Source: Lachnospiraceae bacterium (GTDB lineage: Bacteria; Bacillota; Clostridia; Lachnospirales; Lachnospiraceae). From it: a stretch of 64,000 nucleotides of DNA. The stretch is taken from assembly GCA_017434885.1 (NCBI GenBank), contig JAFSGE010000045.1:34782-98781 (forward strand). Reading direction: 5' to 3'. The position numbers were made by a program, and so were the translations under genes. The notes under the pieces are model-generated. The model was not told the DNA's origin and searched no databases. It saw nothing but the letters and a program-made list of their open reading frames with translations. Below are positions 1 through 64,000 of this stretch, in pieces. The first letter of the stretch is position 1, and every line of letters begins with the position of its first letter.

Positions 1-2
1 CC

Positions 3-1970
3 CATAAGCTGGAAGATGTATTCTTTTATTTGAGAGAATCAAAACCCGATAATGTTCCCCATTTGGAATTGGTTGAGCATGTTCTTCAGGTAGTTGACTT
101 TATTTCCAGTGAAATGATTAAAATTCAGGAAGGCGGGCAGCCTGACGGAGATGCAAGTGATTATGTGACTGCTCTTGATCAGTTTTTGGATAAGATTAAG
201 AACGGCAAGGGTGAAAAGGGCAAAGAGATTAAGGAAAATGTGCACGTGGAGCCGGAGCAGTTTTATATTGCACCTATGGCTACAAGCGCAAGTCATTTTT
301 ATAAAATTTACTTAACCTTCCACCCGGATGTACAGCTTGCCAATGTACATGCTTATAAAACGGTTTATGCGTTGAAAGAAATGGCAGAGGATTTACTTCA
401 CTATCCGGAAGACATTATTTCTGACGAATCAACGGCGGAAGAGATTCTGGAGAACGGATTTAAAATTCTTTTGCAGGCACAGTGCAGTGAGCAAGATTTG
501 CGCGGTGTTATTCAGGAAGGCTATGAACTGAAAAAAGTAGATATTTATGAATGTACTGCCAAGGAATTCCAACAGGGATTTGACAGCATCGGTTCTGAAA
601 TCAGAATTGATTTGGAATCCAGTGTGGAAGAGATAGAGTCAAAAACAGATGGCGGCGGCATGATGTTTATTGCTCCCGATGTTTCTGTGGAAGCACCTAA
701 GGAAGCAGAGAAAAAAGCTATTGCCCCCGGTGATTTCGTTATTGAGTCCAAGGAACCCGGTAAAGGAAAGAAGCTGGTGAAGGATAAGCCTAAGAAAATG
801 GAAAAGGCAGCCCTTATCAGCGTGGATGTCCACAAGATGGACATGCTCATGGATTTAATCGGTGAACTTGTAATTGCAGAATCCGTGGTACTTCAGAATC
901 AGGATTTGAAGGTACCGGGCTTAAGGCTTGATAATTTCAATAAAGCGGCAGGTCAGATGACCAAAATATCCACGGATTTGCAGAACGTGATTATGAGTAT
1001 GAGAATGATGCCTCTTACCAATACGTTCCAGAAGATGAACCGTATTGTGTTTGACGTTTCCCGTAAGCTCGGTAAAGAGATTGAATTTGAGATGGTAGGC
1101 GAGCACACGGAAGTGGACAAGAACATCATTGAACATATTTCCGACCCTATGATGCATCTGGTAAGAAATTCCGTAGACCACGGTATTGAGATGCCCGATG
1201 AGCGTGCGGCAGCAGGCAAAACAGAAAAGGGTAAGGTTACCTTATCTGCCAAGACAGAGTCCGGTAAGGTTTGGATTACCGTACAGGATAACGGAAAGGG
1301 ATTAAACCGTCAGAAGATTCTTGCAAAAGCGAGAAAGCAGGGATTGCTTGATCCTTACAAAATGGATAACGATTACACAGATAAAGAAGTATATCAGTTC
1401 ATCACACTGCCAGGATTTTCCACCAATGAGAAGGTGACGGAATATTCCGGAAGAGGCGTAGGTATGGATGTAGTAGTATCTAATTTACAATCCATAGGCG
1501 GAAGTCTTGAAATTGAAAGTACGCCGGGTAAGGGTAGCCAGATGATTATGAAGATTCCTCTTACCCTTGCCATTATCGATGGTATCGTTATGGAAGTAGG
1601 TAAGTCTTCCTTCGTAATCGAAACCGGTGTGGTAAAAGAGTTTATCGGAATGCGCAGTGATATGATGCAGAGTGATCCGGATGGCTCGGAATTTGTAATG
1701 ATCCGTGGTGAGTGTTATCCTGTGCTTCGCATCGGCGAGTGGTATCAACTGAATGACTATAAGTCAGATCTTGATAACGGAATGCTGGTATTGATAGAGG
1801 TAGAGAAGAAAATGATTTGTCTGTTTGTAGACCGTTTGGTAGGAAAACAGGAAATCGTGGTAAAACCCATTCCCGATTATATCAAGAAAGTAAAGGGACT
1901 ATCAGGATGTACGCAGTTAGGTGACGGCAGTATCGCATTGATTCTCGATGCGGCCGGATTGATTGAATAA
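3..1970 (+). CDS. cheA: Chemotaxis histidine kinase CheA (5' end cut by window)
   Basis: Central kinase of chemotaxis: it autophosphorylates on a histidine in its P1 domain and passes phosphate to CheY and CheB at receptor arrays. The reading frame is open from base 3, so the TTG at 30 is not a real start; the fragment opens in the end of the P1/Hpt helical bundle (HKLEDVFYFLRESK) and the phospho-acceptor His lies outside the window. A P2-like segment follows (about fragment residues 85-185), then an acidic/Lys-rich linker, the P3 dimerisation helices (VDVHKMDMLMDLIGELVI), a P4 ATPase with N box (HLVRNSVDHGIE), G1 (DNGKGL) and G2 (GRGVGMD), and a C-terminal CheW-like P5. cheW follows after 25 nt. 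Family assignment is secure. Confidence 0.97.
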   Translation, partial: HKLEDVFFYLRESKPDNVPHLELVEHVLQVVDFISSEMIKIQEGGQPDGDASDYVTALDQFLDKIKNGKGEKGKEIKENVHVEPEQFYIAPMATSASHFYKIYLTFHPDVQLANVHAYKTVYALKEMAEDLLHYPEDIISDESTAEEILENGFKILLQAQCSEQDLRGVIQEGYELKKVDIYECTAKEFQQGFDSIGSEIRIDLESSVEEIESKTDGGGMMFIAPDVSVEAPKEAEKKAIAPGDFVIESKEPGKGKKLVKDKPKKMEKAALISVDVHKMDMLMDLIGELVIAESVVLQNQDLKVPGLRLDNFNKAAGQMTKISTDLQNVIMSMRMMPLTNTFQKMNRIVFDVSRKLGKEIEFEMVGEHTEVDKNIIEHISDPMMHLVRNSVDHGIEMPDERAAAGKTEKGKVTLSAKTESGKVWITVQDNGKGLNRQKILAKARKQGLLDPYKMDNDYTDKEVYQFITLPGFSTNEKVTEYSGRGVGMDVVVSNLQSIGGSLEIESTPGKGSQMIMKIPLTLAIIDGIVMEVGKSSFVIETGVVKEFIGMRSDMMQSDPDGSEFVMIRGECYPVLRIGEWYQLNDYKSDLDNGMLVLIEVEKKMICLFVDRLVGKQEIVVKPIPDYIKKVKGLSGCTQLGDGSIALILDAAGLIE

Positions 1971-1995
1971 ATAAGAGAAAGGGAGAAAGGTGCAT

Positions 1996-2505
1996 ATGAG
2001 TGAGTTCGAAACACAAACACAATTAGACAAATATGTAACCTTCAAATCGGGAAACGAATATTTCGGTCTGAAAATTGAGTATGTAAACGAAATTATTGTT
2101 TATCAGGAAATTACCGAGATTCCCGAAAGTGAAGATTACATCAAAGGACTGATTAACCTTCGAGGAAAAATCATTCCCGTAATTGACGTTAGAATCCGAT
2201 TTAAGCAGGAACCGATTGAATATAATGACAGAACCTGCATTATTGTAATTAACGTAAAAGATACCGTGGTTGGCCTGATTGTAGAGAAAATCGCAGAGGT
2301 TGTTGAGATTAAGCAGGATGATATTCTGCCGCCTCCTTCCGCAACAATCGGACATGAAGAAAAGACACAGAACAAATATGTGTACGGTATCGGCAAAGTA
2401 GGTGAAAACGTAAAATTACTGCTTGACCCTGACAGATTGTTAAAGGATGAGGAACTGAATCTGCTCGACCAGGCAACGGAAGAGAATGAGGAAGAAGGAG
2501 AATAA
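1996..2505 (+). CDS. cheW: Chemotaxis coupling protein CheW
   Basis: CheW links chemoreceptors to CheA in cytoplasmic arrays. The product is about 169 residues, the usual size, and is one CheW domain: an N-terminal segment ([18 protein letters not shown]), the typical [14 protein letters not shown] core strand, and a charged Glu-rich tail (EENEEEGE). An in-frame GTG lies at 1990, but GGGAGAAAGG at 1981-1990 is spaced correctly only for the ATG at 1996. It sits between cheA and a receptor gene, 5 nt before the latter, so the three are almost certainly co-transcribed. There is nothing unusual apart from the acidic tail. Confidence 0.96.
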
Positions 2506-2510
2506 TCACT

Positions 2511-3869
2511 ATGAAAAATATGAAAATGCATACAAAACTTACAATCGGTTACATTATTTTGAGTATCCTGCTTGTGATTTCCATTTATACCGGTTATACA
2601 TCAGCGGCAAATATTATGGCCCTTGATCCTTCGGAACAGGGAAGATATTTGAGTAACTATGCAACATTTACGGCAATTCTCTTTATTGTAATGTCACTTA
2701 TAACAGGGGGCATTGCGATTACATTAACTAAATTAATCCGTTCTTCTTTTGCCAAGCTTACAAAAGCAGCTGATGAGATGGCAGCCGGCAAAGTGGATGT
2801 AAAGCTTGAAAAAGACAACAATGATGAATTTGGTATGTTGATGGATGATTTCCAAAAGGTTATTGATGGCACCCGTTATCAGGCACAGATTGCGCAGGAA
2901 GTTGCAACCGGAAATTTGATGGTGGATGTCCGCCCCAGATCTGATGAGGATGTTATGGGTCAGGCACTTAAGACAATGGTGGTAAATAATCAGCACACAC
3001 TTGGAAATATCAAGGATGCGGCTTATCAGGTAACAACCAGCTCTTCCCAGGTTGCAAGTGCAAGTGAAGCGTTGGCACAGGGGTCCACTGAGCAGGCAAG
3101 TGCTATTGAGCAGATTACAGCATCTATTGATGATATTGCTGAAAAGACCAAACAGAATGCTTCTCAGGCAAATGAAGCAGCAAATCTGGTAGGAAAAGCA
3201 ATTCTCGATGTAAAGAAGGGCAATGAGGAAATGCGCGAAATGGTAGTTGCTATGCAGGATATCAATAAGGCATCCGAAAGCATCTCCAAGATTATCAAAG
3301 TGATTGATGATATTGCGTTCCAGACCAATATTCTTGCATTGAATGCGGCAGTGGAAGCAGCAAGAGCCGGCGAAGCAGGAAAAGGCTTTGCAGTAGTAGC
3401 GGAAGAAGTAAGAAACTTAGCGGCAAAGAGTGCTTCTGCAGCTGCTGAAACTGCGGAACTGATTGAAGATTCCATTCAGAAGGTGGGCGTTGGTTCCAAG
3501 ATTGCAAATGATACAGCAGCAGCTTTGGAAGAAATTAACGAAGTGGTTAAGCAGAGTGAAGGCATTATCAATGAAATCGCAGAAGCATCCAATTATCAGG
3601 CAACAGCCATTACACAGATTGATCAGGCGATTGCACAGGTATCACAGGTTGTACAGACAAACTCTGCAACCAGCCAGGAATGTGCGGCGGCAAGTATCGA
3701 ATTGTCCAATCAGGCAAGCCGTATGCGTGAGATGCTTGCAGTATACAAGTTGAATAATAACTCTTACGGTTCTATGGACATGGGAGATAGCATGGGCCAC
3801 CGTTACAGCAGTACATCCGACAGAAATGAACAGATTATTTCTTTGAAGGATGGTTTTGGAAAGTATTAA
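2511..3869 (+). CDS. Methyl-accepting chemotaxis protein with minimal outside loop
   Basis: Chemoreceptor of 452 residues. Two transmembrane helices (about 10-30 and 50-72) are separated by only about 20 residues, so there is no room for an extracellular ligand domain. A HAMP region follows (about 72-125), then a further helical segment and the coiled-coil signalling domain with the conserved hairpin tip ([20 protein letters not shown]). No C-terminal CheR-binding pentapeptide is seen. Because it lies directly after cheW in the chemotaxis operon, it may sense membrane state, an intracellular signal or a partner protein rather than a bound outside ligand; that is inference. The start ATG is preceded by AAGGAG at 2495-2500. 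A strong terminator follows. Confidence 0.93.
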
Positions 3870-3882
3870 TGTAGTATAAAAT

Positions 3883-3928
3883 ATACCGGCACCAGGAGCG
3901 TTGCGGTGTCGGTATGTTTGCATTTTTT
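3883..3928 (+). terminator. Intrinsic terminator after the receptor gene
   Basis: The arms ATACCGGCACC (3883-3893) and GGTGTCGGTAT (3905-3915) form an 11-bp stem with one G-T pair, followed by a T run at 3923-3928. It ends only about 5 nt before the ribosome binding site of the next kinase gene. It also overlaps an upstream in-frame ATG at 3914, which argues against that ATG as the kinase start. Confidence 0.85.
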
Positions 3929-3946
3929 CGCCGGGAGGATTTTAAC

Positions 3947-6667
3947 GTGGGAAAATTCACCTACATGGGTAGTCAAAAAATAATTGAACGCTTTGTTATG
4001 GTTTTTTTCAGCGTATATGCAGCGACCATGATGATTATAACCGAGAAATACATCGGATTTGCTATTATGACAGGTTTGGTGATTTGTTGGTTGCTGAATA
4101 CAAGTAAGTACAGGACTTTTGAATTCAGAGCTGTGGTTACTTCCGTTGTCATGCAGTTAAGTGTGGTTTTGTACGGAATGCAGCTTGAGAGCATATCTCC
4201 GGTGCTTTCAGTCTTTATTGTGTTTACGCTGGTGCTTGGGCTGTATGGAATGGAGACGATTATCGGACTTTCCGTGATATCGTCCGTGATTCTTTTTTGC
4301 TATCATGCGTGGGTTGTCCGCAGTATTCCGCTTGGCAATATAACGCAGGTTATGAATTTGATTTCGCAGATTGTAAACCTTCTGATTGTGCAGTATGTGG
4401 TCTATATCTGGACAAAGAGAAACAGAGAAGGCAGCGAACAGCTGATGGAGACAATTGAGGAATTGCAGGAAGTAGAGCGGACTAAGGATGATTTTGTGGC
4501 AAATGTCAGTCATGAAATCAGAACGCCCATTAATACCATATGCGGTATGAGTGACCTGATTATGAGACAGGATTTGCCTTATGAAACCAAAGAGAATGTT
4601 CTGAGTATCCAGATGGCAAGTGAAAACCTGATGGCGGTAGTCAGTGATATTCTTGATTTTTCCGAATTGCAGGCTGAGCAGATTGAACTGGAGGAGGAAG
4701 CATATCATATTACAACCACGATAAATGATGTGGTAAATCATACACTGGCACGCAGGGGAGATAAAAAAATAGAAATTATTGTGGATTGCGACGCAAATAT
4801 CCCTTCAGTACTTTTGGGAGATGAAAAGAAGCTCCGCAGAGTAATTATAAAATTGGTGGACAATGCCATTAAATTTACGGATGAAGGATTTGTGAGTATT
4901 GCAGTCAGTGCCCGTAAGGAAAGCTACGGAGTGAATTTGTCCGTTTCGGTAAAAGACAGCGGTATCGGTATATCGGAAGAAGGACTTGAAAAGGTATTTA
5001 CCAGCTTTAGTCAGATAAATACAAGCAGCAACCGTCAGGAAGGCGGTCTTGGTCTGGGCCTTGCAATCTCCAATGCACTGGTTCAGAAGATGGGCGGAGC
5101 AATTACGGTAAACAGTAAACCCGGTAAAGGGACTACGGTACAGTTTGTTGTGCCGCAGAAGGTACTGGAAGAGATTCCTGTTGCGGTTGTTAATCAAAAA
5201 GAAAATATTAATGCGGCAGTCTATATTGATATGGAGCAGTTTGATATGGTTGCCATTCGTGACGAGTATATAAAGGCAGTTACCCACATTATGGAGCAGC
5301 TTAAGGTGGATTATCTTGCCTGCCGTAATCTGGCAGAACTGCAGAGAAGAGAGAAGAAAGAGAACTTCTCACATGTATTTATAAATATGACCGGATATCG
5401 TCAGAATCCATCCTATTTTGAAGAACTGGCGAAGAAAACAAAAGTGATAATTATTATGGATCACAAGGATGAGAAGGAGATTAAATCTCAGGAATTTATA
5501 AAGATATACAAGCCATTATATGTATTGAAAATTACGTCTGTATTAAACGGATTACAGGATAAAAGCAGAGAAGAATATCAAAGCGGTAATGAGAAATTTA
5601 CAACCCAGGATGCTCATGTACTCGTGGTGGATGACAACAGAATGAATCTGCGCGTAGTCAAAGAGATGCTTAAGATTTATAACATTAAGGTGACAACTGC
5701 AATCAGCGGTAAAGATGCATTGGAGAAGATTATTTCAGAGGATTATGATTTTGTGTTCATGGATCATATGATGCCGGAAATGGACGGCGTGGAAACCTTC
5801 CACCGCATCAGAAACAATGTGGGAGCTTATTATAAGAAGGTTCCGATTGTTGCGCTGACGGCAAATGCGGTTGCCGGTGCAAGGGAAATGATGCTAAAAG
5901 AAGGCTTTAACGATTTCCTTGCAAAACCCATTGAGCGTTCTGTTTTGGAGAGAGTATTAAAGAGAAATCTTCCGCCAAACAAAATTATCTATGAAGATTA
6001 TGAGGAAGAGACAGAAGCTGTTATTGAAGAAAAAGATGAATTTGTAATTGAAGGACTTGATGTGCAGCAGGGCATTGTTTACTGTAACGGAAAAGAGCAG
6101 TATATTAAGATTTTACAGGGGTATTGCGAAGACTGGAATGATGCCGGTGCTACAACGCAGGAAGCGTTTGAAAAAGAGGATTGGAAGAATTATACCATAG
6201 CCGTACACGGTTTAAAGAGTGCCATGAGAAGTATCGGTGCACTTGCTGTTTCAGAAAAAGCCAGAAAGCTGGAAATGGCAGGAAAAGAAGACAGGATAGA
6301 TTATATTCTCGAACATCACAGAGAATTAATGAAAGCATACGAAGAATTGTTTGCACAATTGAGAAAAAATGAATTGCTTTGTCCCGGTGGCAGTGTGCAG
6401 AAACAGCGAAATAAGAAACACAGTGATTTGCCGGAACTGGAAGAAGAAGTGTTAGACTGTAAGATTGCAGAAATGGAAGAAGCGATGTATGCGTGGAATG
6501 GAGAGCTTCTGATGGAGATTATCGGTGAATTAAAGAAGTACCAATATGGCGATTATGTGCTGTCAGAGGTTTTAGCACCGGTAGAGCGTAAGGTGGAAAT
6601 GTCCGATTATATGTCGGCGGTAGAAACTGTGAAACGTTGGAAGGACGGTTTGACCGATAAGGAGTAA
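3947..6667 (+). CDS. Membrane hybrid histidine kinase with receiver and Hpt domains
   Basis: Multi-step phosphorelay kinase of about 906 residues. The start is GTG 3947, with GGGAGGA at 3933-3939; the in-frame ATG at 3914 lies inside the terminator and has no ribosome binding site. Order: several transmembrane helices (about 10-155), HisKA with SHEIRTP (phospho-His about residue 189), HATPase with VDNAIKFT, DSGIG and GGLGLGLA, a receiver-like stretch without a phospho-acceptor Asp (about 420-540), a true receiver (LVVDDNRMN, FMDHMMPEMDG, phospho-Asp about 606, AKP lysine), and an Hpt domain (AVHGLKSAMRSIG, His about 754). A further helical tail of about 80 residues looks like an Hpt bundle lacking its His. 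The next kinase starts 6 nt later, so they probably work as a pair. No DNA-binding response regulator is nearby. Confidence 0.92.
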   Translation: MGKFTYMGSQKIIERFVMVFFSVYAATMMIITEKYIGFAIMTGLVICWLLNTSKYRTFEFRAVVTSVVMQLSVVLYGMQLESISPVLSVFIVFTLVLGLYGMETIIGLSVISSVILFCYHAWVVRSIPLGNITQVMNLISQIVNLLIVQYVVYIWTKRNREGSEQLMETIEELQEVERTKDDFVANVSHEIRTPINTICGMSDLIMRQDLPYETKENVLSIQMASENLMAVVSDILDFSELQAEQIELEEEAYHITTTINDVVNHTLARRGDKKIEIIVDCDANIPSVLLGDEKKLRRVIIKLVDNAIKFTDEGFVSIAVSARKESYGVNLSVSVKDSGIGISEEGLEKVFTSFSQINTSSNRQEGGLGLGLAISNALVQKMGGAITVNSKPGKGTTVQFVVPQKVLEEIPVAVVNQKENINAAVYIDMEQFDMVAIRDEYIKAVTHIMEQLKVDYLACRNLAELQRREKKENFSHVFINMTGYRQNPSYFEELAKKTKVIIIMDHKDEKEIKSQEFIKIYKPLYVLKITSVLNGLQDKSREEYQSGNEKFTTQDAHVLVVDDNRMNLRVVKEMLKIYNIKVTTAISGKDALEKIISEDYDFVFMDHMMPEMDGVETFHRIRNNVGAYYKKVPIVALTANAVAGAREMMLKEGFNDFLAKPIERSVLERVLKRNLPPNKIIYEDYEEETEAVIEEKDEFVIEGLDVQQGIVYCNGKEQYIKILQGYCEDWNDAGATTQEAFEKEDWKNYTIAVHGLKSAMRSIGALAVSEKARKLEMAGKEDRIDYILEHHRELMKAYEELFAQLRKNELLCPGGSVQKQRNKKHSDLPELEEEVLDCKIAEMEEAMYAWNGELLMEIIGELKKYQYGDYVLSEVLAPVERKVEMSDYMSAVETVKRWKDGLTDKE

Positions 6668-6673
6668 TGGCGG

Positions 6674-9355
6674 ATGTGGAAAAAATTATTTCAAAAAATA
6701 TATGGAGAGGACTGTGAACTGCGGGAGAGAACTTTCCGCACGATTGTCATAGTCGGATGTATTGCAACTATTTTGGCAATTACTGAAATTTTTATCGTGA
6801 TGCAATTACATCCTTTGCTTGTATCAGCTTTGTTGTGCCTGCTTTTGGGAATGGGCGTAAGCATGTTTGTCATTTTTAAATATCGTAAATATAATTTGGC
6901 GTCATCGCTTTTGGGAATCGGAATTGTAGGGATTGTGATGCCTATTCTGTTTTGCTTAAGCGGAGCGGTCGACAGTGGGTCGTCAGTATGGCTTGCATTG
7001 GGAATGATATACCTTTTTCTTATGTTTAGCGGGAAAAAGCTTGCATGCTATTTGATTTTTAGTATTGTGATGTATGGTGCTACATACGGGATTACTTACT
7101 TTTATCCAGGTCTTGTCGTTCCTATGAGGTCCAGAGCAGCAGCTTATGTGGATTCTCTGTTTTCCGTGATTGTGGTGGGAATTATCAGTGGCTTGATTAT
7201 TAAGGCAAATATGATTGTGTTTGAAAAGGAACATAAGCTGAATGTTGAGCAGAATGAAGAACTGGAAAGAAGCAGAGATGCAAAAAATGTGTTCTTTGCC
7301 AACATGAGTCATGAAATCAGAACACCGATTAATGCTATTATTGGTCTGAACGAAATGATTATGCGACTGAATCAGGAAGGGGAGACTCTGGAATATGCGA
7401 AGGATATCGAGGTTGCCAGTAAAATGCTTTTAAGTCAGGTGAATGATATTCTTGATTTGTCTCAGCTTGAAATGCAGAAAATGAAACTGGTGCCGATAGA
7501 ATATCAGACAAAGCGGATGTTCAGGGATTTGTCTGATATGGTGCGTATGCAGGCAGAAAAGAAGGGGCTTGCTTTGCATATGGATATAGACAGAAATCTT
7601 CCCTCGGTTCTTTACGGTGATGAAAAACGGTTAAAACAGGTTTTATTGAATCTGCTTGATAATGCGGTGAAATATACTGCGGAAGGTTCTGTATCACTGT
7701 CGGTACAGTTTGATAAGGTGAGTGAAAATGAAATTAGTCTGAAGGCGGCTGTAGTAGATACCGGGATTGGTATCCGAAAAGAAGATATCGGACATATTTA
7801 TGAATCCTTTAACCGTCTGGACGAAAAGAAAAATAAGCGAATTATCGGAAGCGGACTTGGGCTTTCCATTACGAAACAGTTGGTGGATTTGCTTGGCGGA
7901 GAAATTACCATTGACAGTATTTATACAAAAGGGAGTATATTTACTGTGATTGTTAAGCAAAAGATAATCAATGAAACACCGATAGGTAATGTGATGTTTG
8001 CACAGGAAGAACGTGCGAGTGGTGAAACTTATAAACCTTTATTTGAAGCACCGGAAGCGAGAATTCTGATTGTAGATGATAACAGAATGAATTCCATGGT
8101 GGCAAGTAAACTGTTATCCTATACCAAGATGCAGGTCGACGTGGCAGGAAGCGGAACAGAATGCCTTGAGATGACAAAGAAGAAATACTATCACGTGATT
8201 CTGATGGATTCCATGATGCCGGATATGGACGGGGAAGAAACCATGAAGGCATTGCAGATACAGGAAAACGGTTTGTGCAGGGAGTCAGCAGTCATTGTAA
8301 TTACGGGAAATACTAAGGCCGGTGCCAGAGGAGAATATCTGGAACAGGGATTTGACGGTTACGTGGAAAAACCGATTCAGGGAAGATTATTGGAAGAAGA
8401 AATAATGCAATTCCTGCCCGGGGATATTATTGAAGTGAGCGAAACAAAGGATAAAGCTGATAGTGATATGGGGCAGATGCAAAGGCTGACCGGTAAAAAG
8501 CGTAAAAAGATTTATGTGACTTCTGATTGTGCATGTGATATTCCGGCAGATTTACTGGAAGAGTACGATATCAGAATGATGTATCTGTATATTAAAACAC
8601 CGCATGGTCGGTTTGCCGATACCAGGGAAATTGATATAGACAGTTTGTCCCGGTATGTCGAAGAAGAAAGCAGTACAGCTTATGCAGACAGCGTGACGGT
8701 GGAAGAATATGAGCAGTTCTTTGCGGAAACACTGGCGCAGGCAGATAGTGTGATTCATATCTCACTGGCCTCCCGTTCAGGAAAGAGTTACAGTATTGCA
8801 CAGACGGCAGCCAAGAACTTTGACCATGTGCATATTATAGACTCCGGACAGATTTCCGGTGGACAGGGTCTGATTACACTTTGTGCGGCAAAGATGGCAA
8901 AAGAGGGTGCAAACGTAAAAGAAATCTGTGAGAAGCTGGAGAGAAAATTGGAGCATATTAATACAAGAGTAATAATGCCGGGTGCAGATATCTTCTACCA
9001 GAACGGAAGGGCAAGGAAGATAACGGCTAAAGCGTGTCAGATATTCAGCTTACATCCTTATATGATGATGCATCAAAAGAAAGCAATTTTAGTAGCACTC
9101 TTCGGAGGAAGCTTAGAGCATGCATGGAGGCAGGCAATTGCATGGACATTTAGGCGAAAACGTAAAATTGATTCGGGAATAGTTTTTATTTCTCATGTGG
9201 GATGCAGTGTGAAACAGCAGGAGTGGATACGCAGGGAAATTTTGAAACGCGTGCCGTTTGAGCAGGTGATTATACAGAAAACATCTTTCACAAATGCATG
9301 TAATGTGGGGCAAAAAGCAATCGGAATTGCTTATTTTACAAAAGAAAAACAATAA
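6674..9355 (+). CDS. Hybrid histidine kinase fused to a DegV fatty-acid-binding domain
   Basis: This 893-residue protein joins two families not normally found together. Residues 20-180 hold about six membrane helices. HisKA follows with SHEIRTP (His 213), HATPase with LLDNAVKYT, DTGIG and GSGLGLS, and a receiver (LIVDDNRMN, ILMDSMMPDMDG with Asp 512, VEKP). After a basic linker (GKKRKK), residues about 612-890 read as a DegV/EDD domain: opening VTSDCACDIPADLL, the SLASRSGKSYSIA segment matching the family's Ser-rich ligand loop, IIDSGQISGGQG, and a QNGRARK segment in place of the usual GGR. DegV proteins bind fatty acids, and FakB is the acyl carrier for fatty-acid kinase. Some usual ligand residues are changed (TSQPS region replaced by ADSVT), so lipid binding is inferred. 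It is translated 6 nt after the preceding kinase. Confidence 0.88.
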   Translation: MWKKLFQKIYGEDCELRERTFRTIVIVGCIATILAITEIFIVMQLHPLLVSALLCLLLGMGVSMFVIFKYRKYNLASSLLGIGIVGIVMPILFCLSGAVDSGSSVWLALGMIYLFLMFSGKKLACYLIFSIVMYGATYGITYFYPGLVVPMRSRAAAYVDSLFSVIVVGIISGLIIKANMIVFEKEHKLNVEQNEELERSRDAKNVFFANMSHEIRTPINAIIGLNEMIMRLNQEGETLEYAKDIEVASKMLLSQVNDILDLSQLEMQKMKLVPIEYQTKRMFRDLSDMVRMQAEKKGLALHMDIDRNLPSVLYGDEKRLKQVLLNLLDNAVKYTAEGSVSLSVQFDKVSENEISLKAAVVDTGIGIRKEDIGHIYESFNRLDEKKNKRIIGSGLGLSITKQLVDLLGGEITIDSIYTKGSIFTVIVKQKIINETPIGNVMFAQEERASGETYKPLFEAPEARILIVDDNRMNSMVASKLLSYTKMQVDVAGSGTECLEMTKKKYYHVILMDSMMPDMDGEETMKALQIQENGLCRESAVIVITGNTKAGARGEYLEQGFDGYVEKPIQGRLLEEEIMQFLPGDIIEVSETKDKADSDMGQMQRLTGKKRKKIYVTSDCACDIPADLLEEYDIRMMYLYIKTPHGRFADTREIDIDSLSRYVEEESSTAYADSVTVEEYEQFFAETLAQADSVIHISLASRSGKSYSIAQTAAKNFDHVHIIDSGQISGGQGLITLCAAKMAKEGANVKEICEKLERKLEHINTRVIMPGADIFYQNGRARKITAKACQIFSLHPYMMMHQKKAILVALFGGSLEHAWRQAIAWTFRRKRKIDSGIVFISHVGCSVKQQEWIRREILKRVPFEQVIIQKTSFTNACNVGQKAIGIAYFTKEKQ

Positions 9356-9360
9356 TTTCA

Positions 9361-9395
9361 GAAGAAATCTTGAGAAATCAAGATTTCTTCTTTTT
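9361..9395 (+). terminator. Intrinsic terminator after the kinase-DegV gene
   Basis: A perfect 12-bp stem GAAGAAATCTTG / CAAGATTTCTTC (9361-9372 and 9379-9390) with a 6-nt loop is followed by TTTTT. It closes the chemotaxis and kinase block. Confidence 0.92.
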
Positions 9396-9470
9396 GATTT
9401 GAGATAAATGTGGTATACTTTTTGTGTTAGACTACATAATATAAAAATTACGTAACAGACGGAGAATGAT

Positions 9471-10655
9471 ATGAATACGCTGATGAAAGTTTTGACAACA
9501 GTTTTGGGCGTACTGGCAGTAATTGCCTGTGTGGCGACAATCGGTATTATCGGGTATTCCATGAGTGACGGTAATACAGAGAAGGATGCTGTGAAGGAGA
9601 CGGACAAAAAGGTGGAAAAGGTTGCGGCGAAGGATGCGGTGACACAGCAAGAAGAAAAACAGGATGTCATCGTGGTGGCACCTTCAGGACAGCAGCCCAC
9701 ACCGCTTGTGGCACCAAATGCTGCAAACAGTACGACAGACCCCGACCATATACATGATTATGAAGAAGAAATTGAACAGAAGGCAACCTGTTATCAGGCA
9801 GGGCGTTTGAGATATCACTGTGATTGCGGTGACAGTTATTTTGTTGATATTTCCTCGACCGGACATGTGGAAGATGCCTGGGTGGTGCAGAAAGAAGCCA
9901 CTAAGGAGCATGACGGACTTAAGGTGAAGAAATGTATTTACTGCGATGAAGTGGTAGCACAGGAGATTATTCCTTACGAGGGCGATGAAACGGATGCACC
10001 TGAGGAGAAGCATTATCACCAGTATACTCCCAGAGTAGAGAGGGAACCCAGCTGTGTACTTGCAGGACTTCGTAAATACAGTTGTGTATGCGGAAGCTTT
10101 TACACAGAGAAGATATCAGCACTTGGTCATGTTGCATCCGACTGGACAATTGCAGCAGCACCAACAACTACTACACTCGGCACAGAGCAGAGAACCTGTA
10201 ACGTGTGTGGCGTAGTGCTTGATTCCAGACCGGTGAATACCGTATCAGCTACACCGGCAGCATCCGGCTCGGCATCACCGACGGCAACAACATCCGGGAA
10301 TACAACGGCGACGGCAACACCTGCAGGCACGACAGCATCGGCAACGCCTACAGCAGCACAAGGCGGAAACCCGTCGGCATCACCTGATGCCAGTGCCACG
10401 CCGGCGAACACATTGCATGCCCATAGCTATACATCCTATGTACTAAAGGAGCCAACATGTGCCGAAAAGGGAATACGTTCCTTTGTTTGTACCTGTGGCA
10501 GCAGCTATGCGGAACTGATAGATGTGGATCCGAACAATCATAGTTTCCAGGCGGTGATTACGGCACCTACCAAAAATTCCAGTGGATTTACCACTTACAC
10601 CTGCGTATGGTGTGCTTACAGCTACGTAGACAATTATGTATCAGCTACCGGCTGA
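9471..10655 (+). CDS. Membrane-anchored extracytoplasmic protein with three Cys-rich repeats
   Basis: 394 residues of unknown function. An N-terminal hydrophobic helix (about 5-28) anchors it; VIAC at 17-20 loosely resembles a lipobox, but the helix continues past the Cys, so a membrane anchor is likelier. After a charged stalk come three related modules at about 93-158, 181-246 and 315-381. Each runs His-x-Tyr, Cys, about nine residues, CxCGxxY, a Gly/Asn-His pair, and a closing CxxC. An Ala/Ser/Thr/Pro-rich linker (about 258-314) separates modules 2 and 3. Similar CxxCG/GH repeats are common in Firmicutes surface proteins. The Cys/His pattern suggests metal binding or disulfides, but neither is shown. 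GGAG at 9461-9464 supports the start. Confidence 0.78.
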   Translation: MNTLMKVLTTVLGVLAVIACVATIGIIGYSMSDGNTEKDAVKETDKKVEKVAAKDAVTQQEEKQDVIVVAPSGQQPTPLVAPNAANSTTDPDHIHDYEEEIEQKATCYQAGRLRYHCDCGDSYFVDISSTGHVEDAWVVQKEATKEHDGLKVKKCIYCDEVVAQEIIPYEGDETDAPEEKHYHQYTPRVEREPSCVLAGLRKYSCVCGSFYTEKISALGHVASDWTIAAAPTTTTLGTEQRTCNVCGVVLDSRPVNTVSATPAASGSASPTATTSGNTTATATPAGTTASATPTAAQGGNPSASPDASATPANTLHAHSYTSYVLKEPTCAEKGIRSFVCTCGSSYAELIDVDPNNHSFQAVITAPTKNSSGFTTYTCVWCAYSYVDNYVSATG

Positions 10656-10694
10656 TAAAGGAGGGCAATGCTTTCCTAATCACATGAGATGAAT

Positions 10695-10742
10695 AATTCC
10701 TCTTGTCCATGCATATAAATCATAGGACAGGAGGAATTTTTT
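10695..10742 (+). terminator. Terminator-like hairpin holding the ribosome binding site of the P-type ATPase
   Basis: The arm AATTCCTCTTGTCC (10695-10708) pairs with GGACAGGAGGAATT (10725-10738) over 14 bp, with one G-T pair. A run of six T ends at 10742, directly before the ATG at 10743. The 3' arm contains AGGAGGA (10729-10735), the only good ribosome binding site for that ATG. The element can therefore act as a terminator and would also mask translation initiation when folded. Confidence 0.85.
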
Positions 10743-13472
10743 ATGTATAGCACAAAAAATATAGTACAGACAGAGCAGCTTTTGAAGACAAGCTTTGAAA
10801 GCGGACTTTCAAAGCAGGAAGTAGAAACAAGAAGACAGACTTATGGAGAAAATCACTTAAAGGAGCAAAAAGATGCGGGAATTGTGGGAATGTTTTTGAA
10901 ACAATTAAATGACCCGTTGATTTACATATTGATGGTGGCGATTGCTATTTCCCTTTTTCTGAAAGAACAGGGGGAGGCGATTATCATTGCAGCAGTGATT
11001 CTGCTCAATGCAACGGTGGGGGTTGTGCAGGAAGGAAAAGCAAAAAAAGCCATTGAATCGTTGAAAAAGCTGACAAGCCCCAAGGCTCTTGTCAGACGCG
11101 AGGGCAGGGAAACGGAAATTTCCAGTGACGAGCTGGTTCCCGGTGATGTGGTCTTTTTGGAGGCAGGAAGGCAGGTACCGGCTGATATCAGACTTGTGGA
11201 GACAGTGAACTTAAAGTTGGATGAATCAGCACTTACGGGAGAGTCCGTTCCGTCAGAAAAAAGTACAGACCCATTACCGGAGGGAGAACACGGTATCGGT
11301 GACTGCCGCAATATGGCATTTATGACTACAACAGTGACTTACGGAAGAGGCGCCGGTATTGTGACAGCAACAGGTATGGAAACCCAGATTGGAAAAATTG
11401 CCGGAATGATAGAAAAGGGAGGCGGAGAAATGACACCGCTTCAAAAGAGACTGGCAGATTTGGGAAAAGTTCTCAGTATGGCGGCGGTTATTATTTGTCT
11501 GTTTTTGTTTCTGGTAGCGGTTTTGCAGCACAGAGACATCGGCGATATGCTTCTTACTGCGATTTCCCTTGCTGTTGCGGCGGTGCCGGAGGGATTGCCG
11601 GCGGTGGTAACCATTGTGCTTGCCCTTAGTGTGTCGCGTATGGTGAAGGTTAATACCATCGTAAGAAAGCTTCCATCTGTGGAAACATTGGGCGCGGTAA
11701 ATGTGGTCTGCTCGGACAAGACGGGAACGCTGACGCAGAACAGAATGACGGTAAAAGAATGCTTTGCGGAAGGAAGAAAAATTTCTGTTGATTATTTGGA
11801 TAAAGATAGACATTCTTATTTTTTAAAAGCATGTGTTCTTTGCAATGACGCAATAATCGGAAGGGAGCGTTTAGGTGACCCTACGGAACTGGCGCTTCTT
11901 GATTTCGCATATTTATACGGATATGAGAAGGAACCTTTGGAAAAAGAATGTCCAAGATGTGACGAAAGAGCATTTGAGTCGGAGCGAAAGAGAATGACTA
12001 CGGTGCATGAGGAGGGCGGCGGTAAGGTTGCATTCTGTAAGGGTGCGGCAGATGAAATGATTTCCCTTTGCCAGAGCATGTGGTCGGAAGGACGGGAGGT
12101 ACCTTTTCCGGCAGGAGAAAAGAGGAAAGCCAAAGCAGCAATTGAAGAAATGGCAGGACATGCGCTCCGTGTACTTGCATTGGCGATGAAGAAAAAAGGA
12201 AATCTGACGGATGAAAAGAATCTGATTTTTCTGGGACTTGTGGGAATGATTGACCCGCCGAGGGAAGAGGCAGCCGGGGCTGTTTCCTGCTTTAAGCATG
12301 CTTATGTAGATACCGTGATGATTACCGGAGATCATGTGGACACTGCATTTGCGATCGCACAGCAATTGGGGATTGCCTGTAAAAAGGAGGAATGTCTTAC
12401 AGGGATAGAACTGGATGCTCTGCCGGAGGAGGAGTTTATTCAGAAGGTTGAAAGCATAAGAGTTTATGCAAGGGTATCACCTGAGCATAAGGTGCGTATT
12501 GTGGAAGCACTTAAGGCAAAAGGAAAAGTGGTCGCCATGACAGGGGATGGTATCAATGATGCCCCATCCTTAAAAGCAGCCGATGTGGGAATTGCTATGG
12601 GACGGGGCGGTACGGATGTGGCGAGAAATGCAGCAGATCTTGTACTGGTGGATGATAATTTTGCTACCATAGAAAAAGCCATGCGGGAAGGCAGAGGGAT
12701 TTATGAGAATATCAGGAAAACGATTCTATTTTTGTTGTCTTCAAATTTTGGAGAAATTCTCACGATGCTTGCGGCGGTTCTAGCCGGCTTTCCCGCGCCG
12801 CTTAAGGCAAGTCATATTCTGTGGGTGAATCTGATTACGGATTCCCTGCCGGCACTGTCGCTTGGCGTGGACAAAAATGACGGAGATGCGTTGATGCGGG
12901 AACGTCCGAGAAAGAGCAATGAGAGTATGTTTTCGTCAGGCGGACTTACCTGCATGCTTTGCTATGGGGTGGTAATCGGCATTATCAGTCTGCTTGCATT
13001 TCTTACCGTACCCTATGAGATGCTGCTTGCGAAAGGACTTCCGGTCAGTCTGGCTAATATAGAGAAAGTATTGGAGATGGAAGAGGTGCTTTGCCGTGCA
13101 CAGACCCATGCATTTACGGTGCTTGGCATGAGTCAGCTTCTTCATGCTATCGGCATGCGGGATGTGAATAAATCAGTGTTTCGGATGAAGCTGTTTGAAA
13201 ACAGTACGATGATTTTTGCAACGGTTGCGGGTATTTTTCTGCAAGTGCTTGTGACGGAAATTCCTTATTTCGTATCCTTGTTTAAAACCAGCAGGCTTGC
13301 GGTGGAGGAATGGATGCGGTTATTCCTGTTGTCGGCCACACCTCTTGTGATTCATGAACTTATGGTTTTACAGGATTTTCTGCAAAAGCGAAGCAGCATG
13401 CATTTAAAAGAGGCGCAGGAATGCCAGGATAAGCAAAAGCAATGCGCCCAGCAGGGAGAGGTTACAGGATAA
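10743..13472 (+). CDS. Cation-transporting P-type ATPase, Ca2+ pump type
   Basis: P-type ATPase of 909 residues that pumps a cation, most likely Ca2+, out of the cell. Seen in order: N-terminal cation-ATPase domain, first membrane helices, TGES actuator loop (165-168), M4 with VPEGLP (281-286), the phosphorylation site CSDKTGTLTQN (Asp 325), a short nucleotide-binding domain, hinge TGDGINDAPSLKAADVG, and M6 with NLITDSLPALSLG. PEGLP in M4 together with N..TD in M6 is the pattern of SERCA/PMCA-like Ca2+ pumps rather than heavy-metal pumps; Mn2+ cannot be excluded. The last 69 nt overlap the end of the convergent YtaF/MntP-like gene. The Lys/Gln/Cys-rich C-terminal tail (about 30 residues) looks dispensable. 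Confidence 0.93.
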   Translation: MYSTKNIVQTEQLLKTSFESGLSKQEVETRRQTYGENHLKEQKDAGIVGMFLKQLNDPLIYILMVAIAISLFLKEQGEAIIIAAVILLNATVGVVQEGKAKKAIESLKKLTSPKALVRREGRETEISSDELVPGDVVFLEAGRQVPADIRLVETVNLKLDESALTGESVPSEKSTDPLPEGEHGIGDCRNMAFMTTTVTYGRGAGIVTATGMETQIGKIAGMIEKGGGEMTPLQKRLADLGKVLSMAAVIICLFLFLVAVLQHRDIGDMLLTAISLAVAAVPEGLPAVVTIVLALSVSRMVKVNTIVRKLPSVETLGAVNVVCSDKTGTLTQNRMTVKECFAEGRKISVDYLDKDRHSYFLKACVLCNDAIIGRERLGDPTELALLDFAYLYGYEKEPLEKECPRCDERAFESERKRMTTVHEEGGGKVAFCKGAADEMISLCQSMWSEGREVPFPAGEKRKAKAAIEEMAGHALRVLALAMKKKGNLTDEKNLIFLGLVGMIDPPREEAAGAVSCFKHAYVDTVMITGDHVDTAFAIAQQLGIACKKEECLTGIELDALPEEEFIQKVESIRVYARVSPEHKVRIVEALKAKGKVVAMTGDGINDAPSLKAADVGIAMGRGGTDVARNAADLVLVDDNFATIEKAMREGRGIYENIRKTILFLLSSNFGEILTMLAAVLAGFPAPLKASHILWVNLITDSLPALSLGVDKNDGDALMRERPRKSNESMFSSGGLTCMLCYGVVIGIISLLAFLTVPYEMLLAKGLPVSLANIEKVLEMEEVLCRAQTHAFTVLGMSQLLHAIGMRDVNKSVFRMKLFENSTMIFATVAGIFLQVLVTEIPYFVSLFKTSRLAVEEWMRLFLLSATPLVIHELMVLQDFLQKRSSMHLKEAQECQDKQKQCAQQGEVTG

Positions 13473-13991
13473 GTGCTGCAACAGCAGACGACCGCACAGC
13501 ATTCCGGTAAAGAGCGCGCACAGATGAATCAGGGAAGTAAGGAAAAACAGGCTAAAGACCGGCAAGGGAGGAGGCGCAGTGCTAAGACCGGCAGAGATGC
13601 TGTCTGCAGAAAGCAACAGGGAAAGGAAAAATGCTTCTTTGGGAGAAAGTACGGGAATGTCCTCCCGGTTTACCGCTTCGGAAATATGTGCGGTGGTGAA
13701 CCGGAGTGGATGGCGCAGTCTTTCAGGAAGTGCATCATAAAGTTTGTAAAGAGCAAGAGAGAACAGAAGAAGAAAAGAGAGAACTTTCATCAGGGAAAGA
13801 GGAAGAAGGCTGATAAAGATTTGTCCGGCAAAAAGAGAAAGGGTAAAGGTAAAACCTGACACACAGGAAATGATAAGAATTGAGAGTAAAGGTACTCTGA
13901 CTTTTTGGGAAGTATAAGACAATCCGGCAGTGAAAGTATCGATGGAAAGGATAGTGGCAAGCAGCAAAAAAGCGGTAAGGGAAATTGTCAT
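13404..13991 (-). CDS. YtaF/MntP-like small multi-helix membrane protein
   Basis: A 195-residue hydrophobic protein with about six membrane helices in two similar halves. Each half carries an acidic motif in a helix, SIDTFTAGLSY near the N terminus and SADSISAGLST at about 130, as in the MntP (Mn2+ efflux) and YtaF (sporulation membrane protein) families. Length and the Leu-rich segments fit YtaF best; whether it moves Mn2+ is unknown. The - strand start at 13991 is preceded by GGGAGA. It converges on the P-type ATPase gene and overlaps its 3' end by 69 nt, so the two transcripts are antisense there. A + strand reading frame at 13473-13859 is only its shadow. Confidence 0.8.
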   Translation of the reverse strand: MTISLTAFLLLATILSIDTFTAGLSYTSQKVRVPLLSILIISCVSGFTFTLSLFAGQIFISLLPLSLMKVLSFLLLFSLALYKLYDALPERLRHPLRFTTAHISEAVNREDIPVLSPKEAFFLSLLLSADSISAGLSTAPPPLPVFSLFFLTSLIHLCALFTGMLCGRLLLQHLSCNLSLLGALLLLILAFLRLF

Positions 13992-14011
13992 GGTAAGTCT
14001 CCCTGATTCAT

Positions 14012-14041
14012 TTGCTATATCTTATTCGGATATGTTATAAT
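14012..14041 (+). promoter_or_regulatory. Probable promoter for the metallo-hydrolase gene
   Basis: TTGCTA (14012-14017) and a perfect TATAAT (14036-14041) are 18 bp apart, about 90 nt before the start at 14134. It lies in the divergent gap after the YtaF-like gene start. Confidence 0.5.
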
Positions 14042-14133
14042 TTGACTATATAATAAAGAAAATTGTCAAAAAATTAATACAATTGTCGCAGGGTGTTGTT
14101 TTTGACAGGAATTTGCAGGTAGGAGGGATAGGT

Positions 14134-15729
14134 ATGAAACTGGTTTTTATTGGGGCTGCCCATGAAGTAACAGGCAGTTGTCATTATATTAATGCTTGCG
14201 GGAAACATATTCTGGTTGATTATGGTATGGAGCAGGGCGTAAATGTATTTGAAAATGCATCTCTTCCGGTGGCGGAGTCCATGATTGACTATGTATTTCT
14301 GACTCATGCCCATGTGGACCATTCCGGTATGCTGCCTCTTCTTGCAGCCAGAGGATTTCAGGGAAGAATTTTTGCCACGGAGGCAACTACGGATTTGTGC
14401 AGTATTATGCTCCGTGACTGTGCCCACATTCAGATGCAGGAAGCAGAATGGAAAAACCGTAAGGCTAAAAGAAGCAGTACAGTAGCACCTCATGAGCCGC
14501 TTTTTAACATGGAAGACGCGGACAATGCGGTAAGAAGAATGGTGCCTTGTCCCTATGATGAGAAGATAGAAATTTGCGAAGGTATTCAAATCCGTTTTAC
14601 GGATATCGGACATTTGCTTGGTTCTGCAAGTATTGAAGTGTGGCTGACGGAAGAAGGCACGACCAAAAAGATAGTCTTTTCCGGTGATATCGGTAACAAG
14701 GACCAGCCTCTTCTTCGTGACCCGGCAAAGACTGCCAAGGCCGATTATGTGGTAATGGAATCTACTTACGGCGACAGGTTGCACAGTGCAGAGAAACCCG
14801 ATTATATCGGAGAATTGACCGAGATTTTGCAGGAAACCTTTGACAGAGGCGGTAACGTGGTCATTCCCTCTTTTGCGGTGGGAAGAACCCAGGAAATGTT
14901 GTATTTTATCCGAAAAATAAAAGAAGATAAGCTGATAAAGAGACATGCAGATTTTCCTGTATATGTGGATAGCCCACTTGCTGTGGAAGCAACCGGTATT
15001 TTCCACAAAAATGAAATCGGCTGTTTTGATGAGGAAGCTATGGAACTGGTGAGAAAGGGAATTAATCCCATTTCGTTTCCGGGACTGAGGCTTTCCATTA
15101 CCAGCGATGAATCCAAGGCAATTAATTTTGAGAATACACCGAAAGTAATTATTTCGGCATCAGGTATGTGTGATGCGGGACGAATCAGACATCATTTGAA
15201 ACATAATCTGTGGAGACAGGAGTGTACCGTACTGTTTGTGGGATATCAGTCGGTAGGTACTTTGGGCCGGATTCTGGTGGAAGGTGTTGATGAGGTGAAG
15301 CTGTTCGGTGAGCCTATTGAAGTGCGTGCTTCTATCAGAACTTTGTCAGGGCTTTCCGGTCATGCAGACAAGAATGGTCTGATAGAATGGGTGGAAGGTT
15401 TTGAAGAAAAGCCACGCAAGGTATTTGTGGTACACGGAGAGGATAATGTGTGTAAGTCCTTTGCGGAGTGTCTGCAGGTAGAGCATGGTATCAAAGCCTA
15501 TGCGCCTTACAGCGGAACGGAATTTAATCTGATTACAGGAAAACTTGAATATGAGGCTCTGCCTATTCCTGTTAAGAAGAAAGCCAAGGTTGTCTCTGAT
15601 GTATACAACAGATTGCTTGCGGCAGGACAGAGACTGCTTGCGGTTATCCGCAAAAATGAGGGCGGTGCCAATAAGGATCTGGCGAAGTTTGCAGACCAGA
15701 TTAATTCCCTGTGTGATAAATGGGACTAA
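14134..15729 (+). CDS. Beta-CASP metallo-beta-lactamase-fold RNA hydrolase
   Basis: Metal-dependent hydrolase of 531 residues in the MBL/beta-CASP group, whose members cut RNA in the cytoplasm. The frame is open from 14083, but the ribosome binding site AGGAGGG (14121-14127) fits the ATG at 14134, and the domain begins there (MKLVFIGAAHEVTGSCHY). The metal motif is THAHVDHSG; a later aspartate is in FSGDIGNKDQPLL; the beta-CASP part shows SASGMCDAGRIRHHLKHNLW and SGHADKNGL. A final segment of about 90 residues rich in Lys resembles the C-terminal extension of this family. It is followed by thyA. The exact RNA substrate cannot be read from sequence. Confidence 0.9.
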   Translation: MKLVFIGAAHEVTGSCHYINACGKHILVDYGMEQGVNVFENASLPVAESMIDYVFLTHAHVDHSGMLPLLAARGFQGRIFATEATTDLCSIMLRDCAHIQMQEAEWKNRKAKRSSTVAPHEPLFNMEDADNAVRRMVPCPYDEKIEICEGIQIRFTDIGHLLGSASIEVWLTEEGTTKKIVFSGDIGNKDQPLLRDPAKTAKADYVVMESTYGDRLHSAEKPDYIGELTEILQETFDRGGNVVIPSFAVGRTQEMLYFIRKIKEDKLIKRHADFPVYVDSPLAVEATGIFHKNEIGCFDEEAMELVRKGINPISFPGLRLSITSDESKAINFENTPKVIISASGMCDAGRIRHHLKHNLWRQECTVLFVGYQSVGTLGRILVEGVDEVKLFGEPIEVRASIRTLSGLSGHADKNGLIEWVEGFEEKPRKVFVVHGEDNVCKSFAECLQVEHGIKAYAPYSGTEFNLITGKLEYEALPIPVKKKAKVVSDVYNRLLAAGQRLLAVIRKNEGGANKDLAKFADQINSLCDKWD

Positions 15730-15731
15730 AA

Positions 15732-15788
15732 CATGAAAAGTAATTCTGGGACGGCATAATACGCCGTCAAGAATTACTAAGTTTCATG
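15732..15788 (+). repeat. Long imperfect inverted repeat in the thyA leader
   Basis: Three nested pairings, CATGAAA/TTTCATG, AGTAATTCT/AGAATTACT and GACGGC/GCCGTC, form a 22-bp stem with small internal loops and a 7-nt terminal loop. There is no T run after it, so it is not a standard terminator. Confidence 0.7.
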
Positions 15789-15791
15789 TAT

Positions 15792-15817
15792 GAAGAATGT
15801 CACTTGTGGCATTCTTC
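15792..15817 (+). repeat. Second hairpin in the thyA leader
   Basis: GAAGAATG and CATTCTTC pair perfectly, and an inner CAC/GTG extends the stem across one mismatch. It begins 3 nt after the previous inverted repeat and ends about 11 nt before the thyA ribosome binding site. Confidence 0.7.
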
Positions 15818-15844
15818 CAAATGCAAGAAAGGAATAGAAATACT

Positions 15845-16693
15845 ATGAGTATGGCAGATAAAATCTTTATCGATATGTGTAAAGATATTCTTACAAACGG
15901 AACCAGTACAGAGGGGGAAAAGGTAAGACCCAAATGGGAGGACGGAACCCCGGCGTATACCATTAAAAAATTTGGTGTGGTAAACCGTTATGACTTATCC
16001 AAAGAGTTTCCGCTTCTGACGCTCAGAAGAACGGCACTTAAAAGTGCTACCGATGAAATACTCTGGATCTGGCAGCAGAAGTCCAACAATATCAATGACC
16101 TGCACAGTCATATCTGGGATGAGTGGGCAGACCCCGACGGTTCCATCGGTAAGGCTTACGGATATCAGCTTGGTGTAAAGCATCAGTATAAAGAAGGTAT
16201 GATGGATCAGGTAGACAGGGTAATTTATGACTTGAAGAACAATCCTTTCAGCCGCAGAATCATGACCAATATTTATGTACATCAGGATTTGCATGAGATG
16301 AACCTGTACCCCTGTGCTTACAGCATGACCTTTAACGTGACCCAGAAAAAGGGAGAGGATAAGCTGACTTTAAATGCGGTTTTAAACCAGCGTTCTCAGG
16401 ACGTGCTTGCGGCAAATAACTGGAATGTAGCACAGTATGCGGTACTTGTACATATGCTTGCCCAGGTGTGTGATATGAAGGTGGGAGAGTTGGTACATGT
16501 GATTGCGGATGCCCATATTTATGACAGGCATGTGCCGATTATTGAGGAACTGATTCAAAGACCCTGTTATGATGCACCGACATTCTGGATTAATCCGGAA
16601 ATTAAAGATTTTTATCAGTTTACCAGAAATGACGTGAAGGTGGAAAATTACGTGACCGGTGAGCAGATTTTTAATATACCGATTGCAATCTGA
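15845..16693 (+). CDS. thyA: Thymidylate synthase ThyA
   Basis: Converts dUMP to dTMP using methylene-tetrahydrofolate. The product is about 282 residues with the usual fold: early Arg region, RRTALKSATDEILWIWQQKS, the active-site Cys in NLYPCAYSMTFNV (most family members have PPCH here), the Arg-Ser pair in NQRSQDVLAANNWN, and DAHIYDRHV near the nucleotide. The frame extends up to 15797, but that upstream part crosses the hairpin; AAAGGAA at 15828-15834 favours ATG 15845, with ATG 15851 possible. dfrA follows 72 nt later and recycles the dihydrofolate that ThyA makes. A dCMP deaminase that would supply dUMP lies at 45.5 kb. Confidence 0.95.
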   Translation: MSMADKIFIDMCKDILTNGTSTEGEKVRPKWEDGTPAYTIKKFGVVNRYDLSKEFPLLTLRRTALKSATDEILWIWQQKSNNINDLHSHIWDEWADPDGSIGKAYGYQLGVKHQYKEGMMDQVDRVIYDLKNNPFSRRIMTNIYVHQDLHEMNLYPCAYSMTFNVTQKKGEDKLTLNAVLNQRSQDVLAANNWNVAQYAVLVHMLAQVCDMKVGELVHVIADAHIYDRHVPIIEELIQRPCYDAPTFWINPEIKDFYQFTRNDVKVENYVTGEQIFNIPIAI

Positions 16694-16696
16694 GAG

Positions 16697-16726
16697 GGCA
16701 ACAAAGTTGCCATCTGCGAAGCAGAT
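16697..16726 (+). repeat. Two tandem short hairpins between thyA and dfrA
   Basis: GGCAAC-AAA-GTTGCC (16697-16711) is followed without a gap by ATCTGC-GAA-GCAGAT (16712-16726). Both are perfect 6-bp stems with 3-nt loops. No T run follows at once, so an RNA-stability or spacing role is as likely as termination. Confidence 0.65.
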
Positions 16727-16765
16727 GTAATTTTGAGTTTAAGGAGTCTAAGGAGAAAAGGAAAC

Positions 16766-17254
16766 ATGAATGTAATTGTAGCAGTAGATGAAAACTGGGC
16801 CATTGGAAATAAGAATGAACTGCTTGTGCGTATCCCGGCAGACCACAAATTTTTCAGGGAAGAAACTACGGGAAAAGTAGTTGTTCTTGGAAGAAAGACG
16901 TTGGAGACGTTTCCCCAGGGAATGCCCCTTAAGAACAGAACTAACATTATTATGTCAACCAATCCTGATTATAAGGTCAAGGATGCCATAGTGGTTCACA
17001 GTGTGGAGGAGCTTCTTGAAGAACTGAAAAAATATAATGATGAGGACATTTATATCATTGGCGGTGACAGTGTGTACAAGCAGATGATTCCCTATTGTAA
17101 TGTGGCTCATGTGACCAAAATTGACCATGCGTATGAAGCAGATGCATATTTCCCAAATCTGGATGAGATGCCGGAGTGGGAGATTACGGCAGACAGTGAT
17201 GAGCAGGTTTATTTTGACCTTACCTATCATTTTTTGAAATATGAGAAAAAATAA
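16766..17254 (+). CDS. dfrA: Dihydrofolate reductase
   Basis: Reduces dihydrofolate to tetrahydrofolate with NADPH. The 162-residue product shows the family start MNVIVAVDENWAIGNKNELL, the VVVLGRKTLETFP cofactor region and the IYIIGGDSVYKQ motif. The frame opens at 16733, but AGGAG at 16751 fits ATG 16766, which is also where homology begins. It follows thyA with tandem hairpins in the 72-nt gap. A terminator stands after it. Confidence 0.95.
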   Translation: MNVIVAVDENWAIGNKNELLVRIPADHKFFREETTGKVVVLGRKTLETFPQGMPLKNRTNIIMSTNPDYKVKDAIVVHSVEELLEELKKYNDEDIYIIGGDSVYKQMIPYCNVAHVTKIDHAYEADAYFPNLDEMPEWEITADSDEQVYFDLTYHFLKYEKK

Positions 17255-17266
17255 AGTCGTCAGATA

Positions 17267-17298
17267 GAAAACCCATGAGTTACAACTCGTGGGTTTTC
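17267..17298 (+). terminator. Terminator after dfrA
   Basis: GAAAACCCATGAGTT (17267-17281) pairs with AACTCGTGGGTTTTC (17284-17298), with one G-T pair. The 3' arm ends in TTTTC followed by TTG, so the T run is part of the stem. Confidence 0.75.
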
Positions 17299-17313
17299 TT
17301 GTCAGTGTATCTG

Positions 17314-17322
17314 TGATATGAT
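17314..17322 (+). promoter_or_regulatory. Extended -10 promoter of araR
   Basis: TGATATGAT gives an extended -10 (TG, one base, TATGAT). No good -35 stands at the right distance. The same 14-nt string ATCTGTGATATGAT recurs in front of iorA at 26722-26735. Confidence 0.5.
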
Positions 17323-17327
17323 GAAGA

Positions 17328-17345
17328 TACAAGTTGCATACAAGT
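17328..17345 (+). promoter_or_regulatory. AraR-type operator before araR
   Basis: Two direct copies of TACAAGT (17328-17334 and 17339-17345) have starts 11 bp apart, one helical turn, just downstream of the -10 of araR. The same half-site forms the inverted repeat before araA. This suggests that AraR represses its own gene. Confidence 0.6.
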
Positions 17346-17367
17346 GTGAAAAGATGGTGGTAGGTTG

Positions 17368-18483
17368 ATGACAAATCAAAACATACAGCAAAAGCAATTA
17401 AAATATTATGGATTAATGGAAGATTTAAAGGAACAGATTTTGAAGGGAGAAATTCAGGTGGGTGACAAGTTGCCTTCTGAAAATGAGTTATCTGCCAGAT
17501 ATCAGGTCAGCAGACAGACTGTGCGTAAAGCTTTATCCATTTTGGAAAATGCAGGGTATATTTATGCGGAACATGGCAGAGGTACTTTTTGCTCCGAACT
17601 GGTACATAAAAGCAGAAACTCCAAAAATATCGCAGTGGTTACCACTTATCTTTCAGACTACATTTTTCCCAGAGTCATTGCAGGAATTGACGGGGCGCTT
17701 GCAAAGGAAGGATACAGCATTATTCTGAAAAATACTAACAATTCCCGCAGTCAGGAAGCAAAATATCTGGAAGAACTTTTGCAGAAGGATATCGAGGGAA
17801 TTATTATCGAGCCCAGTAAGAGTCAGATTTATTGCAGACACATGAATTTGTATCAAAAGCTTGAGGATTATAAAATTCCTTATGTTTTTATACAAGGTTG
17901 TTTTTCCAAAATGAGTGATAAACCCCAGGTTTTAATGGATGACTGCAGGGGTGGATATATGATTACCAAATATCTGATTGATAATGGTCATAAGAATATA
18001 GCAGGTGTGTTTAAAGCAGATGATATCCAGGGACAGAACAGGCATAAGGGTTATGTCATGGCTCTGCAGGAGGCCGGTATGCTTTATGACCCGGATAAAG
18101 TAATCTGGTTTCATACGGAAGACAGAAAAGTACATCCTTATCACGGTATTATGCGTCTTTTAGAACAAAAAACACAGATGGATGCGGTGGTATGTTATAA
18201 CGACCAGATTGCCATGCAGGTCATGCGTGCGTTAAAGGATGCAGGACTGAAAGTACCGGAAGATATTTCTGTGACAGGCTATGACAATTCATATATGGCA
18301 ATCAGTGATGAGTTCAGGCTGACTACCATTGTACATCCGCAGGAAAAGTTAGGAGAAATGGCAGCAGAACTGATTCTTGATTTATTGCATGGCGGTGAGG
18401 ATTCAGTGCGGGAAAAAAAGATATTAATTGAGCCGGAGCTTGTGGAAGGCAATTCCTGTATTTGCCGCACGGAGAACAAATAA
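17368..18483 (+). CDS. araR: AraR-like arabinose repressor (GntR helix-turn-helix plus sugar-binding domain)
   Basis: Repressor of L-arabinose use. An N-terminal GntR-type winged helix (GDKLPSENELSARYQVSRQT, then VRKALSILENAGYIYAEHGR) is joined to a LacI/periplasmic-binding-like effector domain (NIAVVTTYLSDYIFPRVIAG through DISVTGYDNSYMA), the architecture of Bacillus AraR. Length is about 371 residues. The frame can start at TTG 17365, but ATG 17368 is the natural start. It sits directly before araA-araB-araD, with matching TACAAGT half-sites before itself and before araA. In AraR the effector is L-arabinose, which releases the operator; I assume the same here. Confidence 0.9.
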   Translation: MTNQNIQQKQLKYYGLMEDLKEQILKGEIQVGDKLPSENELSARYQVSRQTVRKALSILENAGYIYAEHGRGTFCSELVHKSRNSKNIAVVTTYLSDYIFPRVIAGIDGALAKEGYSIILKNTNNSRSQEAKYLEELLQKDIEGIIIEPSKSQIYCRHMNLYQKLEDYKIPYVFIQGCFSKMSDKPQVLMDDCRGGYMITKYLIDNGHKNIAGVFKADDIQGQNRHKGYVMALQEAGMLYDPDKVIWFHTEDRKVHPYHGIMRLLEQKTQMDAVVCYNDQIAMQVMRALKDAGLKVPEDISVTGYDNSYMAISDEFRLTTIVHPQEKLGEMAAELILDLLHGGEDSVREKKILIEPELVEGNSCICRTENK

Positions 18484-18497
18484 GAACAGAAAAAAAC

Positions 18498-18528
18498 AAC
18501 TTGTAAGAATAAGCGTACAAGTTATACC
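18498..18528 (+). promoter_or_regulatory. araA promoter with overlapping AraR operator
   Basis: A perfect inverted repeat AACTTGTA / TACAAGTT (18498-18505, 18516-18523) overlaps a candidate promoter TTGTAA (18501-18506), 16 bp, TATACC (18523-18528). Repressor on the repeat would block polymerase directly. Confidence 0.7.
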
Positions 18529-18531
18529 ATT

Positions 18532-18562
18532 TAATTACAAGATAATATGAATCGTGTAATTA
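18532..18562 (+). repeat. Second inverted repeat between the araA promoter and start
   Basis: TAATTACA (18532-18539) and TGTAATTA (18555-18562) are perfect inverted copies 15 nt apart, ending at the AGGAGG of araA. It may be an RNA hairpin near the ribosome binding site or a second protein site; its half-site differs from TACAAGT. Confidence 0.55.
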
Positions 18563-18575
18563 GGAGGTATTTGGT

Positions 18576-20072
18576 ATGTTACAGGTAAAAAATTATAAGT
18601 TTTGGTTTTGTACAGGTTCACAGGATTTGTACGGAGATGAATGTCTTGCAAAAGTAGCAGAGCATTCAAAAATTATTGTAGAGAAATTAAATGAATCCGG
18701 GATTCTTCCTTATGAAGTAGTGTGGAAACCCACTCTGATTACTAACGAATTAATCCGCAAAACATTTAATGAAGCAAATTTGGATGAAGAATGCGCAGGT
18801 GTGATTACATGGATGCACACATTTTCACCTGCAAAGTCATGGATTCTGGGACTTCAGGAATTCAGAAAACCGCTTCTTCATTTACATACACAGTTTAATG
18901 AAGAAATTCCTTATGATTCGATTGATATGGATTTCATGAATGAAAACCAGTCTGCACACGGTGACCGTGAATACGGACATATTGTAAGCAGAATGCGTAT
19001 CGAGCGCAAGGTAGTAGCAGGACACTGGTCAGACCCTATCGTGGTTGGAAAAATTGCGTCCTGGATGAGAACCGCAATCGGTATTGTAGAGAGCAGTCAT
19101 ATCCGTGTTATGCGTGTAGCTGATAATATGCGCAATGTTGCCGTTACCGAAGGTGATAAGGTAGAAGCACAGATTAAGTTTGGCTGGGAGATTGATACTT
19201 ATCCCGTAAATGAAATTGCAGAAAGTGTGGATGCAGTATCTGTTTCTGATGTAAATGCTTTAGTTGAAGAATATTACAGTAAGTATGAAATTCTTTTGGA
19301 GGGAAGAGACCCGGAAGAATTTAAGAAGCATGTGGCTGTTCAGGCACAGATTGAACTTGGTTTTGAGAGATTTTTAAAAGAAAAGAATTATCAGGCAATC
19401 GTAACACACTTTGGTGATTTGGGCTCCTTAAAGCAGCTTCCCGGTCTTGCCATTCAGAGATTAATGGAAAAGGGCTATGGCTTTGGTGCGGAAGGTGACT
19501 GGAAAGTAGCAGCTATGGTGCGTCTGATGAAGATTATGACAGCAGACGTGAAGAACGCAAAGGGTACTTCCATGCTGGAAGATTATACTTATAACCTTGT
19601 AAAAGGAAAAGAAGGTATCTTACAGGCTCATATGCTTGAAATCTGTCCTTCCATCGCGGATGGTCCTATCAGCATTAAATGTCAGCCCCTTAGCATGGGT
19701 GACAGGGAAGATCCTGCAAGACTTGTATTTACCTCTAAAGAGGGAAGCGGTGTTGCGGCATCCTTAATTGATTTAGGCAACAGATTCCGTCTGATTTTAA
19801 ATGACGTTGATTGTAAAAAGGTGGAAAAGCCGATGCCGAAGCTTCCGGTTGCAACTAACTTCTGGACTCCACAGCCGGATATGTATACAGGTGCGGAAGC
19901 ATGGATTCTGGCAGGCGGTGCACATCACACAGCGTTTTCTTATGACCTGACAGCAGAGCAGATGGGCGACTGGGCAGCTGCTATGGGCATTGAAGCTGTT
20001 TATATTGATAAAGATACAAAAATCCGTGACTTTAAACGTGATTTGATGTTGGGCGAAATTTTTTACAGATAA
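18576..20072 (+). CDS. araA: L-arabinose isomerase
   Basis: Converts L-arabinose to L-ribulose, the first step of arabinose breakdown. The 498-residue product is full length and opens with YKFWFCTGSQDLYGDE as in the family; GVITWMHTFSPAKSWILGL and the metal-ligand region around HGDREYGHI are clear, as is AWILAGGAHHTAFS near the C terminus. ATG 18576 follows AGGAGG (18562-18567). It is the first gene after the AraR-type operator, 24 nt before araB. Identity is secure. Confidence 0.97.
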   Translation: MLQVKNYKFWFCTGSQDLYGDECLAKVAEHSKIIVEKLNESGILPYEVVWKPTLITNELIRKTFNEANLDEECAGVITWMHTFSPAKSWILGLQEFRKPLLHLHTQFNEEIPYDSIDMDFMNENQSAHGDREYGHIVSRMRIERKVVAGHWSDPIVVGKIASWMRTAIGIVESSHIRVMRVADNMRNVAVTEGDKVEAQIKFGWEIDTYPVNEIAESVDAVSVSDVNALVEEYYSKYEILLEGRDPEEFKKHVAVQAQIELGFERFLKEKNYQAIVTHFGDLGSLKQLPGLAIQRLMEKGYGFGAEGDWKVAAMVRLMKIMTADVKNAKGTSMLEDYTYNLVKGKEGILQAHMLEICPSIADGPISIKCQPLSMGDREDPARLVFTSKEGSGVAASLIDLGNRFRLILNDVDCKKVEKPMPKLPVATNFWTPQPDMYTGAEAWILAGGAHHTAFSYDLTAEQMGDWAAAMGIEAVYIDKDTKIRDFKRDLMLGEIFYR

Positions 20073-20095
20073 AATGATAAATTGGAGGAATGGGT

Positions 20096-21688
20096 ATGGA
20101 CAAAAAATTATTAATTGAGCAGGGAAAAACATCATTAGGTATTGAGTTTGGTTCTACCAGAATTAAAGCTGTTCTGATTGAAGAAGGCGGTGCGCCTCTC
20201 GCTTCCGGCAGCTATGAGTGGGAAAATCAGCTTATAAACGGTATCTGGACATATGCTCTTGATGATGTGTGGAAAGGGTTACAGGACTGCTATCAGGATT
20301 TACTTGCCGATGTAAAGAAGCAGTATGATGCAGAGATTACGCAAATCGGTTCTATCGGATTTTCTGCCATGATGCACGGATATCTTGCATTTGATAAGGA
20401 GGATAATCTTTTGGTTCCCTTCCGTACATGGAGAAATACCATCACGGAAGAAGCAGCAAGTAAGCTTACAAATGAATTTAATTATAACATTCCCCAGAGA
20501 TGGAGTATTTCCCATTTATACCAGGCAATTCTGAATAAAGAGGCGCATGTAAAGGATGTGGCATTCTTTACTACTCTTGCAGGATATGTACACTGGAAGC
20601 TGACGGGCAAAAAAGTGCTTGGTGTGGGTGATGCATCCGGTATGTTCCCGATTGATATCAAAACCGGAAATTATGACAAGACCATGGTAGATAAATTTGA
20701 TTCGCTGGTAAGCGGAGAAGGATTTGCATGGAAATTATCTGATATTCTTCCCGAGGTGCTGACTGCAGGTGAAAATGCAGGTACTCTGACCGCAGAGGGA
20801 GCAAAGCTTCTTGATGTCAGCGGAAAGCTGTGTGCAGATATTCCTGTTTGTCCTCCCGAAGGGGATGCGGGAACCGGTATGACAGCAACTAATTCCGTAG
20901 GAATCAGAACCGGTAACGTTTCTGCAGGTACTTCAGTATTTGCAATGATTGTACTGGAAAAAGAACTTTCCAAGGTTTATCCGGAAATTGACCTTGTTAC
21001 TACACCGGATGGTGCACTGGTAGGTATGGTACATTGCAATAACTGTACATCTGATTTGAATGCATGGGTGAATATTTTTGACCAGTTTGCGGAAAGCATT
21101 GGTGCAAAGGTTGATAAGAACACCTTATTCTCGGTTCTTTACAATAAGGCACTGGAAGGAGATGCTGACTGCGGCGGATTAATTTCTTACAATTATTTCT
21201 CCGGCGAACCGGTAACCGGCTTTGATGAAGGTGCTCCTTTATTTGTAAGAAAAGCAGACGATACCTTTAACCTGGCAAACTTTATGAGAGCACATTTATA
21301 TTCTTCCCTGGCTGCGTTAAAAGCAGGACTTGACTTAATGTTCAAGGAAGAAGATGTAAAGGTTGATAAAATGTTCGGACACGGCGGTTTATTTAAGACC
21401 AAAGGCGTTGGTCAGAGAATTGCGGCAGCAGCAATGAATTCTCCCGTTTCTGTTATGGAAACAGCAGGCGAAGGCGGTGCGTGGGGTATTGCCCTTCTTG
21501 CTGATTACATGAAGAATAAGGGCGATTCCGAAACATTACAGGAATATTTAGATAACAAGGTATTTGCAGGACAGAGCGGCAGCAGCATGGAGCCTGTAGC
21601 AGAAGACGTGGCAGGTTTTGATAAATTTATGAAACGCTATATGGCAGGTCTTGCCATTGAGCATGCGGCAGTTGATGCATTAAAGTAA
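20096..21688 (+). CDS. araB: FGGY-family kinase, L-ribulokinase role
   Basis: Phosphorylates L-ribulose to L-ribulose-5-phosphate. The 530-residue FGGY kinase begins with the phosphate-binding [19 protein letters not shown] and has the ATP-side motif [20 protein letters not shown] near residue 430. GGAGG at 20084-20088 is too near ATG 20090, so ATG 20096 (MDKKLLIEQ) is chosen. The fold alone cannot separate ribulokinase from xylulokinase; the position between araA and araD supports ribulokinase. Confidence 0.9.
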
Positions 21689-21713
21689 GCAGTTTAAAGG
21701 AGGTATGCGGTTC

Positions 21714-22409
21714 ATGTTAGAAGAATTAAAAAGACAGGTATATGAAGCAAATATGTTGCTTCCCAAGTACGGACTTGTTACCTTTACATGGGGAAATGTA
21801 AGCGGTATTGACAGCGAAAGCGGTTTGTTTGTGATTAAACCCAGCGGTGTTGATTATGATAAACTGACTCCCGATGATATGGTTGTCATGGATTTAGACG
21901 GTAATAAAGTGGAAGGTAAGTATAAGCCTTCTTCCGATACCGCTACACATTTAGAGCTTTATAAAGCGTTTCCTGAAATCGGAGGCGTGGTACATACCCA
22001 TTCATCCTACGCTACAAGCTGGGCGCAGGCGGGCAGAAGTATTCCCTGTTACGGGACAACTCATGCAGATTATATTTACGGTGAAGTTCCCTGTGTGAGA
22101 TGTCTGACCAAAGAAGAAATCGATGCGGCATATGAAGAAAATACCGGGCTTCTGATTGTGGATGAGTTCAAACGTCTGAACAAAGATCCTATGGCGGTGC
22201 CGGCAGTTCTTTGTAAAAATCACGGTCCCTTTGCATGGGGTAAGGATGCCATGGATGCGGTGCATAATGCAGTAGTTTTGGAAGAAGTGGCTAAGATGGC
22301 TTACAGAACGGAAACCATAAATCCCAAAGTGGCTCCTGCACCGTCAGAGCTTCAGGATAAGCATTATTTCAGAAAACATGGAGCAAATGCTTATTACGGT
22401 CAAAATTAA
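21714..22409 (+). CDS. araD: L-ribulose-5-phosphate 4-epimerase
   Basis: Turns L-ribulose-5-phosphate into D-xylulose-5-phosphate, delivering arabinose carbon to the pentose phosphate pathway. The 231-residue class II aldolase-fold enzyme starts [13 protein letters not shown], very close to known AraD proteins, with [19 protein letters not shown], the zinc His pair in [16 protein letters not shown], and [18 protein letters not shown] (21696-21703) fits ATG 21714; the in-frame ATG 21705 is too close. It is the last gene of the operon and a terminator follows. Confidence 0.96.
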
Positions 22410-22416
22410 TCATAGC

Positions 22417-22443
22417 AAGGTGCAGAATTTTTCTGCACCTTTT
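22417..22443 (+). terminator. Terminator after araD
   Basis: AAGGTGCAGAA (22417-22427) and TTCTGCACCTT (22431-22441) form a perfect 11-bp stem with a 3-nt loop and T-rich end. Confidence 0.9.
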
Positions 22444-22466
22444 AAAATGTCCGGAAAGACAACCTA

Positions 22467-22494
22467 TTGACTTTTTGTGAAAAAAGGTTAATAA
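22467..22494 (+). promoter_or_regulatory. Promoter of ilvE
   Basis: TTGACT (22467-22472) and TAATAA (22489-22494) are 16 bp apart, about 55 nt before the ATG at 22550. Confidence 0.55.
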
Positions 22495-22549
22495 TAGTAG
22501 AGAAAATTTATTACTTTAACAGACTAAAATACATAAGGAGCGCAAAACT

Positions 22550-23575
22550 ATGGAAAAGAAAAACATTGATTGGGCTAATCTCGGATTTGGCTATATGCAA
22601 ACAGATTACCGATTCGTATCCAATTACAAGAATGGCGCCTGGGATGACGGCATGCTTACAGAGGATGCCAATGTCGTCATTAACGAGTGTGCAGGTGTAT
22701 TACAGTATGCGCAGACTGTTTTTGAAGGAATGAAGGCTTATACAACCGAAGACGGCAGAATTGTTACATTCCGCCCTGACTTAAATGCAGAGAGAATGGC
22801 GCAGAGTGCAGCACGTCTGGAAATGCCTGTATTTCCTCAGGATAAATTTGTTGAGGCAGTACTTAAGACCATTAAGGCAAACGAAGCGTATGTTCCTCCT
22901 TTCGGAAGCGGAGCAACACTGTATGTTCGTCCCTATATGTTCGGAAGCAACCCCGTTATCGGCGTAAAGCCTGCGGAGGAATATCAGTTCCGTGTATTAA
23001 CAACTCCGGTAGGACCTTACTTTAAGGGCGGCGTAAAGCCTCTTACCATTCGTGTATGTGACTTTGACCGTGCAGCACCGAACGGAACAGGACATATCAA
23101 AGCAGGACTTAACTATGCAATGAGTCTGCATGCCATTGTAGATGCTCATAAGCAGGGCTATGATGAAAATATGTATCTTGATGCAGCTACCAGAACCTAT
23201 GTAGAAGAAACGGGTGGTGCAAACTTCCTGTTTGTTACGAAAGACGGTAAGGTAGTAACACCTAAGTCAAACAGTATTCTTCCTTCTATTACAAGACGTT
23301 CCCTGATTCAGGTTGCGCAGGAGTATCTCGGATTAGAAGCAGAAGAGAGAGAAATCCCGTTGGAAGAAGTAAAGGATATGGCAGAATGCGGTCTTTGCGG
23401 TACAGCAGCAGTTATCTCTCCTGTAGGAAAGATTGTAGACCACGGCAAGGAAATCTGTCTGCCCAGCGGTATGACTGAAATGGGACCTGTTACCAAGAAG
23501 TTATATGAGACACTGACAGGTATCCAGATGGGAACGATTAAGGCTCCCGAAGGTTGGATTGTAGAAGTAAAATAA
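22550..23575 (+). CDS. ilvE: Branched-chain amino acid aminotransferase
   Basis: PLP enzyme of 341 residues that transfers amino groups to and from leucine, isoleucine and valine. Its fold-type IV features are clear: VLQYAQTVFEGMKAY, RPDLNAERMAQSAARL, the region around GHIKAGLNYAMSL that carries the PLP lysine, and EETGGANFLFV. Length and motifs fit the class II group of BCATs. AAGGAG upstream fits ATG 22550. It has its own promoter and terminator and is not part of the arabinose operon. Confidence 0.94.
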   Translation: MEKKNIDWANLGFGYMQTDYRFVSNYKNGAWDDGMLTEDANVVINECAGVLQYAQTVFEGMKAYTTEDGRIVTFRPDLNAERMAQSAARLEMPVFPQDKFVEAVLKTIKANEAYVPPFGSGATLYVRPYMFGSNPVIGVKPAEEYQFRVLTTPVGPYFKGGVKPLTIRVCDFDRAAPNGTGHIKAGLNYAMSLHAIVDAHKQGYDENMYLDAATRTYVEETGGANFLFVTKDGKVVTPKSNSILPSITRRSLIQVAQEYLGLEAEEREIPLEEVKDMAECGLCGTAAVISPVGKIVDHGKEICLPSGMTEMGPVTKKLYETLTGIQMGTIKAPEGWIVEVK

Positions 23576-23603
23576 TTTATTTATTTTCTTAATATTTGAC
23601 AGA

Positions 23604-23633
23604 GGACACTTCCGTAAGGGAGTGTTCTTTTTT
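23604..23633 (+). terminator. Terminator after ilvE
   Basis: GGACACTTCC (23604-23613) pairs with GGGAGTGTTC (23618-23627) through a GTAA loop, followed by six T. Confidence 0.88.
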
Positions 23634-23714
23634 GCGATTTATATGGAAAAAGCTGATTTAAAAAGAGGCTGTTATCCGGAAATTGACTATAGATTAGTTT
23701 TTGGATTTGTGGTA

Positions 23715-23728
23715 ATATAGTACTATAT
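23715..23728 (+). repeat. 14-bp perfect palindrome before a chemoreceptor gene
   Basis: ATATAGTACTATAT lies 45 nt before the receptor start. It contains TATAGT, a possible -10, but no good -35 was found. It could be a protein-binding site. Confidence 0.4.
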
Positions 23729-23772
23729 GGACAGTCTATGATACTTGAACAAACATAACGGAGGAATGTACC

Positions 23773-25896
23773 TTGAAGAAGTTAGAAAAATCCCCTAAAG
23801 TAAAAAAAGAAAAAACGTTGAAACCGGAAAACCTTGTCTTAAAGGAGCAAAAGCAGAAGGGAAAAAATCCGATTCCCTTTTTTAGGAGAATCCGTTTTAA
23901 ACTTATCGGTTCTTTTTTGATTCCGGTTGTGTTTATCATTATTCTTGGCCTTGTTTCTTATCAGAAAGCATCCGACCAGATTATTGCAAGTTATGAGACT
24001 TCTACCAATCAGACGATGCAGATGATGAATCAATATTTGAAATTGTCCTTTGATACGGTACAGTCCAATTACAAAGAATACATAAATGACAGTGAACTCC
24101 AAAAGTTTTTCAAAGGACTTTATGATACGGATAAAGCAGTGCACGGAGCACTTCCGGGGCAGTATATGGATGATTTGACTCATGCGGTAACTACGGATGC
24201 TCTTGTATCTAACGTGTATTTTATCACAGATACACAGGTGCCGATTACCACTTCACAAACAAAGGAAGAAGGTCTGTTTTCTGCTTATACGGCGACAGAG
24301 CAGGGACAGATGGCACTTGTCGATACCTTTAAGTTTGTACTGGTAAGCAATCAGTGTGATATTGATGACAAATTGATGACAGACAGCAGCAAGTACGGTG
24401 CCAGACTGGTACGTTCTTATAATGGTATTAAAGCACTTATGATTGTAGATATTAAGAGAGATGTTGTTGAAAGTACGTTATCATCTCTTGATGCAGGCGA
24501 AGGAAGTATTGTAGGATTTATTACAGCCGATAATAAAGAGTTGTTATCATCCCTTTCTGCAGAAGTGGAAGGAAATGCTTTTGTAGGCAAGGATTATGTG
24601 GAAGCTGCTATGACCGGCGAAGAAATGAGTGGATTTTCTTATGTTGAGGGTGGCGAATATTTATTCCTGTACTCTAAGCTTGAGGGCAGAGGTGCTATGA
24701 TTTGTGCCCTGATTCCGCAGGCAACCATTATCGGACAGACAGCAGATATCCAGCAGTTTTCAACTATCCTTGTTTTGGTGGCAAGTGTGATAGCAATTGC
24801 GCTTGGCTCTCTTCTTGCAAAACAGTACGGGGACGCTATTTACAGCATGATTCGTAAATTAAAGAGGGTTTCCGACGGAGATCTTACTGTAGAAGTAAAA
24901 ACCAAAAGAAAAGATGAGTTTAAGCTTCTGGCAGAAGGGATTTCTGATATGGTAGCCCATATGAAGCGGCTGGTATCGGGAATCAAAGAGGTAAACGGGG
25001 AATTGGGAGTGGCTGCAACGGGTATGGCAACAGCATCCGAAAACTTCCTTTTGACATCCAGAGATATTCAGGCGGAGATTTCCGAGATGAGTCAAGGAAT
25101 GGGAAATCTGGACAATGAATCGGAGGATTGCCTTGGAAGAATGGATTCTCTTTCAGGCAGAATTGAGAAGGTTGCAGAGAACTCCGGACAGATTAACGTA
25201 CTGGCAAACGGCACGGAACAGGCAATTGAGACCGGTATGGAATCTGTAGTACAACTGAAGGAAAGCACTCAGTCCACCACACAGATTACAGAGACCATTA
25301 TTGATGCCATTGAAAAGCTGGCAGAAAAGTCAAAGTCTATCGGAACTATTATCGAAGCGATTAACGAAATTGCCGAGCAGACTACGTTACTGTCCTTGAA
25401 TGCCTCCATTGAAGCAGCAAGAGCGGGAGAGGCAGGTAAGGGCTTTGCGGTTGTGGCGCAGGAAATCAGAAAATTGGCAGATGAGTCAGCGCGCTCTGCA
25501 GATAAGATTGCACAGATTGTACAGGAAATCACATTGAATACCAAGGAAGTTTCCGATGTAGCAAGAGAAGCGGAAGGAATCGTGGACAGCCAGCAAAAGG
25601 CAGTTTCCCTTACAACGGATTCCTTTGACAAAATCGGTGCACAGATGAAAGAACTGCTTACGGCATTGAATACCATTAATGCCAATGTGACAAGTATGGA
25701 AGAGGACAGAAATACTACACTTTCTTCCATCTCCGCCATTTCTGCAATTTCAGCGCAGTCGGCAGCAGGTTCCGCCAACGTGTACGAGACTGCGAACAAG
25801 CAGCTTGCTTCTATTGAGGAACTGGATAAGGCAGCAGATGTGCTTGAGAAGAGAGCACGAGAACTTACAGAAATTCTGGAAGGATTTACGGTTTAA
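23773..25896 (+). CDS. Methyl-accepting chemotaxis protein with Lys-rich cytosolic N terminus
   Basis: Full-size chemoreceptor of 707 residues. A strongly basic N-terminal segment (about 1-42, rich in Lys and Glu) precedes the first membrane helix (about 43-64), which is unusual because most receptors start almost at the helix. An extracellular sensor of about 265 residues follows, with the look of a double-Cache domain, then a second helix (about 330-352), HAMP (to about 405) and the signalling coiled coil with tip [20 protein letters not shown]. Translation starts at TTG 23773, seven nt after GGAGGAA; no in-frame ATG fits. It stands alone between two terminators. The ligand is unknown. Confidence 0.92.
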
Positions 25897-25906
25897 ATAT
25901 GAGGAT

Positions 25907-25936
25907 AAAAAGAAGGGCGTTAAAACCCTTCTTTTT
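25907..25936. terminator. Bidirectional terminator between convergent genes
   Basis: AAAAAGAAGGG (25907-25917) and CCCTTCTTTTT (25926-25936) give an 11-bp stem with A/T tracts usable from both sides. Part of it lies inside the last codons of the thioesterase gene. Confidence 0.88.
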
Positions 25937-26408
25937 GTCTTAGTTTGCGAAGTTCAATTCGTTTCAGAGCGCCTTCATAATCTCCTTTCTGAGCTTCAGA
26001 ATGAATCTCAATGCCATAAGGTATTCTTTGAGGCTGTCCGTCTTCATCAAGTCCTACAAGGGAAAGGTAAGCGCGGTTAATTGCCCGGCGAAAGCCGTCT
26101 TTTTCTTCAAGGTAAGTGTCAACACGCACTTCCATGGAAGTATTTCCTACATAAGTAACATATCCTACAATAACAATCAAATCATCGAGATGCGCCGGTT
26201 CCTTAAATCTTAAATTGTCAATGGAAGCGGTAGTTACCTTAATGCCCGCATGCCGTTTGGCAACAATACCTCCCACTTCATCAATCCAGGAAACAAGCTT
26301 ACCTCCGAACAATCTGTTCTCTCCATTGATATCCTCATACCGAAGCAGATGAATCTGCTCCGTCAATGATTCCTCTATCGTCTTTAACGGCCTGGTATCT
26401 TTACTCAT
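25920..26408 (-). CDS. Hotdog-fold acyl-CoA thioesterase
   Basis: Cytoplasmic thioesterase of 162 residues that splits acyl-CoA into fatty acid and CoA. It shows the single hotdog domain of the YciA/BACH group: RLFGGKLVSWIDEVGGIVAK (the helix with the catalytic Asp/Glu region), TASIDNLRFKEPAHLDDLIV, and GFRRAINRAYLSLVGLDEDG. The - strand ATG at 26408 follows AAGGAGG with about 11 nt spacing. It is convergent with the chemoreceptor gene and divergent from iorA, with a long structured gap on its 5' side. Chain-length preference cannot be told. Confidence 0.87.
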   Translation of the reverse strand: MSKDTRPLKTIEESLTEQIHLLRYEDINGENRLFGGKLVSWIDEVGGIVAKRHAGIKVTTASIDNLRFKEPAHLDDLIVIVGYVTYVGNTSMEVRVDTYLEEKDGFRRAINRAYLSLVGLDEDGQPQRIPYGIEIHSEAQKGDYEGALKRIELRKLRQKEGF

Positions 26409-26527
26409 ATGTTTTTATGCCTCCTTCAAAAGATTTACTAAAATGTGCATATTACAATTACCATTGTGCAAAAAAACTTATTCACAACCCTTTTGTCTTA
26501 ATGAATACATGCCTATCAGCTATCTGC

Positions 26528-26663
26528 TAAAAGAAGCTTGTTCGAGAGCCTTTTGCGCGATGGAGATGAGACTTATGAATCGTGGAAGCCTTTGCTGAAC
26601 ACGATTCATGCTTTAAAGGCTTATCGGAATGTTTCGTGCATAGGACGAGAACAACTTCTTTTA
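26528..26663 (+). repeat. 136-nt imperfect inverted repeat (possible structured RNA or mobile repeat)
   Basis: Outer arms TAAAAGAAGCTTGTTC (26528-26543) and GAACAACTTCTTTTA (26649-26663) pair with one bulged C. The inner ATGAATCGTG (26575-26584) and CACGATTCAT (26600-26609) pair perfectly around a 15-nt loop. Parts of the middle also pair (CCTTTTGCGCGA with TCGTGCATAGG). It lies in the gap between the divergent thioesterase and iorA genes and encodes no convincing protein. Confidence 0.75.
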
Positions 26664-26726
26664 TACATATTATATGAAAAAAATTCACATTTTTATTATA
26701 AATTATTTTCATTGAAAAGCAATCTG

Positions 26727-26735
26727 TGATATGAT
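26727..26735 (+). promoter_or_regulatory. Extended -10 promoter of the iorA transcript
   Basis: TGATATGAT within ATCTGTGATATGAT (26722-26735) is identical to the araR promoter core. Transcription would begin near 26742, so the next element would lie in the RNA leader. TTGAAA at 26712 is too close to be a standard -35. Confidence 0.5.
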
Positions 26736-26750
26736 AGGGAATGAAAAAAA

Positions 26751-26922
26751 TGTAACAGTTCAGCCCTCGCATTCATAAAAGCGTCTGCTACGCATCCGGC
26801 GCAGCTTCGCTGCTCATCTTTTATTTCATTCGAGGGCGCTCCGCTCATAAAACACATAAACAAATGCTTTGTGTGCAAGCACCCACGCATGTGTTTATAT
26901 GTTTTATGGCTGAATTGTTACA
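26751..26922 (+). other. 172-nt multi-branch structured element in the iorA leader
   Basis: Closing arms TGTAACAGTTCAGCC (26751-26765) and GGCTGAATTGTTACA (26908-26922) pair along all 15 nt with one G-T pair. Inside are two further branches: CCTCG...ATAAAAG with CTTTTAT...CGAGG (about 26765-26835), which holds a GCAGC-TTC-GCTGC hairpin, and CATAAAACACATAAACA with TGTTTATATGTTTTATG (about 26846-26908). A6T6 follows the closing stem. The position between a probable promoter and iorA suits a riboswitch or attenuator; the terminal inverted repeats would also suit a small non-coding mobile repeat. Confidence 0.7.
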
Positions 26923-26956
26923 AAAAATTTTTTAGGATACGAAAGGTGGATGAATC

Positions 26957-28717
26957 GTGAGTAAAGAACGTGCAGGAGAAGCAGTAGTAATGCTGGGAAA
27001 TGCAGCCATTGCCAGAGGTGCCTATGAGGCAGGCGTTAAGGTGTCTGCAGCCTATCCGGGTACTCCCAGTACAGAAATCAGTGAAAATATAATTAAGTAT
27101 CAGGATGATATTTATGCAGAGTGGTCACCCAACGAAAAGGTTGCTATGGAAGTGGCAGTAGGTGCATCCGTAAGTGGTGTGCGTGCCCTTGTTTCCATGA
27201 AGCATGTAGGTGTGAATGTGGCATCTGACCCGCTCTATACAGTTTCTTATTGTGGTGTAAACGGCGGACTTGTGCTTGTAGCAGCAGATGACCCGGGACT
27301 TTACAGCTCCCAGAATGAGCAGGATTCCCGTATGGTGGCAAGAGCAGCTATGGTACCTGTTATTGAACCCTCTGACAGTGAAGAGGCAAGAGTATTTATT
27401 AAGAGAGCATTTGAACTTTCCGAAGAGTATGATACTCCTATCATTTTCAGAGAGACAACCAGACTGGCACATTCCCAGGGAATTGTAAATCTGGAAGAGA
27501 GAGTAGAGCTTGAAGATAAGCCCTACGAAAAGAATATTGCAAAGAATGTTATGATGCCCGGTAACGCGATTAAGCGTCATCTGGTGGTAGAAGAACGTTT
27601 AAAAAGAATGGCAGAGGATGCCAATACATTAGATATTAACAAAGTAGAATATAACGGAACCAAGATTGGTGTAATTACCAGCGGTATTCCTTACCAGTAT
27701 GTAAAGGAAGCACTTCCTGAAGCATCAGTGCTGAAGCTTGGTTTAGTGCATCCCCTTCCGAAGAAGCTGATTGAAGAATTTGCTTCCAAGGTAGAGACTC
27801 TTTACATCGTAGAAGAATTAGAGCCTGTAATTGAAGAACAGGTAAAATCTTGGGGAATCAAGGCAATCGGTAAGGAAATCTTTACCGTACAGGGTGAATA
27901 CAGCGCCAATATGCTGAAAAAAGCAATTTTAGGTGTAGATACAGCACAAGAAGCACCTGCACAGGTACCGGCAAGACCGCCTATCCTTTGTCCCGGCTGT
28001 CCTCACAGAAGTGTATACTCTGTGCTGAAAAAGCTGAAAATTCACGCAGCAGGTGATATCGGATGTTATACTTTAGGAGCAGTTGCGCCTCTTGGTGTGG
28101 TAGAAACCACGCTTTGTATGGATGCAAGTATTTCTACCCTTCACGGTATGGAAAAGGCAAAAGGTAAGGACTATATCAAGAACTGGGTTGCGGTAATCGG
28201 TGACTCTACCTTTTTACATACAGGTGTCAACTCCCTGATGAATATGGTTTACAACAAGGGTACCGGAACGGTTATGATTCTTGATAACTCTACCACAGGT
28301 ATGACAGGTCATCAGGATCATGCGGCAACAGGAAAGACCTTAATGGGCGATACCACTTACATGATTAATCTTTATAACCTTTGCAAGGCAATGGGAATTG
28401 AGCATGTGTATGAAGTAGACGCCTTTGATTTAGACGAAATTGAAAGATTGGTAAAACAGGAAACACAGAGAGAAGAGGTTTCCGTTATTATTACCAAGTC
28501 CCAGTGTGCACTTCTTAAGACATTTGTACCTAAGGGAAAATGTGTGGTTGACCCTGAAAAGTGCAAGAAGTGCGGCATGTGTCTGGCAGCAGGATGTCCT
28601 GCTATTAAGAGAGCAGAAGACGGAACAGCAGTAATTGATGAAACAATGTGTAACGGTTGTGGACTTTGCATGAGCAATTGTAAGTTTGGTGCCATCAGCC
28701 TGATAGAGAACAAATAA
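26957..28717 (+). CDS. iorA: Indolepyruvate:ferredoxin oxidoreductase, alpha subunit
   Basis: With IorB it oxidatively decarboxylates aryl pyruvates (from Trp, Phe, Tyr) to aryl-acetyl-CoA, reducing ferredoxin. The 586-residue subunit has the N-terminal pyruvate-oxidoreductase domain (AYPGTPSTEISENI), a central domain, the thiamine-diphosphate site (VIGDSTFLHTGVNSLMN), and a C-terminal two-cluster ferredoxin domain (CKKCGMCLAAGCP and CNGCGLCMSNCK). The start is GTG 26957, seven nt after AAAGGTGG. It opens a tight operon with iorB, paaK, an ACT gene and a YczE-like gene. The enzyme is oxygen sensitive, pointing to anaerobic life. Confidence 0.95.
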   Translation: MSKERAGEAVVMLGNAAIARGAYEAGVKVSAAYPGTPSTEISENIIKYQDDIYAEWSPNEKVAMEVAVGASVSGVRALVSMKHVGVNVASDPLYTVSYCGVNGGLVLVAADDPGLYSSQNEQDSRMVARAAMVPVIEPSDSEEARVFIKRAFELSEEYDTPIIFRETTRLAHSQGIVNLEERVELEDKPYEKNIAKNVMMPGNAIKRHLVVEERLKRMAEDANTLDINKVEYNGTKIGVITSGIPYQYVKEALPEASVLKLGLVHPLPKKLIEEFASKVETLYIVEELEPVIEEQVKSWGIKAIGKEIFTVQGEYSANMLKKAILGVDTAQEAPAQVPARPPILCPGCPHRSVYSVLKKLKIHAAGDIGCYTLGAVAPLGVVETTLCMDASISTLHGMEKAKGKDYIKNWVAVIGDSTFLHTGVNSLMNMVYNKGTGTVMILDNSTTGMTGHQDHAATGKTLMGDTTYMINLYNLCKAMGIEHVYEVDAFDLDEIERLVKQETQREEVSVIITKSQCALLKTFVPKGKCVVDPEKCKKCGMCLAAGCPAIKRAEDGTAVIDETMCNGCGLCMSNCKFGAISLIENK

Positions 28718-28729
28718 GGAGGGAAAGAG

Positions 28730-29302
28730 ATGGAAACCAAGAATATTATGATTGTAGGTGTAGGTGGTCAGGGAACACTCCTTACCAGCCGTATTTTGGG
28801 CGGTATTACCAGAGCTGCAGGATATGATGTGAAAATTTCCGAGGTGCATGGCATGGCACAGCGTGGCGGAAGTGTTGTTACTTATGTACGTTACGGTGAG
28901 AAGGTGGCAGAGCCTATCGTTGAAGAAGGATGTGCAGATGTGCTGATTGCCTTTGAAAGACTGGAAGCACTTCGTTATGCGCATTTCCTTAAAAAGGATG
29001 GAGTGCTGATTGTGAACGATATCCGTATGGACCCTATGACTGTATCTGCGGGACTGGCACAGTACCCTGAAGGAATCATTGAAACCTTAAAAGAAAAACA
29101 TAATGTAATCGCGCTTGATGCACAGAAACTTGCAAAAGAAATCGGTAACGCAAGAGTATTTAACACCATTATTGTGGGTGTGGCTGCGAAGCAGATGGAC
29201 TTTGCCAAGGAAGAATGGATTAAGGTGATTGAAGCAACTGTTCCGTCGAAGACAATCGAAATTAATACAAAAGCATTTGAAGCCGGATGGAATCTGCAGT
29301 AA
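28730..29302 (+). CDS. iorB: Indolepyruvate:ferredoxin oxidoreductase, beta subunit
   Basis: Partner of IorA and equivalent to the gamma domain of pyruvate:ferredoxin oxidoreductases. It is 190 residues long, starting with IMIVGVGGQGTLLTSRILGG and the characteristic VHGMAQRGGSVVTYVRYG, then DVLIAFERLEALRYA. The gap to iorA is 12 nt with GGAGGG before the ATG. It has no iron-sulfur motif, as expected. Confidence 0.95.
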   Translation: METKNIMIVGVGGQGTLLTSRILGGITRAAGYDVKISEVHGMAQRGGSVVTYVRYGEKVAEPIVEEGCADVLIAFERLEALRYAHFLKKDGVLIVNDIRMDPMTVSAGLAQYPEGIIETLKEKHNVIALDAQKLAKEIGNARVFNTIIVGVAAKQMDFAKEEWIKVIEATVPSKTIEINTKAFEAGWNLQ

Positions 29303-29380
29303 AAGTAAGTTCAGGTAAAGGCCGGAACTGATATGGCAAAAACAAGGTTATAAATAAAGAACAATAGGAGGGTTTTGGCA

Positions 29381-30679
29381 GTGATTTGGAATGAAACAAA
29401 GGAATGTATGAGCAGAGATGAAATGACTGCCCTGCAAAGCAAGAGACTGGTAAAGGCGGTAAACCGTGTTTATCACAATGTAGAGTATTATCGTAAAAAA
29501 ATGCAGGAGGTTGGTGTAGAACCCGGAGATATCCGTGGTATTGAGGATATTGATAAGCTTCCCTATACCACCAAGGATGACCTTAGGGATACTTATCCTT
29601 TCGGTCTGTTTGCAGCACCCCAGTCTGAAATTGTGCGTGTACATGCATCCAGCGGAACCACAGGAAAAGCAACGGTAGTAGGTTATACCAGAAAAGATAT
29701 TGAAATCTGGTCCGAATGTGTGGCAAGAGCGCTTACTATGGCAGGAATCGGCAGAGGCGATACTATTCAGGTTGCGTACGGATATGGGTTGTTTACAGGT
29801 GGTCTTGGTGCCCATTACGGTGCGGAGCATTTAGGAGCAACTGTTGTGCCTATGTCTACCGGTAACACCAAGAAACTTACCACTATGATGAAGGACTTCG
29901 GTGTAACTGCAATTGCATGTACTCCATCCTATTTGTTACATATTGCGGAAACCTTGGAGGCAGACGGAGATATTCCCAACATTAAGTTGAAAGCTGCAAT
30001 CTGTGGTGCAGAACCTTGGACAGAGCAGATGCGTCTTCAGATTGAAGAAAAGTTACATATCAGTGCTCATGATATCTATGGTCTTTCCGAAATTATGGGA
30101 CCCGGTGTTGCCTGTGATTGTCAGTATCACAAGGGACTTCATGTGTATGAAGACCATTTCCTTCCGGAAATTATTGACCCCAAGACCCTTAAGCCCATTG
30201 CAGCAGGAGAGACAGGAGAACTGGTATTTACAACGCTTACCAAGGAAGGTATTCCTCTTATCAGATACAGAACCAAGGACCTTACCAGCATTAGCTATGA
30301 CAAGTGTGACTGTGGAAGAACTCTTGCAAGAATCAGCAGATTCAAAGGACGTTCCGACGATATGCTCATTATCCGCGGCGTAAATGTGTTCCCTTCACAG
30401 GTAGAAGCAGCACTCCTTGAAATGGGCGAAACAACACCTCACTATATGATGATTGTAGACCGTGTAAATAACTTGGATACCTTAGAGGTACAGGTAGAAG
30501 TTGAAGAACGTTTCTTCTCTGATGAAATCAGAGAATTAGAGAACCTGACCAAGAAGATTGCACATACAATTCAGCAGGCAATCGGTCTTGCCGTAAAGGT
30601 GAAACTGGTAGAGCCTAAGACCATTGAAAGAAGTATGGGTAAGGCAGTGCATGTAATTGACAAGCGTAAGCTGGTATAA
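29381..30679 (+). CDS. paaK: Phenylacetate-CoA ligase (aryl-acid:CoA ligase)
   Basis: Adenylating enzyme that joins CoA to phenylacetate or related aryl acids; next to IorAB it may run in reverse to make ATP from aryl-acetyl-CoA. The 432-residue protein shows the AMP-binding P loop [46 protein letters not shown] and the hinge region [20 protein letters not shown], all typical of PaaK. AGGAGGG at 29366-29372 fits GTG 29381, while the in-frame TTG 29375 is too close. The order iorA-iorB-paaK-ACT is known in anaerobes. Confidence 0.93.
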
Positions 30680-30694
30680 GAGGAGGGGCAGACT

Positions 30695-31114
30695 ATGACA
30701 ATTAAACAGTTATCGGTATTTCTTGAAAACAGAGAAGGAAGACTGGAAGAAGTATTAACAACTTTAAAAGAAGAGAAAATCAATATTATTTCTTTGAGCT
30801 TGGCAGATACCAGTGATTACGGTATGCTCCGCATTTTGGTTGAGGAGCCGGAAAGAGGCAGAGATGCTTTGAAGGCGAAAGGATTTTCTGCGACCTTAAG
30901 TGATATTGTGGCAGTAACACTTCCTCACAAAATCGGTGCGTTGCAGGAAACACTTCATATCTTGTATGAAGCAGGTATTAATATTGAATATATGTATGCT
31001 CTTTGTACCACCACAGATGAGGCGGCAATTGCTATTAAGCCTTCCGATTTGGGCAAAGCAGTAGAAGCACTTGAAAAAGCAGGTGCGCATTTCTTTGACG
31101 GACTTTTTAAGTAG
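30695..31114 (+). CDS. Tandem ACT-domain amino-acid-binding protein
   Basis: A 139-residue protein made of two ACT domains (about 3-66 and 70-136), each opening with the fold's first strand and a Gly-containing turn (ENREGRLEEVLTTLKEEKIN; PHKIGALQETLHILYEAGIN). ACT domains bind amino acids and regulate metabolism. Stand-alone double-ACT proteins are a known companion of iorAB-paaK, where they probably sense aromatic amino acids or aryl acids; that role is inference. It has a good AGGAGGGG ribosome binding site 16 nt after paaK. Confidence 0.88.
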   Translation: MTIKQLSVFLENREGRLEEVLTTLKEEKINIISLSLADTSDYGMLRILVEEPERGRDALKAKGFSATLSDIVAVTLPHKIGALQETLHILYEAGINIEYMYALCTTTDEAAIAIKPSDLGKAVEALEKAGAHFFDGLFK

Positions 31115-31125
31115 AGGATAACATT

Positions 31126-31746
31126 TTGAAAGCATCTTATATCAAAAAATTAGTAATGATGTTAATCAGCGTATGTGTCATGGGTATGTGTGTATCACTT
31201 TTAGTGATGACATCCTTTGGACCGGATCCCTGTTCTGCTATGAACTACGGAGTGGCTGATTTGGTAGGTTTGAGTTTTGGTACTTATCAGGCAGCACTTA
31301 ATGTTGTGTTGTTCATATTTGTATTTTTTTGTGACCGGTCATTATTGGGACCGGGAAGCTTCGGAAATATGATACTGGTAGGATATTCAGCTGATTTTAT
31401 GACATGGCTTATGGGCCGGGTATTTGGAATTAGTGAAATTACAGGTCTGGTAGCAAGAATTATTGTAATGCTGGTGGTGCTTTTCGTGTTTGTGGTGGCA
31501 GCTGCGATTTATATGAACAGCGGCCTCGGCACGGCGCCTTATGATGCATTGGTGTTTTTGATTCATAAAACACTTTGTAAAAAAATGCGGAAAGATATTC
31601 CGTTTAAAGCAGTGCGGATGGCGTATGATGCACTGGTAACATTGATTGCCTTTTTGGTTGGCGGAGAAGTAGGCGTGATAACCGTTTTAATGATAGTACT
31701 TCTCGGACCGGCAATAGAACTGGTTGGTAAAAGAATGATGCAATAA
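31126..31746 (+). CDS. YczE/YyaS/YitT-type membrane protein
   Basis: Integral membrane protein of 206 residues with about five helices. The N-terminal SLLVMTSFGPDPCSAMNYG and the later AAAIYMNSGLGTAPYDALVF are repeated half-motifs seen in the YczE family, whose function is unknown. It starts with TTG 31126, 12 nt after the ACT gene, so it is the last gene of the iorAB operon. Its stop codon lies inside a strong terminator. A role in aryl-acid movement is possible from position only. Confidence 0.8.
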   Translation: MKASYIKKLVMMLISVCVMGMCVSLLVMTSFGPDPCSAMNYGVADLVGLSFGTYQAALNVVLFIFVFFCDRSLLGPGSFGNMILVGYSADFMTWLMGRVFGISEITGLVARIIVMLVVLFVFVVAAAIYMNSGLGTAPYDALVFLIHKTLCKKMRKDIPFKAVRMAYDALVTLIAFLVGGEVGVITVLMIVLLGPAIELVGKRMMQ

Positions 31747-31763
31747 TTGCATCATTCTTTTTT
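31729..31763 (+). terminator. Terminator overlapping the yczE-like stop codon
   Basis: AAAAGAATGATGCAAT (31729-31744) pairs with ATTGCATCATTCTTTT (31746-31761), ending in six T. It includes the stop codon and runs into the ribosome binding site of the next gene (GGAGGAG, 31764-31770). Confidence 0.88.
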
Positions 31764-31773
31764 GGAGGAGAAT

Positions 31774-32655
31774 ATGAGAGTAAAAGGTAAGCGTTTTTTA
31801 TTATCATTGATGATATTCGGAGTGATTTTGGCTACGGCATGCGGTAAGAAAACACCTGAGCATTTGGAAGTTGAGGTTTATCCCACAGCAGATTATTGGG
31901 TAAGCATGGAGCTTGGCGATACGCTTTTTCCGACAAAGGAGGCTTTGGAAGGGCTGGCTGAGCAGTATCTGGCTGATGCGGCAGACTTGTTGCATATGGA
32001 AAACTGGTGGGTGGAAGTAAACCCAAATGCTACAAAGCTACAACTTGATATTCAAATTGGAGGATCAGCCCAGTCGTTTACCTTTGCACCGGCGGTGAAG
32101 GCCGGAGAAGATTCCATATCAGGCGGTATTTTACTGAGCAGTTCCATTGCAGAGAGAGGAAGTAAGGATGCGGCACTTGCACATGAACTGACACATTTAA
32201 TGGGATTTATGAGCGGAAACTCTTTTTCCATGTCTCTTACGGAAGGATTGTGCGATTATGTACAGTCAGAGATAGGACATTATCCTTATGGGACATTGGA
32301 CATTCAAGAAATTAATGCATATATGCTAAGAATTGATTTTGAAAATGCAACGGTCAGAGAAATGGAAGAGGCTGTTATGGAAAAAGTAGGAGCGGCTGAA
32401 ACAGGGTATCCTTACGGACAGGGACCGGAAATGAGCTTTTGGTATACCATGAGCCATTCCTTTGTCAGATATTTGATAGATGAGCATGGTATTGATAAGG
32501 TGAAGAAATTGATTTTACAGGGAGAGAGTGAAGAATCCTATAATGAAATTCTTGGAAAATCTTATGAGCAGTTGAAAGAGGAATGGGTGGAGGAACTTCT
32601 GACCATGGAAGTTACCATTACAGAGCAGGATATTCTTGATAGTATAGAGAAATGA
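31774..32655 (+). CDS. Lipoprotein with a gluzincin-like metallopeptidase motif
   Basis: About 293 residues. The frame opens at 31747, but GGAGGAG before ATG 31774 sets the start (MRVKGKRFLLSLMIF), giving a clean lipoprotein signal ending ATAC. The middle holds AAALAHELTHLMGF-like sequence (seen: AALAHELTHLMGFMSG), an HExxH zinc site, followed about 20 residues later by SLTEGLCDYVQSE, where the Glu could be the third zinc ligand as in gluzincins. A later WYTMSHSFVRYLIDEHG segment resembles the helical part of such peptidases. It probably sits on the outer face of the membrane. Substrate unknown. The only visible transcription source is read-through of the upstream terminator. Confidence 0.75.
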   Translation: MRVKGKRFLLSLMIFGVILATACGKKTPEHLEVEVYPTADYWVSMELGDTLFPTKEALEGLAEQYLADAADLLHMENWWVEVNPNATKLQLDIQIGGSAQSFTFAPAVKAGEDSISGGILLSSSIAERGSKDAALAHELTHLMGFMSGNSFSMSLTEGLCDYVQSEIGHYPYGTLDIQEINAYMLRIDFENATVREMEEAVMEKVGAAETGYPYGQGPEMSFWYTMSHSFVRYLIDEHGIDKVKKLILQGESEESYNEILGKSYEQLKEEWVEELLTMEVTITEQDILDSIEK

Positions 32656-32741
32656 TAAAATAGAAGAACAACGGTCGGGAATGTTGGGGCATGGAAACGA
32701 TGGAGTGACTGCTGACGGCAATAGAGAAAGAGAGCATATAA

Positions 32742-33413
32742 ATGGAGAATAAAAGGAATTTTGCCATAGAACTTGATAAGATTATGAAGAATCCTGAAAA
32801 TAGGGGGAAGACATTGTTTCTTCACAGCTGCTGTGCACCATGCAGCAGTTATGTACTGGAATATCTGCGCAACTTTTTCAGAATTACAGTCCTTTATTAC
32901 AATCCCAACATTACAGCAGATGAGGAATATGAAAAGCGTGTTGAGGAACAAAAAAGATTGATTGCAGAGTTTAATGTACAGGCGGAGGTCGAAGCAGAGG
33001 TATCGGCAGAGTGTAGTGAATCTGCTTTCGAGATTGCGATTGTAGAAGGTAACTATGATAAGCAACTCTTTTTTGACAGTGTAAAAGGACTTGAAAAGTG
33101 TAAAGAAGGAGGAGAGCGTTGCTTTGTATGCTATGAACTTCGCCTTGCAGAGACTGCAAAGCAGGCAAAGCAGCTTGGAATGGACTATTTTACAACGACA
33201 CTGACCATCAGTCCTTTAAAGAATGCCGTAAAGCTAAATGAAATCGGAGAAAGACTGGCTAAGGAGCAGGGCGTGATGTGGCTTCCTTCCGATTTTAAGA
33301 AGAAGGGTGGATATCAGCGTTCCATTGAGCTTTCTAAGGAGTATGATTTGTACAGGCAGAATTATTGCGGATGTATATATTCTAAGATGGAGAGAGAAAC
33401 TTCGTCCTACTAA
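32742..33413 (+). CDS. queH: Epoxyqueuosine reductase QueH
   Basis: Reduces epoxyqueuosine to queuosine in the wobble position of certain tRNAs, the last step of queuosine synthesis, and is unrelated in sequence to the B12 enzyme QueG. The 223-residue protein has the diagnostic LHSCCAPCSSYVLEYL near the N terminus, CFVCYELRLAETA in the middle and NYCGCIYS near the end; these Cys residues bind the iron-sulfur cluster and a metal. No other queuosine genes are in the window. An inverted repeat (GTCCTACT/AGTAGGAC) spans its stop. Confidence 0.92.
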   Translation: MENKRNFAIELDKIMKNPENRGKTLFLHSCCAPCSSYVLEYLRNFFRITVLYYNPNITADEEYEKRVEEQKRLIAEFNVQAEVEAEVSAECSESAFEIAIVEGNYDKQLFFDSVKGLEKCKEGGERCFVCYELRLAETAKQAKQLGMDYFTTTLTISPLKNAVKLNEIGERLAKEQGVMWLPSDFKKKGGYQRSIELSKEYDLYRQNYCGCIYSKMERETSSY

Positions 33414-33440
33414 AATGTAAAAATGTTGCTTGAGTAGGAC
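33404..33440 (+). repeat. Inverted repeat at the end of queH
   Basis: GTCCTACT (33404-33411) and AGTAGGAC (33433-33440) are perfect inverted copies across the stop codon with a 21-nt loop. No T run follows, so terminator function is doubtful. Confidence 0.45.
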
Positions 33441-33505
33441 AATAGTAGCAAATTAGTGCATCAGAACCAGTATGTTGTTCTAAAATATGAAAAGGAGAGA
33501 ACTAC

Positions 33506-34417
33506 GTGAAGTATGCCTACGATAAAGGATTTAGAAAAGTTGCGGTAAATATGCCGTTTAGCGGTTTGATTTGCAAACTGACACACAAACCGATGGATAG
33601 AATGATGGAAAAGGTGAAAATTCCAAAAGATGTGACTGTCCGCGATTTTTGGCTTAAGGGATATCAGGAAGAGGAAATCCGAGTTAAAGAAATTATTCCG
33701 GAAAATCCCGGTGACGGGGCAATATTAGTATTGCACGGAGGCGGATTCGGATATAAAACGTCCCCGCATCAGTTCCTGAATGCATGCAGGTATGCATCAA
33801 GTTTGCATTGTCGCGCGTATCTGCCGGATTATCATTTGTTGCCGGATTATCCGTTCCCGGCAGCGTATGAAGATGTTATGTCAACTTGTTGTTATATGGT
33901 AGCACATGCTCGGGAACTGGCAATTAATCCGGAAAAAATTATGGTATTGGGAGACAGTGCAGGCGGTACACTTGCCATAAATGTATGTAATACAGTGGTG
34001 CAAAGAGGTTTGCCGATGCCGTTAGCGCAGATATTAATATATCCGGCGACAGATGATGCGATGACCACAGAATCTATGAAGCGGTTTTTGGATACTCCCT
34101 TGTGGAATGCAAAATATAATAAAAAAATGTGGGAGATGTATCTGAAAAATACCACAGATGAAGAAAAAAGCATGGCAGTTCCGATGAAAAATTTATTTCC
34201 GGAAATGCTTCCGCCTACTTATGTGGAAACGGCAGAGTTTGATTGCCTGCATGATGAAGCGATTGTTTATGCAGAGCGAATTCGGAAAATAGCAAAACAT
34301 ATAGAAATAAACGAGACAAAAGGAACCGTGCACGGATATGATGTTATGCAGAAACATCCGATTACGCAGGAGAATATTGAGAAGCGAATTGAGTTTATGA
34401 AGAGGTGTTTATTGTGA
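33506..34417 (+). CDS. Alpha/beta hydrolase, HSL-type esterase
   Basis: A 303-residue cytoplasmic hydrolase of the hormone-sensitive-lipase type. Seen: LVLHGGGFGYKTSPHQF with the HGGG oxyanion motif, the nucleophile elbow LGDSAGGTLA, an acid in the TAEFDCLHDEA region and the late His in GTVHGYDVM. Members cut short esters and related acyl bonds. Translation starts with GTG 33506 after AAAGGAGAG. Its TGA overlaps the GTG of the following lipoprotein gene, so the two are translationally coupled. Confidence 0.87.
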   Translation: MKYAYDKGFRKVAVNMPFSGLICKLTHKPMDRMMEKVKIPKDVTVRDFWLKGYQEEEIRVKEIIPENPGDGAILVLHGGGFGYKTSPHQFLNACRYASSLHCRAYLPDYHLLPDYPFPAAYEDVMSTCCYMVAHARELAINPEKIMVLGDSAGGTLAINVCNTVVQRGLPMPLAQILIYPATDDAMTTESMKRFLDTPLWNAKYNKKMWEMYLKNTTDEEKSMAVPMKNLFPEMLPPTYVETAEFDCLHDEAIVYAERIRKIAKHIEINETKGTVHGYDVMQKHPITQENIEKRIEFMKRCLL

Positions 34418-35088
34418 GTGTTTTTTATAAGAAAAATATAATGGTCATGTTGCTGAGCCTGATATTGGTATGCGTGACAGGATGCGGTCAGGGAAATGTT
34501 GAAAGACTGGAAGTGAATCAAGAAGCGGTAAATGTTCAGACGGAGATTAATGCTCAGGGAACAGCAGGTGAGCAGGAAGATAATGAGAAACAGAAGCCTG
34601 TAGATATGCAAGAGACAGCAGATACGCAGGAAAATGCAAGTGTAGCAGAAGAAACATCAACGGAGGCAAAAGAAAATTTTGATGAGAATATAAGCAATTA
34701 TTATGAAGTGGCTGAAGGAATTTCAGCGGAAGAATATGAGAATTTCAAAATAACTGCCGATGCAGCGGATGCACAGGGTTATAATCAATTTGACGATTTT
34801 GCAAGTGTAATGAGTCAGGATTTTACAGGAACATGGTATGACCCGGAAATGGGAGAAGCAATACGCATCACAAAGGAAGCTGCATATGTGTATATTCCGT
34901 TTTTAGATGAATACGGGGATATTCCGTATGAGTGGGAGCTTATTGACCGTTCGGACAGAAAACTATGCCCGGAACTTGCAATTTATATATCAGGAAGAGG
35001 TGCAGGTCCTCTGGCATATTATGTAGGAGGATTTAGGAAAGATTATTTCTGGTGTAACAGTCAGATGCAAATATTTTACAGGCAATAA
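34414..35088 (+). CDS. Lipoprotein of unknown function coupled to the hydrolase
   Basis: About 224 residues. The start chosen is GTG 34414, eight nt after AAGAGG and overlapping the stop of the hydrolase (GTGA). The signal ends in a clear lipobox, VTGC, within MLLSLILVCVTGCGQ. A low-complexity linker rich in Glu, Gln, Thr and Ala (about 30-85) comes before a compact C-terminal domain with FTGTWYDPEMGEAIRITKEA and YEWELIDRSDRK, which looks like a small beta-barrel of the kind found in secreted lipocalin-like domains. I do not recognise a family. Coupling suggests related work at the cell surface. Confidence 0.7.
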   Translation: MSVFYKKNIMVMLLSLILVCVTGCGQGNVERLEVNQEAVNVQTEINAQGTAGEQEDNEKQKPVDMQETADTQENASVAEETSTEAKENFDENISNYYEVAEGISAEEYENFKITADAADAQGYNQFDDFASVMSQDFTGTWYDPEMGEAIRITKEAAYVYIPFLDEYGDIPYEWELIDRSDRKLCPELAIYISGRGAGPLAYYVGGFRKDYFWCNSQMQIFYRQ

Positions 35089-35139
35089 CAAATATAATAG
35101 TTAAAGATTCAAGGAAAAGAGAAGTTGTGTGGAAAGATT

Positions 35140-36030
35140 ATGACTATAAATATTAATCATCAATTGCGAGAACAAATGACCCATGATACAACAATGTTTC
35201 CGATTACATATTTTCATGATGAACTTGCTGCATTACCCAATTATGAGGGTCCATTGCATTGGCATCCTGAATTTGAAATTGCTACGGCAGAAAGCAGTAC
35301 GTTGGACTTTCAGGTGGGACGGGAGCATCTCTTGTTGGGACCGGGAGACAGTATATTTGTGAATGGGAATGTATTGCATGGGATAAAACAGTTGTCAGGC
35401 GATGCACCGGATGCAATGCCGAACATTGTTTTTTCGGGAACGGTGATAGCGCCTGAAACAAGTGCAATCTATCATAAATATATTAAGTTTATTGCCGGCT
35501 GTGATGCATTGCCGTATATAGTATTTAGGCAAGCGGATGAAAAACATCATGAAATAAACATGATGGTAAAAAGTATTTATTCGGAATTGCGGGAACAACG
35601 TGATTGCTATGAGTTAGTTGTTCAGCGTAAATTGAACAATATATTCGAGTACATATTTTGCAATTTGGGCAGATTTCCTAAATCAGAAAGTACACGAATA
35701 CAAATTAACACTCAGGTACGGATTCAAAAAATGCTGTCATATATTTATGAACATTATGCAGAAACTGTAACACTGGAAGATATTGCCGGGGCTGCAAGTA
35801 TTAGCAGAAGCGAAGCCGGACGTTGTTTTAACACATATATGAACTGCTCGCCGATTGATGCGTTGATCCAGTACAGGCTTCAAATTGCGCATGGATTACT
35901 TACGGAAACTACACTTTCCCTGCAGGAGATTAGCGATTCTTGCGGCTTTAATTCTGTAAATTATTTCAGCCGCAGATTCCGTTTGAAATATGGGCATGCG
36001 CCGGGGCAAGAAAGAATGCTGGGTAAATAG
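35140..36030 (+). CDS. AraC-family transcriptional regulator with cupin domain
   Basis: One-component regulator of about 296 residues. The N-terminal cupin holds LHWHPEFEIATAES and GDSIFVNGNVLHG; the C-terminal AraC double helix-turn-helix shows VTLEDIAGAASISRSEAGRC and LSLQEISDSCGFNSVNYFSR. The frame opens at TTG 35125, but ATG 35140 has GGAAAG just upstream and is preferred. It lies 92 nt before an MFS transporter gene on the same strand, its likely target. The effector is probably a sugar or small carbohydrate derivative, not decidable here. Confidence 0.87.
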   Translation: MTININHQLREQMTHDTTMFPITYFHDELAALPNYEGPLHWHPEFEIATAESSTLDFQVGREHLLLGPGDSIFVNGNVLHGIKQLSGDAPDAMPNIVFSGTVIAPETSAIYHKYIKFIAGCDALPYIVFRQADEKHHEINMMVKSIYSELREQRDCYELVVQRKLNNIFEYIFCNLGRFPKSESTRIQINTQVRIQKMLSYIYEHYAETVTLEDIAGAASISRSEAGRCFNTYMNCSPIDALIQYRLQIAHGLLTETTLSLQEISDSCGFNSVNYFSRRFRLKYGHAPGQERMLGK

Positions 36031-36121
36031 TGCATAGTTTTGAAGCTTTTGTGTCTTGTTACAATATGGTTTTGACGATATGATACGTTTAAATACTGAA
36101 ATAAAGACAAGGAGTTATAGC

Positions 36122-37315
36122 ATGAATACACAACCAAATTATAAAAAAACACTGTTTGCCTGTTATCTTGGTTTTATTACGCAGGCCATTGCTGCGAATT
36201 TTGCACCGCTTTTATTTTTGACATTCAAGAATACATATGCAATATCACTGGACAAAATTGCACTCATTCCAATGGTGTTTTATCTTACACAGTTATTAAT
36301 TGATTTGGCTGCAACTAAATTTGTGGATAGAATAGGATACCGTAACTGCGTGGTTGCTTCACAGATTTTATCTGCGCTCGGGCTTGCTTTGCTTGCATTT
36401 TTGCCGGAAATATTGCCATCGCCGTTCGTTGGAATTTTAGTGGCGGTTGTTCTGTACGCTGTCAGTAGCGGATTGATTGAAGTTCTGATAAGTCCCATTG
36501 TGGAAGCTTGTCCTTTTGAAAACAAAGATGGCATGATGAGCTTGCTGCATTCTTTTTATTGTTGGGGGGCTGTTGGGGTAATTCTTGGTTCCACAATATT
36601 CTTTGCTGTGTTTGGGATAGAAAATTGGCGGATACTTACATTGATATGGGCATTATTGCCACTATATAATACCTTTAATTTTATTTCGTGTCCGATTGAA
36701 AGACTGGTGGAAGACGGAGAAGGTATGCAGGTTGGTCAGTTGCTACGGCTACCGCTGTTCTGGCTATTAGCGTTACTTATGGTTTGCTCGGGTGCATCGG
36801 AGATATCCATGGCTCAATGGGCATCTGCATTTACTGAATCGGCAATGGGTGTTTCCAAAACGGTAGGTGATTTGACAGGAACATGTATGTTTGCCGTATT
36901 TATGGGATTAGCCCGTGTTTTTTATGGGAAAATGAGTGAAAAACTTGATTTGACCAAAACAATGCTTGCAAGCGGTATGTTATGCATTCTTTGTTATTTA
37001 CTTGCATCATTGTCAACGTTGCCGATTTTGGGACTTGCAGGATGTGCATTGTGCGGCCTTTCGGTAGGTATTATGTGGCCGGGAACTCTTAGTATTTCAG
37101 CACAGAAATGCCCTACCGGCGGAACTGCAATGTTTGCATTTTTGGCGTTGGCGGGGGACTTGGGCGGTTCTCTTGGTTCATCGGTAGTTGGAGTATTTGC
37201 TGATTTCGCGGATGGAAATCTGAAAGCGGGGTTACTGGCAGCTACATTCTTTCCGCTGCTGCTAATAATTGGTTTGGTTATTTTGAAAAGAGTTGTAAAT
37301 AAGGTGTTACCATAG
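36122..37315 (+). CDS. MFS transporter
   Basis: Major facilitator of 397 residues with 12 hydrophobic segments. The motif between helices 2 and 3 (VDRIGYRNCV) matches the MFS pattern, and its repeat is seen at KMSEKLDLTK. The frame extends to 36056, but AAGGAG at 36109 fits ATG 36122. The substrate is unknown; the neighbouring AraC gene and a general likeness to sugar permeases such as FucP suggest a sugar or related polar compound. Confidence 0.82.
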   Translation: MNTQPNYKKTLFACYLGFITQAIAANFAPLLFLTFKNTYAISLDKIALIPMVFYLTQLLIDLAATKFVDRIGYRNCVVASQILSALGLALLAFLPEILPSPFVGILVAVVLYAVSSGLIEVLISPIVEACPFENKDGMMSLLHSFYCWGAVGVILGSTIFFAVFGIENWRILTLIWALLPLYNTFNFISCPIERLVEDGEGMQVGQLLRLPLFWLLALLMVCSGASEISMAQWASAFTESAMGVSKTVGDLTGTCMFAVFMGLARVFYGKMSEKLDLTKTMLASGMLCILCYLLASLSTLPILGLAGCALCGLSVGIMWPGTLSISAQKCPTGGTAMFAFLALAGDLGGSLGSSVVGVFADFADGNLKAGLLAATFFPLLLIIGLVILKRVVNKVLP

Positions 37316-37499
37316 AAGAGATTGAGGCGTTAAAACAAACGCTTTGATACTTGCGAAAAGTGTTTGATGATGATAGGATAATAATTACGGTATAAAAATT
37401 CATAATTAATAATTACAGAATGCGCAGTGATGCAGACAGAAAGCAGATAAAAACAGATATGCGGTGAGATGATACCCGCGTGCAGAAATGAGGGAGAAC
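37316..37499 (+). other. argS leader region with alternative hairpins
   Basis: This 184-nt gap has no convincing gene. At 37326-37366 two hairpins compete for the same AACGC: GGCGTT with AACGCT, or CAAACGCTTT with AAAGTGTTTG. No T run follows. I looked for a T-box (GGTGGNACCGCG-type core) because argS follows; GATGATACCCGCG near 37470 is only a weak resemblance and I do not call one. Confidence 0.35.
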
Positions 37500-39266
37500 A
37501 TGAAGAAATTTCTTGAATTAATATCAGAAGAAATGAAACAGGCATTTGAGGCGGCAGGCTATGACAGAGAGCTTGGTAAGATGACTTTGTCCAACCGCCC
37601 GGACCTTTGTGAATATCAGTGTAACGGTGCTATGGCAGGAGCTAAATTATACAAGAAAGCACCTATTATGATTGCAAATGAAGTGGCAGAAAAGCTGCAG
37701 GGCAGCAAAGTATTTTCTGAGGTAAGTGCTGTCGCACCCGGTTTCCTTAATTGTAAGGTGCAGGAATCCTTTGTGGGAGCATATCTTGCCGAGATGGCAC
37801 AGTTAGAGAAATTCGGTCTGGAAATGCCGGAAAATCCTGATAAAGTAATTATCGATTACGGCGGTCCTAATGTGGCGAAGCCTCTTCATGTGGGACATCT
37901 CCGTTCTGCGGTAATTGGCGAAAGTATTAAGAGAATTGTGCGCTATGCGGGACATGAAATTATCGGTGACATTCATTTGGGTGATTGGGGCCTGCAGATG
38001 GGTCTTATCTGTACCGAAGTGCAGGAGCGTCAGCCGGATTTAGTATATTTTGATGAAAGCTATGAAGGTGAATATCCGGCAGAAGCACCCTTTACCATTG
38101 CGGAGCTAGGGGAAATTTATCCCACTGCATCCGCGAAATCAAAAGAAGATGAAGCTTATAAAGAAAAAGCACTGGAAGCGACCTCTAAAATTCAGTCGGG
38201 GGTACGCGGTTACCGCGCACTTTGGAAACAGATTATGGCAGTTTCCATACCGGATCTTAAGAAAAACTATGAAAATCTGAATGTAGAGTTTGAACTTTGG
38301 AAGGGAGAATCCGATGTTCATGACCTGATTCCGGGAATGGCAGAAAAGATGAAAGCCGACGGCCTTGCTTATATGAGTGAAGGTGCGCTTGTAGTAGATA
38401 TTAAGGAAGAAAGTGATACCAAGGAAATTCCTCCCTGCATGATTTTGAAGTCAGATGGTGCGGCACTTTATACAACAACTGATTTGGCAACGATTTTGGA
38501 ACGTATGAATGACTATCAGCCTGACAGAATGATTTATTTAACAGATAAGCGTCAGGAGCTTCATTTTGAGCAGGTATTCCGCTGCGCACGTAAGACAGGG
38601 CTGGTAACACCGGAAACAGGACTTTTGCATATCGGCTTCGGAACCGTAAACGGTAAGGACGGAAAGCCTTTTAAAACCCGTGACGGCGGAGTAATGCGTC
38701 TTGAGATGCTGATTGATGAGATTAATGAAGAAATGTACCGCAAGATTACAGACAATCGCGAAGTGTCCGAGGAAGAAGCGAAGCAGACTGCGAAAATTGT
38801 AGCACTTGCGGCAATTAAATACGGTGACTTATCCAATCAGGCGGCTAAAGATTATATTTTTGATATTGATAAATTTACTTCCTTTGAGGGAGATACAGGC
38901 CCGTACATTCTTTATACCATTGTGCGAATCAAGTCTATCTTAAATAAATACAAAGAACAGGGCGGCAATTTGGAACAGGTGACAATGCAAGCGCCCGGCA
39001 ATGAGTCTGAAAAGGCACTTTGCTTAGAACTTGCCAAGTTTAATGCCATGATGGAAGCAGCCTGTGAGGAAACTGCACCTCATAAGGTATGTGCCTACAT
39101 TTATGATTTGGCAAACGCATTCAACAAGTTCTATCACGAAACCAAGATTCTTTCCGAAGAAGATGAGACAAAGAAGAAGGGGTATATTGCGTTGCTTCTG
39201 CTTACCAGAAATGTATTGGAAACCTGTATCGATGTGCTTGGTTTTTCTGCACCGGAGCGTATGTAA
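37500..39266 (+). CDS. argS: Arginyl-tRNA synthetase
   Basis: Charges tRNA-Arg. The 588-residue class I enzyme has the N-terminal Add1 domain, the HIGH-type motif VAKPLHVGHLRSAVIG, FKTRDGGVMRLEML near the KMSK-equivalent position, and the C-terminal anticodon-binding helices ending VLGFSAPERM, where the terminal RM is conserved. ATG 37488 and ATG 37500 are in frame; AGGGAG at 37491-37496 and the family's usual MKKFLELISEE opening favour 37500. It is followed after 8 nt by a VTC-domain gene. Confidence 0.95.
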   Translation: MKKFLELISEEMKQAFEAAGYDRELGKMTLSNRPDLCEYQCNGAMAGAKLYKKAPIMIANEVAEKLQGSKVFSEVSAVAPGFLNCKVQESFVGAYLAEMAQLEKFGLEMPENPDKVIIDYGGPNVAKPLHVGHLRSAVIGESIKRIVRYAGHEIIGDIHLGDWGLQMGLICTEVQERQPDLVYFDESYEGEYPAEAPFTIAELGEIYPTASAKSKEDEAYKEKALEATSKIQSGVRGYRALWKQIMAVSIPDLKKNYENLNVEFELWKGESDVHDLIPGMAEKMKADGLAYMSEGALVVDIKEESDTKEIPPCMILKSDGAALYTTTDLATILERMNDYQPDRMIYLTDKRQELHFEQVFRCARKTGLVTPETGLLHIGFGTVNGKDGKPFKTRDGGVMRLEMLIDEINEEMYRKITDNREVSEEEAKQTAKIVALAAIKYGDLSNQAAKDYIFDIDKFTSFEGDTGPYILYTIVRIKSILNKYKEQGGNLEQVTMQAPGNESEKALCLELAKFNAMMEAACEETAPHKVCAYIYDLANAFNKFYHETKILSEEDETKKKGYIALLLLTRNVLETCIDVLGFSAPERM

Positions 39267-39274
39267 GGAGCATT

Positions 39275-39943
39275 ATGCGGCACGAGTATAAGCACAGAAT
39301 CACTTACGAAGATTATCTGGTGATTCGAAGCAGACTAAAACATCTGGCAAAGCAGGACGCCCATGTAGGCAGAGACGGACAGTACACCATACACAGCTTA
39401 TATTTTGACAATCTTTCTGATAAGGCGCTCCGTGAAAAACTGGACGGGGCAGATAAACGGGAGAAGTTCCGAATTCGTTATTATAATGATGATACGGACT
39501 ATATCAGACTGGAAAAGAAAAGTAAAATTCACGGGCTTTGTGATAAGCAGTCAGCACCTCTTACCAGGGAAGAGGTAGTGAAAATCTGTAACGGTGATAT
39601 CGGGTTTCTGCTGCAGTCGGATAAACCGCTTTTGCAGGAACTTTATGCCAAGATGAAGCATCAGATGCTAAAGCCCAGAGTAATTGTGGATTATGAACGG
39701 GAGCCTTATGTGTATGCACCCGGTAATGTCAGGATTACATTTGATAAAAATATACGGACGAGTCTGTACCATGACCGCTTCTTTGATGGTGAGTACAGTA
39801 GCGTACCGGCAGAAGAAGGGTGCATTATTCTGGAAGTAAAATACGATGCCTTTTTGCCGGAAATTATGGAACAGGCAGTGAGAGTGCCGAACAGACAATC
39901 ATCTGCATTCAGCAAGTATGCGGTCTGCAGAAAATTCGGCTAG
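39275..39943 (+). CDS. VTC-domain (polyphosphate polymerase-like) protein
   Basis: A 222-residue protein covering one VTC domain, the catalytic fold of yeast polyphosphate polymerase. The basic tunnel residues are seen in RHEYKHRITYEDYLVIRSRL, REKFRIRYYND, IRLEKKSK and RVIVDYEREPYV, with the late acidic strand IILEVKYDAFLPE. Bacterial members are widespread next to DUF4956 proteins, and their product has rarely been tested. It starts 8 nt after argS and is followed by the DUF4956 gene after 52 nt, a recurrent pairing. Confidence 0.87.
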   Translation: MRHEYKHRITYEDYLVIRSRLKHLAKQDAHVGRDGQYTIHSLYFDNLSDKALREKLDGADKREKFRIRYYNDDTDYIRLEKKSKIHGLCDKQSAPLTREEVVKICNGDIGFLLQSDKPLLQELYAKMKHQMLKPRVIVDYEREPYVYAPGNVRITFDKNIRTSLYHDRFFDGEYSSVPAEEGCIILEVKYDAFLPEIMEQAVRVPNRQSSAFSKYAVCRKFG

Positions 39944-39995
39944 GATATCAGGCTATGAGAAAGGACAATCCGATTGCTGTTTTGAGTAGCGGATT

Positions 39996-40679
39996 ATGAG
40001 TGAAACGATGAGTTTTAGTGATGTGTTTAAATCATCCTTTTTAGAAAAAGCAACAGAATTTGCCATTGTGGATTTTGTGATTGCCATGGCTCTTTCTTTT
40101 GCGTTGGGGTTATTTATCTTTTATATTTACAAAAAGACTTATAACGGAGTGATGTACTCTGCCGGATTCGGACTGTCCCTGATGGCAATGTCCATGATTA
40201 CCACGTTAGTGATTCTGGCAGTAACCTCCAATGTGATTTTGTCCTTAGGTATGGTGGGCGCACTTTCTATTGTGCGTTTCAGAACAGCCATCAAGGAACC
40301 CATGGATATTGCTTTTTTGTTTTGGGCAATTGCAGTTGGAATTGTGCTTGGCGCAGGTTTAATTCCCCTTGCGGTGTTCGGCTCTCTTTTTGTAGGAGTG
40401 ATTTTGTATGTGTTTGCAAACCGTAAAGTATTTGATAAGCCCTATATCATGATTATTCATTGTGAGAATAAGGAAGCGGAAAAGCAGGCACTTGATGCGA
40501 CAAGCCGGTTAGTAAAAAAGCAGGTATTAAAGTCAAAAACTGTCTCAAAAGGAAGCATTGAAATGACATTAGAGGTGCGGCTTAAGGGAGAAGATGCGGA
40601 TTTTGTAAATGAGATTTCGGAACTTGCCGGAGTTTCGGATGTAGTGCTTGTCAGCTACAACGGAGATTATATGTCATAA
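39996..40679 (+). CDS. DUF4956 membrane protein
   Basis: A 227-residue protein with about four N-terminal membrane helices (about 20-140), including the family signature LSLGMVGALSIVRFRTAIKE, and a soluble C-terminal domain with a ferredoxin-like feel (about 148-225; SIEMTLEVRLKGEDADFVNE). DUF4956 genes are commonly linked to VTC-domain genes, so the pair may make or export a polymer, an inference. The ribosome binding site is weak. It is 18 nt before an MBL-fold gene. Confidence 0.85.
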   Translation: MSETMSFSDVFKSSFLEKATEFAIVDFVIAMALSFALGLFIFYIYKKTYNGVMYSAGFGLSLMAMSMITTLVILAVTSNVILSLGMVGALSIVRFRTAIKEPMDIAFLFWAIAVGIVLGAGLIPLAVFGSLFVGVILYVFANRKVFDKPYIMIIHCENKEAEKQALDATSRLVKKQVLKSKTVSKGSIEMTLEVRLKGEDADFVNEISELAGVSDVVLVSYNGDYMS

Positions 40680-40697
40680 ATCAGAGGATAATAACCG

Positions 40698-41672
40698 ATG
40701 AGGGAGTATAACAGACAACCACAAAAAAGAAATAAAGTAAGATGTAAAAAGCAGAAGGAATTTCTGCTTTTTCTGTTCCTTGTCGTGTTTATCATGGCAG
40801 GAATCTTTGTGGGGAATCATGTTTCGTTACAGGAGAAAGAAAACCGGAAAACGGATAAAGCGGAAGATAAGACAGCAGATGAGCAGGAAAGTGAAGAGAA
40901 TACATGGCAGGATTTGCAAAAGCAGGAGGGACTGGAGGTTCATTTCGTGGATGTAGGACAAGGAGACGCCACTTTGATTATCTGCGGAGAACATGCCATG
41001 CTGATTGATGCGGGAGATAACAACAAAGGAACTGCCGTACAGTACTATTTGCAAAAGCAGGGAGTGACCAAACTGGACTATCTGATAGGAACTCATCCGG
41101 ACGCAGACCATATAGGAGGCCTTGATGTGATAATCACAAAATTTGACTGCAATAGGATTATCATGCCGGAAGTGCAAAGGGACATGGCAACTTACCGGGA
41201 TGTAATTGACGCCATGGAGTACAAACAATATCGGAATACCAGGCCTATGGTAGGAACACAATATTTTCTTGGGGATGCCGTCTTTACGGTTGTGGCACCT
41301 GTGGGAAACTACGGTGAAGAATATAATAATTATTCTGTGGGGATTTTGCTTACTTATGGGGAAAATAAGTTTTTGTTTACGGGAGATGCGGAAAGAATGG
41401 CGGAATATGATATGTTGCAAACCGGCATCGATTTAAGTGCAGATGTGTTGAAAGTGGGGCATCACGGCAGCAGTGATTCCACAAGCAAGAGTTTTTTGGA
41501 GGCGGTCAGTCCCAAGTATGCGGTGATAAGCTGCGGAGCAGACAATGATTACGGGCATCCCCATAGAAGAACAATGGATATTTTGGAGGAAAGCGGGATA
41601 GCGGTGTACAGAACCGATGAGCTGGGAGACATTGTTTTTTATTCTGACGGACAGAATATAATGGTGAATTAA
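40698..41672 (+). CDS. Secreted/anchored ComEC-like metallo-beta-lactamase-fold protein
   Basis: Product of 324 residues with a basic N terminus, one membrane helix (about 23-43), a charged stalk and an MBL domain related to the C-terminal part of ComEC. Seen: VHFVDVGQGDATLIICG, the metal motif GTHPDADHIGGLDV, LLTYGENKFLFTGDAE, LKVGHHGSSDSTS and the late YGHPHRRTMDIL. The helix probably points the catalytic domain outside. Related stand-alone proteins are thought to be nucleases or phosphodiesterases. It is last in a run with the VTC and DUF4956 genes. Confidence 0.87.
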   Translation: MREYNRQPQKRNKVRCKKQKEFLLFLFLVVFIMAGIFVGNHVSLQEKENRKTDKAEDKTADEQESEENTWQDLQKQEGLEVHFVDVGQGDATLIICGEHAMLIDAGDNNKGTAVQYYLQKQGVTKLDYLIGTHPDADHIGGLDVIITKFDCNRIIMPEVQRDMATYRDVIDAMEYKQYRNTRPMVGTQYFLGDAVFTVVAPVGNYGEEYNNYSVGILLTYGENKFLFTGDAERMAEYDMLQTGIDLSADVLKVGHHGSSDSTSKSFLEAVSPKYAVISCGADNDYGHPHRRTMDILEESGIAVYRTDELGDIVFYSDGQNIMVN

Positions 41673-41681
41673 GAAGATAAT

Positions 41682-41711
41682 TTGACAATTATTGAAGCGG
41701 TTTGTTATAGT
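41682..41711 (+). promoter_or_regulatory. Strong promoter of the MATE exporter gene
   Basis: A perfect -35 TTGACA (41682-41687) is 18 bp from TATAGT (41706-41711), which also has an upstream TG (extended -10). Confidence 0.75.
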
Positions 41712-41772
41712 TCTTTGAAATCGGCTGTGCTATAACCAATGTTAGAGAAACTTTGTTTAGAGAAAGGCATGG

Positions 41773-43128
41773 TTGTTTTTCATGAAGACTTACGTAAAAG
41801 ATATGACTGTGGGGAATCCCACAAGTTTATTGTTGGCATTTATGTTACCTATGGTAATAGGAAATGTATTTCAGCAGTTTTATAATATGGTAGATTCCAT
41901 GATTGTGGGAAAATATGTGGGCGCGGATGCGCTGGCGGCAGTGGGAGCTACCGGTTCCTTGAATTTTTTGATTTTTTCCCTTTGCGGCGGTATGTCAAAT
42001 GGTATCGGTATTATTATTTCCCAGTATTTTGGTGCGGGTAATGACGAAGGTGTAAAGAAGGCCATTGCCAATGCAACTTACATTATGGCATTTGTGGCAA
42101 CCATGATGGGGGTAATCGGCTTTGTGTTTGCAAAACCCTTACTTGCATTTTTGAATACACCGGCAGATATCCTTGATACTGCAGCGCTTTATATGCAGAT
42201 TATGAGTGCCGGTATCTTTGCGGTTGCGTTGTATAACTGTATTGCGGCAATTCTCAGGGCTATCGGGGATTCCAAGACACCGCTTTATTTCCTGATTGTA
42301 GCCAGTATTTTGAATGTTGTGCTGGATTTATTATTTGTCAGAGTATTTCATATGGGCGTAGCCGGTGCGGGAATTGCAACCATCATTGCACAGCTTCTTT
42401 CCGGTGTGGGAAGTCTTATTTTTGCACTGAAAAAGAACGTTTATTTTAAACTTCAGCGGGAACATATGCAGGTGGAAAAAGATATTATCAGACATTGTAT
42501 CAGAATGGGTGTACCGCTTGCCTTCCAAAGTTCTCTGATTGCAATATCCTGTGTGGCTTTGCAGAGTGTGGTAAATACATTCGGTTCCGTGGTGGTGGCG
42601 GCGTTTACCGCAACAGGCAGAATTGAGCAGTTGGTGCAGCAGCCTTATAATTCCTTGGGTATGGCGATTTCGACTTATACCGGACAGAATGTGGGAGCGG
42701 GAAAAATTGACAGGGTACGCCAGGGCTTTCGTAAAGCCTGTATCATTATGGCAGTTTTCTCTTTTGTAATGCTCCCCCTTGCGCAGTTTGGCGGGGAATG
42801 GATTATGAAGCTGTTTGTAAATGATATTGAGGTTATCGAACTGGGAACGCAGGCTTTGAAAATTACCAGTTGGTTTTACTTATTCTTAGGATGTATTTAT
42901 GTGGCAAGAGGCATGTTAAACGGAGCGGGAGATGCGGCTTTTGCATTTGCCAACGGACTGATAGAGATGGCAGGAAGAATCTGCTTTGCAAAGCCTCTTA
43001 CCATGATTCCGATGGTAGGCGTTTGGGGTGTATGGCTGGCGACGGCACTGACATGGTTTGTTACAGGCATTATCAGTATGCTCCGATATGCACAGGGAAA
43101 ATGGAAAATGAATGTAAAGGAAGCATAA
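41773..43128 (+). CDS. MATE-family efflux transporter
   Basis: A 451-residue exporter with 12 membrane helices. It opens with DMTVGNPTSLLLAFMLPMVIGNVFQQFYNMVDSMIVGKYVG-type sequence (seen from residue 10), the hallmark of the MATE superfamily, and repeats a similar pattern after residue 230 (GVPLAFQSSLIAISCVALQS). It uses an ion gradient to export drugs or metabolites. TTG 41773 lies 5 nt after AAAGG, while ATG 41782 is in frame but 14 nt away; the start is uncertain by three codons. A strong promoter and terminator make this a single-gene unit. Confidence 0.92.
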   Translation: MFFMKTYVKDMTVGNPTSLLLAFMLPMVIGNVFQQFYNMVDSMIVGKYVGADALAAVGATGSLNFLIFSLCGGMSNGIGIIISQYFGAGNDEGVKKAIANATYIMAFVATMMGVIGFVFAKPLLAFLNTPADILDTAALYMQIMSAGIFAVALYNCIAAILRAIGDSKTPLYFLIVASILNVVLDLLFVRVFHMGVAGAGIATIIAQLLSGVGSLIFALKKNVYFKLQREHMQVEKDIIRHCIRMGVPLAFQSSLIAISCVALQSVVNTFGSVVVAAFTATGRIEQLVQQPYNSLGMAISTYTGQNVGAGKIDRVRQGFRKACIIMAVFSFVMLPLAQFGGEWIMKLFVNDIEVIELGTQALKITSWFYLFLGCIYVARGMLNGAGDAAFAFANGLIEMAGRICFAKPLTMIPMVGVWGVWLATALTWFVTGIISMLRYAQGKWKMNVKEA

Positions 43129-43134
43129 AAGTCG

Positions 43135-43163
43135 GCAGGGGGTTGAATTTCCCCCTGCTTTCT
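43135..43163 (+). terminator. Terminator after the MATE gene
   Basis: GCAGGGGG (43135-43142) and CCCCCTGC (43151-43158) form a perfect 8-bp GC-rich stem followed by TTTCTT. Its loop contains TTGAAT. Confidence 0.9.
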
Positions 43164-43172
43164 TAGTATAAT
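43143..43172 (+). promoter_or_regulatory. Possible RNase H promoter overlapping the terminator
   Basis: TTGAAT (43143-43148), in the loop of the preceding terminator, and TATAAT (43167-43172) are 18 bp apart. A second TA-rich stretch follows, so the exact -10 is uncertain. Confidence 0.4.
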
Positions 43173-43214
43173 AATAAATTATAGTGTTGAAAGCAATGAC
43201 AGAAGGAAGGGCAT

Positions 43215-43817
43215 ATGGCAGCAAAGTTTTATGCAGTAAAAAAAGGTCTTACCACAGGCATTTTTACCTCATGGGAGGAATGTAAAGCCAGTGTACACGG
43301 TTACCCCGGTGCAGAGTATAAAAGTTTTAAGACCATGCAGGAAGCAAAGATTTATCTGGGAGAAGATGCGCCTGTGCTTGCAGGACAGATTAAGGAAAAT
43401 GGCCGTGTTCCGATTTATGTAGATGGCAGTTTTAACAGTGTTACCAACGAATTTTCCTATGGAGTGGTGGTGCTTTTGCCGGAAAAAGAGGAAACCTTTT
43501 CAAAGAAATTTAATGACCCGGAATTAGCATCCATGCACAATGTGGCAGGAGAAATCAAAGGCGCAGAGGCGGCCATGCAGTATGCCATAGATAACAAAAT
43601 ACCAAAGATAGCGATTTATCATGATTACGAAGGGATTGCCAAGTGGTGCTTGGGAGTATGGAAGGCAAATAAAGAAGGAACCAAGGCCTACAAAGCATTT
43701 TATGAGCAGGCGAAAGAATGCGTGGACATTAAATTTGTGAAAGTGGCCGGACATTCCGGTGACAAATATAATGATATGGCGGATGAACTTGCAAAAGAAG
43801 CATTAGGAATTTTATAG
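43215..43817 (+). CDS. rnhA: Ribonuclease H with N-terminal hybrid-binding domain
   Basis: Removes RNA from RNA:DNA hybrids. The 200-residue product has the N-terminal caulimovirus-viroplasmin/HBD fold (KFYAVKKGLTTGIFTSWEEC, about 4-47) and an RNase H domain with the acidic set: VDGSFN, AGEIKGAEAAMQYA, YHDYEGIAKW and NDMADELAKEAL. This domain order is that of eukaryote-like RNase HI found in many Clostridia. AGGAAGG before ATG 43215 supports the start. Confidence 0.93.
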   Translation: MAAKFYAVKKGLTTGIFTSWEECKASVHGYPGAEYKSFKTMQEAKIYLGEDAPVLAGQIKENGRVPIYVDGSFNSVTNEFSYGVVVLLPEKEETFSKKFNDPELASMHNVAGEIKGAEAAMQYAIDNKIPKIAIYHDYEGIAKWCLGVWKANKEGTKAYKAFYEQAKECVDIKFVKVAGHSGDKYNDMADELAKEALGIL

Positions 43818-43835
43818 AACGAGGGAGAGAGTCAG

Positions 43836-44456
43836 ATGAAAGTATTATTGATTAACGGAAGTCCAAACGCAAAAGGATGTACTTACACCGCTTTGTCGGA
43901 AGTGGCAAAGGCTTTGGAAGAAAACGGAGTAGAGACAGAAATAGCACAGCTTGGTGGTAAGCCGGTGAGAGGATGTATCGGTTGTAACGGATGCGCAGGA
44001 AAAGAGCGTTGTGTTTTTGATGATGATGTAACCAATGAGATGATTGCCAAGATGGAAAGTGCAGATGGATTGATTATCGGTTCACCTGTTTATTTTGCAT
44101 CACCCAACGGTAATTTAATGAGTATGCTTGACAGAATGTTCTATGCAGGTAAATGCTTTGCGCATAAGCCGGCAGCAGCGGTTGCGTCTGCCCGCCGTGC
44201 AGGAACTACGGTTACTTTGGATGATATCAGCAAGTATTTCGGAATCAGACAGATGCCGGTGGTGTCATCTACTTACTGGAATATGGTTCACGGCAGCAAG
44301 CCGGAGGACGTACTGAAAGATGAAGAAGGTATGCAGACTATGAGAAATCTGGGCAAAAATATGGCGTGGCTTTTGAAATGCATCGAGAGCGGCAAGCAGA
44401 ATGGAATTGTAGTGCCGGATGCGGAGACGGGAAGCAGAACAAATTTCATCAGATAA
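43836..44456 (+). CDS. Flavodoxin-fold NAD(P)H-dependent oxidoreductase with Cys pairs
   Basis: A 206-residue flavodoxin-like protein. The FMN phosphate loop is LLINGSPNAKGCTYTAL; GSPVYFASPNGNLMSMLDRM is the second flavin contact. RGCIGCNGCAGKERC near residue 50 has four Cys, as in iron-sulfur flavoproteins and related NADPH-dependent FMN reductases, though this exact spacing alone does not prove a cluster. Cytoplasmic redox enzyme; the partner is unknown. It follows rnhA by 18 nt with GAGGGAGAG before the ATG. Confidence 0.86.
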   Translation: MKVLLINGSPNAKGCTYTALSEVAKALEENGVETEIAQLGGKPVRGCIGCNGCAGKERCVFDDDVTNEMIAKMESADGLIIGSPVYFASPNGNLMSMLDRMFYAGKCFAHKPAAAVASARRAGTTVTLDDISKYFGIRQMPVVSSTYWNMVHGSKPEDVLKDEEGMQTMRNLGKNMAWLLKCIESGKQNGIVVPDAETGSRTNFIR

Positions 44457-44508
44457 ATGTCTGTAAGCGGGAATTGTGACCAATAATAATGACGAGGAGG
44501 GAATCAAA

Positions 44509-45468
44509 GTGATTCACTATTTAATAAACGGAAATGCTCCCATGCTTGCGGCGATGGGACTGCTTGTGGCTTTTGCGGGGACTTGCCTGTTTTTGACAAA
44601 GCTCAGCAAGTACCTGCCCAAAGATGCCGGAAGGGAATTTGCCCATGACGGTAAATTATCTGCAGGAAAACCGAGAGGAGCCGGAATTATTTTTATTCTG
44701 GTATTTACGGTAGCAGCGGTATTGTTTGCACCAATCGGAAGGGAAATGTGTATTTATCTGATTTTGGTGGCAGCTGAGATGCTGACGGGATATATGGATG
44801 ACGTTTCTGATAAACCATGGGGTGAATACAAAAAGGGATTGTTGGATTTGATTGTGGCTATTGTTTTGGCAATTACGTTTTTGAACCATAACTCCAGTAC
44901 AATAGTGCTTGCAACATTGGGAATAGAGATAGTCATACCGCCTGTGTTGTTTGGGATTCTGACGGTAATCCTTGTATGGACAAGTATCAACGTGACCAAC
45001 TGTGCCGATGGTGTGGATGGATTGTCGGGTACTCTGACCATTATTACGCTGATGACAGTTTATATCATTGATAAAATTGCAGGTGTACCGGAAGACTTTT
45101 CCTATCTGATACTTTTGTTTGTTATTTGTATTTTGGGATATTTATGGTACAATGCAACACCCAGCCGTCTGATGATGGGGGACGCAGGTTCCAGAGCAAT
45201 GGGAATATTTATTGCTATTGCTGTTTTAAAAACAGGAAGTCCACTGCTCTATATTCCGGTAGCCATTGTATTGATTTTAGACGGCGGATTGGGACTGGTG
45301 AAAGTGGCACTGATTCGTTTTTGCAAGATTCATATTTTGAAGAATACCAGAACACCGCTTCATGATCATGTACGAAAAGTGATGGGATGGTCCAATACAC
45401 AGACTGTTTTCCGATTTGCCATTATTCAGATTGTAGTTTCCATGGCAACGGTTTATGCATTGATGTAA
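44509..45468 (+). CDS. MraY-type phospho-sugar-pentapeptide transferase (paralogue)
   Basis: Membrane enzyme of about 319 residues with around ten helices. It carries the polyprenyl-phosphate phospho-sugar-transferase motifs: GYMDDVSDKPWGEYKKGLLD, NCADGVDGLSGTL, MMGDAGSRAMG and the late TPLHDHVRK in place of the usual PLHHHFE. MraY makes lipid I in peptidoglycan synthesis. Here it is outside any mur/division gene group, so it may be a second copy or act on another UDP-sugar. GAGGAGGG at 44494-44501 fits GTG 44509; the frame extends to 44476 without a ribosome binding site. Confidence 0.85.
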   Translation: MIHYLINGNAPMLAAMGLLVAFAGTCLFLTKLSKYLPKDAGREFAHDGKLSAGKPRGAGIIFILVFTVAAVLFAPIGREMCIYLILVAAEMLTGYMDDVSDKPWGEYKKGLLDLIVAIVLAITFLNHNSSTIVLATLGIEIVIPPVLFGILTVILVWTSINVTNCADGVDGLSGTLTIITLMTVYIIDKIAGVPEDFSYLILLFVICILGYLWYNATPSRLMMGDAGSRAMGIFIAIAVLKTGSPLLYIPVAIVLILDGGLGLVKVALIRFCKIHILKNTRTPLHDHVRKVMGWSNTQTVFRFAIIQIVVSMATVYALM

Positions 45469-45495
45469 ATGATAAGATAAAAAGGGCGAGGGCTT

Positions 45496-45990
45496 ATGAT
45501 GAGAGAGAGAAGAGATAAGGTAAATTATTATTTGGATTTGGCAGAGACAGTGGCACAAAGAGGAACATGTCTTCGCAGAAATTATGGAGCAGTTATAGTA
45601 AAGAATGATGAGGTAATCAGCACCGGATATGTTGGTGCGCCCAGAGGACGAAAGAACTGTAGCGATATCGGCGTTTGCATCAGAGAAGAAATGAACATTC
45701 CCCGTGGAGAGCGCTATGAGCTTTGTCGTAGTGTGCATGCGGAAGCAAATGCCATTATTTCAGCATCAAGGGATAAAATGATTGGTGCATCTATTTACCT
45801 TGCGGGAACAGATGCCAAAACAGGAGAGTATATTCCCAATTCCAACAGCTGTTCCATGTGCAAAAGAATGATTATCAATGCGGGAATTGAAAATGTATAC
45901 GTGCGTGATGATAAAAATAATTACCGCAAGATTGAAGTCAGGGAATGGATTGAAAATGATGAGTCATTGGCAGGACAGAAAGGATATTAA
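45496..45990 (+). CDS. dCMP deaminase family protein
   Basis: A 164-residue zinc deaminase. The zinc site is seen as VHAEANAIISA and SCSMCKRMIINAG, with an insert between RNYGAVIVKNDEVISTGYVG and the first motif typical of deoxycytidylate deaminases (CSDIGVCIREEMNIPRGERY). It would make dUMP, the substrate of ThyA. ATG codons at 45496 and 45499 are adjacent; GAGGG at 45488-45492 gives slightly better spacing to the second. ComE-type names in databases reflect the same family. Confidence 0.88.
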   Translation: MMRERRDKVNYYLDLAETVAQRGTCLRRNYGAVIVKNDEVISTGYVGAPRGRKNCSDIGVCIREEMNIPRGERYELCRSVHAEANAIISASRDKMIGASIYLAGTDAKTGEYIPNSNSCSMCKRMIINAGIENVYVRDDKNNYRKIEVREWIENDESLAGQKGY

Positions 45991-46032
45991 AATAAAAAGA
46001 CGGTTAAAGAAGGACAAGTGAGGAAAACAAAG

Positions 46033-46863
46033 ATGGAAATGTTATGGAAAGACGGGAAAAGAAAGGCATTGACATTCAGCTATGATGACGGGACCATTCA
46101 TGACAGAAGGCTGGTTTCGCTGATGAATACCTATGGCATGAAGGGAACTTTTAACTTAAATTCCGGACTGTTTGGGAAAGTAGAGCAGGCAGTGATTAAC
46201 GGGATTGATACGGATTTCTCAAGAATTTCAGGTGAAGAAGTAAAAACTCTTTTTGAGGGACATGAAGTGGCATGCCACACATTAACACATCCGTCACTTA
46301 CGGAAATTCCTGCGGTTATGGGAAGGGCTGAGGTACTGGAGGATTGTCAAAATTTAGAAAAACTCACAGGAAAGCCGGTGACAGGTTTTGCTTATCCTTA
46401 CGGAACATATAATGACAAAGTGGAGGAGATGCTGGCGGAATGCGGAATTACTTATGCAAGAACCGTAGTCAGTACAGAAAACTTTGAATTGCCTCATGAC
46501 TTTTTGGAATGGCATCCTACCTGTCATCATGAATCTCCGAAGCTGATGGAGCTTGCAACAGAATTTGTGAAAGAAGATGCAACAGAGGCGAAGATGTTTT
46601 ATGTATGGGGGCATAGCTATGAGTTTGCGCAGAAAGATAACTGGCAACTGATAGAAGAATTGTTCCGGTTAATGCAGGAATACGGACAGGATATTTGGTT
46701 CGCAACCAACGATGAAATTGCAACATATACAAAAGCCTACAGAGAGTTGCAGATTTCTTCTGACGGTAACATTGTATATAATCCCACGGAAGTGGACTTA
46801 TGGTATGGAATCGGAAAAGAGGTTTATTGCATCCATAGCGGTGAACGGAAAGAACTCATTTAG
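46033..46863 (+). CDS. Polysaccharide deacetylase family protein
   Basis: A product of about 276 residues with the NodB fold: ALTFSYDDGTIHDRRLVSLM (first Asp pair), ACHTLTHPSLTEI (zinc His pair), GFAYPYGTYND, and a late MFYVWGHSYEF. No signal peptide is seen, so it is probably cytoplasmic, as in other small sugar-deacetylase-like proteins of this group. Both GTG 46018 and ATG 46033 are possible; the family start (short basic segment before ALTFSYDDG) favours 46033. The substrate cannot be told. Confidence 0.83.
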   Translation: MEMLWKDGKRKALTFSYDDGTIHDRRLVSLMNTYGMKGTFNLNSGLFGKVEQAVINGIDTDFSRISGEEVKTLFEGHEVACHTLTHPSLTEIPAVMGRAEVLEDCQNLEKLTGKPVTGFAYPYGTYNDKVEEMLAECGITYARTVVSTENFELPHDFLEWHPTCHHESPKLMELATEFVKEDATEAKMFYVWGHSYEFAQKDNWQLIEELFRLMQEYGQDIWFATNDEIATYTKAYRELQISSDGNIVYNPTEVDLWYGIGKEVYCIHSGERKELI

Positions 46864-46891
46864 AAGATAAGCTTGAAACGGAGGAATGACA

Positions 46892-47662
46892 TTGAAAAAT
46901 GAATTATTTTCCATTGGTCCTGTGACAATTTACGGCTATGGGCTGATGATTGGGCTGGGAGTGCTTTTTTGTATTTTGATGGGAATGCAGAGGGCAAAGA
47001 AGCATGGACTTAAGGAAGAGGCGGTTATTGATATTGCTATTTACGGATTGATAATCGGATTTCTTGGTGCGAAGCTTTTGTATGTAATAGTGGAGTGGGA
47101 AGCGTTTTTAAAGAATCCCATGAGTGTGCTCGGAACAGAAGGATTTGTGGTTTACGGAGGAATATCGGCAGGGGTGATTGCCGCTATTGTATATTGCAGA
47201 ATCAAAAAACTGAAATTTTTGGAGTATTTTGATTTGTTGTCGGCGTCTATTGCGCTGGCACAGGGCTTTGGCAGAATTGGATGTTTTTTGGCCGGATGTT
47301 GCTACGGAAGAGAGACGGATTCCTGTCTTGGAGTGGTATTTCCGGCAGGAAGTATTGCACCGGCCGGAGTAAAGGTGCTTCCGACACAGCTTTTTTCTTC
47401 TGCAGGAGATTTTGCCATTATGGCATTTTTGCTTTGGCACTATAAGAGAAGAAAATATGTGGGTGATACGGGATTCCTATACATGCTGCTTTACGGCATC
47501 GGACGCTTCTTTATTGAAATGCTCAGGAATGATAACAGGGGAGCTGTGGGAGCCTTATCCACGTCACAATTTATTTCCATTTTTATCGTAACAGCGGCAC
47601 TTCTTCTGCTTTGGAATAACAGAAAACGCGGAGTGGCAGTTTTAAAAGAATCGGAACAATAG
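46892..47662 (+). CDS. lgt: Prolipoprotein diacylglyceryl transferase
   Basis: Adds diacylglycerol to the lipobox Cys of lipoproteins, of which at least four are encoded in this window. The 256-residue membrane protein begins IGPVTIYGYGLMIGLGVL and has the signature GRIGCFLAGCCYGRE and a later YGIGRFFIEMLRND. GGAGGA at 46880-46885 leaves no room for ATG 46886, so TTG 46892 (MKNELFSIG) is chosen. Seven membrane helices fit the family. Confidence 0.93.
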   Translation: MKNELFSIGPVTIYGYGLMIGLGVLFCILMGMQRAKKHGLKEEAVIDIAIYGLIIGFLGAKLLYVIVEWEAFLKNPMSVLGTEGFVVYGGISAGVIAAIVYCRIKKLKFLEYFDLLSASIALAQGFGRIGCFLAGCCYGRETDSCLGVVFPAGSIAPAGVKVLPTQLFSSAGDFAIMAFLLWHYKRRKYVGDTGFLYMLLYGIGRFFIEMLRNDNRGAVGALSTSQFISIFIVTAALLLLWNNRKRGVAVLKESEQ

Positions 47663-47690
47663 GAATATGTTAATGAGGGAGGGAACGACA

Positions 47691-50465
47691 GTGGCAACAA
47701 TGACACTTGATTTTGACAAATATCTTGAAACAGCCAGAAGGGCGGTGGCAGAGGGACAGGTTCTTCTGAGAAATGAAAATAAGGCATTGCCTCTTGCAGA
47801 GGGCAGCAGAGTGTCAGTGTTCGGAAGGATTCAGCTCAGCTATTATAAGAGCGGAACAGGGTCCGGAGGTATGGTAAATGTAGACAAAGTAACGGGAATT
47901 CTGGAGGCATTACAGGAATCCTCTAAGGTTTCCGTAAATGAGACTTTGTTACAGGTTTATAAAGAGTGGGAAAAGGAACATCCTTTTAATGAAGGCCTTG
48001 GCTGGGGAAATGAACCCTGGTCACAGGAAGAAATGCCTCTTTCCGATGAACTGGCAGAAGAAGCTGCAAAGGCAAGCGATGTTGCAATTGTGATAATCGG
48101 AAGAACAGCGGGAGAAGATAAGGACAATTACGACGGAGCCGGTTCTTATCGCCTGACAGAGACGGAAGAAGAAATGATGGCAACGGTGCGTCGTCATTTT
48201 GACAAAATGATTGTGGTATTGAACGTGGGTAATATTATTGATATGAGCTTTGAGGATACCTACAAGCCGGATGCAATTTTGTATGCATGGCAGGGGGGGA
48301 TGGTTGGCGGACTTGGCACAGTAGACGTATTGACAGGAGAAGTGTGTCCTTGTGGTAAGCTGACAGATACCATTGCTTACAAGATGGAAGATTACCCTTC
48401 TGATAAAAATTTTGGAAATAAAGACAGAGACCTTTATGAGGAAGATATTTACGTGGGATATCGTTACTTCGAAACAGCGGCCAGGGACAAGGTTCGATAT
48501 CCTTTCGGATTCGGTCTTTCCTACACGGAATTTACTACAGAGGTAAAAGAGTTTGAAGTAAGTGCGGAGCAGGTAGGATTTATCTGCAGGGTGACAAATA
48601 CCGGAGATGTTTCCGGCAAAGAGATTGTGCAGGCTTATGTGCAGGCGCCACAGGGAAAATTGGGTAAGCCGCTCAGAAGTCTTGTGGGATATGCCAAAAC
48701 AGGTGTCTTGGCGCCGGGAGAGAGTGAAGAGGTTGAAATTCTTGTTTCCTTTAAAGATATGGCTTCTTACGATGAAACCGGAGTGACAGGATATGCATCT
48801 TCTTATGTGCTGGAGGCCGGAGAATATGTCTTTTACATAGGAAATGATGTCAGATGCGCAAAACAAAGTGGTGTTGTAACCATAGAAGAGACGGAGCTTG
48901 TGGAAACACTCGCACAGGCACTTGCGCCGGTGATTCCTTTTGAACGCATGAAAGCAAAACAGGAAGCGGACGGAAGTATTTCCTTTGTGGCGGAAACTGT
49001 GCCGTTGAGAAAGACAGCACCGGATGCAAAGAGAAAGGAAAATCTGCCTGCAGAATTTGCGGTAACGGGAGATAAAGGTTATAAGCTTACAGATGTAAAG
49101 GCTGGCAAGGTTTCCATGGAGGAATTTATTGCCCAGCTTAGTGATGAAGATTTGGCATGTATTGTGCGTGGAGAAGGAATGGGAAGTCCTAAGGTAACAG
49201 CGGGAACGGCGGCAGCCTTCGGTGGTATTTCCGAAAACTTAAAGAATTTTGGTATACCCTGCGGTTGTTGTTCGGACGGTCCTTCCGGTATGCGTCTTGA
49301 CAGTGGTATGAAAGCCTTCAGTTTGCCGAACGGCACTTTGCTTGCAAGCAGCTTTAATGATGCACTTGTGGAAGAATTATATGCATTTACGGGAATTGAG
49401 ATGGTAAAAAATAAAATTGAAGCCCTTCTCGGCCCCGGTATGAATATACACAGACATCCCTTAAATGGCAGAAACTTTGAATATTTCTCAGAAGATCCGC
49501 TTGTAACAGGTAAAATGGCAGCGGCTATGATTAGGGGATTACAAAGTGCAGGGGTGACCGGAACAGCAAAGCATTTTTGTGGTAATAATCAGGAAACAGG
49601 ACGTGCAACCATTGATTCGGTGATTTCAGAACGTGCCCTTCGTGAAATTTATCTGAAAGGTTTTGAAATTGCCGTAAAGGAAGGCGGAGCGGATTCTATC
49701 ATGACCACATATGGTTCGGTGAACGGACTCTGGACTGCCGGAAGCTATGACTTAAATACCGTAATTCTCCGCGGCGAATGGGGATTTGAAGGTATTGTGA
49801 TGACGGACTGGTGGGCAAAGATTAATGACGAAGGCTGTGAAGCAGTTAAGACCAATTACGCAGCTATGGTACGTTCCCAGAACGATTTGTATATGGTATG
49901 TGAAGATGCGGCTGTAAACAGTATGGGAGACAATACTCTTGACTCTCTGAAGGCGGGAACGCTGACAAGAGGAGAACTTCAGCGGTGTGCCATGAACATT
50001 TGCGGCTTTTTAATGAACAGCAGAGCTTTTGAGAGAATGAACGGAGAGGCTGTTACAGTGGAAGTAATCGGAGAACAGAGCGGCGCGGTTGAGCAGAGCG
50101 CGGAGGTTGTTTATTACAAAGCAGGCAGCGAAATTACCATTGACATGGAAGGTGTGGAAACCGGCAAAGGAACCAACTATGTGTTCGCCTTGGAGCTGGA
50201 TGAGGATAAAATCGGTTATTATGATGTGGAACTGGTTGCTAAATCGGATTTAAGTGATTTGGCACAGATTCCCGTAACGCTGTATTATCAGAGCCTTCCT
50301 GTTGCAGTATTTTCCTTTAACGGAACGGGTGGCAAATGGAGCAGTCTGATGAGACAGATAGACCTGCCCAACAGATATGATGTACTCAGACTTTACTTTT
50401 CACAGAATGGTCTTAGCGTAAAGGAAATTAAGTTTACATTCGTAAAACAGCACAGGGCAGTGTAG
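47691..50465 (+). CDS. Glycoside hydrolase family 3 with reversed domain order
   Basis: Beta-glycosidase of about 924 residues. The domains come in reverse: first the GH3 C-terminal-type domain (AVAEGQVLLRNENKALPL, about 15-240), then a fibronectin-like domain (GKEIVQAYVQAPQGKLGKPL), and only then the catalytic barrel (about 470-780) with SDGPSGMR, GPGMNIHRHPLNGRNFEYF, TAKHFCGNNQE and the nucleophile Asp in GIVMTDWWAK. A beta-sandwich tail follows. This order is known from rumen bacteria such as Butyrivibrio. No signal peptide, so intracellular. GTG 47691 follows GGGAGGG by 7 nt; the frame itself opens at 47667. The sugar removed (glucose, xylose or arabinose) is not decidable. Confidence 0.9.
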   Translation: MATMTLDFDKYLETARRAVAEGQVLLRNENKALPLAEGSRVSVFGRIQLSYYKSGTGSGGMVNVDKVTGILEALQESSKVSVNETLLQVYKEWEKEHPFNEGLGWGNEPWSQEEMPLSDELAEEAAKASDVAIVIIGRTAGEDKDNYDGAGSYRLTETEEEMMATVRRHFDKMIVVLNVGNIIDMSFEDTYKPDAILYAWQGGMVGGLGTVDVLTGEVCPCGKLTDTIAYKMEDYPSDKNFGNKDRDLYEEDIYVGYRYFETAARDKVRYPFGFGLSYTEFTTEVKEFEVSAEQVGFICRVTNTGDVSGKEIVQAYVQAPQGKLGKPLRSLVGYAKTGVLAPGESEEVEILVSFKDMASYDETGVTGYASSYVLEAGEYVFYIGNDVRCAKQSGVVTIEETELVETLAQALAPVIPFERMKAKQEADGSISFVAETVPLRKTAPDAKRKENLPAEFAVTGDKGYKLTDVKAGKVSMEEFIAQLSDEDLACIVRGEGMGSPKVTAGTAAAFGGISENLKNFGIPCGCCSDGPSGMRLDSGMKAFSLPNGTLLASSFNDALVEELYAFTGIEMVKNKIEALLGPGMNIHRHPLNGRNFEYFSEDPLVTGKMAAAMIRGLQSAGVTGTAKHFCGNNQETGRATIDSVISERALREIYLKGFEIAVKEGGADSIMTTYGSVNGLWTAGSYDLNTVILRGEWGFEGIVMTDWWAKINDEGCEAVKTNYAAMVRSQNDLYMVCEDAAVNSMGDNTLDSLKAGTLTRGELQRCAMNICGFLMNSRAFERMNGEAVTVEVIGEQSGAVEQSAEVVYYKAGSEITIDMEGVETGKGTNYVFALELDEDKIGYYDVELVAKSDLSDLAQIPVTLYYQSLPVAVFSFNGTGGKWSSLMRQIDLPNRYDVLRLYFSQNGLSVKEIKFTFVKQHRAV

Positions 50466-50482
50466 AACAGAGATAAGAATTA

Positions 50483-50523
50483 CACGGGAAAGCTGTGGCT
50501 TTCCCGTGAATTTTCTCCTTTTT
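50483..50523 (+). terminator. Terminator after the GH3 gene
   Basis: CACGGGAAAGC (50483-50493) and GCTTTCCCGTG (50498-50508) form a perfect 11-bp stem with a TGTG loop, followed by a T-rich stretch. Confidence 0.88.
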
Positions 50524-50565
50524 CGAAAAAAAGAGAAAATTTAGAAAAAACTTTTTTAAAATAGC

Positions 50566-50595
50566 TTGACAAGTTATGGTGTTTAATAGTATACT
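50566..50595 (+). promoter_or_regulatory. tRNA operon promoter
   Basis: TTGACA (50566-50571) and TATACT (50590-50595) are 18 bp apart, with an A/T-rich stretch upstream that may act as an UP element. The first tRNA starts 41 nt after the -10. Confidence 0.85.
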
Positions 50596-50635
50596 AGCAA
50601 AGTGGTTCGGGTGAGTAACCCGACAGCAGACCCTT

Positions 50636-50708
50636 GGGATCTTAGCTCAGCTGGGAGAGCATCTGCCTTACAAGCAGAGGGTCACAGGTTCGAGCCCTGT
50701 AGGTCCCA
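50636..50708 (+). tRNA. tRNA-Val (anticodon TAC)
   Basis: A complete cloverleaf can be folded. The acceptor GGGATCT pairs with AGGTCCC (one G-T), followed by discriminator A. The D arm has AGCTCAGCTGGGAGAGC, the anticodon stem TCTGC/GCAGA encloses CTTACAA with anticodon TAC, and the T arm has GGTTCGAGCCC. No CCA is encoded. Confidence 0.95.
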
Positions 50709-50736
50709 CTACCGCGAAAGCGGTTTAATTGAATAT

Positions 50737-50810
50737 GGCGAGATGGCTCAACTGGCTAGAGCGTCCGGTTCATACCCGGGAGGTTGAGAGTTCAAGTCTC
50801 TCTCTCGCTA
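50737..50810 (+). tRNA. tRNA-Met (anticodon CAT, elongator type)
   Basis: The acceptor GGCGAGA pairs with TCTCGCT, followed by A. The D arm is GGCTCAACTGGCTAGAGC, the anticodon stem TCCGG/CCGGG holds TTCATAC with anticodon CAT, and the T arm has AGTTCAAGTCT. The first pair is G-T and the anticodon stem lacks the three G-C pairs of an initiator, so elongator Met is preferred; tRNA-Ile with modified CAT is less likely. Confidence 0.9.
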
Positions 50811-50816
50811 CGAAGT

Positions 50817-50850
50817 AAAACCCTTGAAAGCAATGCTTTCGAGGGTTTTT
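50817..50850 (+). terminator. Terminator of the tRNA operon
   Basis: AAAACCCTTGAAAGC (50817-50831) and GCTTTCGAGGGTTTT (50835-50849) form a 15-bp stem with one G-T pair, a 3-nt loop and T-rich end. Confidence 0.92.
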
Positions 50851-50967
50851 GTATTTGCTTATGTCGTAAGCAAAGTTCCAAGATGATTTGAAAAGTGATG
50901 TTGACAAATGTCATGGTTCATATGATAATAGAGACAGAACAAAAGTTCGATTGCGTGAGGCGGATTT

Positions 50968-53091
50968 ATGGAAGAGAAAAAACAACACGTTTTTAATAAT
51001 AGAAAACCAACACCGGAACAGCAGCAGATAATTGAAGCGACGGAGGGTAATATTCGTGTCCGTGCCGTTCCAGGGTCAGGAAAAACCTATGTCCTGACCC
51101 ACCGCATTGCTTACCTGATACAGGAACTGTACGTGGAGCCTTCTTCTATTGTGGCGATGACCTTTACTAACAAGGCAGCAAGTGAGATGAAGCACCGGTT
51201 GAAGTCAATGATAGGAGACATGGCAACCTGTTTTGCGGGAACGTTTCACGGATTTTGCAACCTGATTTTGAAAGAGGAAATTCACAGACTTTCTTATCCT
51301 AAGACGTTTGTGATTCTGGATAAGAGAGCGCAGCTTGACTTGATTCGGGAGGTATCGGAAGAGAATAACATTTCATTAAGGGATTTGACAGCCAGACAAC
51401 TTATGGACAAGATTGTTCAGCGGAAGCAATTGCCTGCTTATCTGTCCTATGTTATCAGCACGGATAAAAGCCTTTTGGAGAGGAAGATTGCAGAAGCAGT
51501 GAAAGAGGAGGAAATTGTCTACTATCATTATTTGAAGAAGCAAAGAGACAATTATGCCCTTGATTTTGAAGATATTATTCAGTTTGCATTATATATTTTG
51601 AAGAATTATGATGAAGCACTGGAAACATGGCAGAAAAGATGCCAGTATGTGCTTTGCGATGAATATCAGGATGTAAATGCCAATCAGGATTTGCTTCTTA
51701 CATTACTGAGCGGCAGATATCATAATCTGACAGTGGTAGGGGATGATGATCAGTGTATTTACGGCTGGCGCGGCTCGGAAGTGGACTACATGGTGAATTT
51801 TGACACGAACCATGAAAATACGCAGGATTTTTCTCTGAGTGAGAATTTCCGCAGTACTCCGGAAATTATTTCGGTTGCCAATTCACTGATTGAGAAGAAC
51901 AGGAACCGACTTGCCAAGGCCATGTTTACCAACAATCCGGAAGGAACTAAGCCGGTTTACTATATGGCAAATACGGAAAATGCAGAGGCGGAGTTTATCG
52001 CTGATACGATTCTTAAGGAGGGGGAGGAACAATATTCCCGCCATGCGGTGCTTGTAAGAGCATCTTCCCAGACACGTGCCTTGGAGGAAGCTCTTATCAA
52101 AAAGAAAATTCCCTACAAGATATTAAGCGGCGCGCAGTTTTACAGTTCAGAGGAAATCAGAACGGTACTTTCTTATTTGAGACTGGTTTATGCACTTGGG
52201 GATATGGATTTGGTTTGGACTATTCAGCGTCCGAGGCGCGGATTTGGCAAAAAGTCTATTGAAGAGCTGAAGCAATATGCAGCAAAGCACGGTATGTCAT
52301 TAATGGATGCACTTGGAGAATTGATTGAGCAGAATGCAATTACAAAAAAGGCAGTGATTGCTTATTATCACAATATCCGAACATTGCATGAAAGCCATGG
52401 CAAATATTCTGCGACAGAGATGGCAGGAAAAGTACTGGATATGGGATATCGGGAAGAACTGGAAAATGATGTGGACCAGGTACGGCTTGACAATGTTACG
52501 GAGCTTTTGACTACCATTGCCAATTTGGAAAAAGAAAACATTGAGCCCGTTTCGTTGGAAGACTTGCTGGCGCATTTTGCATTGTTTTCTCCACAGGATG
52601 ATGACACGGACAAAAATGTGGTACGGATTATGACGATACACACTGCCAAAGGATTGGAATTTCCGGTGGTTTTTGTGCCGGGGATGGTGGATGGACAGTT
52701 TCCCAGTAAACGGCTTCGCAACAGTGATGAACTGGAAGAAGAAAGGCGTCTGTTTTATGTGGCACTTACCCGTGCCATGTCGGGGCTTTATATAAGCAGT
52801 TATCAATGTAAAATACAGGGATTTCCGGTGAATCCATCAGGATTTATCAGAGATATCGGGTGTTCTTTGCTTGATTATCATGGTACAAAACTCTCTGCAC
52901 CCTCTGCCGCTTTACAGATGCCGGAGAAAACAGGCTTTGCTTTAGGAGACAGGGTGATTCACAGTGTATTCGGGGAGGGCAGCATAGTAGGAATTGACAT
53001 GTCATTGCAGTCATATGAAATTGATTTTGATAATTTAAACGGAACACGAATGATTATGTTTCGCGCAAAGCTAACTTTGAAAGACAGCTAA
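50968..53091 (+). CDS. UvrD/PcrA/Rep-type DNA helicase
   Basis: ATP-driven 3'-5' DNA helicase of 707 residues in superfamily 1. Motifs in order: Walker A VRAVPGSGKTYVLTHRIAYL, GTFHGFCNLIL, Walker B LCDEYQDVNANQ, VVGDDDQCIYGWRGS, ENFRSTPEIISVANSLI, IMTIHTAKGLEFPVVFVPGM and RRLFYVALTRAM. The C-terminal DRVIHSVFGEGSIVGID segment is the Tudor-like tail found in PcrA. It probably acts in DNA repair and in clearing replication or transcription conflicts. It is smaller than many PcrA proteins, and a second copy may exist elsewhere in the genome. A small XRE regulator gene follows. Confidence 0.91.
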   Translation: MEEKKQHVFNNRKPTPEQQQIIEATEGNIRVRAVPGSGKTYVLTHRIAYLIQELYVEPSSIVAMTFTNKAASEMKHRLKSMIGDMATCFAGTFHGFCNLILKEEIHRLSYPKTFVILDKRAQLDLIREVSEENNISLRDLTARQLMDKIVQRKQLPAYLSYVISTDKSLLERKIAEAVKEEEIVYYHYLKKQRDNYALDFEDIIQFALYILKNYDEALETWQKRCQYVLCDEYQDVNANQDLLLTLLSGRYHNLTVVGDDDQCIYGWRGSEVDYMVNFDTNHENTQDFSLSENFRSTPEIISVANSLIEKNRNRLAKAMFTNNPEGTKPVYYMANTENAEAEFIADTILKEGEEQYSRHAVLVRASSQTRALEEALIKKKIPYKILSGAQFYSSEEIRTVLSYLRLVYALGDMDLVWTIQRPRRGFGKKSIEELKQYAAKHGMSLMDALGELIEQNAITKKAVIAYYHNIRTLHESHGKYSATEMAGKVLDMGYREELENDVDQVRLDNVTELLTTIANLEKENIEPVSLEDLLAHFALFSPQDDDTDKNVVRIMTIHTAKGLEFPVVFVPGMVDGQFPSKRLRNSDELEEERRLFYVALTRAMSGLYISSYQCKIQGFPVNPSGFIRDIGCSLLDYHGTKLSAPSAALQMPEKTGFALGDRVIHSVFGEGSIVGIDMSLQSYEIDFDNLNGTRMIMFRAKLTLKDS

Positions 53092-53160
53092 GTGAGAGCG
53101 GGTTGACGGTGTAAAAGCATTTGTGATAGAGTGTTTTTAGATTGGATAGGAGTGAGTGCT

Positions 53161-53589
53161 GTGAGGATTTGTGGAACGGAAAGCAATGAAGAAGTTCGTA
53201 AAGAATTAGGCAAAAGAATCAGGGACATGCGCCTGAAAATGGATATCAGACAAAAGGAGATTTCAAAAAGGACAGGCATTTCTGCAGAAACAATCAGACG
53301 AATCGAAAAGGGAGAGAATGTTAAGGTTGACCATTTGCTGGATGTTCTAAGGGAATTGGAACTTTTGAGAAATATTGAAAAACTGGTGCCGGAGCAGGAA
53401 TTTCTGGTCTTCGGGAAGAAAGTGCCGCAGGAAAAAAGCACATTTGAAGACAGAATCCGTGGGTTGAAAAGGTATGATATTGTCAGTCCGCGGAATAGAG
53501 AGGACGATGTACAAAAGCCAAAGCAGGAGCAGGAAAAGCCAAAGAAGCGAAAGGTGCTGTGTGTGCATCGGAAATACCAGAGATTATAA
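53161..53589 (+). CDS. Small XRE/HipB-like helix-turn-helix regulator
   Basis: A regulator of about 142 residues. The helix-turn-helix spans about 15-70: ELGKRIRDMRLKMDIRQKEI then SKRTGISAETIRRIEKGENV. VDHLLDVLRELELLRNIEKL follows, a pattern seen in HipB-like proteins, and a basic tail rich in Lys, Gln and Glu ends it. AGGAG at 53149-53153 fits GTG 53161, while the GTG at 53131 lacks a ribosome binding site. No HipA-like kinase is next to it, so it may act alone. Its target is unknown. Confidence 0.78.
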   Translation: MRICGTESNEEVRKELGKRIRDMRLKMDIRQKEISKRTGISAETIRRIEKGENVKVDHLLDVLRELELLRNIEKLVPEQEFLVFGKKVPQEKSTFEDRIRGLKRYDIVSPRNREDDVQKPKQEQEKPKKRKVLCVHRKYQRL

Positions 53590-53599
53590 GAAGTTTGGT

Positions 53600-53628
53600 A
53601 AAAACGCTACAAAATTGTGGCGTTTTTT
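53600..53628 (+). terminator. Terminator after the XRE regulator
   Basis: AAAAACGCTAC (53600-53610) pairs with GTGGCGTTTTT (53617-53627) with one G-T pair; the 3' arm ends in a run of seven T. Confidence 0.88.
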
Positions 53629-53654
53629 TGTTTATGTTCACGTTTACCTTTTTA

Positions 53655-53683
53655 TTGCAAAGAAAAAGAAATACACATATAAT
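53655..53683 (+). promoter_or_regulatory. Promoter of the secreted GH43 gene
   Basis: TTGCAA (53655-53660) and a perfect TATAAT (53678-53683) are 17 bp apart, 55 nt before the GH43 start. Confidence 0.65.
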
Positions 53684-53738
53684 TAAAGAAAAACTAAAAA
53701 AATTTAGGAAAATGTAAAATAAAAAGATGGAGGTAAAC

Positions 53739-55247
53739 ATGAGAAAATATAAGGCGATAGGCGTAATCTTGGCAAGCGCAGTGGCGTTGCTGGCAGGCTG
53801 CGGGGCGGCAAAAGGAAAAGCAGTGGAGGAGTTAAATGTAGGAAATCAGGTAATGGGCGTATCTGTTCACGACCCGTCTGTTGTGAAAGACAACGGAAAA
53901 TATTATATTTTCGGTTCGCATATGGAGGCTGCAGTTTCAGAAGATTTGCAGAGCTTTAAGAGTTTTGCAAGTGGGGTAAATGCAATGAATCCTCTGTTTG
54001 ACAATTTGTTTACGGGGGAACTGGAAGCATTTGAGTTCACGGGAATGCATGTGGACGGCGGTTATGCGGTATGGGCGCCGGATGTGATATACAATCCGGT
54101 AATGGAGAAGTGGGTAATGTATTTTTCCACCAGTCACGATTACCGGACTTCCAATATCTGTATGGCAACTGCAGATCATATTGAAGGTCCCTACAGCTAT
54201 CAGGAAACCTTGATTTATTCCGGTTATAATCTGGTAAATGTGGAAGAAACCAATTTTTATGAGATATTAGGTGCAGATGCAAAAGCTACTGACTATATTG
54301 CGGCAGGAGCTTATAACAATCTGAATTATCCAAACTGTATCGATCCTACTATTTTTTATGATGAAGAGGGAAAAATGTGGATGGTATACGGTTCCTGGTC
54401 GGGAGGAATCTGGCTTCTTGAACTTGATGAGGCAACAGGGCTGCCCATTCATCCTAAGGCTGACGAAGAAAAGAAAATTGATACATATTATGGATATTAT
54501 CTGATGGGCGGACTTCATAATTCCTGTGAAGGACCTTATATTCTTTATGATGAGACAAGCGGCTATTATTACTTATTTGTTTCCTATGGCGGCCTTACCA
54601 GAGAAGGCGGTTATCAAATCAGACAGTACAGAGCGGAAAATGTGACAGGACCCTATGTGGATGCAAAGGGAAATACCTTTGACTATGTGCCGAATCATTC
54701 CGAATGCGGGCTTAAGATGATGGGAAACTATATGCTGCCCAGTTTGAAGACTGCTTATATGGCACCCGGACATTGCTCTATGTTAAAAGATGACGACGGA
54801 AAATATTATGTGGTTTATCACCAAAGATTTGATAACGGTTCTGAATACCATGAACCACGTGTACACCAGATGTTTGTAAATGAGGATGGATGGCTTGTGG
54901 CTGCTCCTTTTGCCACAATGGGAGAAGTGCTAAAAGAAGGTGGCGTGGCATCTGCGGAAGAAGTGAGCGGCGTTTACTATTATGTAAACCATGGAACGGA
55001 TATTTCTGCCGAAATTCATTCTTATGAGGAAATGCAATTAAAGAAAGACGGAAGTCTGGTGCTTACAGACGGCAGTAGCGGAACATGGGAAGTAAAAGAA
55101 GGTACTTCTTACATTACGTTAACGGTTGGTGAAGCGATATATAAAGGTGTTGTGATTGAGATGCAGGATGAAGCCGGAAACGCTGTCAGATGTATCACTG
55201 CAGCCGGAAACAATAATGAAACGATTTGGGGAGTATTTTACATATAG
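53739..55247 (+). CDS. Secreted lipoprotein GH43, endo-arabinanase type
   Basis: Extracellular enzyme of about 502 residues, fixed to the membrane by a lipid (lipobox LAGC, Cys 21). The five-bladed GH43 propeller shows the catalytic acids: VHDPSVVKDNGKYYIFGSH (Asp 45), NCIDPTIFYDEEGKMW (second Asp) and NSCEGPYILYDE (Glu), plus YAVWAPDVIYNP. Length and the C-terminal extra domain fit long arabinan endo-1,5-alpha-L-arabinosidases; other pentosan targets are possible. GATGGAGG upstream fits ATG 53739 rather than the in-frame ATG 53727. Its neighbours (sugar ABC transporter, second GH43) and araABD elsewhere support arabinan as substrate. Confidence 0.88.
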   Translation: MRKYKAIGVILASAVALLAGCGAAKGKAVEELNVGNQVMGVSVHDPSVVKDNGKYYIFGSHMEAAVSEDLQSFKSFASGVNAMNPLFDNLFTGELEAFEFTGMHVDGGYAVWAPDVIYNPVMEKWVMYFSTSHDYRTSNICMATADHIEGPYSYQETLIYSGYNLVNVEETNFYEILGADAKATDYIAAGAYNNLNYPNCIDPTIFYDEEGKMWMVYGSWSGGIWLLELDEATGLPIHPKADEEKKIDTYYGYYLMGGLHNSCEGPYILYDETSGYYYLFVSYGGLTREGGYQIRQYRAENVTGPYVDAKGNTFDYVPNHSECGLKMMGNYMLPSLKTAYMAPGHCSMLKDDDGKYYVVYHQRFDNGSEYHEPRVHQMFVNEDGWLVAAPFATMGEVLKEGGVASAEEVSGVYYYVNHGTDISAEIHSYEEMQLKKDGSLVLTDGSSGTWEVKEGTSYITLTVGEAIYKGVVIEMQDEAGNAVRCITAAGNNNETIWGVFYI

Positions 55248-55262
55248 TAAAATGTTACAAAA

Positions 55263-55389
55263 AAACCAATAATATTTTAGCACTAAACACGAAACTGTGA
55301 AATAATTTAGAAAAACGTAAAATAAACATTGACATGGTGCTAAAGGCGTTATACAATAAGCATAACGAAAGGGAAATAATTATTGGTTT
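55263..55389 (+). promoter_or_regulatory. ABC operon promoter flanked by nested inverted repeats
   Basis: A strong promoter, TTGACA (55329-55334) with TACAAT (55352-55357), 17 bp apart, lies inside a perfect 11-bp inverted repeat AAACCAATAAT (55263-55273) / ATTATTGGTTT (55379-55389). A second perfect pair, TTTAGCAC (55276-55283) / GTGCTAAA (55337-55344), places one copy in the -35/-10 spacer. These look like operator sites; the regulator is not known. Confidence 0.6.
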
Positions 55390-55503
55390 GGTATAAAAAA
55401 TACACAAAAGTATAGATGGCCACTATACTGAAAGGTAAAATAAAATACAAAAATCAATATTATTTTACAAAACTCACAACTTAAACAAAATAGGAGGTTA
55501 GTT
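55390..55503 (+). promoter_or_regulatory. Long leader of the solute-binding-protein mRNA
   Basis: Transcription from TACAAT would give a leader of about 140 nt. It holds AGTATAG/CTATACT (55409-55415, 55423-55429; 7-nt loop) and a perfect GTAAAATAA/TTATTTTAC pair (55435-55443, 55460-55468). AGGAGG at 55492-55497 lies after them. The hairpins may protect a very abundant mRNA. Confidence 0.5.
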
Positions 55504-56997
55504 ATGAAGAAGAAGTTATTAAGCATTTTACTTGCAACAACAATGACATTCAGTGTTCTTTGCGGTTGCGGCGGTGCATCAGAAGAAGCAACAACAGAAG
55601 CACCTGCAGAAACAGCTACAGAAAGCACAGAAGAAAAAGTTGGTGCACAGATTGAGGTTAAAGAAGAAGCGCTTACTGATGTGGCAGTAGAAGGAGATTT
55701 CTCCGGAGCAGACCTTACAGTTTTCATTTACGCACAGGATCATGAAAAGACAGTTTATCAGTCTCTTATTGACAAGTTCATGGAAAGCACAGGCGCAAAC
55801 GTTACTCTCGAAGTTACAACTTCCGATGAATATGGACAGAAGATTTTAGCATATAAGGCTGCTGATGATATGCCTGATATTTTCTATACAGGTCCCGAAG
55901 CAGTTCCCAGCAACGTTAATGACGGTTACTTATTACCCTTAGATGACTATGTTGACCCTGAAGTAGTTGCAAACCTTTGGGGTGGTGTAAACGGTGCTTA
56001 CAGATATGATGGTGTAACAGCAGGTAACGGTGAAGGTGCTCTTTACTGTCTTCCTAAGGATTTCTCCACATTTGCATTCGCTTACAACAAGACAATGTTT
56101 GATGAAGCAGGTTTAGAGTATCCCGACCCTGCAAATCCTTACACATGGGAAGAATTCCTTGAAGTATGTAAGCAGCTTACAAAGGATACAGACGGTGACG
56201 GCGAAATCGACCAGTGGGGTACAGCAAACGCTCTTCAGTGGGCACTCGATGCTTTCATCTACACAAACGGCGGACATTTCTTAAATGAAGATTATACACA
56301 GGTAGTAATTGACGGACAGGAAGAATTTATTGAAGCATTCCAGTATTTTGCAGACTTAACATGCAAGCACGGTGTAACTCCTACAGTAGAACAGGATACA
56401 GCTCTTGGCGGATACCAGAGATGGTTAGACGGACAGATTGGTTTCTACGCATGTGGTACATGGGACGTAGGTGCATTCATGGATAAGAACACATTCCCTT
56501 ATGAATGGGATCTCTGTGCATGGCCTGTAGGTAAGACCGGCGTTTCCATGACACGTAACGGTTCCGTAGGTTTCTCCGTATCTGCTGATACAGAATATCC
56601 TGAAGCAGCAGCAGCTCTGATTACATTATTCTCTACAGACCTTGAAGGCCAGAGAGTATTATCCGGTGAAACAACAGGTGTATCCTTACAGATGCCTAAC
56701 ATCATGGACTATGCTAAGGGTGATTACAAGGCAAAAGTTGCTGACGGCAGCATCCCTTACGCAAGCAATATCGATGTTATCTACAACTACTTAGAAGGAA
56801 CAGACAAATATGAAGGTATCTTCGTTGAAACAGCATATACATACAACGCTGACTGGTGGACAGCATTCTTAAGCGGTGGTTATGAATATGTATTAAACGG
56901 AGAAATGACAGCAGCAGAATATTGTGCACAGGTTCAGCCTGCAATGCAGGAAGCTCTTGATGCAGCTAACGAAATGAAAGCAGCTGCAGCAAACTAA
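55504..56997 (+). CDS. ABC transporter sugar-binding lipoprotein
   Basis: Extracellular binding protein of 497 residues (family 1). The signal peptide ends in the lipobox LCGC (Cys 22), followed by an acidic Thr/Glu/Ala linker (about 25-50). The mature part has typical features such as YQSLIDKFMESTGANVTLEV, NPYTWEEFLEVCKQLTKDTD and GSVGFSVSADTEYPEAAAAL. It would capture oligosaccharides released by the secreted GH43 and hand them to the two permeases. A strong promoter, long leader and a following hairpin suggest it is made in large excess over the permeases. No ATPase gene is present, so a shared MsmX-like ATPase is expected elsewhere. Confidence 0.92.
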   Translation: MKKKLLSILLATTMTFSVLCGCGGASEEATTEAPAETATESTEEKVGAQIEVKEEALTDVAVEGDFSGADLTVFIYAQDHEKTVYQSLIDKFMESTGANVTLEVTTSDEYGQKILAYKAADDMPDIFYTGPEAVPSNVNDGYLLPLDDYVDPEVVANLWGGVNGAYRYDGVTAGNGEGALYCLPKDFSTFAFAYNKTMFDEAGLEYPDPANPYTWEEFLEVCKQLTKDTDGDGEIDQWGTANALQWALDAFIYTNGGHFLNEDYTQVVIDGQEEFIEAFQYFADLTCKHGVTPTVEQDTALGGYQRWLDGQIGFYACGTWDVGAFMDKNTFPYEWDLCAWPVGKTGVSMTRNGSVGFSVSADTEYPEAAAALITLFSTDLEGQRVLSGETTGVSLQMPNIMDYAKGDYKAKVADGSIPYASNIDVIYNYLEGTDKYEGIFVETAYTYNADWWTAFLSGGYEYVLNGEMTAAEYCAQVQPAMQEALDAANEMKAAAAN

Positions 56998-57015
56998 ACC
57001 GATAGGCTTAAGAAT

Positions 57016-57049
57016 ATGACCCTGTGGCAGATAACTGTCACAGGGTCAT
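57016..57049 (+). other. Hairpin between binding-protein and permease genes
   Basis: ATGACCCTGTG (57016-57026) and CACAGGGTCAT (57039-57049) form an 11-bp stem. Only a short, broken T stretch follows, so it probably works as a leaky terminator or an RNA stabiliser lowering permease expression. Confidence 0.7.
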
Positions 57050-57106
57050 TTAAACAAGAGAGTACATACTAATGTTTGGCAGGCATTGACAGAAAGGAAG
57101 TTATTT

Positions 57107-58039
57107 ATGGGTCGTGTGAATGGTAAAACGAAAGTGAAATTATCGGCGATGGCCAAAAGGGAAGAAAGATGGGCTTTGCTGTTCGTAGCAGCGCCTGCGG
57201 TGGGATTTTTGTTATTTATGGCGTGGCCCATTATATTTGCATTTCTCACAAGTCTTACAACATGGAACGGTGCAAAAGGATTTGCGGGAATGCTTGACCG
57301 TTTCTGCGGTTTTGACAATTATGTAAAATTATTTAGTGATACAAAGTTTTGGAAAACATTATTAACAACAATTATTTATTTGATTGGTATTCCCATTGGT
57401 ATGATTTTGGGTCTTACCTTTGCAATGGGAATGAACAGAAAAATTCCGGGAGTGAGAGTGCTGCGTACTATGTATTATGTGCCGGTTATTTCCTCTCTAG
57501 TAGCGGTATCCATCCTTTGGGCATGGGTTTACAACTATGATTATGGTTTATTGAATGTGATTATTAAGGCTCTGACAGGAAAGCATGGACCGAACTGGCT
57601 TGGAGATGAAGCGCTGATTAAGGTGTCTATGATTATCTTCATGGTTTGGAAAGGACTTGGTACATCCATCATTCTTTACCTGGCAGGACTTCAAAATATA
57701 GACCGTAGCTACTATGAAGCAGCTATGGTAGACGGTGCCAACGGCTGGCAGAAATTCATTAACATTACAGTACCGTTATTATCACCCGTTACCTTCTACA
57801 TATTAATTACATCCATGATTGGCGGTTTCCAGGTGTTTGTAGAAGTTCAGGTAATGACAACTAACGGCGGTATCGGTTACAGCGCAGCGACAATTGTTTA
57901 CTACTTGTATGAAAAAGCCTTTGAGAGCTTCCAGCTCGGATATGCAAGTGCAATTGCAATTATTCTCGCGATTATTATATTTATCATTACGCTGATTAAC
58001 TTTATGGTACAGGATAAATGGGTTAAGACAATTGATTAG
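57107..58039 (+). CDS. Sugar ABC transporter permease (MalF type)
   Basis: Inner membrane permease of about 310 residues with six helices and the ATPase-contact loop YYEAAMVDGANGWQKFINIT ending in PLLSPV (EAA motif). AAAGGAAG at 57093-57100 fits ATG 57107; the TTG at 57086 has no ribosome binding site. It pairs with the following permease, 11 nt downstream, to form the channel for the bound oligosaccharide. Confidence 0.93.
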   Translation: MGRVNGKTKVKLSAMAKREERWALLFVAAPAVGFLLFMAWPIIFAFLTSLTTWNGAKGFAGMLDRFCGFDNYVKLFSDTKFWKTLLTTIIYLIGIPIGMILGLTFAMGMNRKIPGVRVLRTMYYVPVISSLVAVSILWAWVYNYDYGLLNVIIKALTGKHGPNWLGDEALIKVSMIIFMVWKGLGTSIILYLAGLQNIDRSYYEAAMVDGANGWQKFINITVPLLSPVTFYILITSMIGGFQVFVEVQVMTTNGGIGYSAATIVYYLYEKAFESFQLGYASAIAIILAIIIFIITLINFMVQDKWVKTID

Positions 58040-58050
58040 GAGGTGATACC

Positions 58051-58923
58051 ATGGCAGGAAAAGATAAAGACATCGTTGCATCAGCAGTTGTATCAAAGAA
58101 AGAAAAAGTTGGGAACGCTATTGTGTTTGTGTTATTGTGCCTCGGCGCAGTGGTTATGGTATTCCCGTTGATTTATATGGTTATGACATCATTTATGACC
58201 AAAAACCAGATTTTATCAGGACAGCTCAGCTTGATTCCCGACCCATGGGTATTCGGAAAATATGCGGAGGTGTTGCAGAAAGGTAGTTTTATATCCGGTG
58301 TACTTAATACGATTAAGATTGAAATTCCGGTATTGCTGATCGGCGGATTTACCTCATCTTTGGCAGCATTTGCATTTGCAAAGATGAAATTCCGCGGAAA
58401 AGGCGCTATCTTTATGGGGCTTTTGGCAACCATCATGATTCCTTTTGCGGTTATTATGATTCCCCAGTATGTAATGTTTACCAGATTAAAATGGACAGAC
58501 AGTTTATTACCGTTAATTATTCCGGCTTGTTTTGGTAATGTCAGCATGATTTTCTTCTTGAGACAGAACTTGAGCAGTATCCCTAATGATTTAATGGATG
58601 CAGCTAAGCTGGACGGATGCGGATATTTCAGAACCTTTGTACAGATTTTCTTCCCTCTGATGAAGGGAGCTGTAGGAACACAGCTGACACTTTGGTTCAT
58701 GGGTATCTGGAATGATTACCTTGCACCGGTTATTTTCCTTAGAAGTGAAAAGAACTGGACGTTACAGGTGGTAATCAGGTCGTTTAATGCGTATTATGCA
58801 ATCCAGAGTGACTATGCGCTGATTATGGCGGCATCGGTAATCGCGATGTTACCGACAATAACCTTATTCTTCTGCTTCCAGAGAGTAATTATTGAATCAG
58901 TAGCAATCAGTGGTATTAAATAG
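58051..58923 (+). CDS. Sugar ABC transporter permease (MalG type)
   Basis: Second permease, 290 residues and six helices. The EAA-type loop is seen as LMDAAKLDGCGYFRTFVQIF followed by FPLMKGA. The N-terminal part has a short cytosolic segment before the first helix (about 24-46). AGGAGG before ATG 58051 is strong. It overlaps in function with the upstream MalF-type gene and is followed after 15 nt by a YesL-like gene. Confidence 0.93.
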   Translation: MAGKDKDIVASAVVSKKEKVGNAIVFVLLCLGAVVMVFPLIYMVMTSFMTKNQILSGQLSLIPDPWVFGKYAEVLQKGSFISGVLNTIKIEIPVLLIGGFTSSLAAFAFAKMKFRGKGAIFMGLLATIMIPFAVIMIPQYVMFTRLKWTDSLLPLIIPACFGNVSMIFFLRQNLSSIPNDLMDAAKLDGCGYFRTFVQIFFPLMKGAVGTQLTLWFMGIWNDYLAPVIFLRSEKNWTLQVVIRSFNAYYAIQSDYALIMAASVIAMLPTITLFFCFQRVIIESVAISGIK

Positions 58924-58938
58924 AAACGGAGTGATTTT

Positions 58939-59571
58939 GTGTCAAACTCACCGGTAATCGCTTTTTTAAACAAGATGACGGATTTGATTCTCCTCAATAT
59001 CATATGGCTTATCAGCTGCATCCCTGTCGTAACGATAGGGGCAGCTACCACAGCCATGTATTATGTCTGTATTATTTCAATCAGACAGGGAGACGGTTAT
59101 GTAATAAAGCGGTATATTGCAAGTTTTAAACAGAATTTCAGGCAATCTACCATTATATGGTTGATAATGCTTTTAATAACGGCCGTGTTTGGACTTGATA
59201 TTTTCTTTTGGAATCAGGTTCATACAGGGTTTGGTAAGGTAATGCTTTGTGTCAGTATGGCACTATGGCTTTTGGTTGGTGTAATAGGGTTGTATGTTTT
59301 TCCGGTGCTGAGCAAACTTGAGGGAACGTTGATTTCTACCATTAAGAATGCAACGGCGTTTGCAATAGGGTATTTTCCGTATACCATAGCACTAATTTTG
59401 TTGACAGTCGGATTTATTTGGCTGAACCTGACGTCGCTTGGAATGAATGCAATTTCAATTTTTATCGGGTTTGCGCTTTTAGCATATCTGAAATCATTTT
59501 TTGTCTATAAAGTAATGATGAATCATATAGATGAGAGCTTTGATGATTTTTTAGATCCGACAGATGAGTAA
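58939..59571 (+). CDS. YesL/DUF624 membrane protein
   Basis: A 210-residue protein with about five helices of the DUF624 family, opening with MSNSPVIAFLNKMTDLILLN and the conserved WLISCIPVVTIGAATTAMYYV. YesL proteins sit in many Firmicutes sugar ABC operons; their job is unknown, perhaps assisting the permeases. It begins with GTG 58939 after ACGGAG and precedes the intracellular GH43 gene. Confidence 0.87.
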   Translation: MSNSPVIAFLNKMTDLILLNIIWLISCIPVVTIGAATTAMYYVCIISIRQGDGYVIKRYIASFKQNFRQSTIIWLIMLLITAVFGLDIFFWNQVHTGFGKVMLCVSMALWLLVGVIGLYVFPVLSKLEGTLISTIKNATAFAIGYFPYTIALILLTVGFIWLNLTSLGMNAISIFIGFALLAYLKSFFVYKVMMNHIDESFDDFLDPTDE

Positions 59572-59594
59572 TTTTATATAAGGATGGTTAAAAA

Positions 59595-60557
59595 ATGAAG
59601 GAACATGGAATGACAGAAACAGTAGCATATAAGGAAGTGTGGATTGCCCAAAGAGCTGACCCTTATGTGTATAAACATACAAACGGTGATTATTATTTTA
59701 CGGCGAGCCTGCCTGAGTATGACGGTATTGCACTCAGAAGGGCAAAAACATTAAAAGGATTACAGAGTGCGGAAGAAGTAATGATTTGGAAAAAGCACGA
59801 GAAAGGTCCTATGAGTTTTCATGTATGGGCGCCGGAATTGCACTACCTTGACGGAAAGTGGTATATCTATTTTGCTGCAGGAATGGCAGAGGATGTCTGG
59901 AATATCAGACCCTATGTGCTGGAATGTATGGGAGACGACCCGCTTACGGATGAATGGGTAGAGAGAGGAATGATGCAGTGTGCAGAAGAGGATGAATTTT
60001 CTTTCCGTGCCTTTTCGCTTGATGCTACCATTCTCAAAAATAAAGGTAAAAATTATTTTATCTGGGCAGAGAAGGTTGGTGTGGGAAAACAGATTTCCAA
60101 TCTTTACATAGCAGAAATGGAATCTCCGTTGAAATTAAAAACGGTTCAGGTATTATTGACAACACCGGATTATGACTGGGAAAGAAAAGGTTTCTGGGTA
60201 AATGAAGGACCGGCAGTTTTGTATCGTAACGGAAAGATTTTTGTGACTTATTCTGCCAGTGAAACAGGAATAGATTATTGCATGGGAATGCTTACAATTG
60301 ATGAAAATGCAGATTTGCTGGATCCCCGTGCGTGGCAGAAAAAGAGATATCCGGTTCTTGCATCCGATGCGGGTAAAACGATTTACGGACCGGGACACAA
60401 TTCCTTTACCGTGGACGAAGAAGGGAATGATATTTTGGTGTTCCATGCCCGGACAGAGACAGAAATTGTAGGAAATCCCCTTTATAATCCTAACAGACAT
60501 GCCATGCTGATGAAATTTGACTGGAATGAAGACGGAGAGCCTGTTTTTCAGTTTTAG
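59595..60557 (+). CDS. Intracellular GH43, exo-arabinofuranosidase type
   Basis: Cytoplasmic enzyme of 320 residues without signal peptide. GH43 acids: ADPYVYKHTNGDYYFTAS (first Asp), FSLDATILKNKGKNYFIWAE (second Asp) and WVNEGPAVLYRNG (Glu); PGHNSFTVDEEGNDILVFHA is the usual propeller-closing segment. Small GH43 proteins of this look remove L-arabinose from the end of arabino-oligosaccharides. The ribosome binding site AAGGATGG fits ATG 59595. It completes the uptake operon and feeds L-arabinose to AraA/AraB/AraD. Confidence 0.88.
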   Translation: MKEHGMTETVAYKEVWIAQRADPYVYKHTNGDYYFTASLPEYDGIALRRAKTLKGLQSAEEVMIWKKHEKGPMSFHVWAPELHYLDGKWYIYFAAGMAEDVWNIRPYVLECMGDDPLTDEWVERGMMQCAEEDEFSFRAFSLDATILKNKGKNYFIWAEKVGVGKQISNLYIAEMESPLKLKTVQVLLTTPDYDWERKGFWVNEGPAVLYRNGKIFVTYSASETGIDYCMGMLTIDENADLLDPRAWQKKRYPVLASDAGKTIYGPGHNSFTVDEEGNDILVFHARTETEIVGNPLYNPNRHAMLMKFDWNEDGEPVFQF

Positions 60558-60578
60558 CATAACTATAGGAGAATGCCT

Positions 60579-62864
60579 ATGAAAAAAATGGAGTTTAAAA
60601 TAAAAAAATCAAATACAGAAATAGAAGATATTCTACTTGATGAAAAGAAACCCCAAAAAGAAAAAAAAGCTAAAAAAATAAAATTGACAAAGAAACAAAA
60701 GGATGCCGAAGCAGTTAAAGAAGGTGGCAGAAAAATAAAATTCGAAAAAATGCGGGAAATTTTCATGAATATAGGAAAAAAACTGGGAATGGAAGACTCT
60801 GGTAAAGAAAAAAAGATTTCCCACTCCCTGATGAAATTTTTCGGCATATCCGTGGTTTTGATTGCAATACTGGGTATTACCTGTTATGCAATGGCATCTA
60901 AGGCTGTTATGACCAGATATGAAAATGCGGTTGTCAGTGCAAGCTCATCCATGGAAACTTCTATGGGATTGGTTTGCGATTCCGTATCTTCCAAGATTGT
61001 GGAAATGTATTTGAGTGAAGACTTTAATGCATATTACAACGATAAGTTTGATGCTTCCGCTGCGGAAGCGGTTTCCTATACGGGGCCGATTACGGATATG
61101 CTTGTAAATTTAAAGGCAAATATGAACTATATCGGTGCCTACTATATTATCCCGCAGCAGGGAAAGGCAATTCTATCCAATGTAAAGGGACTTCCCGAGA
61201 ATTATTATGAGGAATGTTTAAAGACGGAAGTAGGACAGAGCCTGCAGGCAAAAAGAACCAAAAATACCTGGCGGGGCTATCACAATACGTTAGACCAAAG
61301 TTTGGCTACGGGCAGTGATGATTACGCACTTTCCTTTATTATGCATTATGTGTTAAACAGAAATAACGGCTTCTTTATTGTAGATGTCAGCAGTAATTAT
61401 ATGCAGGAACTTCTCGGTGTTATGGAATTCGGAAAAGGCAGTATTACCGGTTATGTGACAGAGGACGGAAGAGAAGTATTGCTTCAGGAAGTGCATAACA
61501 AAAACGGCGAAGTCGTAATGCAAAAGTATGAAGGCAAAAAAATGTTTGTAGGAAATGCTTTCTATGAAGAGAGCATTGCTGCAAAAGAGGGCGGAAGTAA
61601 ATATGTAAAGGTAGGCGGTAAGCAGTATCTGTATGTATATAATCCGGTAGGAAAAACAGGAATTACCATATGTACATTAGTGCCGAAGTCAACCATTACC
61701 AGTGAAATTTCCGTTATCAGAACGGCCACTATTATAATTGTACTTTTAGCCTGTGCAGTTGCAGTTTTTGCAGGTATGTCACTGACAAAGAGTATCAGCT
61801 CTGCATTGAATCAGACCTGTGATGCGCTGGCATGTGCAGCAGAAGGTGATTTGACACAGGAAGTAACCACAAAGAGAAAAGATGAGTTTGGCAAGCTGAT
61901 AGCAGGTATGACAAAAATGCTTTCCGGTATGAGGGGACTGATTTCCGATAATCAGACTTTCGGACAAAAGGTGGTACGGTTATCCGGTGAAGTGGTAGCC
62001 TCATCTACCGAGATTGAAAGCTCCATGAAGCAGGTGGTTGATTCCATGCATTCTGTAGCAGAAGATGTAGGAATTCAGGCGCAGAAAACAGAGCAGGGTG
62101 TTGAGACAATTAATGTATTTTCGGATAAGATAAACAACATATATCAGGAATCCGAAAATATGGTATCCAAAACGGAAGAAGCACTATCTGCCATTGAAAA
62201 AGGAAAAGATATTGTAGGTAACTTAAGCCGGAAGTCGGAAGATACCGTGTCAGTTACCAGCGTATTGATTGAAGATATTAATCAGGTTGACAAGCAGTCC
62301 AAGAATATCGGGGAAATTATCGATACTATTGAAGAAATTGCAGGACAAACAAATTTACTGTCGTTGAATGCTTATATTGAAGCAGCAAGAGCCGGTGAAA
62401 GCGGAAGAGGCTTCTCGGTGGTTGCCGAAGAAATCAGAAAACTGGCAGAGCAGTCAATGAAGGCAGGAGATAAGGTAAGAAATATCGTTGCAGATATTAA
62501 AAACATTACTGCAAAGACGGAAGAATCTGCAAGAAAGACGGAAGTGTTCTTAAAAGAACAGTCACAGGCATTAAATGATACCATATCCATGTTTGGAACT
62601 ATCAGCAGTCAGGTAAGTGACTTAGTAAGTGCAATTCATGTGATGCAAAGTGATATGTCGGCAATGGTGATGAATAAAGAAGATATTGTTGCGATTATGC
62701 AAAGTGTTTCCGATATTGCTGAAGAAATTGTAAAGAGTGTAGATGGTGTATCGGAAGTGGTAAATGATAAAATGCAGCAGGTTGACTTGTTGGTAAACAA
62801 TGCGGAAAGCTTAAATAAAGAGGCGGAAGAATTATCAAAGTCAATGGAGCGGTTTAAAATTTAA
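60579..62864 (+). CDS. Chemoreceptor in the arabinan operon, with long basic N terminus
   Basis: Methyl-accepting chemotaxis protein of about 761 residues, starting 21 nt after the GH43 gene (ATG 60579 with AGGAGAA). A cytosolic segment of about 85 residues rich in Lys and Glu precedes the first membrane helix (about 86-108), longer than in the other basic-tailed receptor at 23.8 kb. An outside sensor domain of about 270 residues follows, then a second helix (about 385-405), HAMP and the signalling coiled coil with tip [20 protein letters not shown] (Tyr in place of the usual Ala/Ser). Its place suggests sensing of arabino-oligosaccharide, perhaps through the binding protein; this is inference. 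Confidence 0.9.
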
Positions 62865-62922
62865 TTGTCATTAAGAACAAACGACGCCACGCTTTGCGAG
62901 CTGTCTTAGTGGACATAAAGAA

Positions 62923-62946
62923 CCCCGGCTTCCTTTGAAGCCGGGG
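62923..62946. terminator. Bidirectional terminator between chemoreceptor and ArsR-type gene
   Basis: CCCCGGCTTC (62923-62932) and GAAGCCGGGG (62937-62946) form a perfect 10-bp GC-rich stem with a 4-nt loop; T-rich sequence lies on each side in the direction of travel. Confidence 0.9.
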
Positions 62947-62980
62947 ATGTTTATTTTATATACATAGAAACGGAAACTGT

Positions 62981-63910
62981 TTATTCCTGTTCCTGAGAAA
63001 TGGGACTGTAATTGATTCGTACGTTAATATCCTGATTGTAGTTACCAAAGTTCTTACCGAAGATGGTAAGTCCTCCTACATGTACGGAATCTTCATTAAC
63101 GGCCATTTTCAGTCGGATAGTACTTTTGTCGGTAAGATTTAAATCATAAATGGTAACGTTGGAAATCTGAAGACCATCCATAAAGGTACCTCGTTTGTTA
63201 ATAACGAGAAGCTTCAGTAATCCATATTGGTTCCAGTTAGGAAACCACCATTCGGGAGTAAAAATACCGTTTACATCTCCGAAGTCACCGGGACTTGTCC
63301 AGGAACCGATAAAGGTATCGTTAATGTAGAAGGAAATATCCGAGGGCCATACATCGTTTACACCGGGAGCTTCCGAACTTAACTCTGCAGAAATAGTGAG
63401 TTTATCAATTTTTTGGGAAAAGGGAATGAAGTTAGGAATGATGTATTCCACAAACCCTCTTGTAAACCAAAGAATATCTGCATTATATCTGTCCGGATGT
63501 GCGAAGTATCTGGTATCATCTACTTCTCCGATTAAAGCGGTGGAGGATGCAAGTCCGCAAGTGGGATAGATATTGTAGTTGGAATAATGGCCCACTTTTA
63601 ACTCAGTTTGATATACATTTTGCTCGTCATCAGTGTTCTCAAGGTCAATCAGTATCTTGTCAAGAAGCACGGTGCAGATTTTCTGGTTTCCGTGACCTGC
63701 TGATTCGGAGGCGGTAGAAATGAGTCCGCAGTCCTCCAGTTTTTTGATATGGCTGGTGAGGGCACCGTTGGTGATGTTAAGGCGGGAAGCCAAATCATTC
63801 ATATTCATGCCGTTGTTTTCACGTAAGATTTTGATGATTTCTATTCGGATGTTGGAACCTAATGCTTTAAACAGCTCAAGCCCTTCGTCTAATGATTTGA
63901 TGTGAAGCAT
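62981..63910 (-). CDS. ArsR-type regulator with large beta-rich sensor domain
   Basis: A 309-residue one-component regulator. The N terminus (about 5-85) is a winged helix of the ArsR kind: LFKALGSNIRIEIIKIL, MNDLASRLNITNGALTSHIK, then LEDCGLIS. The remaining 220 residues have alternating short strands rich in Asn, Asp, Gly and aromatic residues (GEVDDTRYFAHPDRYNADIL; TPEWWFPNWNQYG), like a carbohydrate-binding sandwich. It has no metal-binding Cys, unlike classic ArsR sensors. I infer a sugar-responsive regulator of the convergent arabinan genes. AAAGGA precedes the - strand ATG at 63910. Confidence 0.82.
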   Translation of the reverse strand: MLHIKSLDEGLELFKALGSNIRIEIIKILRENNGMNMNDLASRLNITNGALTSHIKKLEDCGLISTASESAGHGNQKICTVLLDKILIDLENTDDEQNVYQTELKVGHYSNYNIYPTCGLASSTALIGEVDDTRYFAHPDRYNADILWFTRGFVEYIIPNFIPFSQKIDKLTISAELSSEAPGVNDVWPSDISFYINDTFIGSWTSPGDFGDVNGIFTPEWWFPNWNQYGLLKLLVINKRGTFMDGLQISNVTIYDLNLTDKSTIRLKMAVNEDSVHVGGLTIFGKNFGNYNQDINVRINYSPISQEQE

Positions 63911-63955
63911 AGCAAGTCCTTTCTATGTAAAAAATATTTTAGTTTTATCTATATT

Positions 63956-63984
63956 ATTATAGCACGATTTTAATAAAGTGTAAA
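63956..63984 (-). promoter_or_regulatory. Promoter of the ArsR-type regulator gene
   Basis: On the - strand, TTTACA (63984-63979), 17 bp, then TATAAT (63961-63956) with an upstream TG. TATCTAT (63946-63952) and ATAGATA (63991-63997) are inverted copies that flank this promoter, a possible operator. Confidence 0.7.
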
Positions 63985-64000
63985 TGAATAATAGATATAA

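Follow-up and report, generated by a model that had tools for sequence, protein, structure and literature searches.

The window, by which we mean the whole 64,000-nucleotide stretch of Lachnospiraceae DNA that we analysed, carries a gene that encodes a histidine kinase, a receiver, and a DegV domain in one protein, preceded by genes for a second kinase and for chemosensory proteins (Table 1). The fusion frame opens with ATG and contains zero internal stops, and Pfam placed a DegV match (PF02645, E value 3.8 × 10−33, 115 bits against a cutoff of 27) over model positions 1 to 279 of 280; the NCBIfam DegV model TIGR00762 scored 126 bits (cutoff 99.7). The DegV (EDD) fold that we assign to residues 612 to 889 rests on these full-length profile matches, and the original prediction was right that the kinase runs into this domain without a break. 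Pfam and alignment together identified the parts of a hybrid histidine kinase, namely HisKA with its His, HATPase, and a receiver with its Asp and Lys. The equivalents of His213, Asp512, and Lys566 were each present in 121 of 121 aligned fused proteins (length at least 680 amino acids, uncut by a contig end); the protein is therefore an active-looking hybrid kinase, with the acceptor His and receiver Asp that had been predicted.

Table 1. Features of the fusion gene and the genes upstream of it, in window positions
Feature	Position	Strand	Details and basis
CheA	1..1970	+	Pfam on the whole gene (L059:9796-11967); start about 204 bases before the window
CheW	1990..2505	+	Pfam
Methyl-accepting chemotaxis protein (HAMP-MCPsignal)	2511..3869	+	Pfam; same gene order in part of the window's clade
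Partner kinase, HisKA-HATPase-pseudoREC-REC-Hpt	3914..6667	+	917 aa; His200, Asp617, Hpt His765; Pfam; 6 nt upstream of the fusion gene
HK-REC-DegV fusion gene	6674..9355	+	893 aa; open frame and Pfam architecture
N-terminal hydrophobic (membrane) region	6674..7282	+	Residues 1-203, where Pfam matched no family; membrane segments assigned by visual inspection
HisKA of fusion gene	7283..7471	+	Pfam, residues 204-266, 1.7 × 10−16; phospho-acceptor His213 at 7310-7312
HATPase_c of fusion gene	7616..7960	+	Pfam, residues 315-429, 3.3 × 10−24
Receiver of fusion gene	8063..8401	+	Pfam Response_reg, residues 464-576, 2.7 × 10−21; Asp512 at 8207-8209
DegV (EDD) domain of fusion gene	8507..9340	+	Pfam/NCBIfam; residues 612-889
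Hairpin with T tail	9360..9391	+	14 bp; terminator scan

The pseudo-receiver of the partner kinase was read from the sequence and has no Pfam match. Beyond the window edge, the operon also encodes an HK-REC-Hpt protein, a PAS-HK, a REC-HD-GYP protein (L059:6427-7503), CheR, CheB, and a CheY-like receiver, so that the whole chemosensory set of CheA, CheW, MCP, CheR, CheB, and CheY-like receiver lies within it. At the other end, a terminator scan of the region gave 2 candidates, with 1.8 expected in shuffles, and the one with the longer stem (fold z −4.0) starts 4 bases past the stop codon of the fusion gene; because this T-tailed hairpin lies so close, the fusion gene is probably the last of its operon. 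Elsewhere in the source genome, we counted 3 flagellin matches and 14 HD_5 domains, along with two CheA-type places, the second on C30. The original prediction did not mention the partner gene, the neighbouring genes for c-di-GMP and chemosensory proteins, or an unfused form in the same genome. We also considered a known RNA element linked to these genes and rejected it, as a scan of 7 loci returned only RNase P, tRNA, and a TPP riboswitch above the family thresholds.

We found the DegV part in 82 of 200 genomes of the family (E value ≤ 1 × 10−15), and in 34 of the 200, source genome included, it lay in a frame of 724 to 1166 amino acids; one of the 34 (G103) has its long frame only as a form with a degenerate kinase. 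The fusion thus recurs in other genomes, where the original prediction had proposed to look for it, and with 120 distinct HK-REC-DegV proteins recovered, a sequencing error that joined two genes is excluded and an artefactual gene join was rejected. At class level (391 genomes, E value ≤ 1 × 10−55), frames longer than 600 amino acids occurred only in the source family and one other (f45), and at phylum level (299 genomes, E value ≤ 1 × 10−70), long frames occurred only in three genomes of the source family, the source among them, both searches being capped at 6 to 8 scored candidates per genome; a wide spread through the phylum was rejected on these counts. A scan of named genomes used an 11-row DegV subset as its query, the 40-row DegV alignment being too diverse, and we took the best 80 of 563 confirmed places, a choice of query that tilts the named loci toward the main clade. 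These 80 records, mostly MAGs, are named Lachnospiraceae, Acetatifactor, Ruminiclostridium, Eubacterium, Roseburia, or Clostridia, with single records under Bacteroides (L148), Oscillospiraceae (L141, L153), Thermoflexaceae (L124), and a spirochaete (L181).

In total, we collected 159 distinct DegV open reading frames from 163 sources, of which 140 are of the signalling type and fall in 138 loci; selected for their resemblance to the fused DegV, these loci form a non-random sample weighted to the main clade, with duplicate regions removed by sequence identity. The 140 comprise 120 HK-REC-DegV proteins, 7 HK-REC-DegV-Hpt, 5 unfused DegVs, 2 REC-DegV (frames cut or split from their kinase part), 2 with a degenerate kinase, 2 DegV-Hpt, 1 DegV-HK-REC-Hpt, and 1 DegV-HK-Hpt. 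The remaining 19 were classed as other; two of them, L188 and L244, are cut or split cassette members that were kept in the residue counts of this class and excluded from the 17/17 figures below. Domain calls across the relatives were made with models built from seed sequences of these loci, and Pfam was run on 26 proteins from relatives and own-genome loci and on 9 window proteins.

The second kinase is a regular companion of the DegV protein. Where 3 kb or more of upstream sequence was available (124 signalling DegV genes), the gene immediately upstream encoded an HK-REC-HPT protein in 101, an HK-REC protein in 12, a tandem copy of the fusion in 2, and an Hpt-bearing fragment in 3. The other six had no partner by the rule used: L112, L125, and L166 have shortened frames, L195 has a kinase frame and a REC-Hpt frame nearby that nevertheless fall outside the rule, and L211 and L212 are the degenerate-kinase forms. 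Partner and DegV genes most commonly overlap by 4 nt (65 cases), and the key residues of the kinase (His), the receiver (Asp), and the Hpt (His) were each kept in 102 of 102 aligned HK-REC-HPT partners. In 116 complete pairs, the Hpt was in the partner only (101), in the DegV protein only (11), in both (0), or in neither (4); by Pfam, the DegV protein of L056 contains an Hpt and the partner at L058 has none. Two of the four pairs without an Hpt are second copies of a tandem fusion, with an Hpt gene one gene further upstream. The other two (L044, L055) keep a partner tail at the place of the Hpt in which, read by eye, no clear Hpt motif is seen, and there the Hpt looks decayed or lost. Since the Hpt switches protein but never occurs in both, we read this as movement between the two proteins without duplication, under selection on the pair as a single relay. 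By sequence, the DegV protein of the window is one half of a conserved two-kinase cassette, HK-REC-Hpt followed by HK-REC-DegV.

Next, we characterized the genes around this cassette. In 108 loci, the gene above the partner encoded HD-GYP and/or GGDEF domains in 68 (assignments for which Pfam was run on examples), a bare receiver in 8, another HK-REC-HPT protein in 3 (two of them located behind a tandem fusion), and an unrecognised product in 29, CheW and MCP being outside the domain models used. An HK-REC-Hpt gene lies beside a REC-HD-GYP gene at L190 in the source genome and in many relatives; in the window's operon, che genes separate the two. CheA, CheW, and MCP genes stood directly above the partner in 8 of 40 loci (window counted once), and L214 also has CheA upstream; all loci with CheA above the partner fall in the window's branch of the tree, some members of which are without these genes. 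From these neighbours, the relay may act on c-di-GMP or motility. Downstream, a solute-binding lipoprotein of family 3 follows the fusion directly in 37 of 138 signalling loci, and because of this those 37 may respond to a solute outside the cell as a second, or even as the principal, signal; the gene that follows the window's fusion is outside this family by Pfam.

DegV proteins are known as lipid carriers. We compared the signalling DegVs with Staphylococcus aureus FakB1, in which, according to the available parts of PMC8892158 and PMC9136124, Thr62, Ser95, Ser171, and His270 form the carboxylate network, Arg173 is needed for catalysis, Arg205 is needed for binding to FakA and the membrane, and both arginines are described as completely conserved in FakB. 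By alignment, the window equivalents are A671 (Thr62), G703 (Ser95), N777 (Ser171), R779 (Arg173), G811 (Arg205), and N877 (His270), the Arg205 and Ser95 positions being alignment-dependent and near gaps. The catalytic arginine is therefore present in the window protein, and the docking arginine and the Thr62, Ser95, and His270 contacts are replaced. Changed ligand residues had been foreseen in the original prediction, which named two loops; the TSQPS-type loop is indeed ADSVT (residues 671 to 675), but the QNGRARK loop, read there as a replacement, still holds the Gly-Arg of FakB (G778-R779). The changes of Arg205 to G811 and His270 to N877, which it did not name, matter more than those in the loops.

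These two changes run through the whole signalling set. Arg205 is kept in 2 of the 140 and Arg173 in 106, and at the His270 position 133 have Asn and 3 have His; Ser or Thr occupies the Thr62 position in 127 and the Ser95 position in 108. Among 22 unfused DegVs with a read context, the 5 that follow an HK-REC-HPT gene have Asn and no Arg205, and the other 17, which are canonical, have both His270 (17/17) and Arg205 (17/17), including L209 and L210, which adjoin an ordinary histidine kinase and receiver gene. The five were assigned to the signalling set by their neighbour gene, so that an absence of canonical DegVs after HK-REC-HPT genes would be circular, and we make no claim of it. In an overlapping 94-row set, Arg205 was kept in 2 of 55 signalling versus 37 of 39 canonical domains, and His270 in 1 of 55 versus 38 of 39. 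The wider branch of the window (13 rows) departs further, with Ala or Gly at the Thr62 position in 7 of 13 and Gly at the Ser95 position in 10 of 13. The loss of the FakA-coupling residue thus lies at the base; most main-clade members retain polar contacts, and the window's branch has changed further.

Because Arg205 is lost and His270 has turned to Asn, we do not regard the signalling DegVs as FakB proteins; membership was rejected on these residues and on the FakB1 equivalog model of NCBIfam, which gave the window protein 48 bits against a cutoff of 350. The original prediction had suggested a kinase that reads free fatty acid or acyl-phosphate. One reading is that the domain is a carrier of the FakB type that cooperates with FakA, so that the kinase reads acyl-phosphate or fatty-acid flux. 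The source genome does encode FakA, and R779 stands at the place of Arg173, but the arginine key to FakA binding in the available text of PMC8892158 and PMC9136124 is gone in 138 of 140 and the catalytic one is only partly retained, and together with the model score this leaves that reading very improbable. Main-clade members probably still bind a fatty acid or a similar lipid. In the window's clade, where the carboxylate contacts are largely lost, it is probably different, perhaps an uncharged acyl compound or a protein surface, and with the Thr62 and Ser95 contacts gone this clade may have no small ligand at all.

That last case would suit a DegV domain that binds no ligand and is a protein-docking or dimerising scaffold, tying two kinases together or positioning them at the membrane. 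In keeping with this, nearly all members have lost Arg205 and His270, the window's clade has lost the Thr62 and Ser95 contacts, Arg173 is not constant, the DegV usually lies beside the partner kinase, and at L211 and L212 it persists on a kinase without an acceptor His. However, Ser or Thr at the Thr62 and Ser95 positions is kept more often than a pure scaffold would need, albeit in a set weighted to the main clade, and three quarters or so of the members retain Arg173; we consider a scaffold rather unlikely.

The arrangement of the domain varies among loci. The best-scoring other DegV of the source genome (L190, 282 aa) is unfused and begins 3 nt past an HK-REC-HPT gene, which itself follows a REC-HD-GYP gene. 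Unfused DegVs directly after an HK-REC-HPT gene occur in five loci (L190, L200, L202, L242, L243), and two of the last four have a REC-GGDEF gene behind. Other layouts are DegV-Hpt (L246, L247), DegV-dCache-HK-REC-Hpt (L248), and DegV-HK-Hpt (L252); one genome has 2 loci in which the DegV lies N-terminal to the kinase, and the kinases at L211 and L212 are also without a recognisable receiver. These layouts bear on the idea, raised in the original prediction, that the receiver controls lipid binding. In a fuller form of this idea, phosphorylation of Asp512 would open or close a lipid-binding output domain with an effect on the membrane or on a lipid pool. The receiver is directly N-terminal to the DegV through a near-constant linker (32 to 40 residues between fixed points across 40 proteins), an arrangement like that of ordinary response regulators. 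However, this reading is the less likely because the DegV also occurs unfused, N-terminal to a kinase, and without an intact receiver (5, 2, and 2 loci), and the membrane- and FakA-contact residue Arg205 is lost; we judge it improbable.

In a tree of 94 DegV domains, the 55 signalling domains formed one clade (100/100) with the 39 canonical domains outside it. Within this clade, the fusions and degenerate-kinase forms were nested (95/96) and three unfused cassette forms lay outside the nest; the tree included these three of the five unfused signalling DegVs, leaving out L242 and L243, and the placement of L202 was weakly supported (91/31). A kinase tree made by a quick method grouped 52 fusion kinases with the split L244 kinase, apart from the partner kinases, which fell in more than one group; the partners of the five unfused DegVs formed one of these (SH-aLRT 89). 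The simplest order of events by these trees would be that a carrier became the third gene of a kinase/c-di-GMP operon, was then fused to a second kinase, and was later shuffled. This order, like the architecture, the partner, the single Hpt per pair, and the residue losses, is read from the sequences themselves.

We favour, with moderate confidence, the reading that the DegV domain descends from a fatty-acid carrier and now serves as a cytosolic regulatory domain, an input that biases a c-di-GMP-linked two-kinase phosphorelay. It is most likely an input rather than an output because it is also seen as a separate protein next to the partner, on the N-terminal side of a dCache kinase (L248), and on kinases that have lost the acceptor His and a recognisable receiver (L211, L212). 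We infer the phosphate flow, the direction of signalling, the ligand class, and the output on c-di-GMP and motility as follows. Phosphoryl groups from both kinases would reach the single Hpt of the pair via the receivers, and the Hpt would pass them onward to a response regulator. In most relatives this target would be a REC-HD-GYP or REC-GGDEF protein that alters c-di-GMP, and in the window's operon the REC-HD-GYP protein and the CheY/CheB-type receivers. The ligand state or docking of the DegV domain, which would be unable to hand its ligand to FakA, would shift the kinase/phosphatase balance of the pair. A cytosolic lipid input via the DegV domain is plausible.

Each domain on its own is already known, as is the general plan of hybrid-kinase relays. 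A search of titles and abstract starts in the open-licence literature found, among the matches listed, no description of the DegV fusion, the two-kinase cassette, the signalling DegV clade, or its residue marks. Here a DegV clade has dropped the residue that docks fatty-acid kinase and become part of a signalling unit, and its fused and unfused stages coexist even in one genome. Asn at the His270 position together with the absence of Arg205 provides an annotation mark that separates signalling DegVs from carriers. The conversion of a fold normally used for carrying fatty acids into a regulatory part of a two-kinase relay, most often encoded beside c-di-GMP enzymes, suggests that these members of a bacterial family common in animal guts may sense intracellular lipid to steer behaviour, and the cassette offers a defined protein pair for asking whether commensal Clostridia sense cytosolic lipids and relay this to c-di-GMP.

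Finally, we compared the cassette with known systems. Rhodospirillum centenum belongs to a phylum other than that of the source bacterium. Its Che3 system (CheA3-CheS3) likewise combines a Che-type cluster with phosphate-exchanging hybrid kinases and controls a function other than chemotaxis; the available text of PMC3868531 mentions neither a DegV nor an Hpt-bearing partner like that of the cassette. S. aureus FakB1 (PMC8892158, PMC9136124, in the parts available) shares the fold family over its whole length (PF02645, TIGR00762) and the lid Gly-Arg of the window protein, whereas the signalling DegV is fused to a hybrid kinase, has lost Arg205 and His270, and by these residues would not be a FakA substrate. 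Streptococcus pyogenes FakB4 is a DegV-family protein with a regulatory rather than a supply role in lipid content, though it is a FakB according to its authors, and the available text of PMC10138225 describes no kinase link. By analogy rather than family membership, the nearest functional analogue appears to be the RpfC-RpfG pair of Xanthomonas. RpfC has a REC-Hpt layout and RpfG has a REC. In the available text of PMC5391125, RpfC is a hybrid kinase that senses the fatty acid DSF through a 22-residue N-terminal region, and its cognate regulator RpfG is an HD-GYP c-di-GMP phosphodiesterase; a hybrid kinase working with such an enzyme is the point of likeness, and that text describes no DegV part, whereas the cassette has a second kinase and a DegV domain. 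It is possible, and we propose it only tentatively, that Lachnospiraceae have a fatty-acid-responsive c-di-GMP phosphorelay, a functional counterpart of RpfC/RpfG, assembled from the lipid-uptake machinery of these bacteria, in which perception is intracellular and falls to a domesticated FakB-like domain that was first a separate protein and later fused to a second kinase.

Directly 3' of the HK-REC-DegV fusion gene, on the same strand, 37 loci carry a gene for a family-3 solute-binding lipoprotein (median spacing 23 nt). The family was called by PF00497 in one member, the remaining members being assigned via similarity. This lipoprotein is a possible extracellular input. In the window, the protein encoded 3' of the operon had no family match above cut-off; read by eye, it contains several Cys/His-rich repeats (CxxxG...CxCG...GH).

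Features in the window and at loci (L) in relatives' genomes
Feature	Location	Strand	Remark
Family-3 solute-binding lipoprotein	L113:10861-11664; L041:7587-8387; L142:10897-11694; 34 other loci	as fusion gene	
Secreted or membrane-anchored protein	window 9471-10655		3' of operon
Partner kinase	L044:3254-5662; L055:11220-13658	-	remnant tail in place of Hpt
Tandem fusion-gene duplicates	L143:5458-10849; L156:3781-9170		
Degenerate kinase + DegV	L211:7790-10378; L212:7951-10563		
HK-REC / DegV, two ORFs	L244:7684-10363		overlapping, different frames
Two-kinase cassette	L181:5611-8286		MAG named as spirochaete (Ca. Avitreponema)
DegV-dCache-HK-REC-Hpt, 1578 aa	L248:3808-8544	-	DegV N-terminal
DegV-HK-Hpt, 960 aa	L252:5946-8828	-	DegV N-terminal
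Canonical DegV genes	L209:7786-10505; L210:9961-12843		adjoin ordinary receiver + kinase gene pair

The tandem fusion copies stand behind a single HK-REC-HPT partner, and in the second copies the Asn at the FakB1 His270 position, typical of signalling DegVs, has reverted to His; L251 is apparently the same contig as L156. This Asn is present in the DegV of L211 and L212, where the kinases lack the phospho-acceptor His motif and a receiver match, and GGDEF genes follow. Elsewhere, the remnant tails of the L044 and L055 partners apparently lack the Hpt His. The two-ORF form reflects either a genuine split or an assembly indel, and the spirochaete-named cassette either horizontal transfer or bin contamination. 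Both kinases with N-terminal DegV domains occur in a single genome (G768). Finally, the canonical DegVs of L209 and L210 keep both His and Arg (FakB1 His270 and Arg205).
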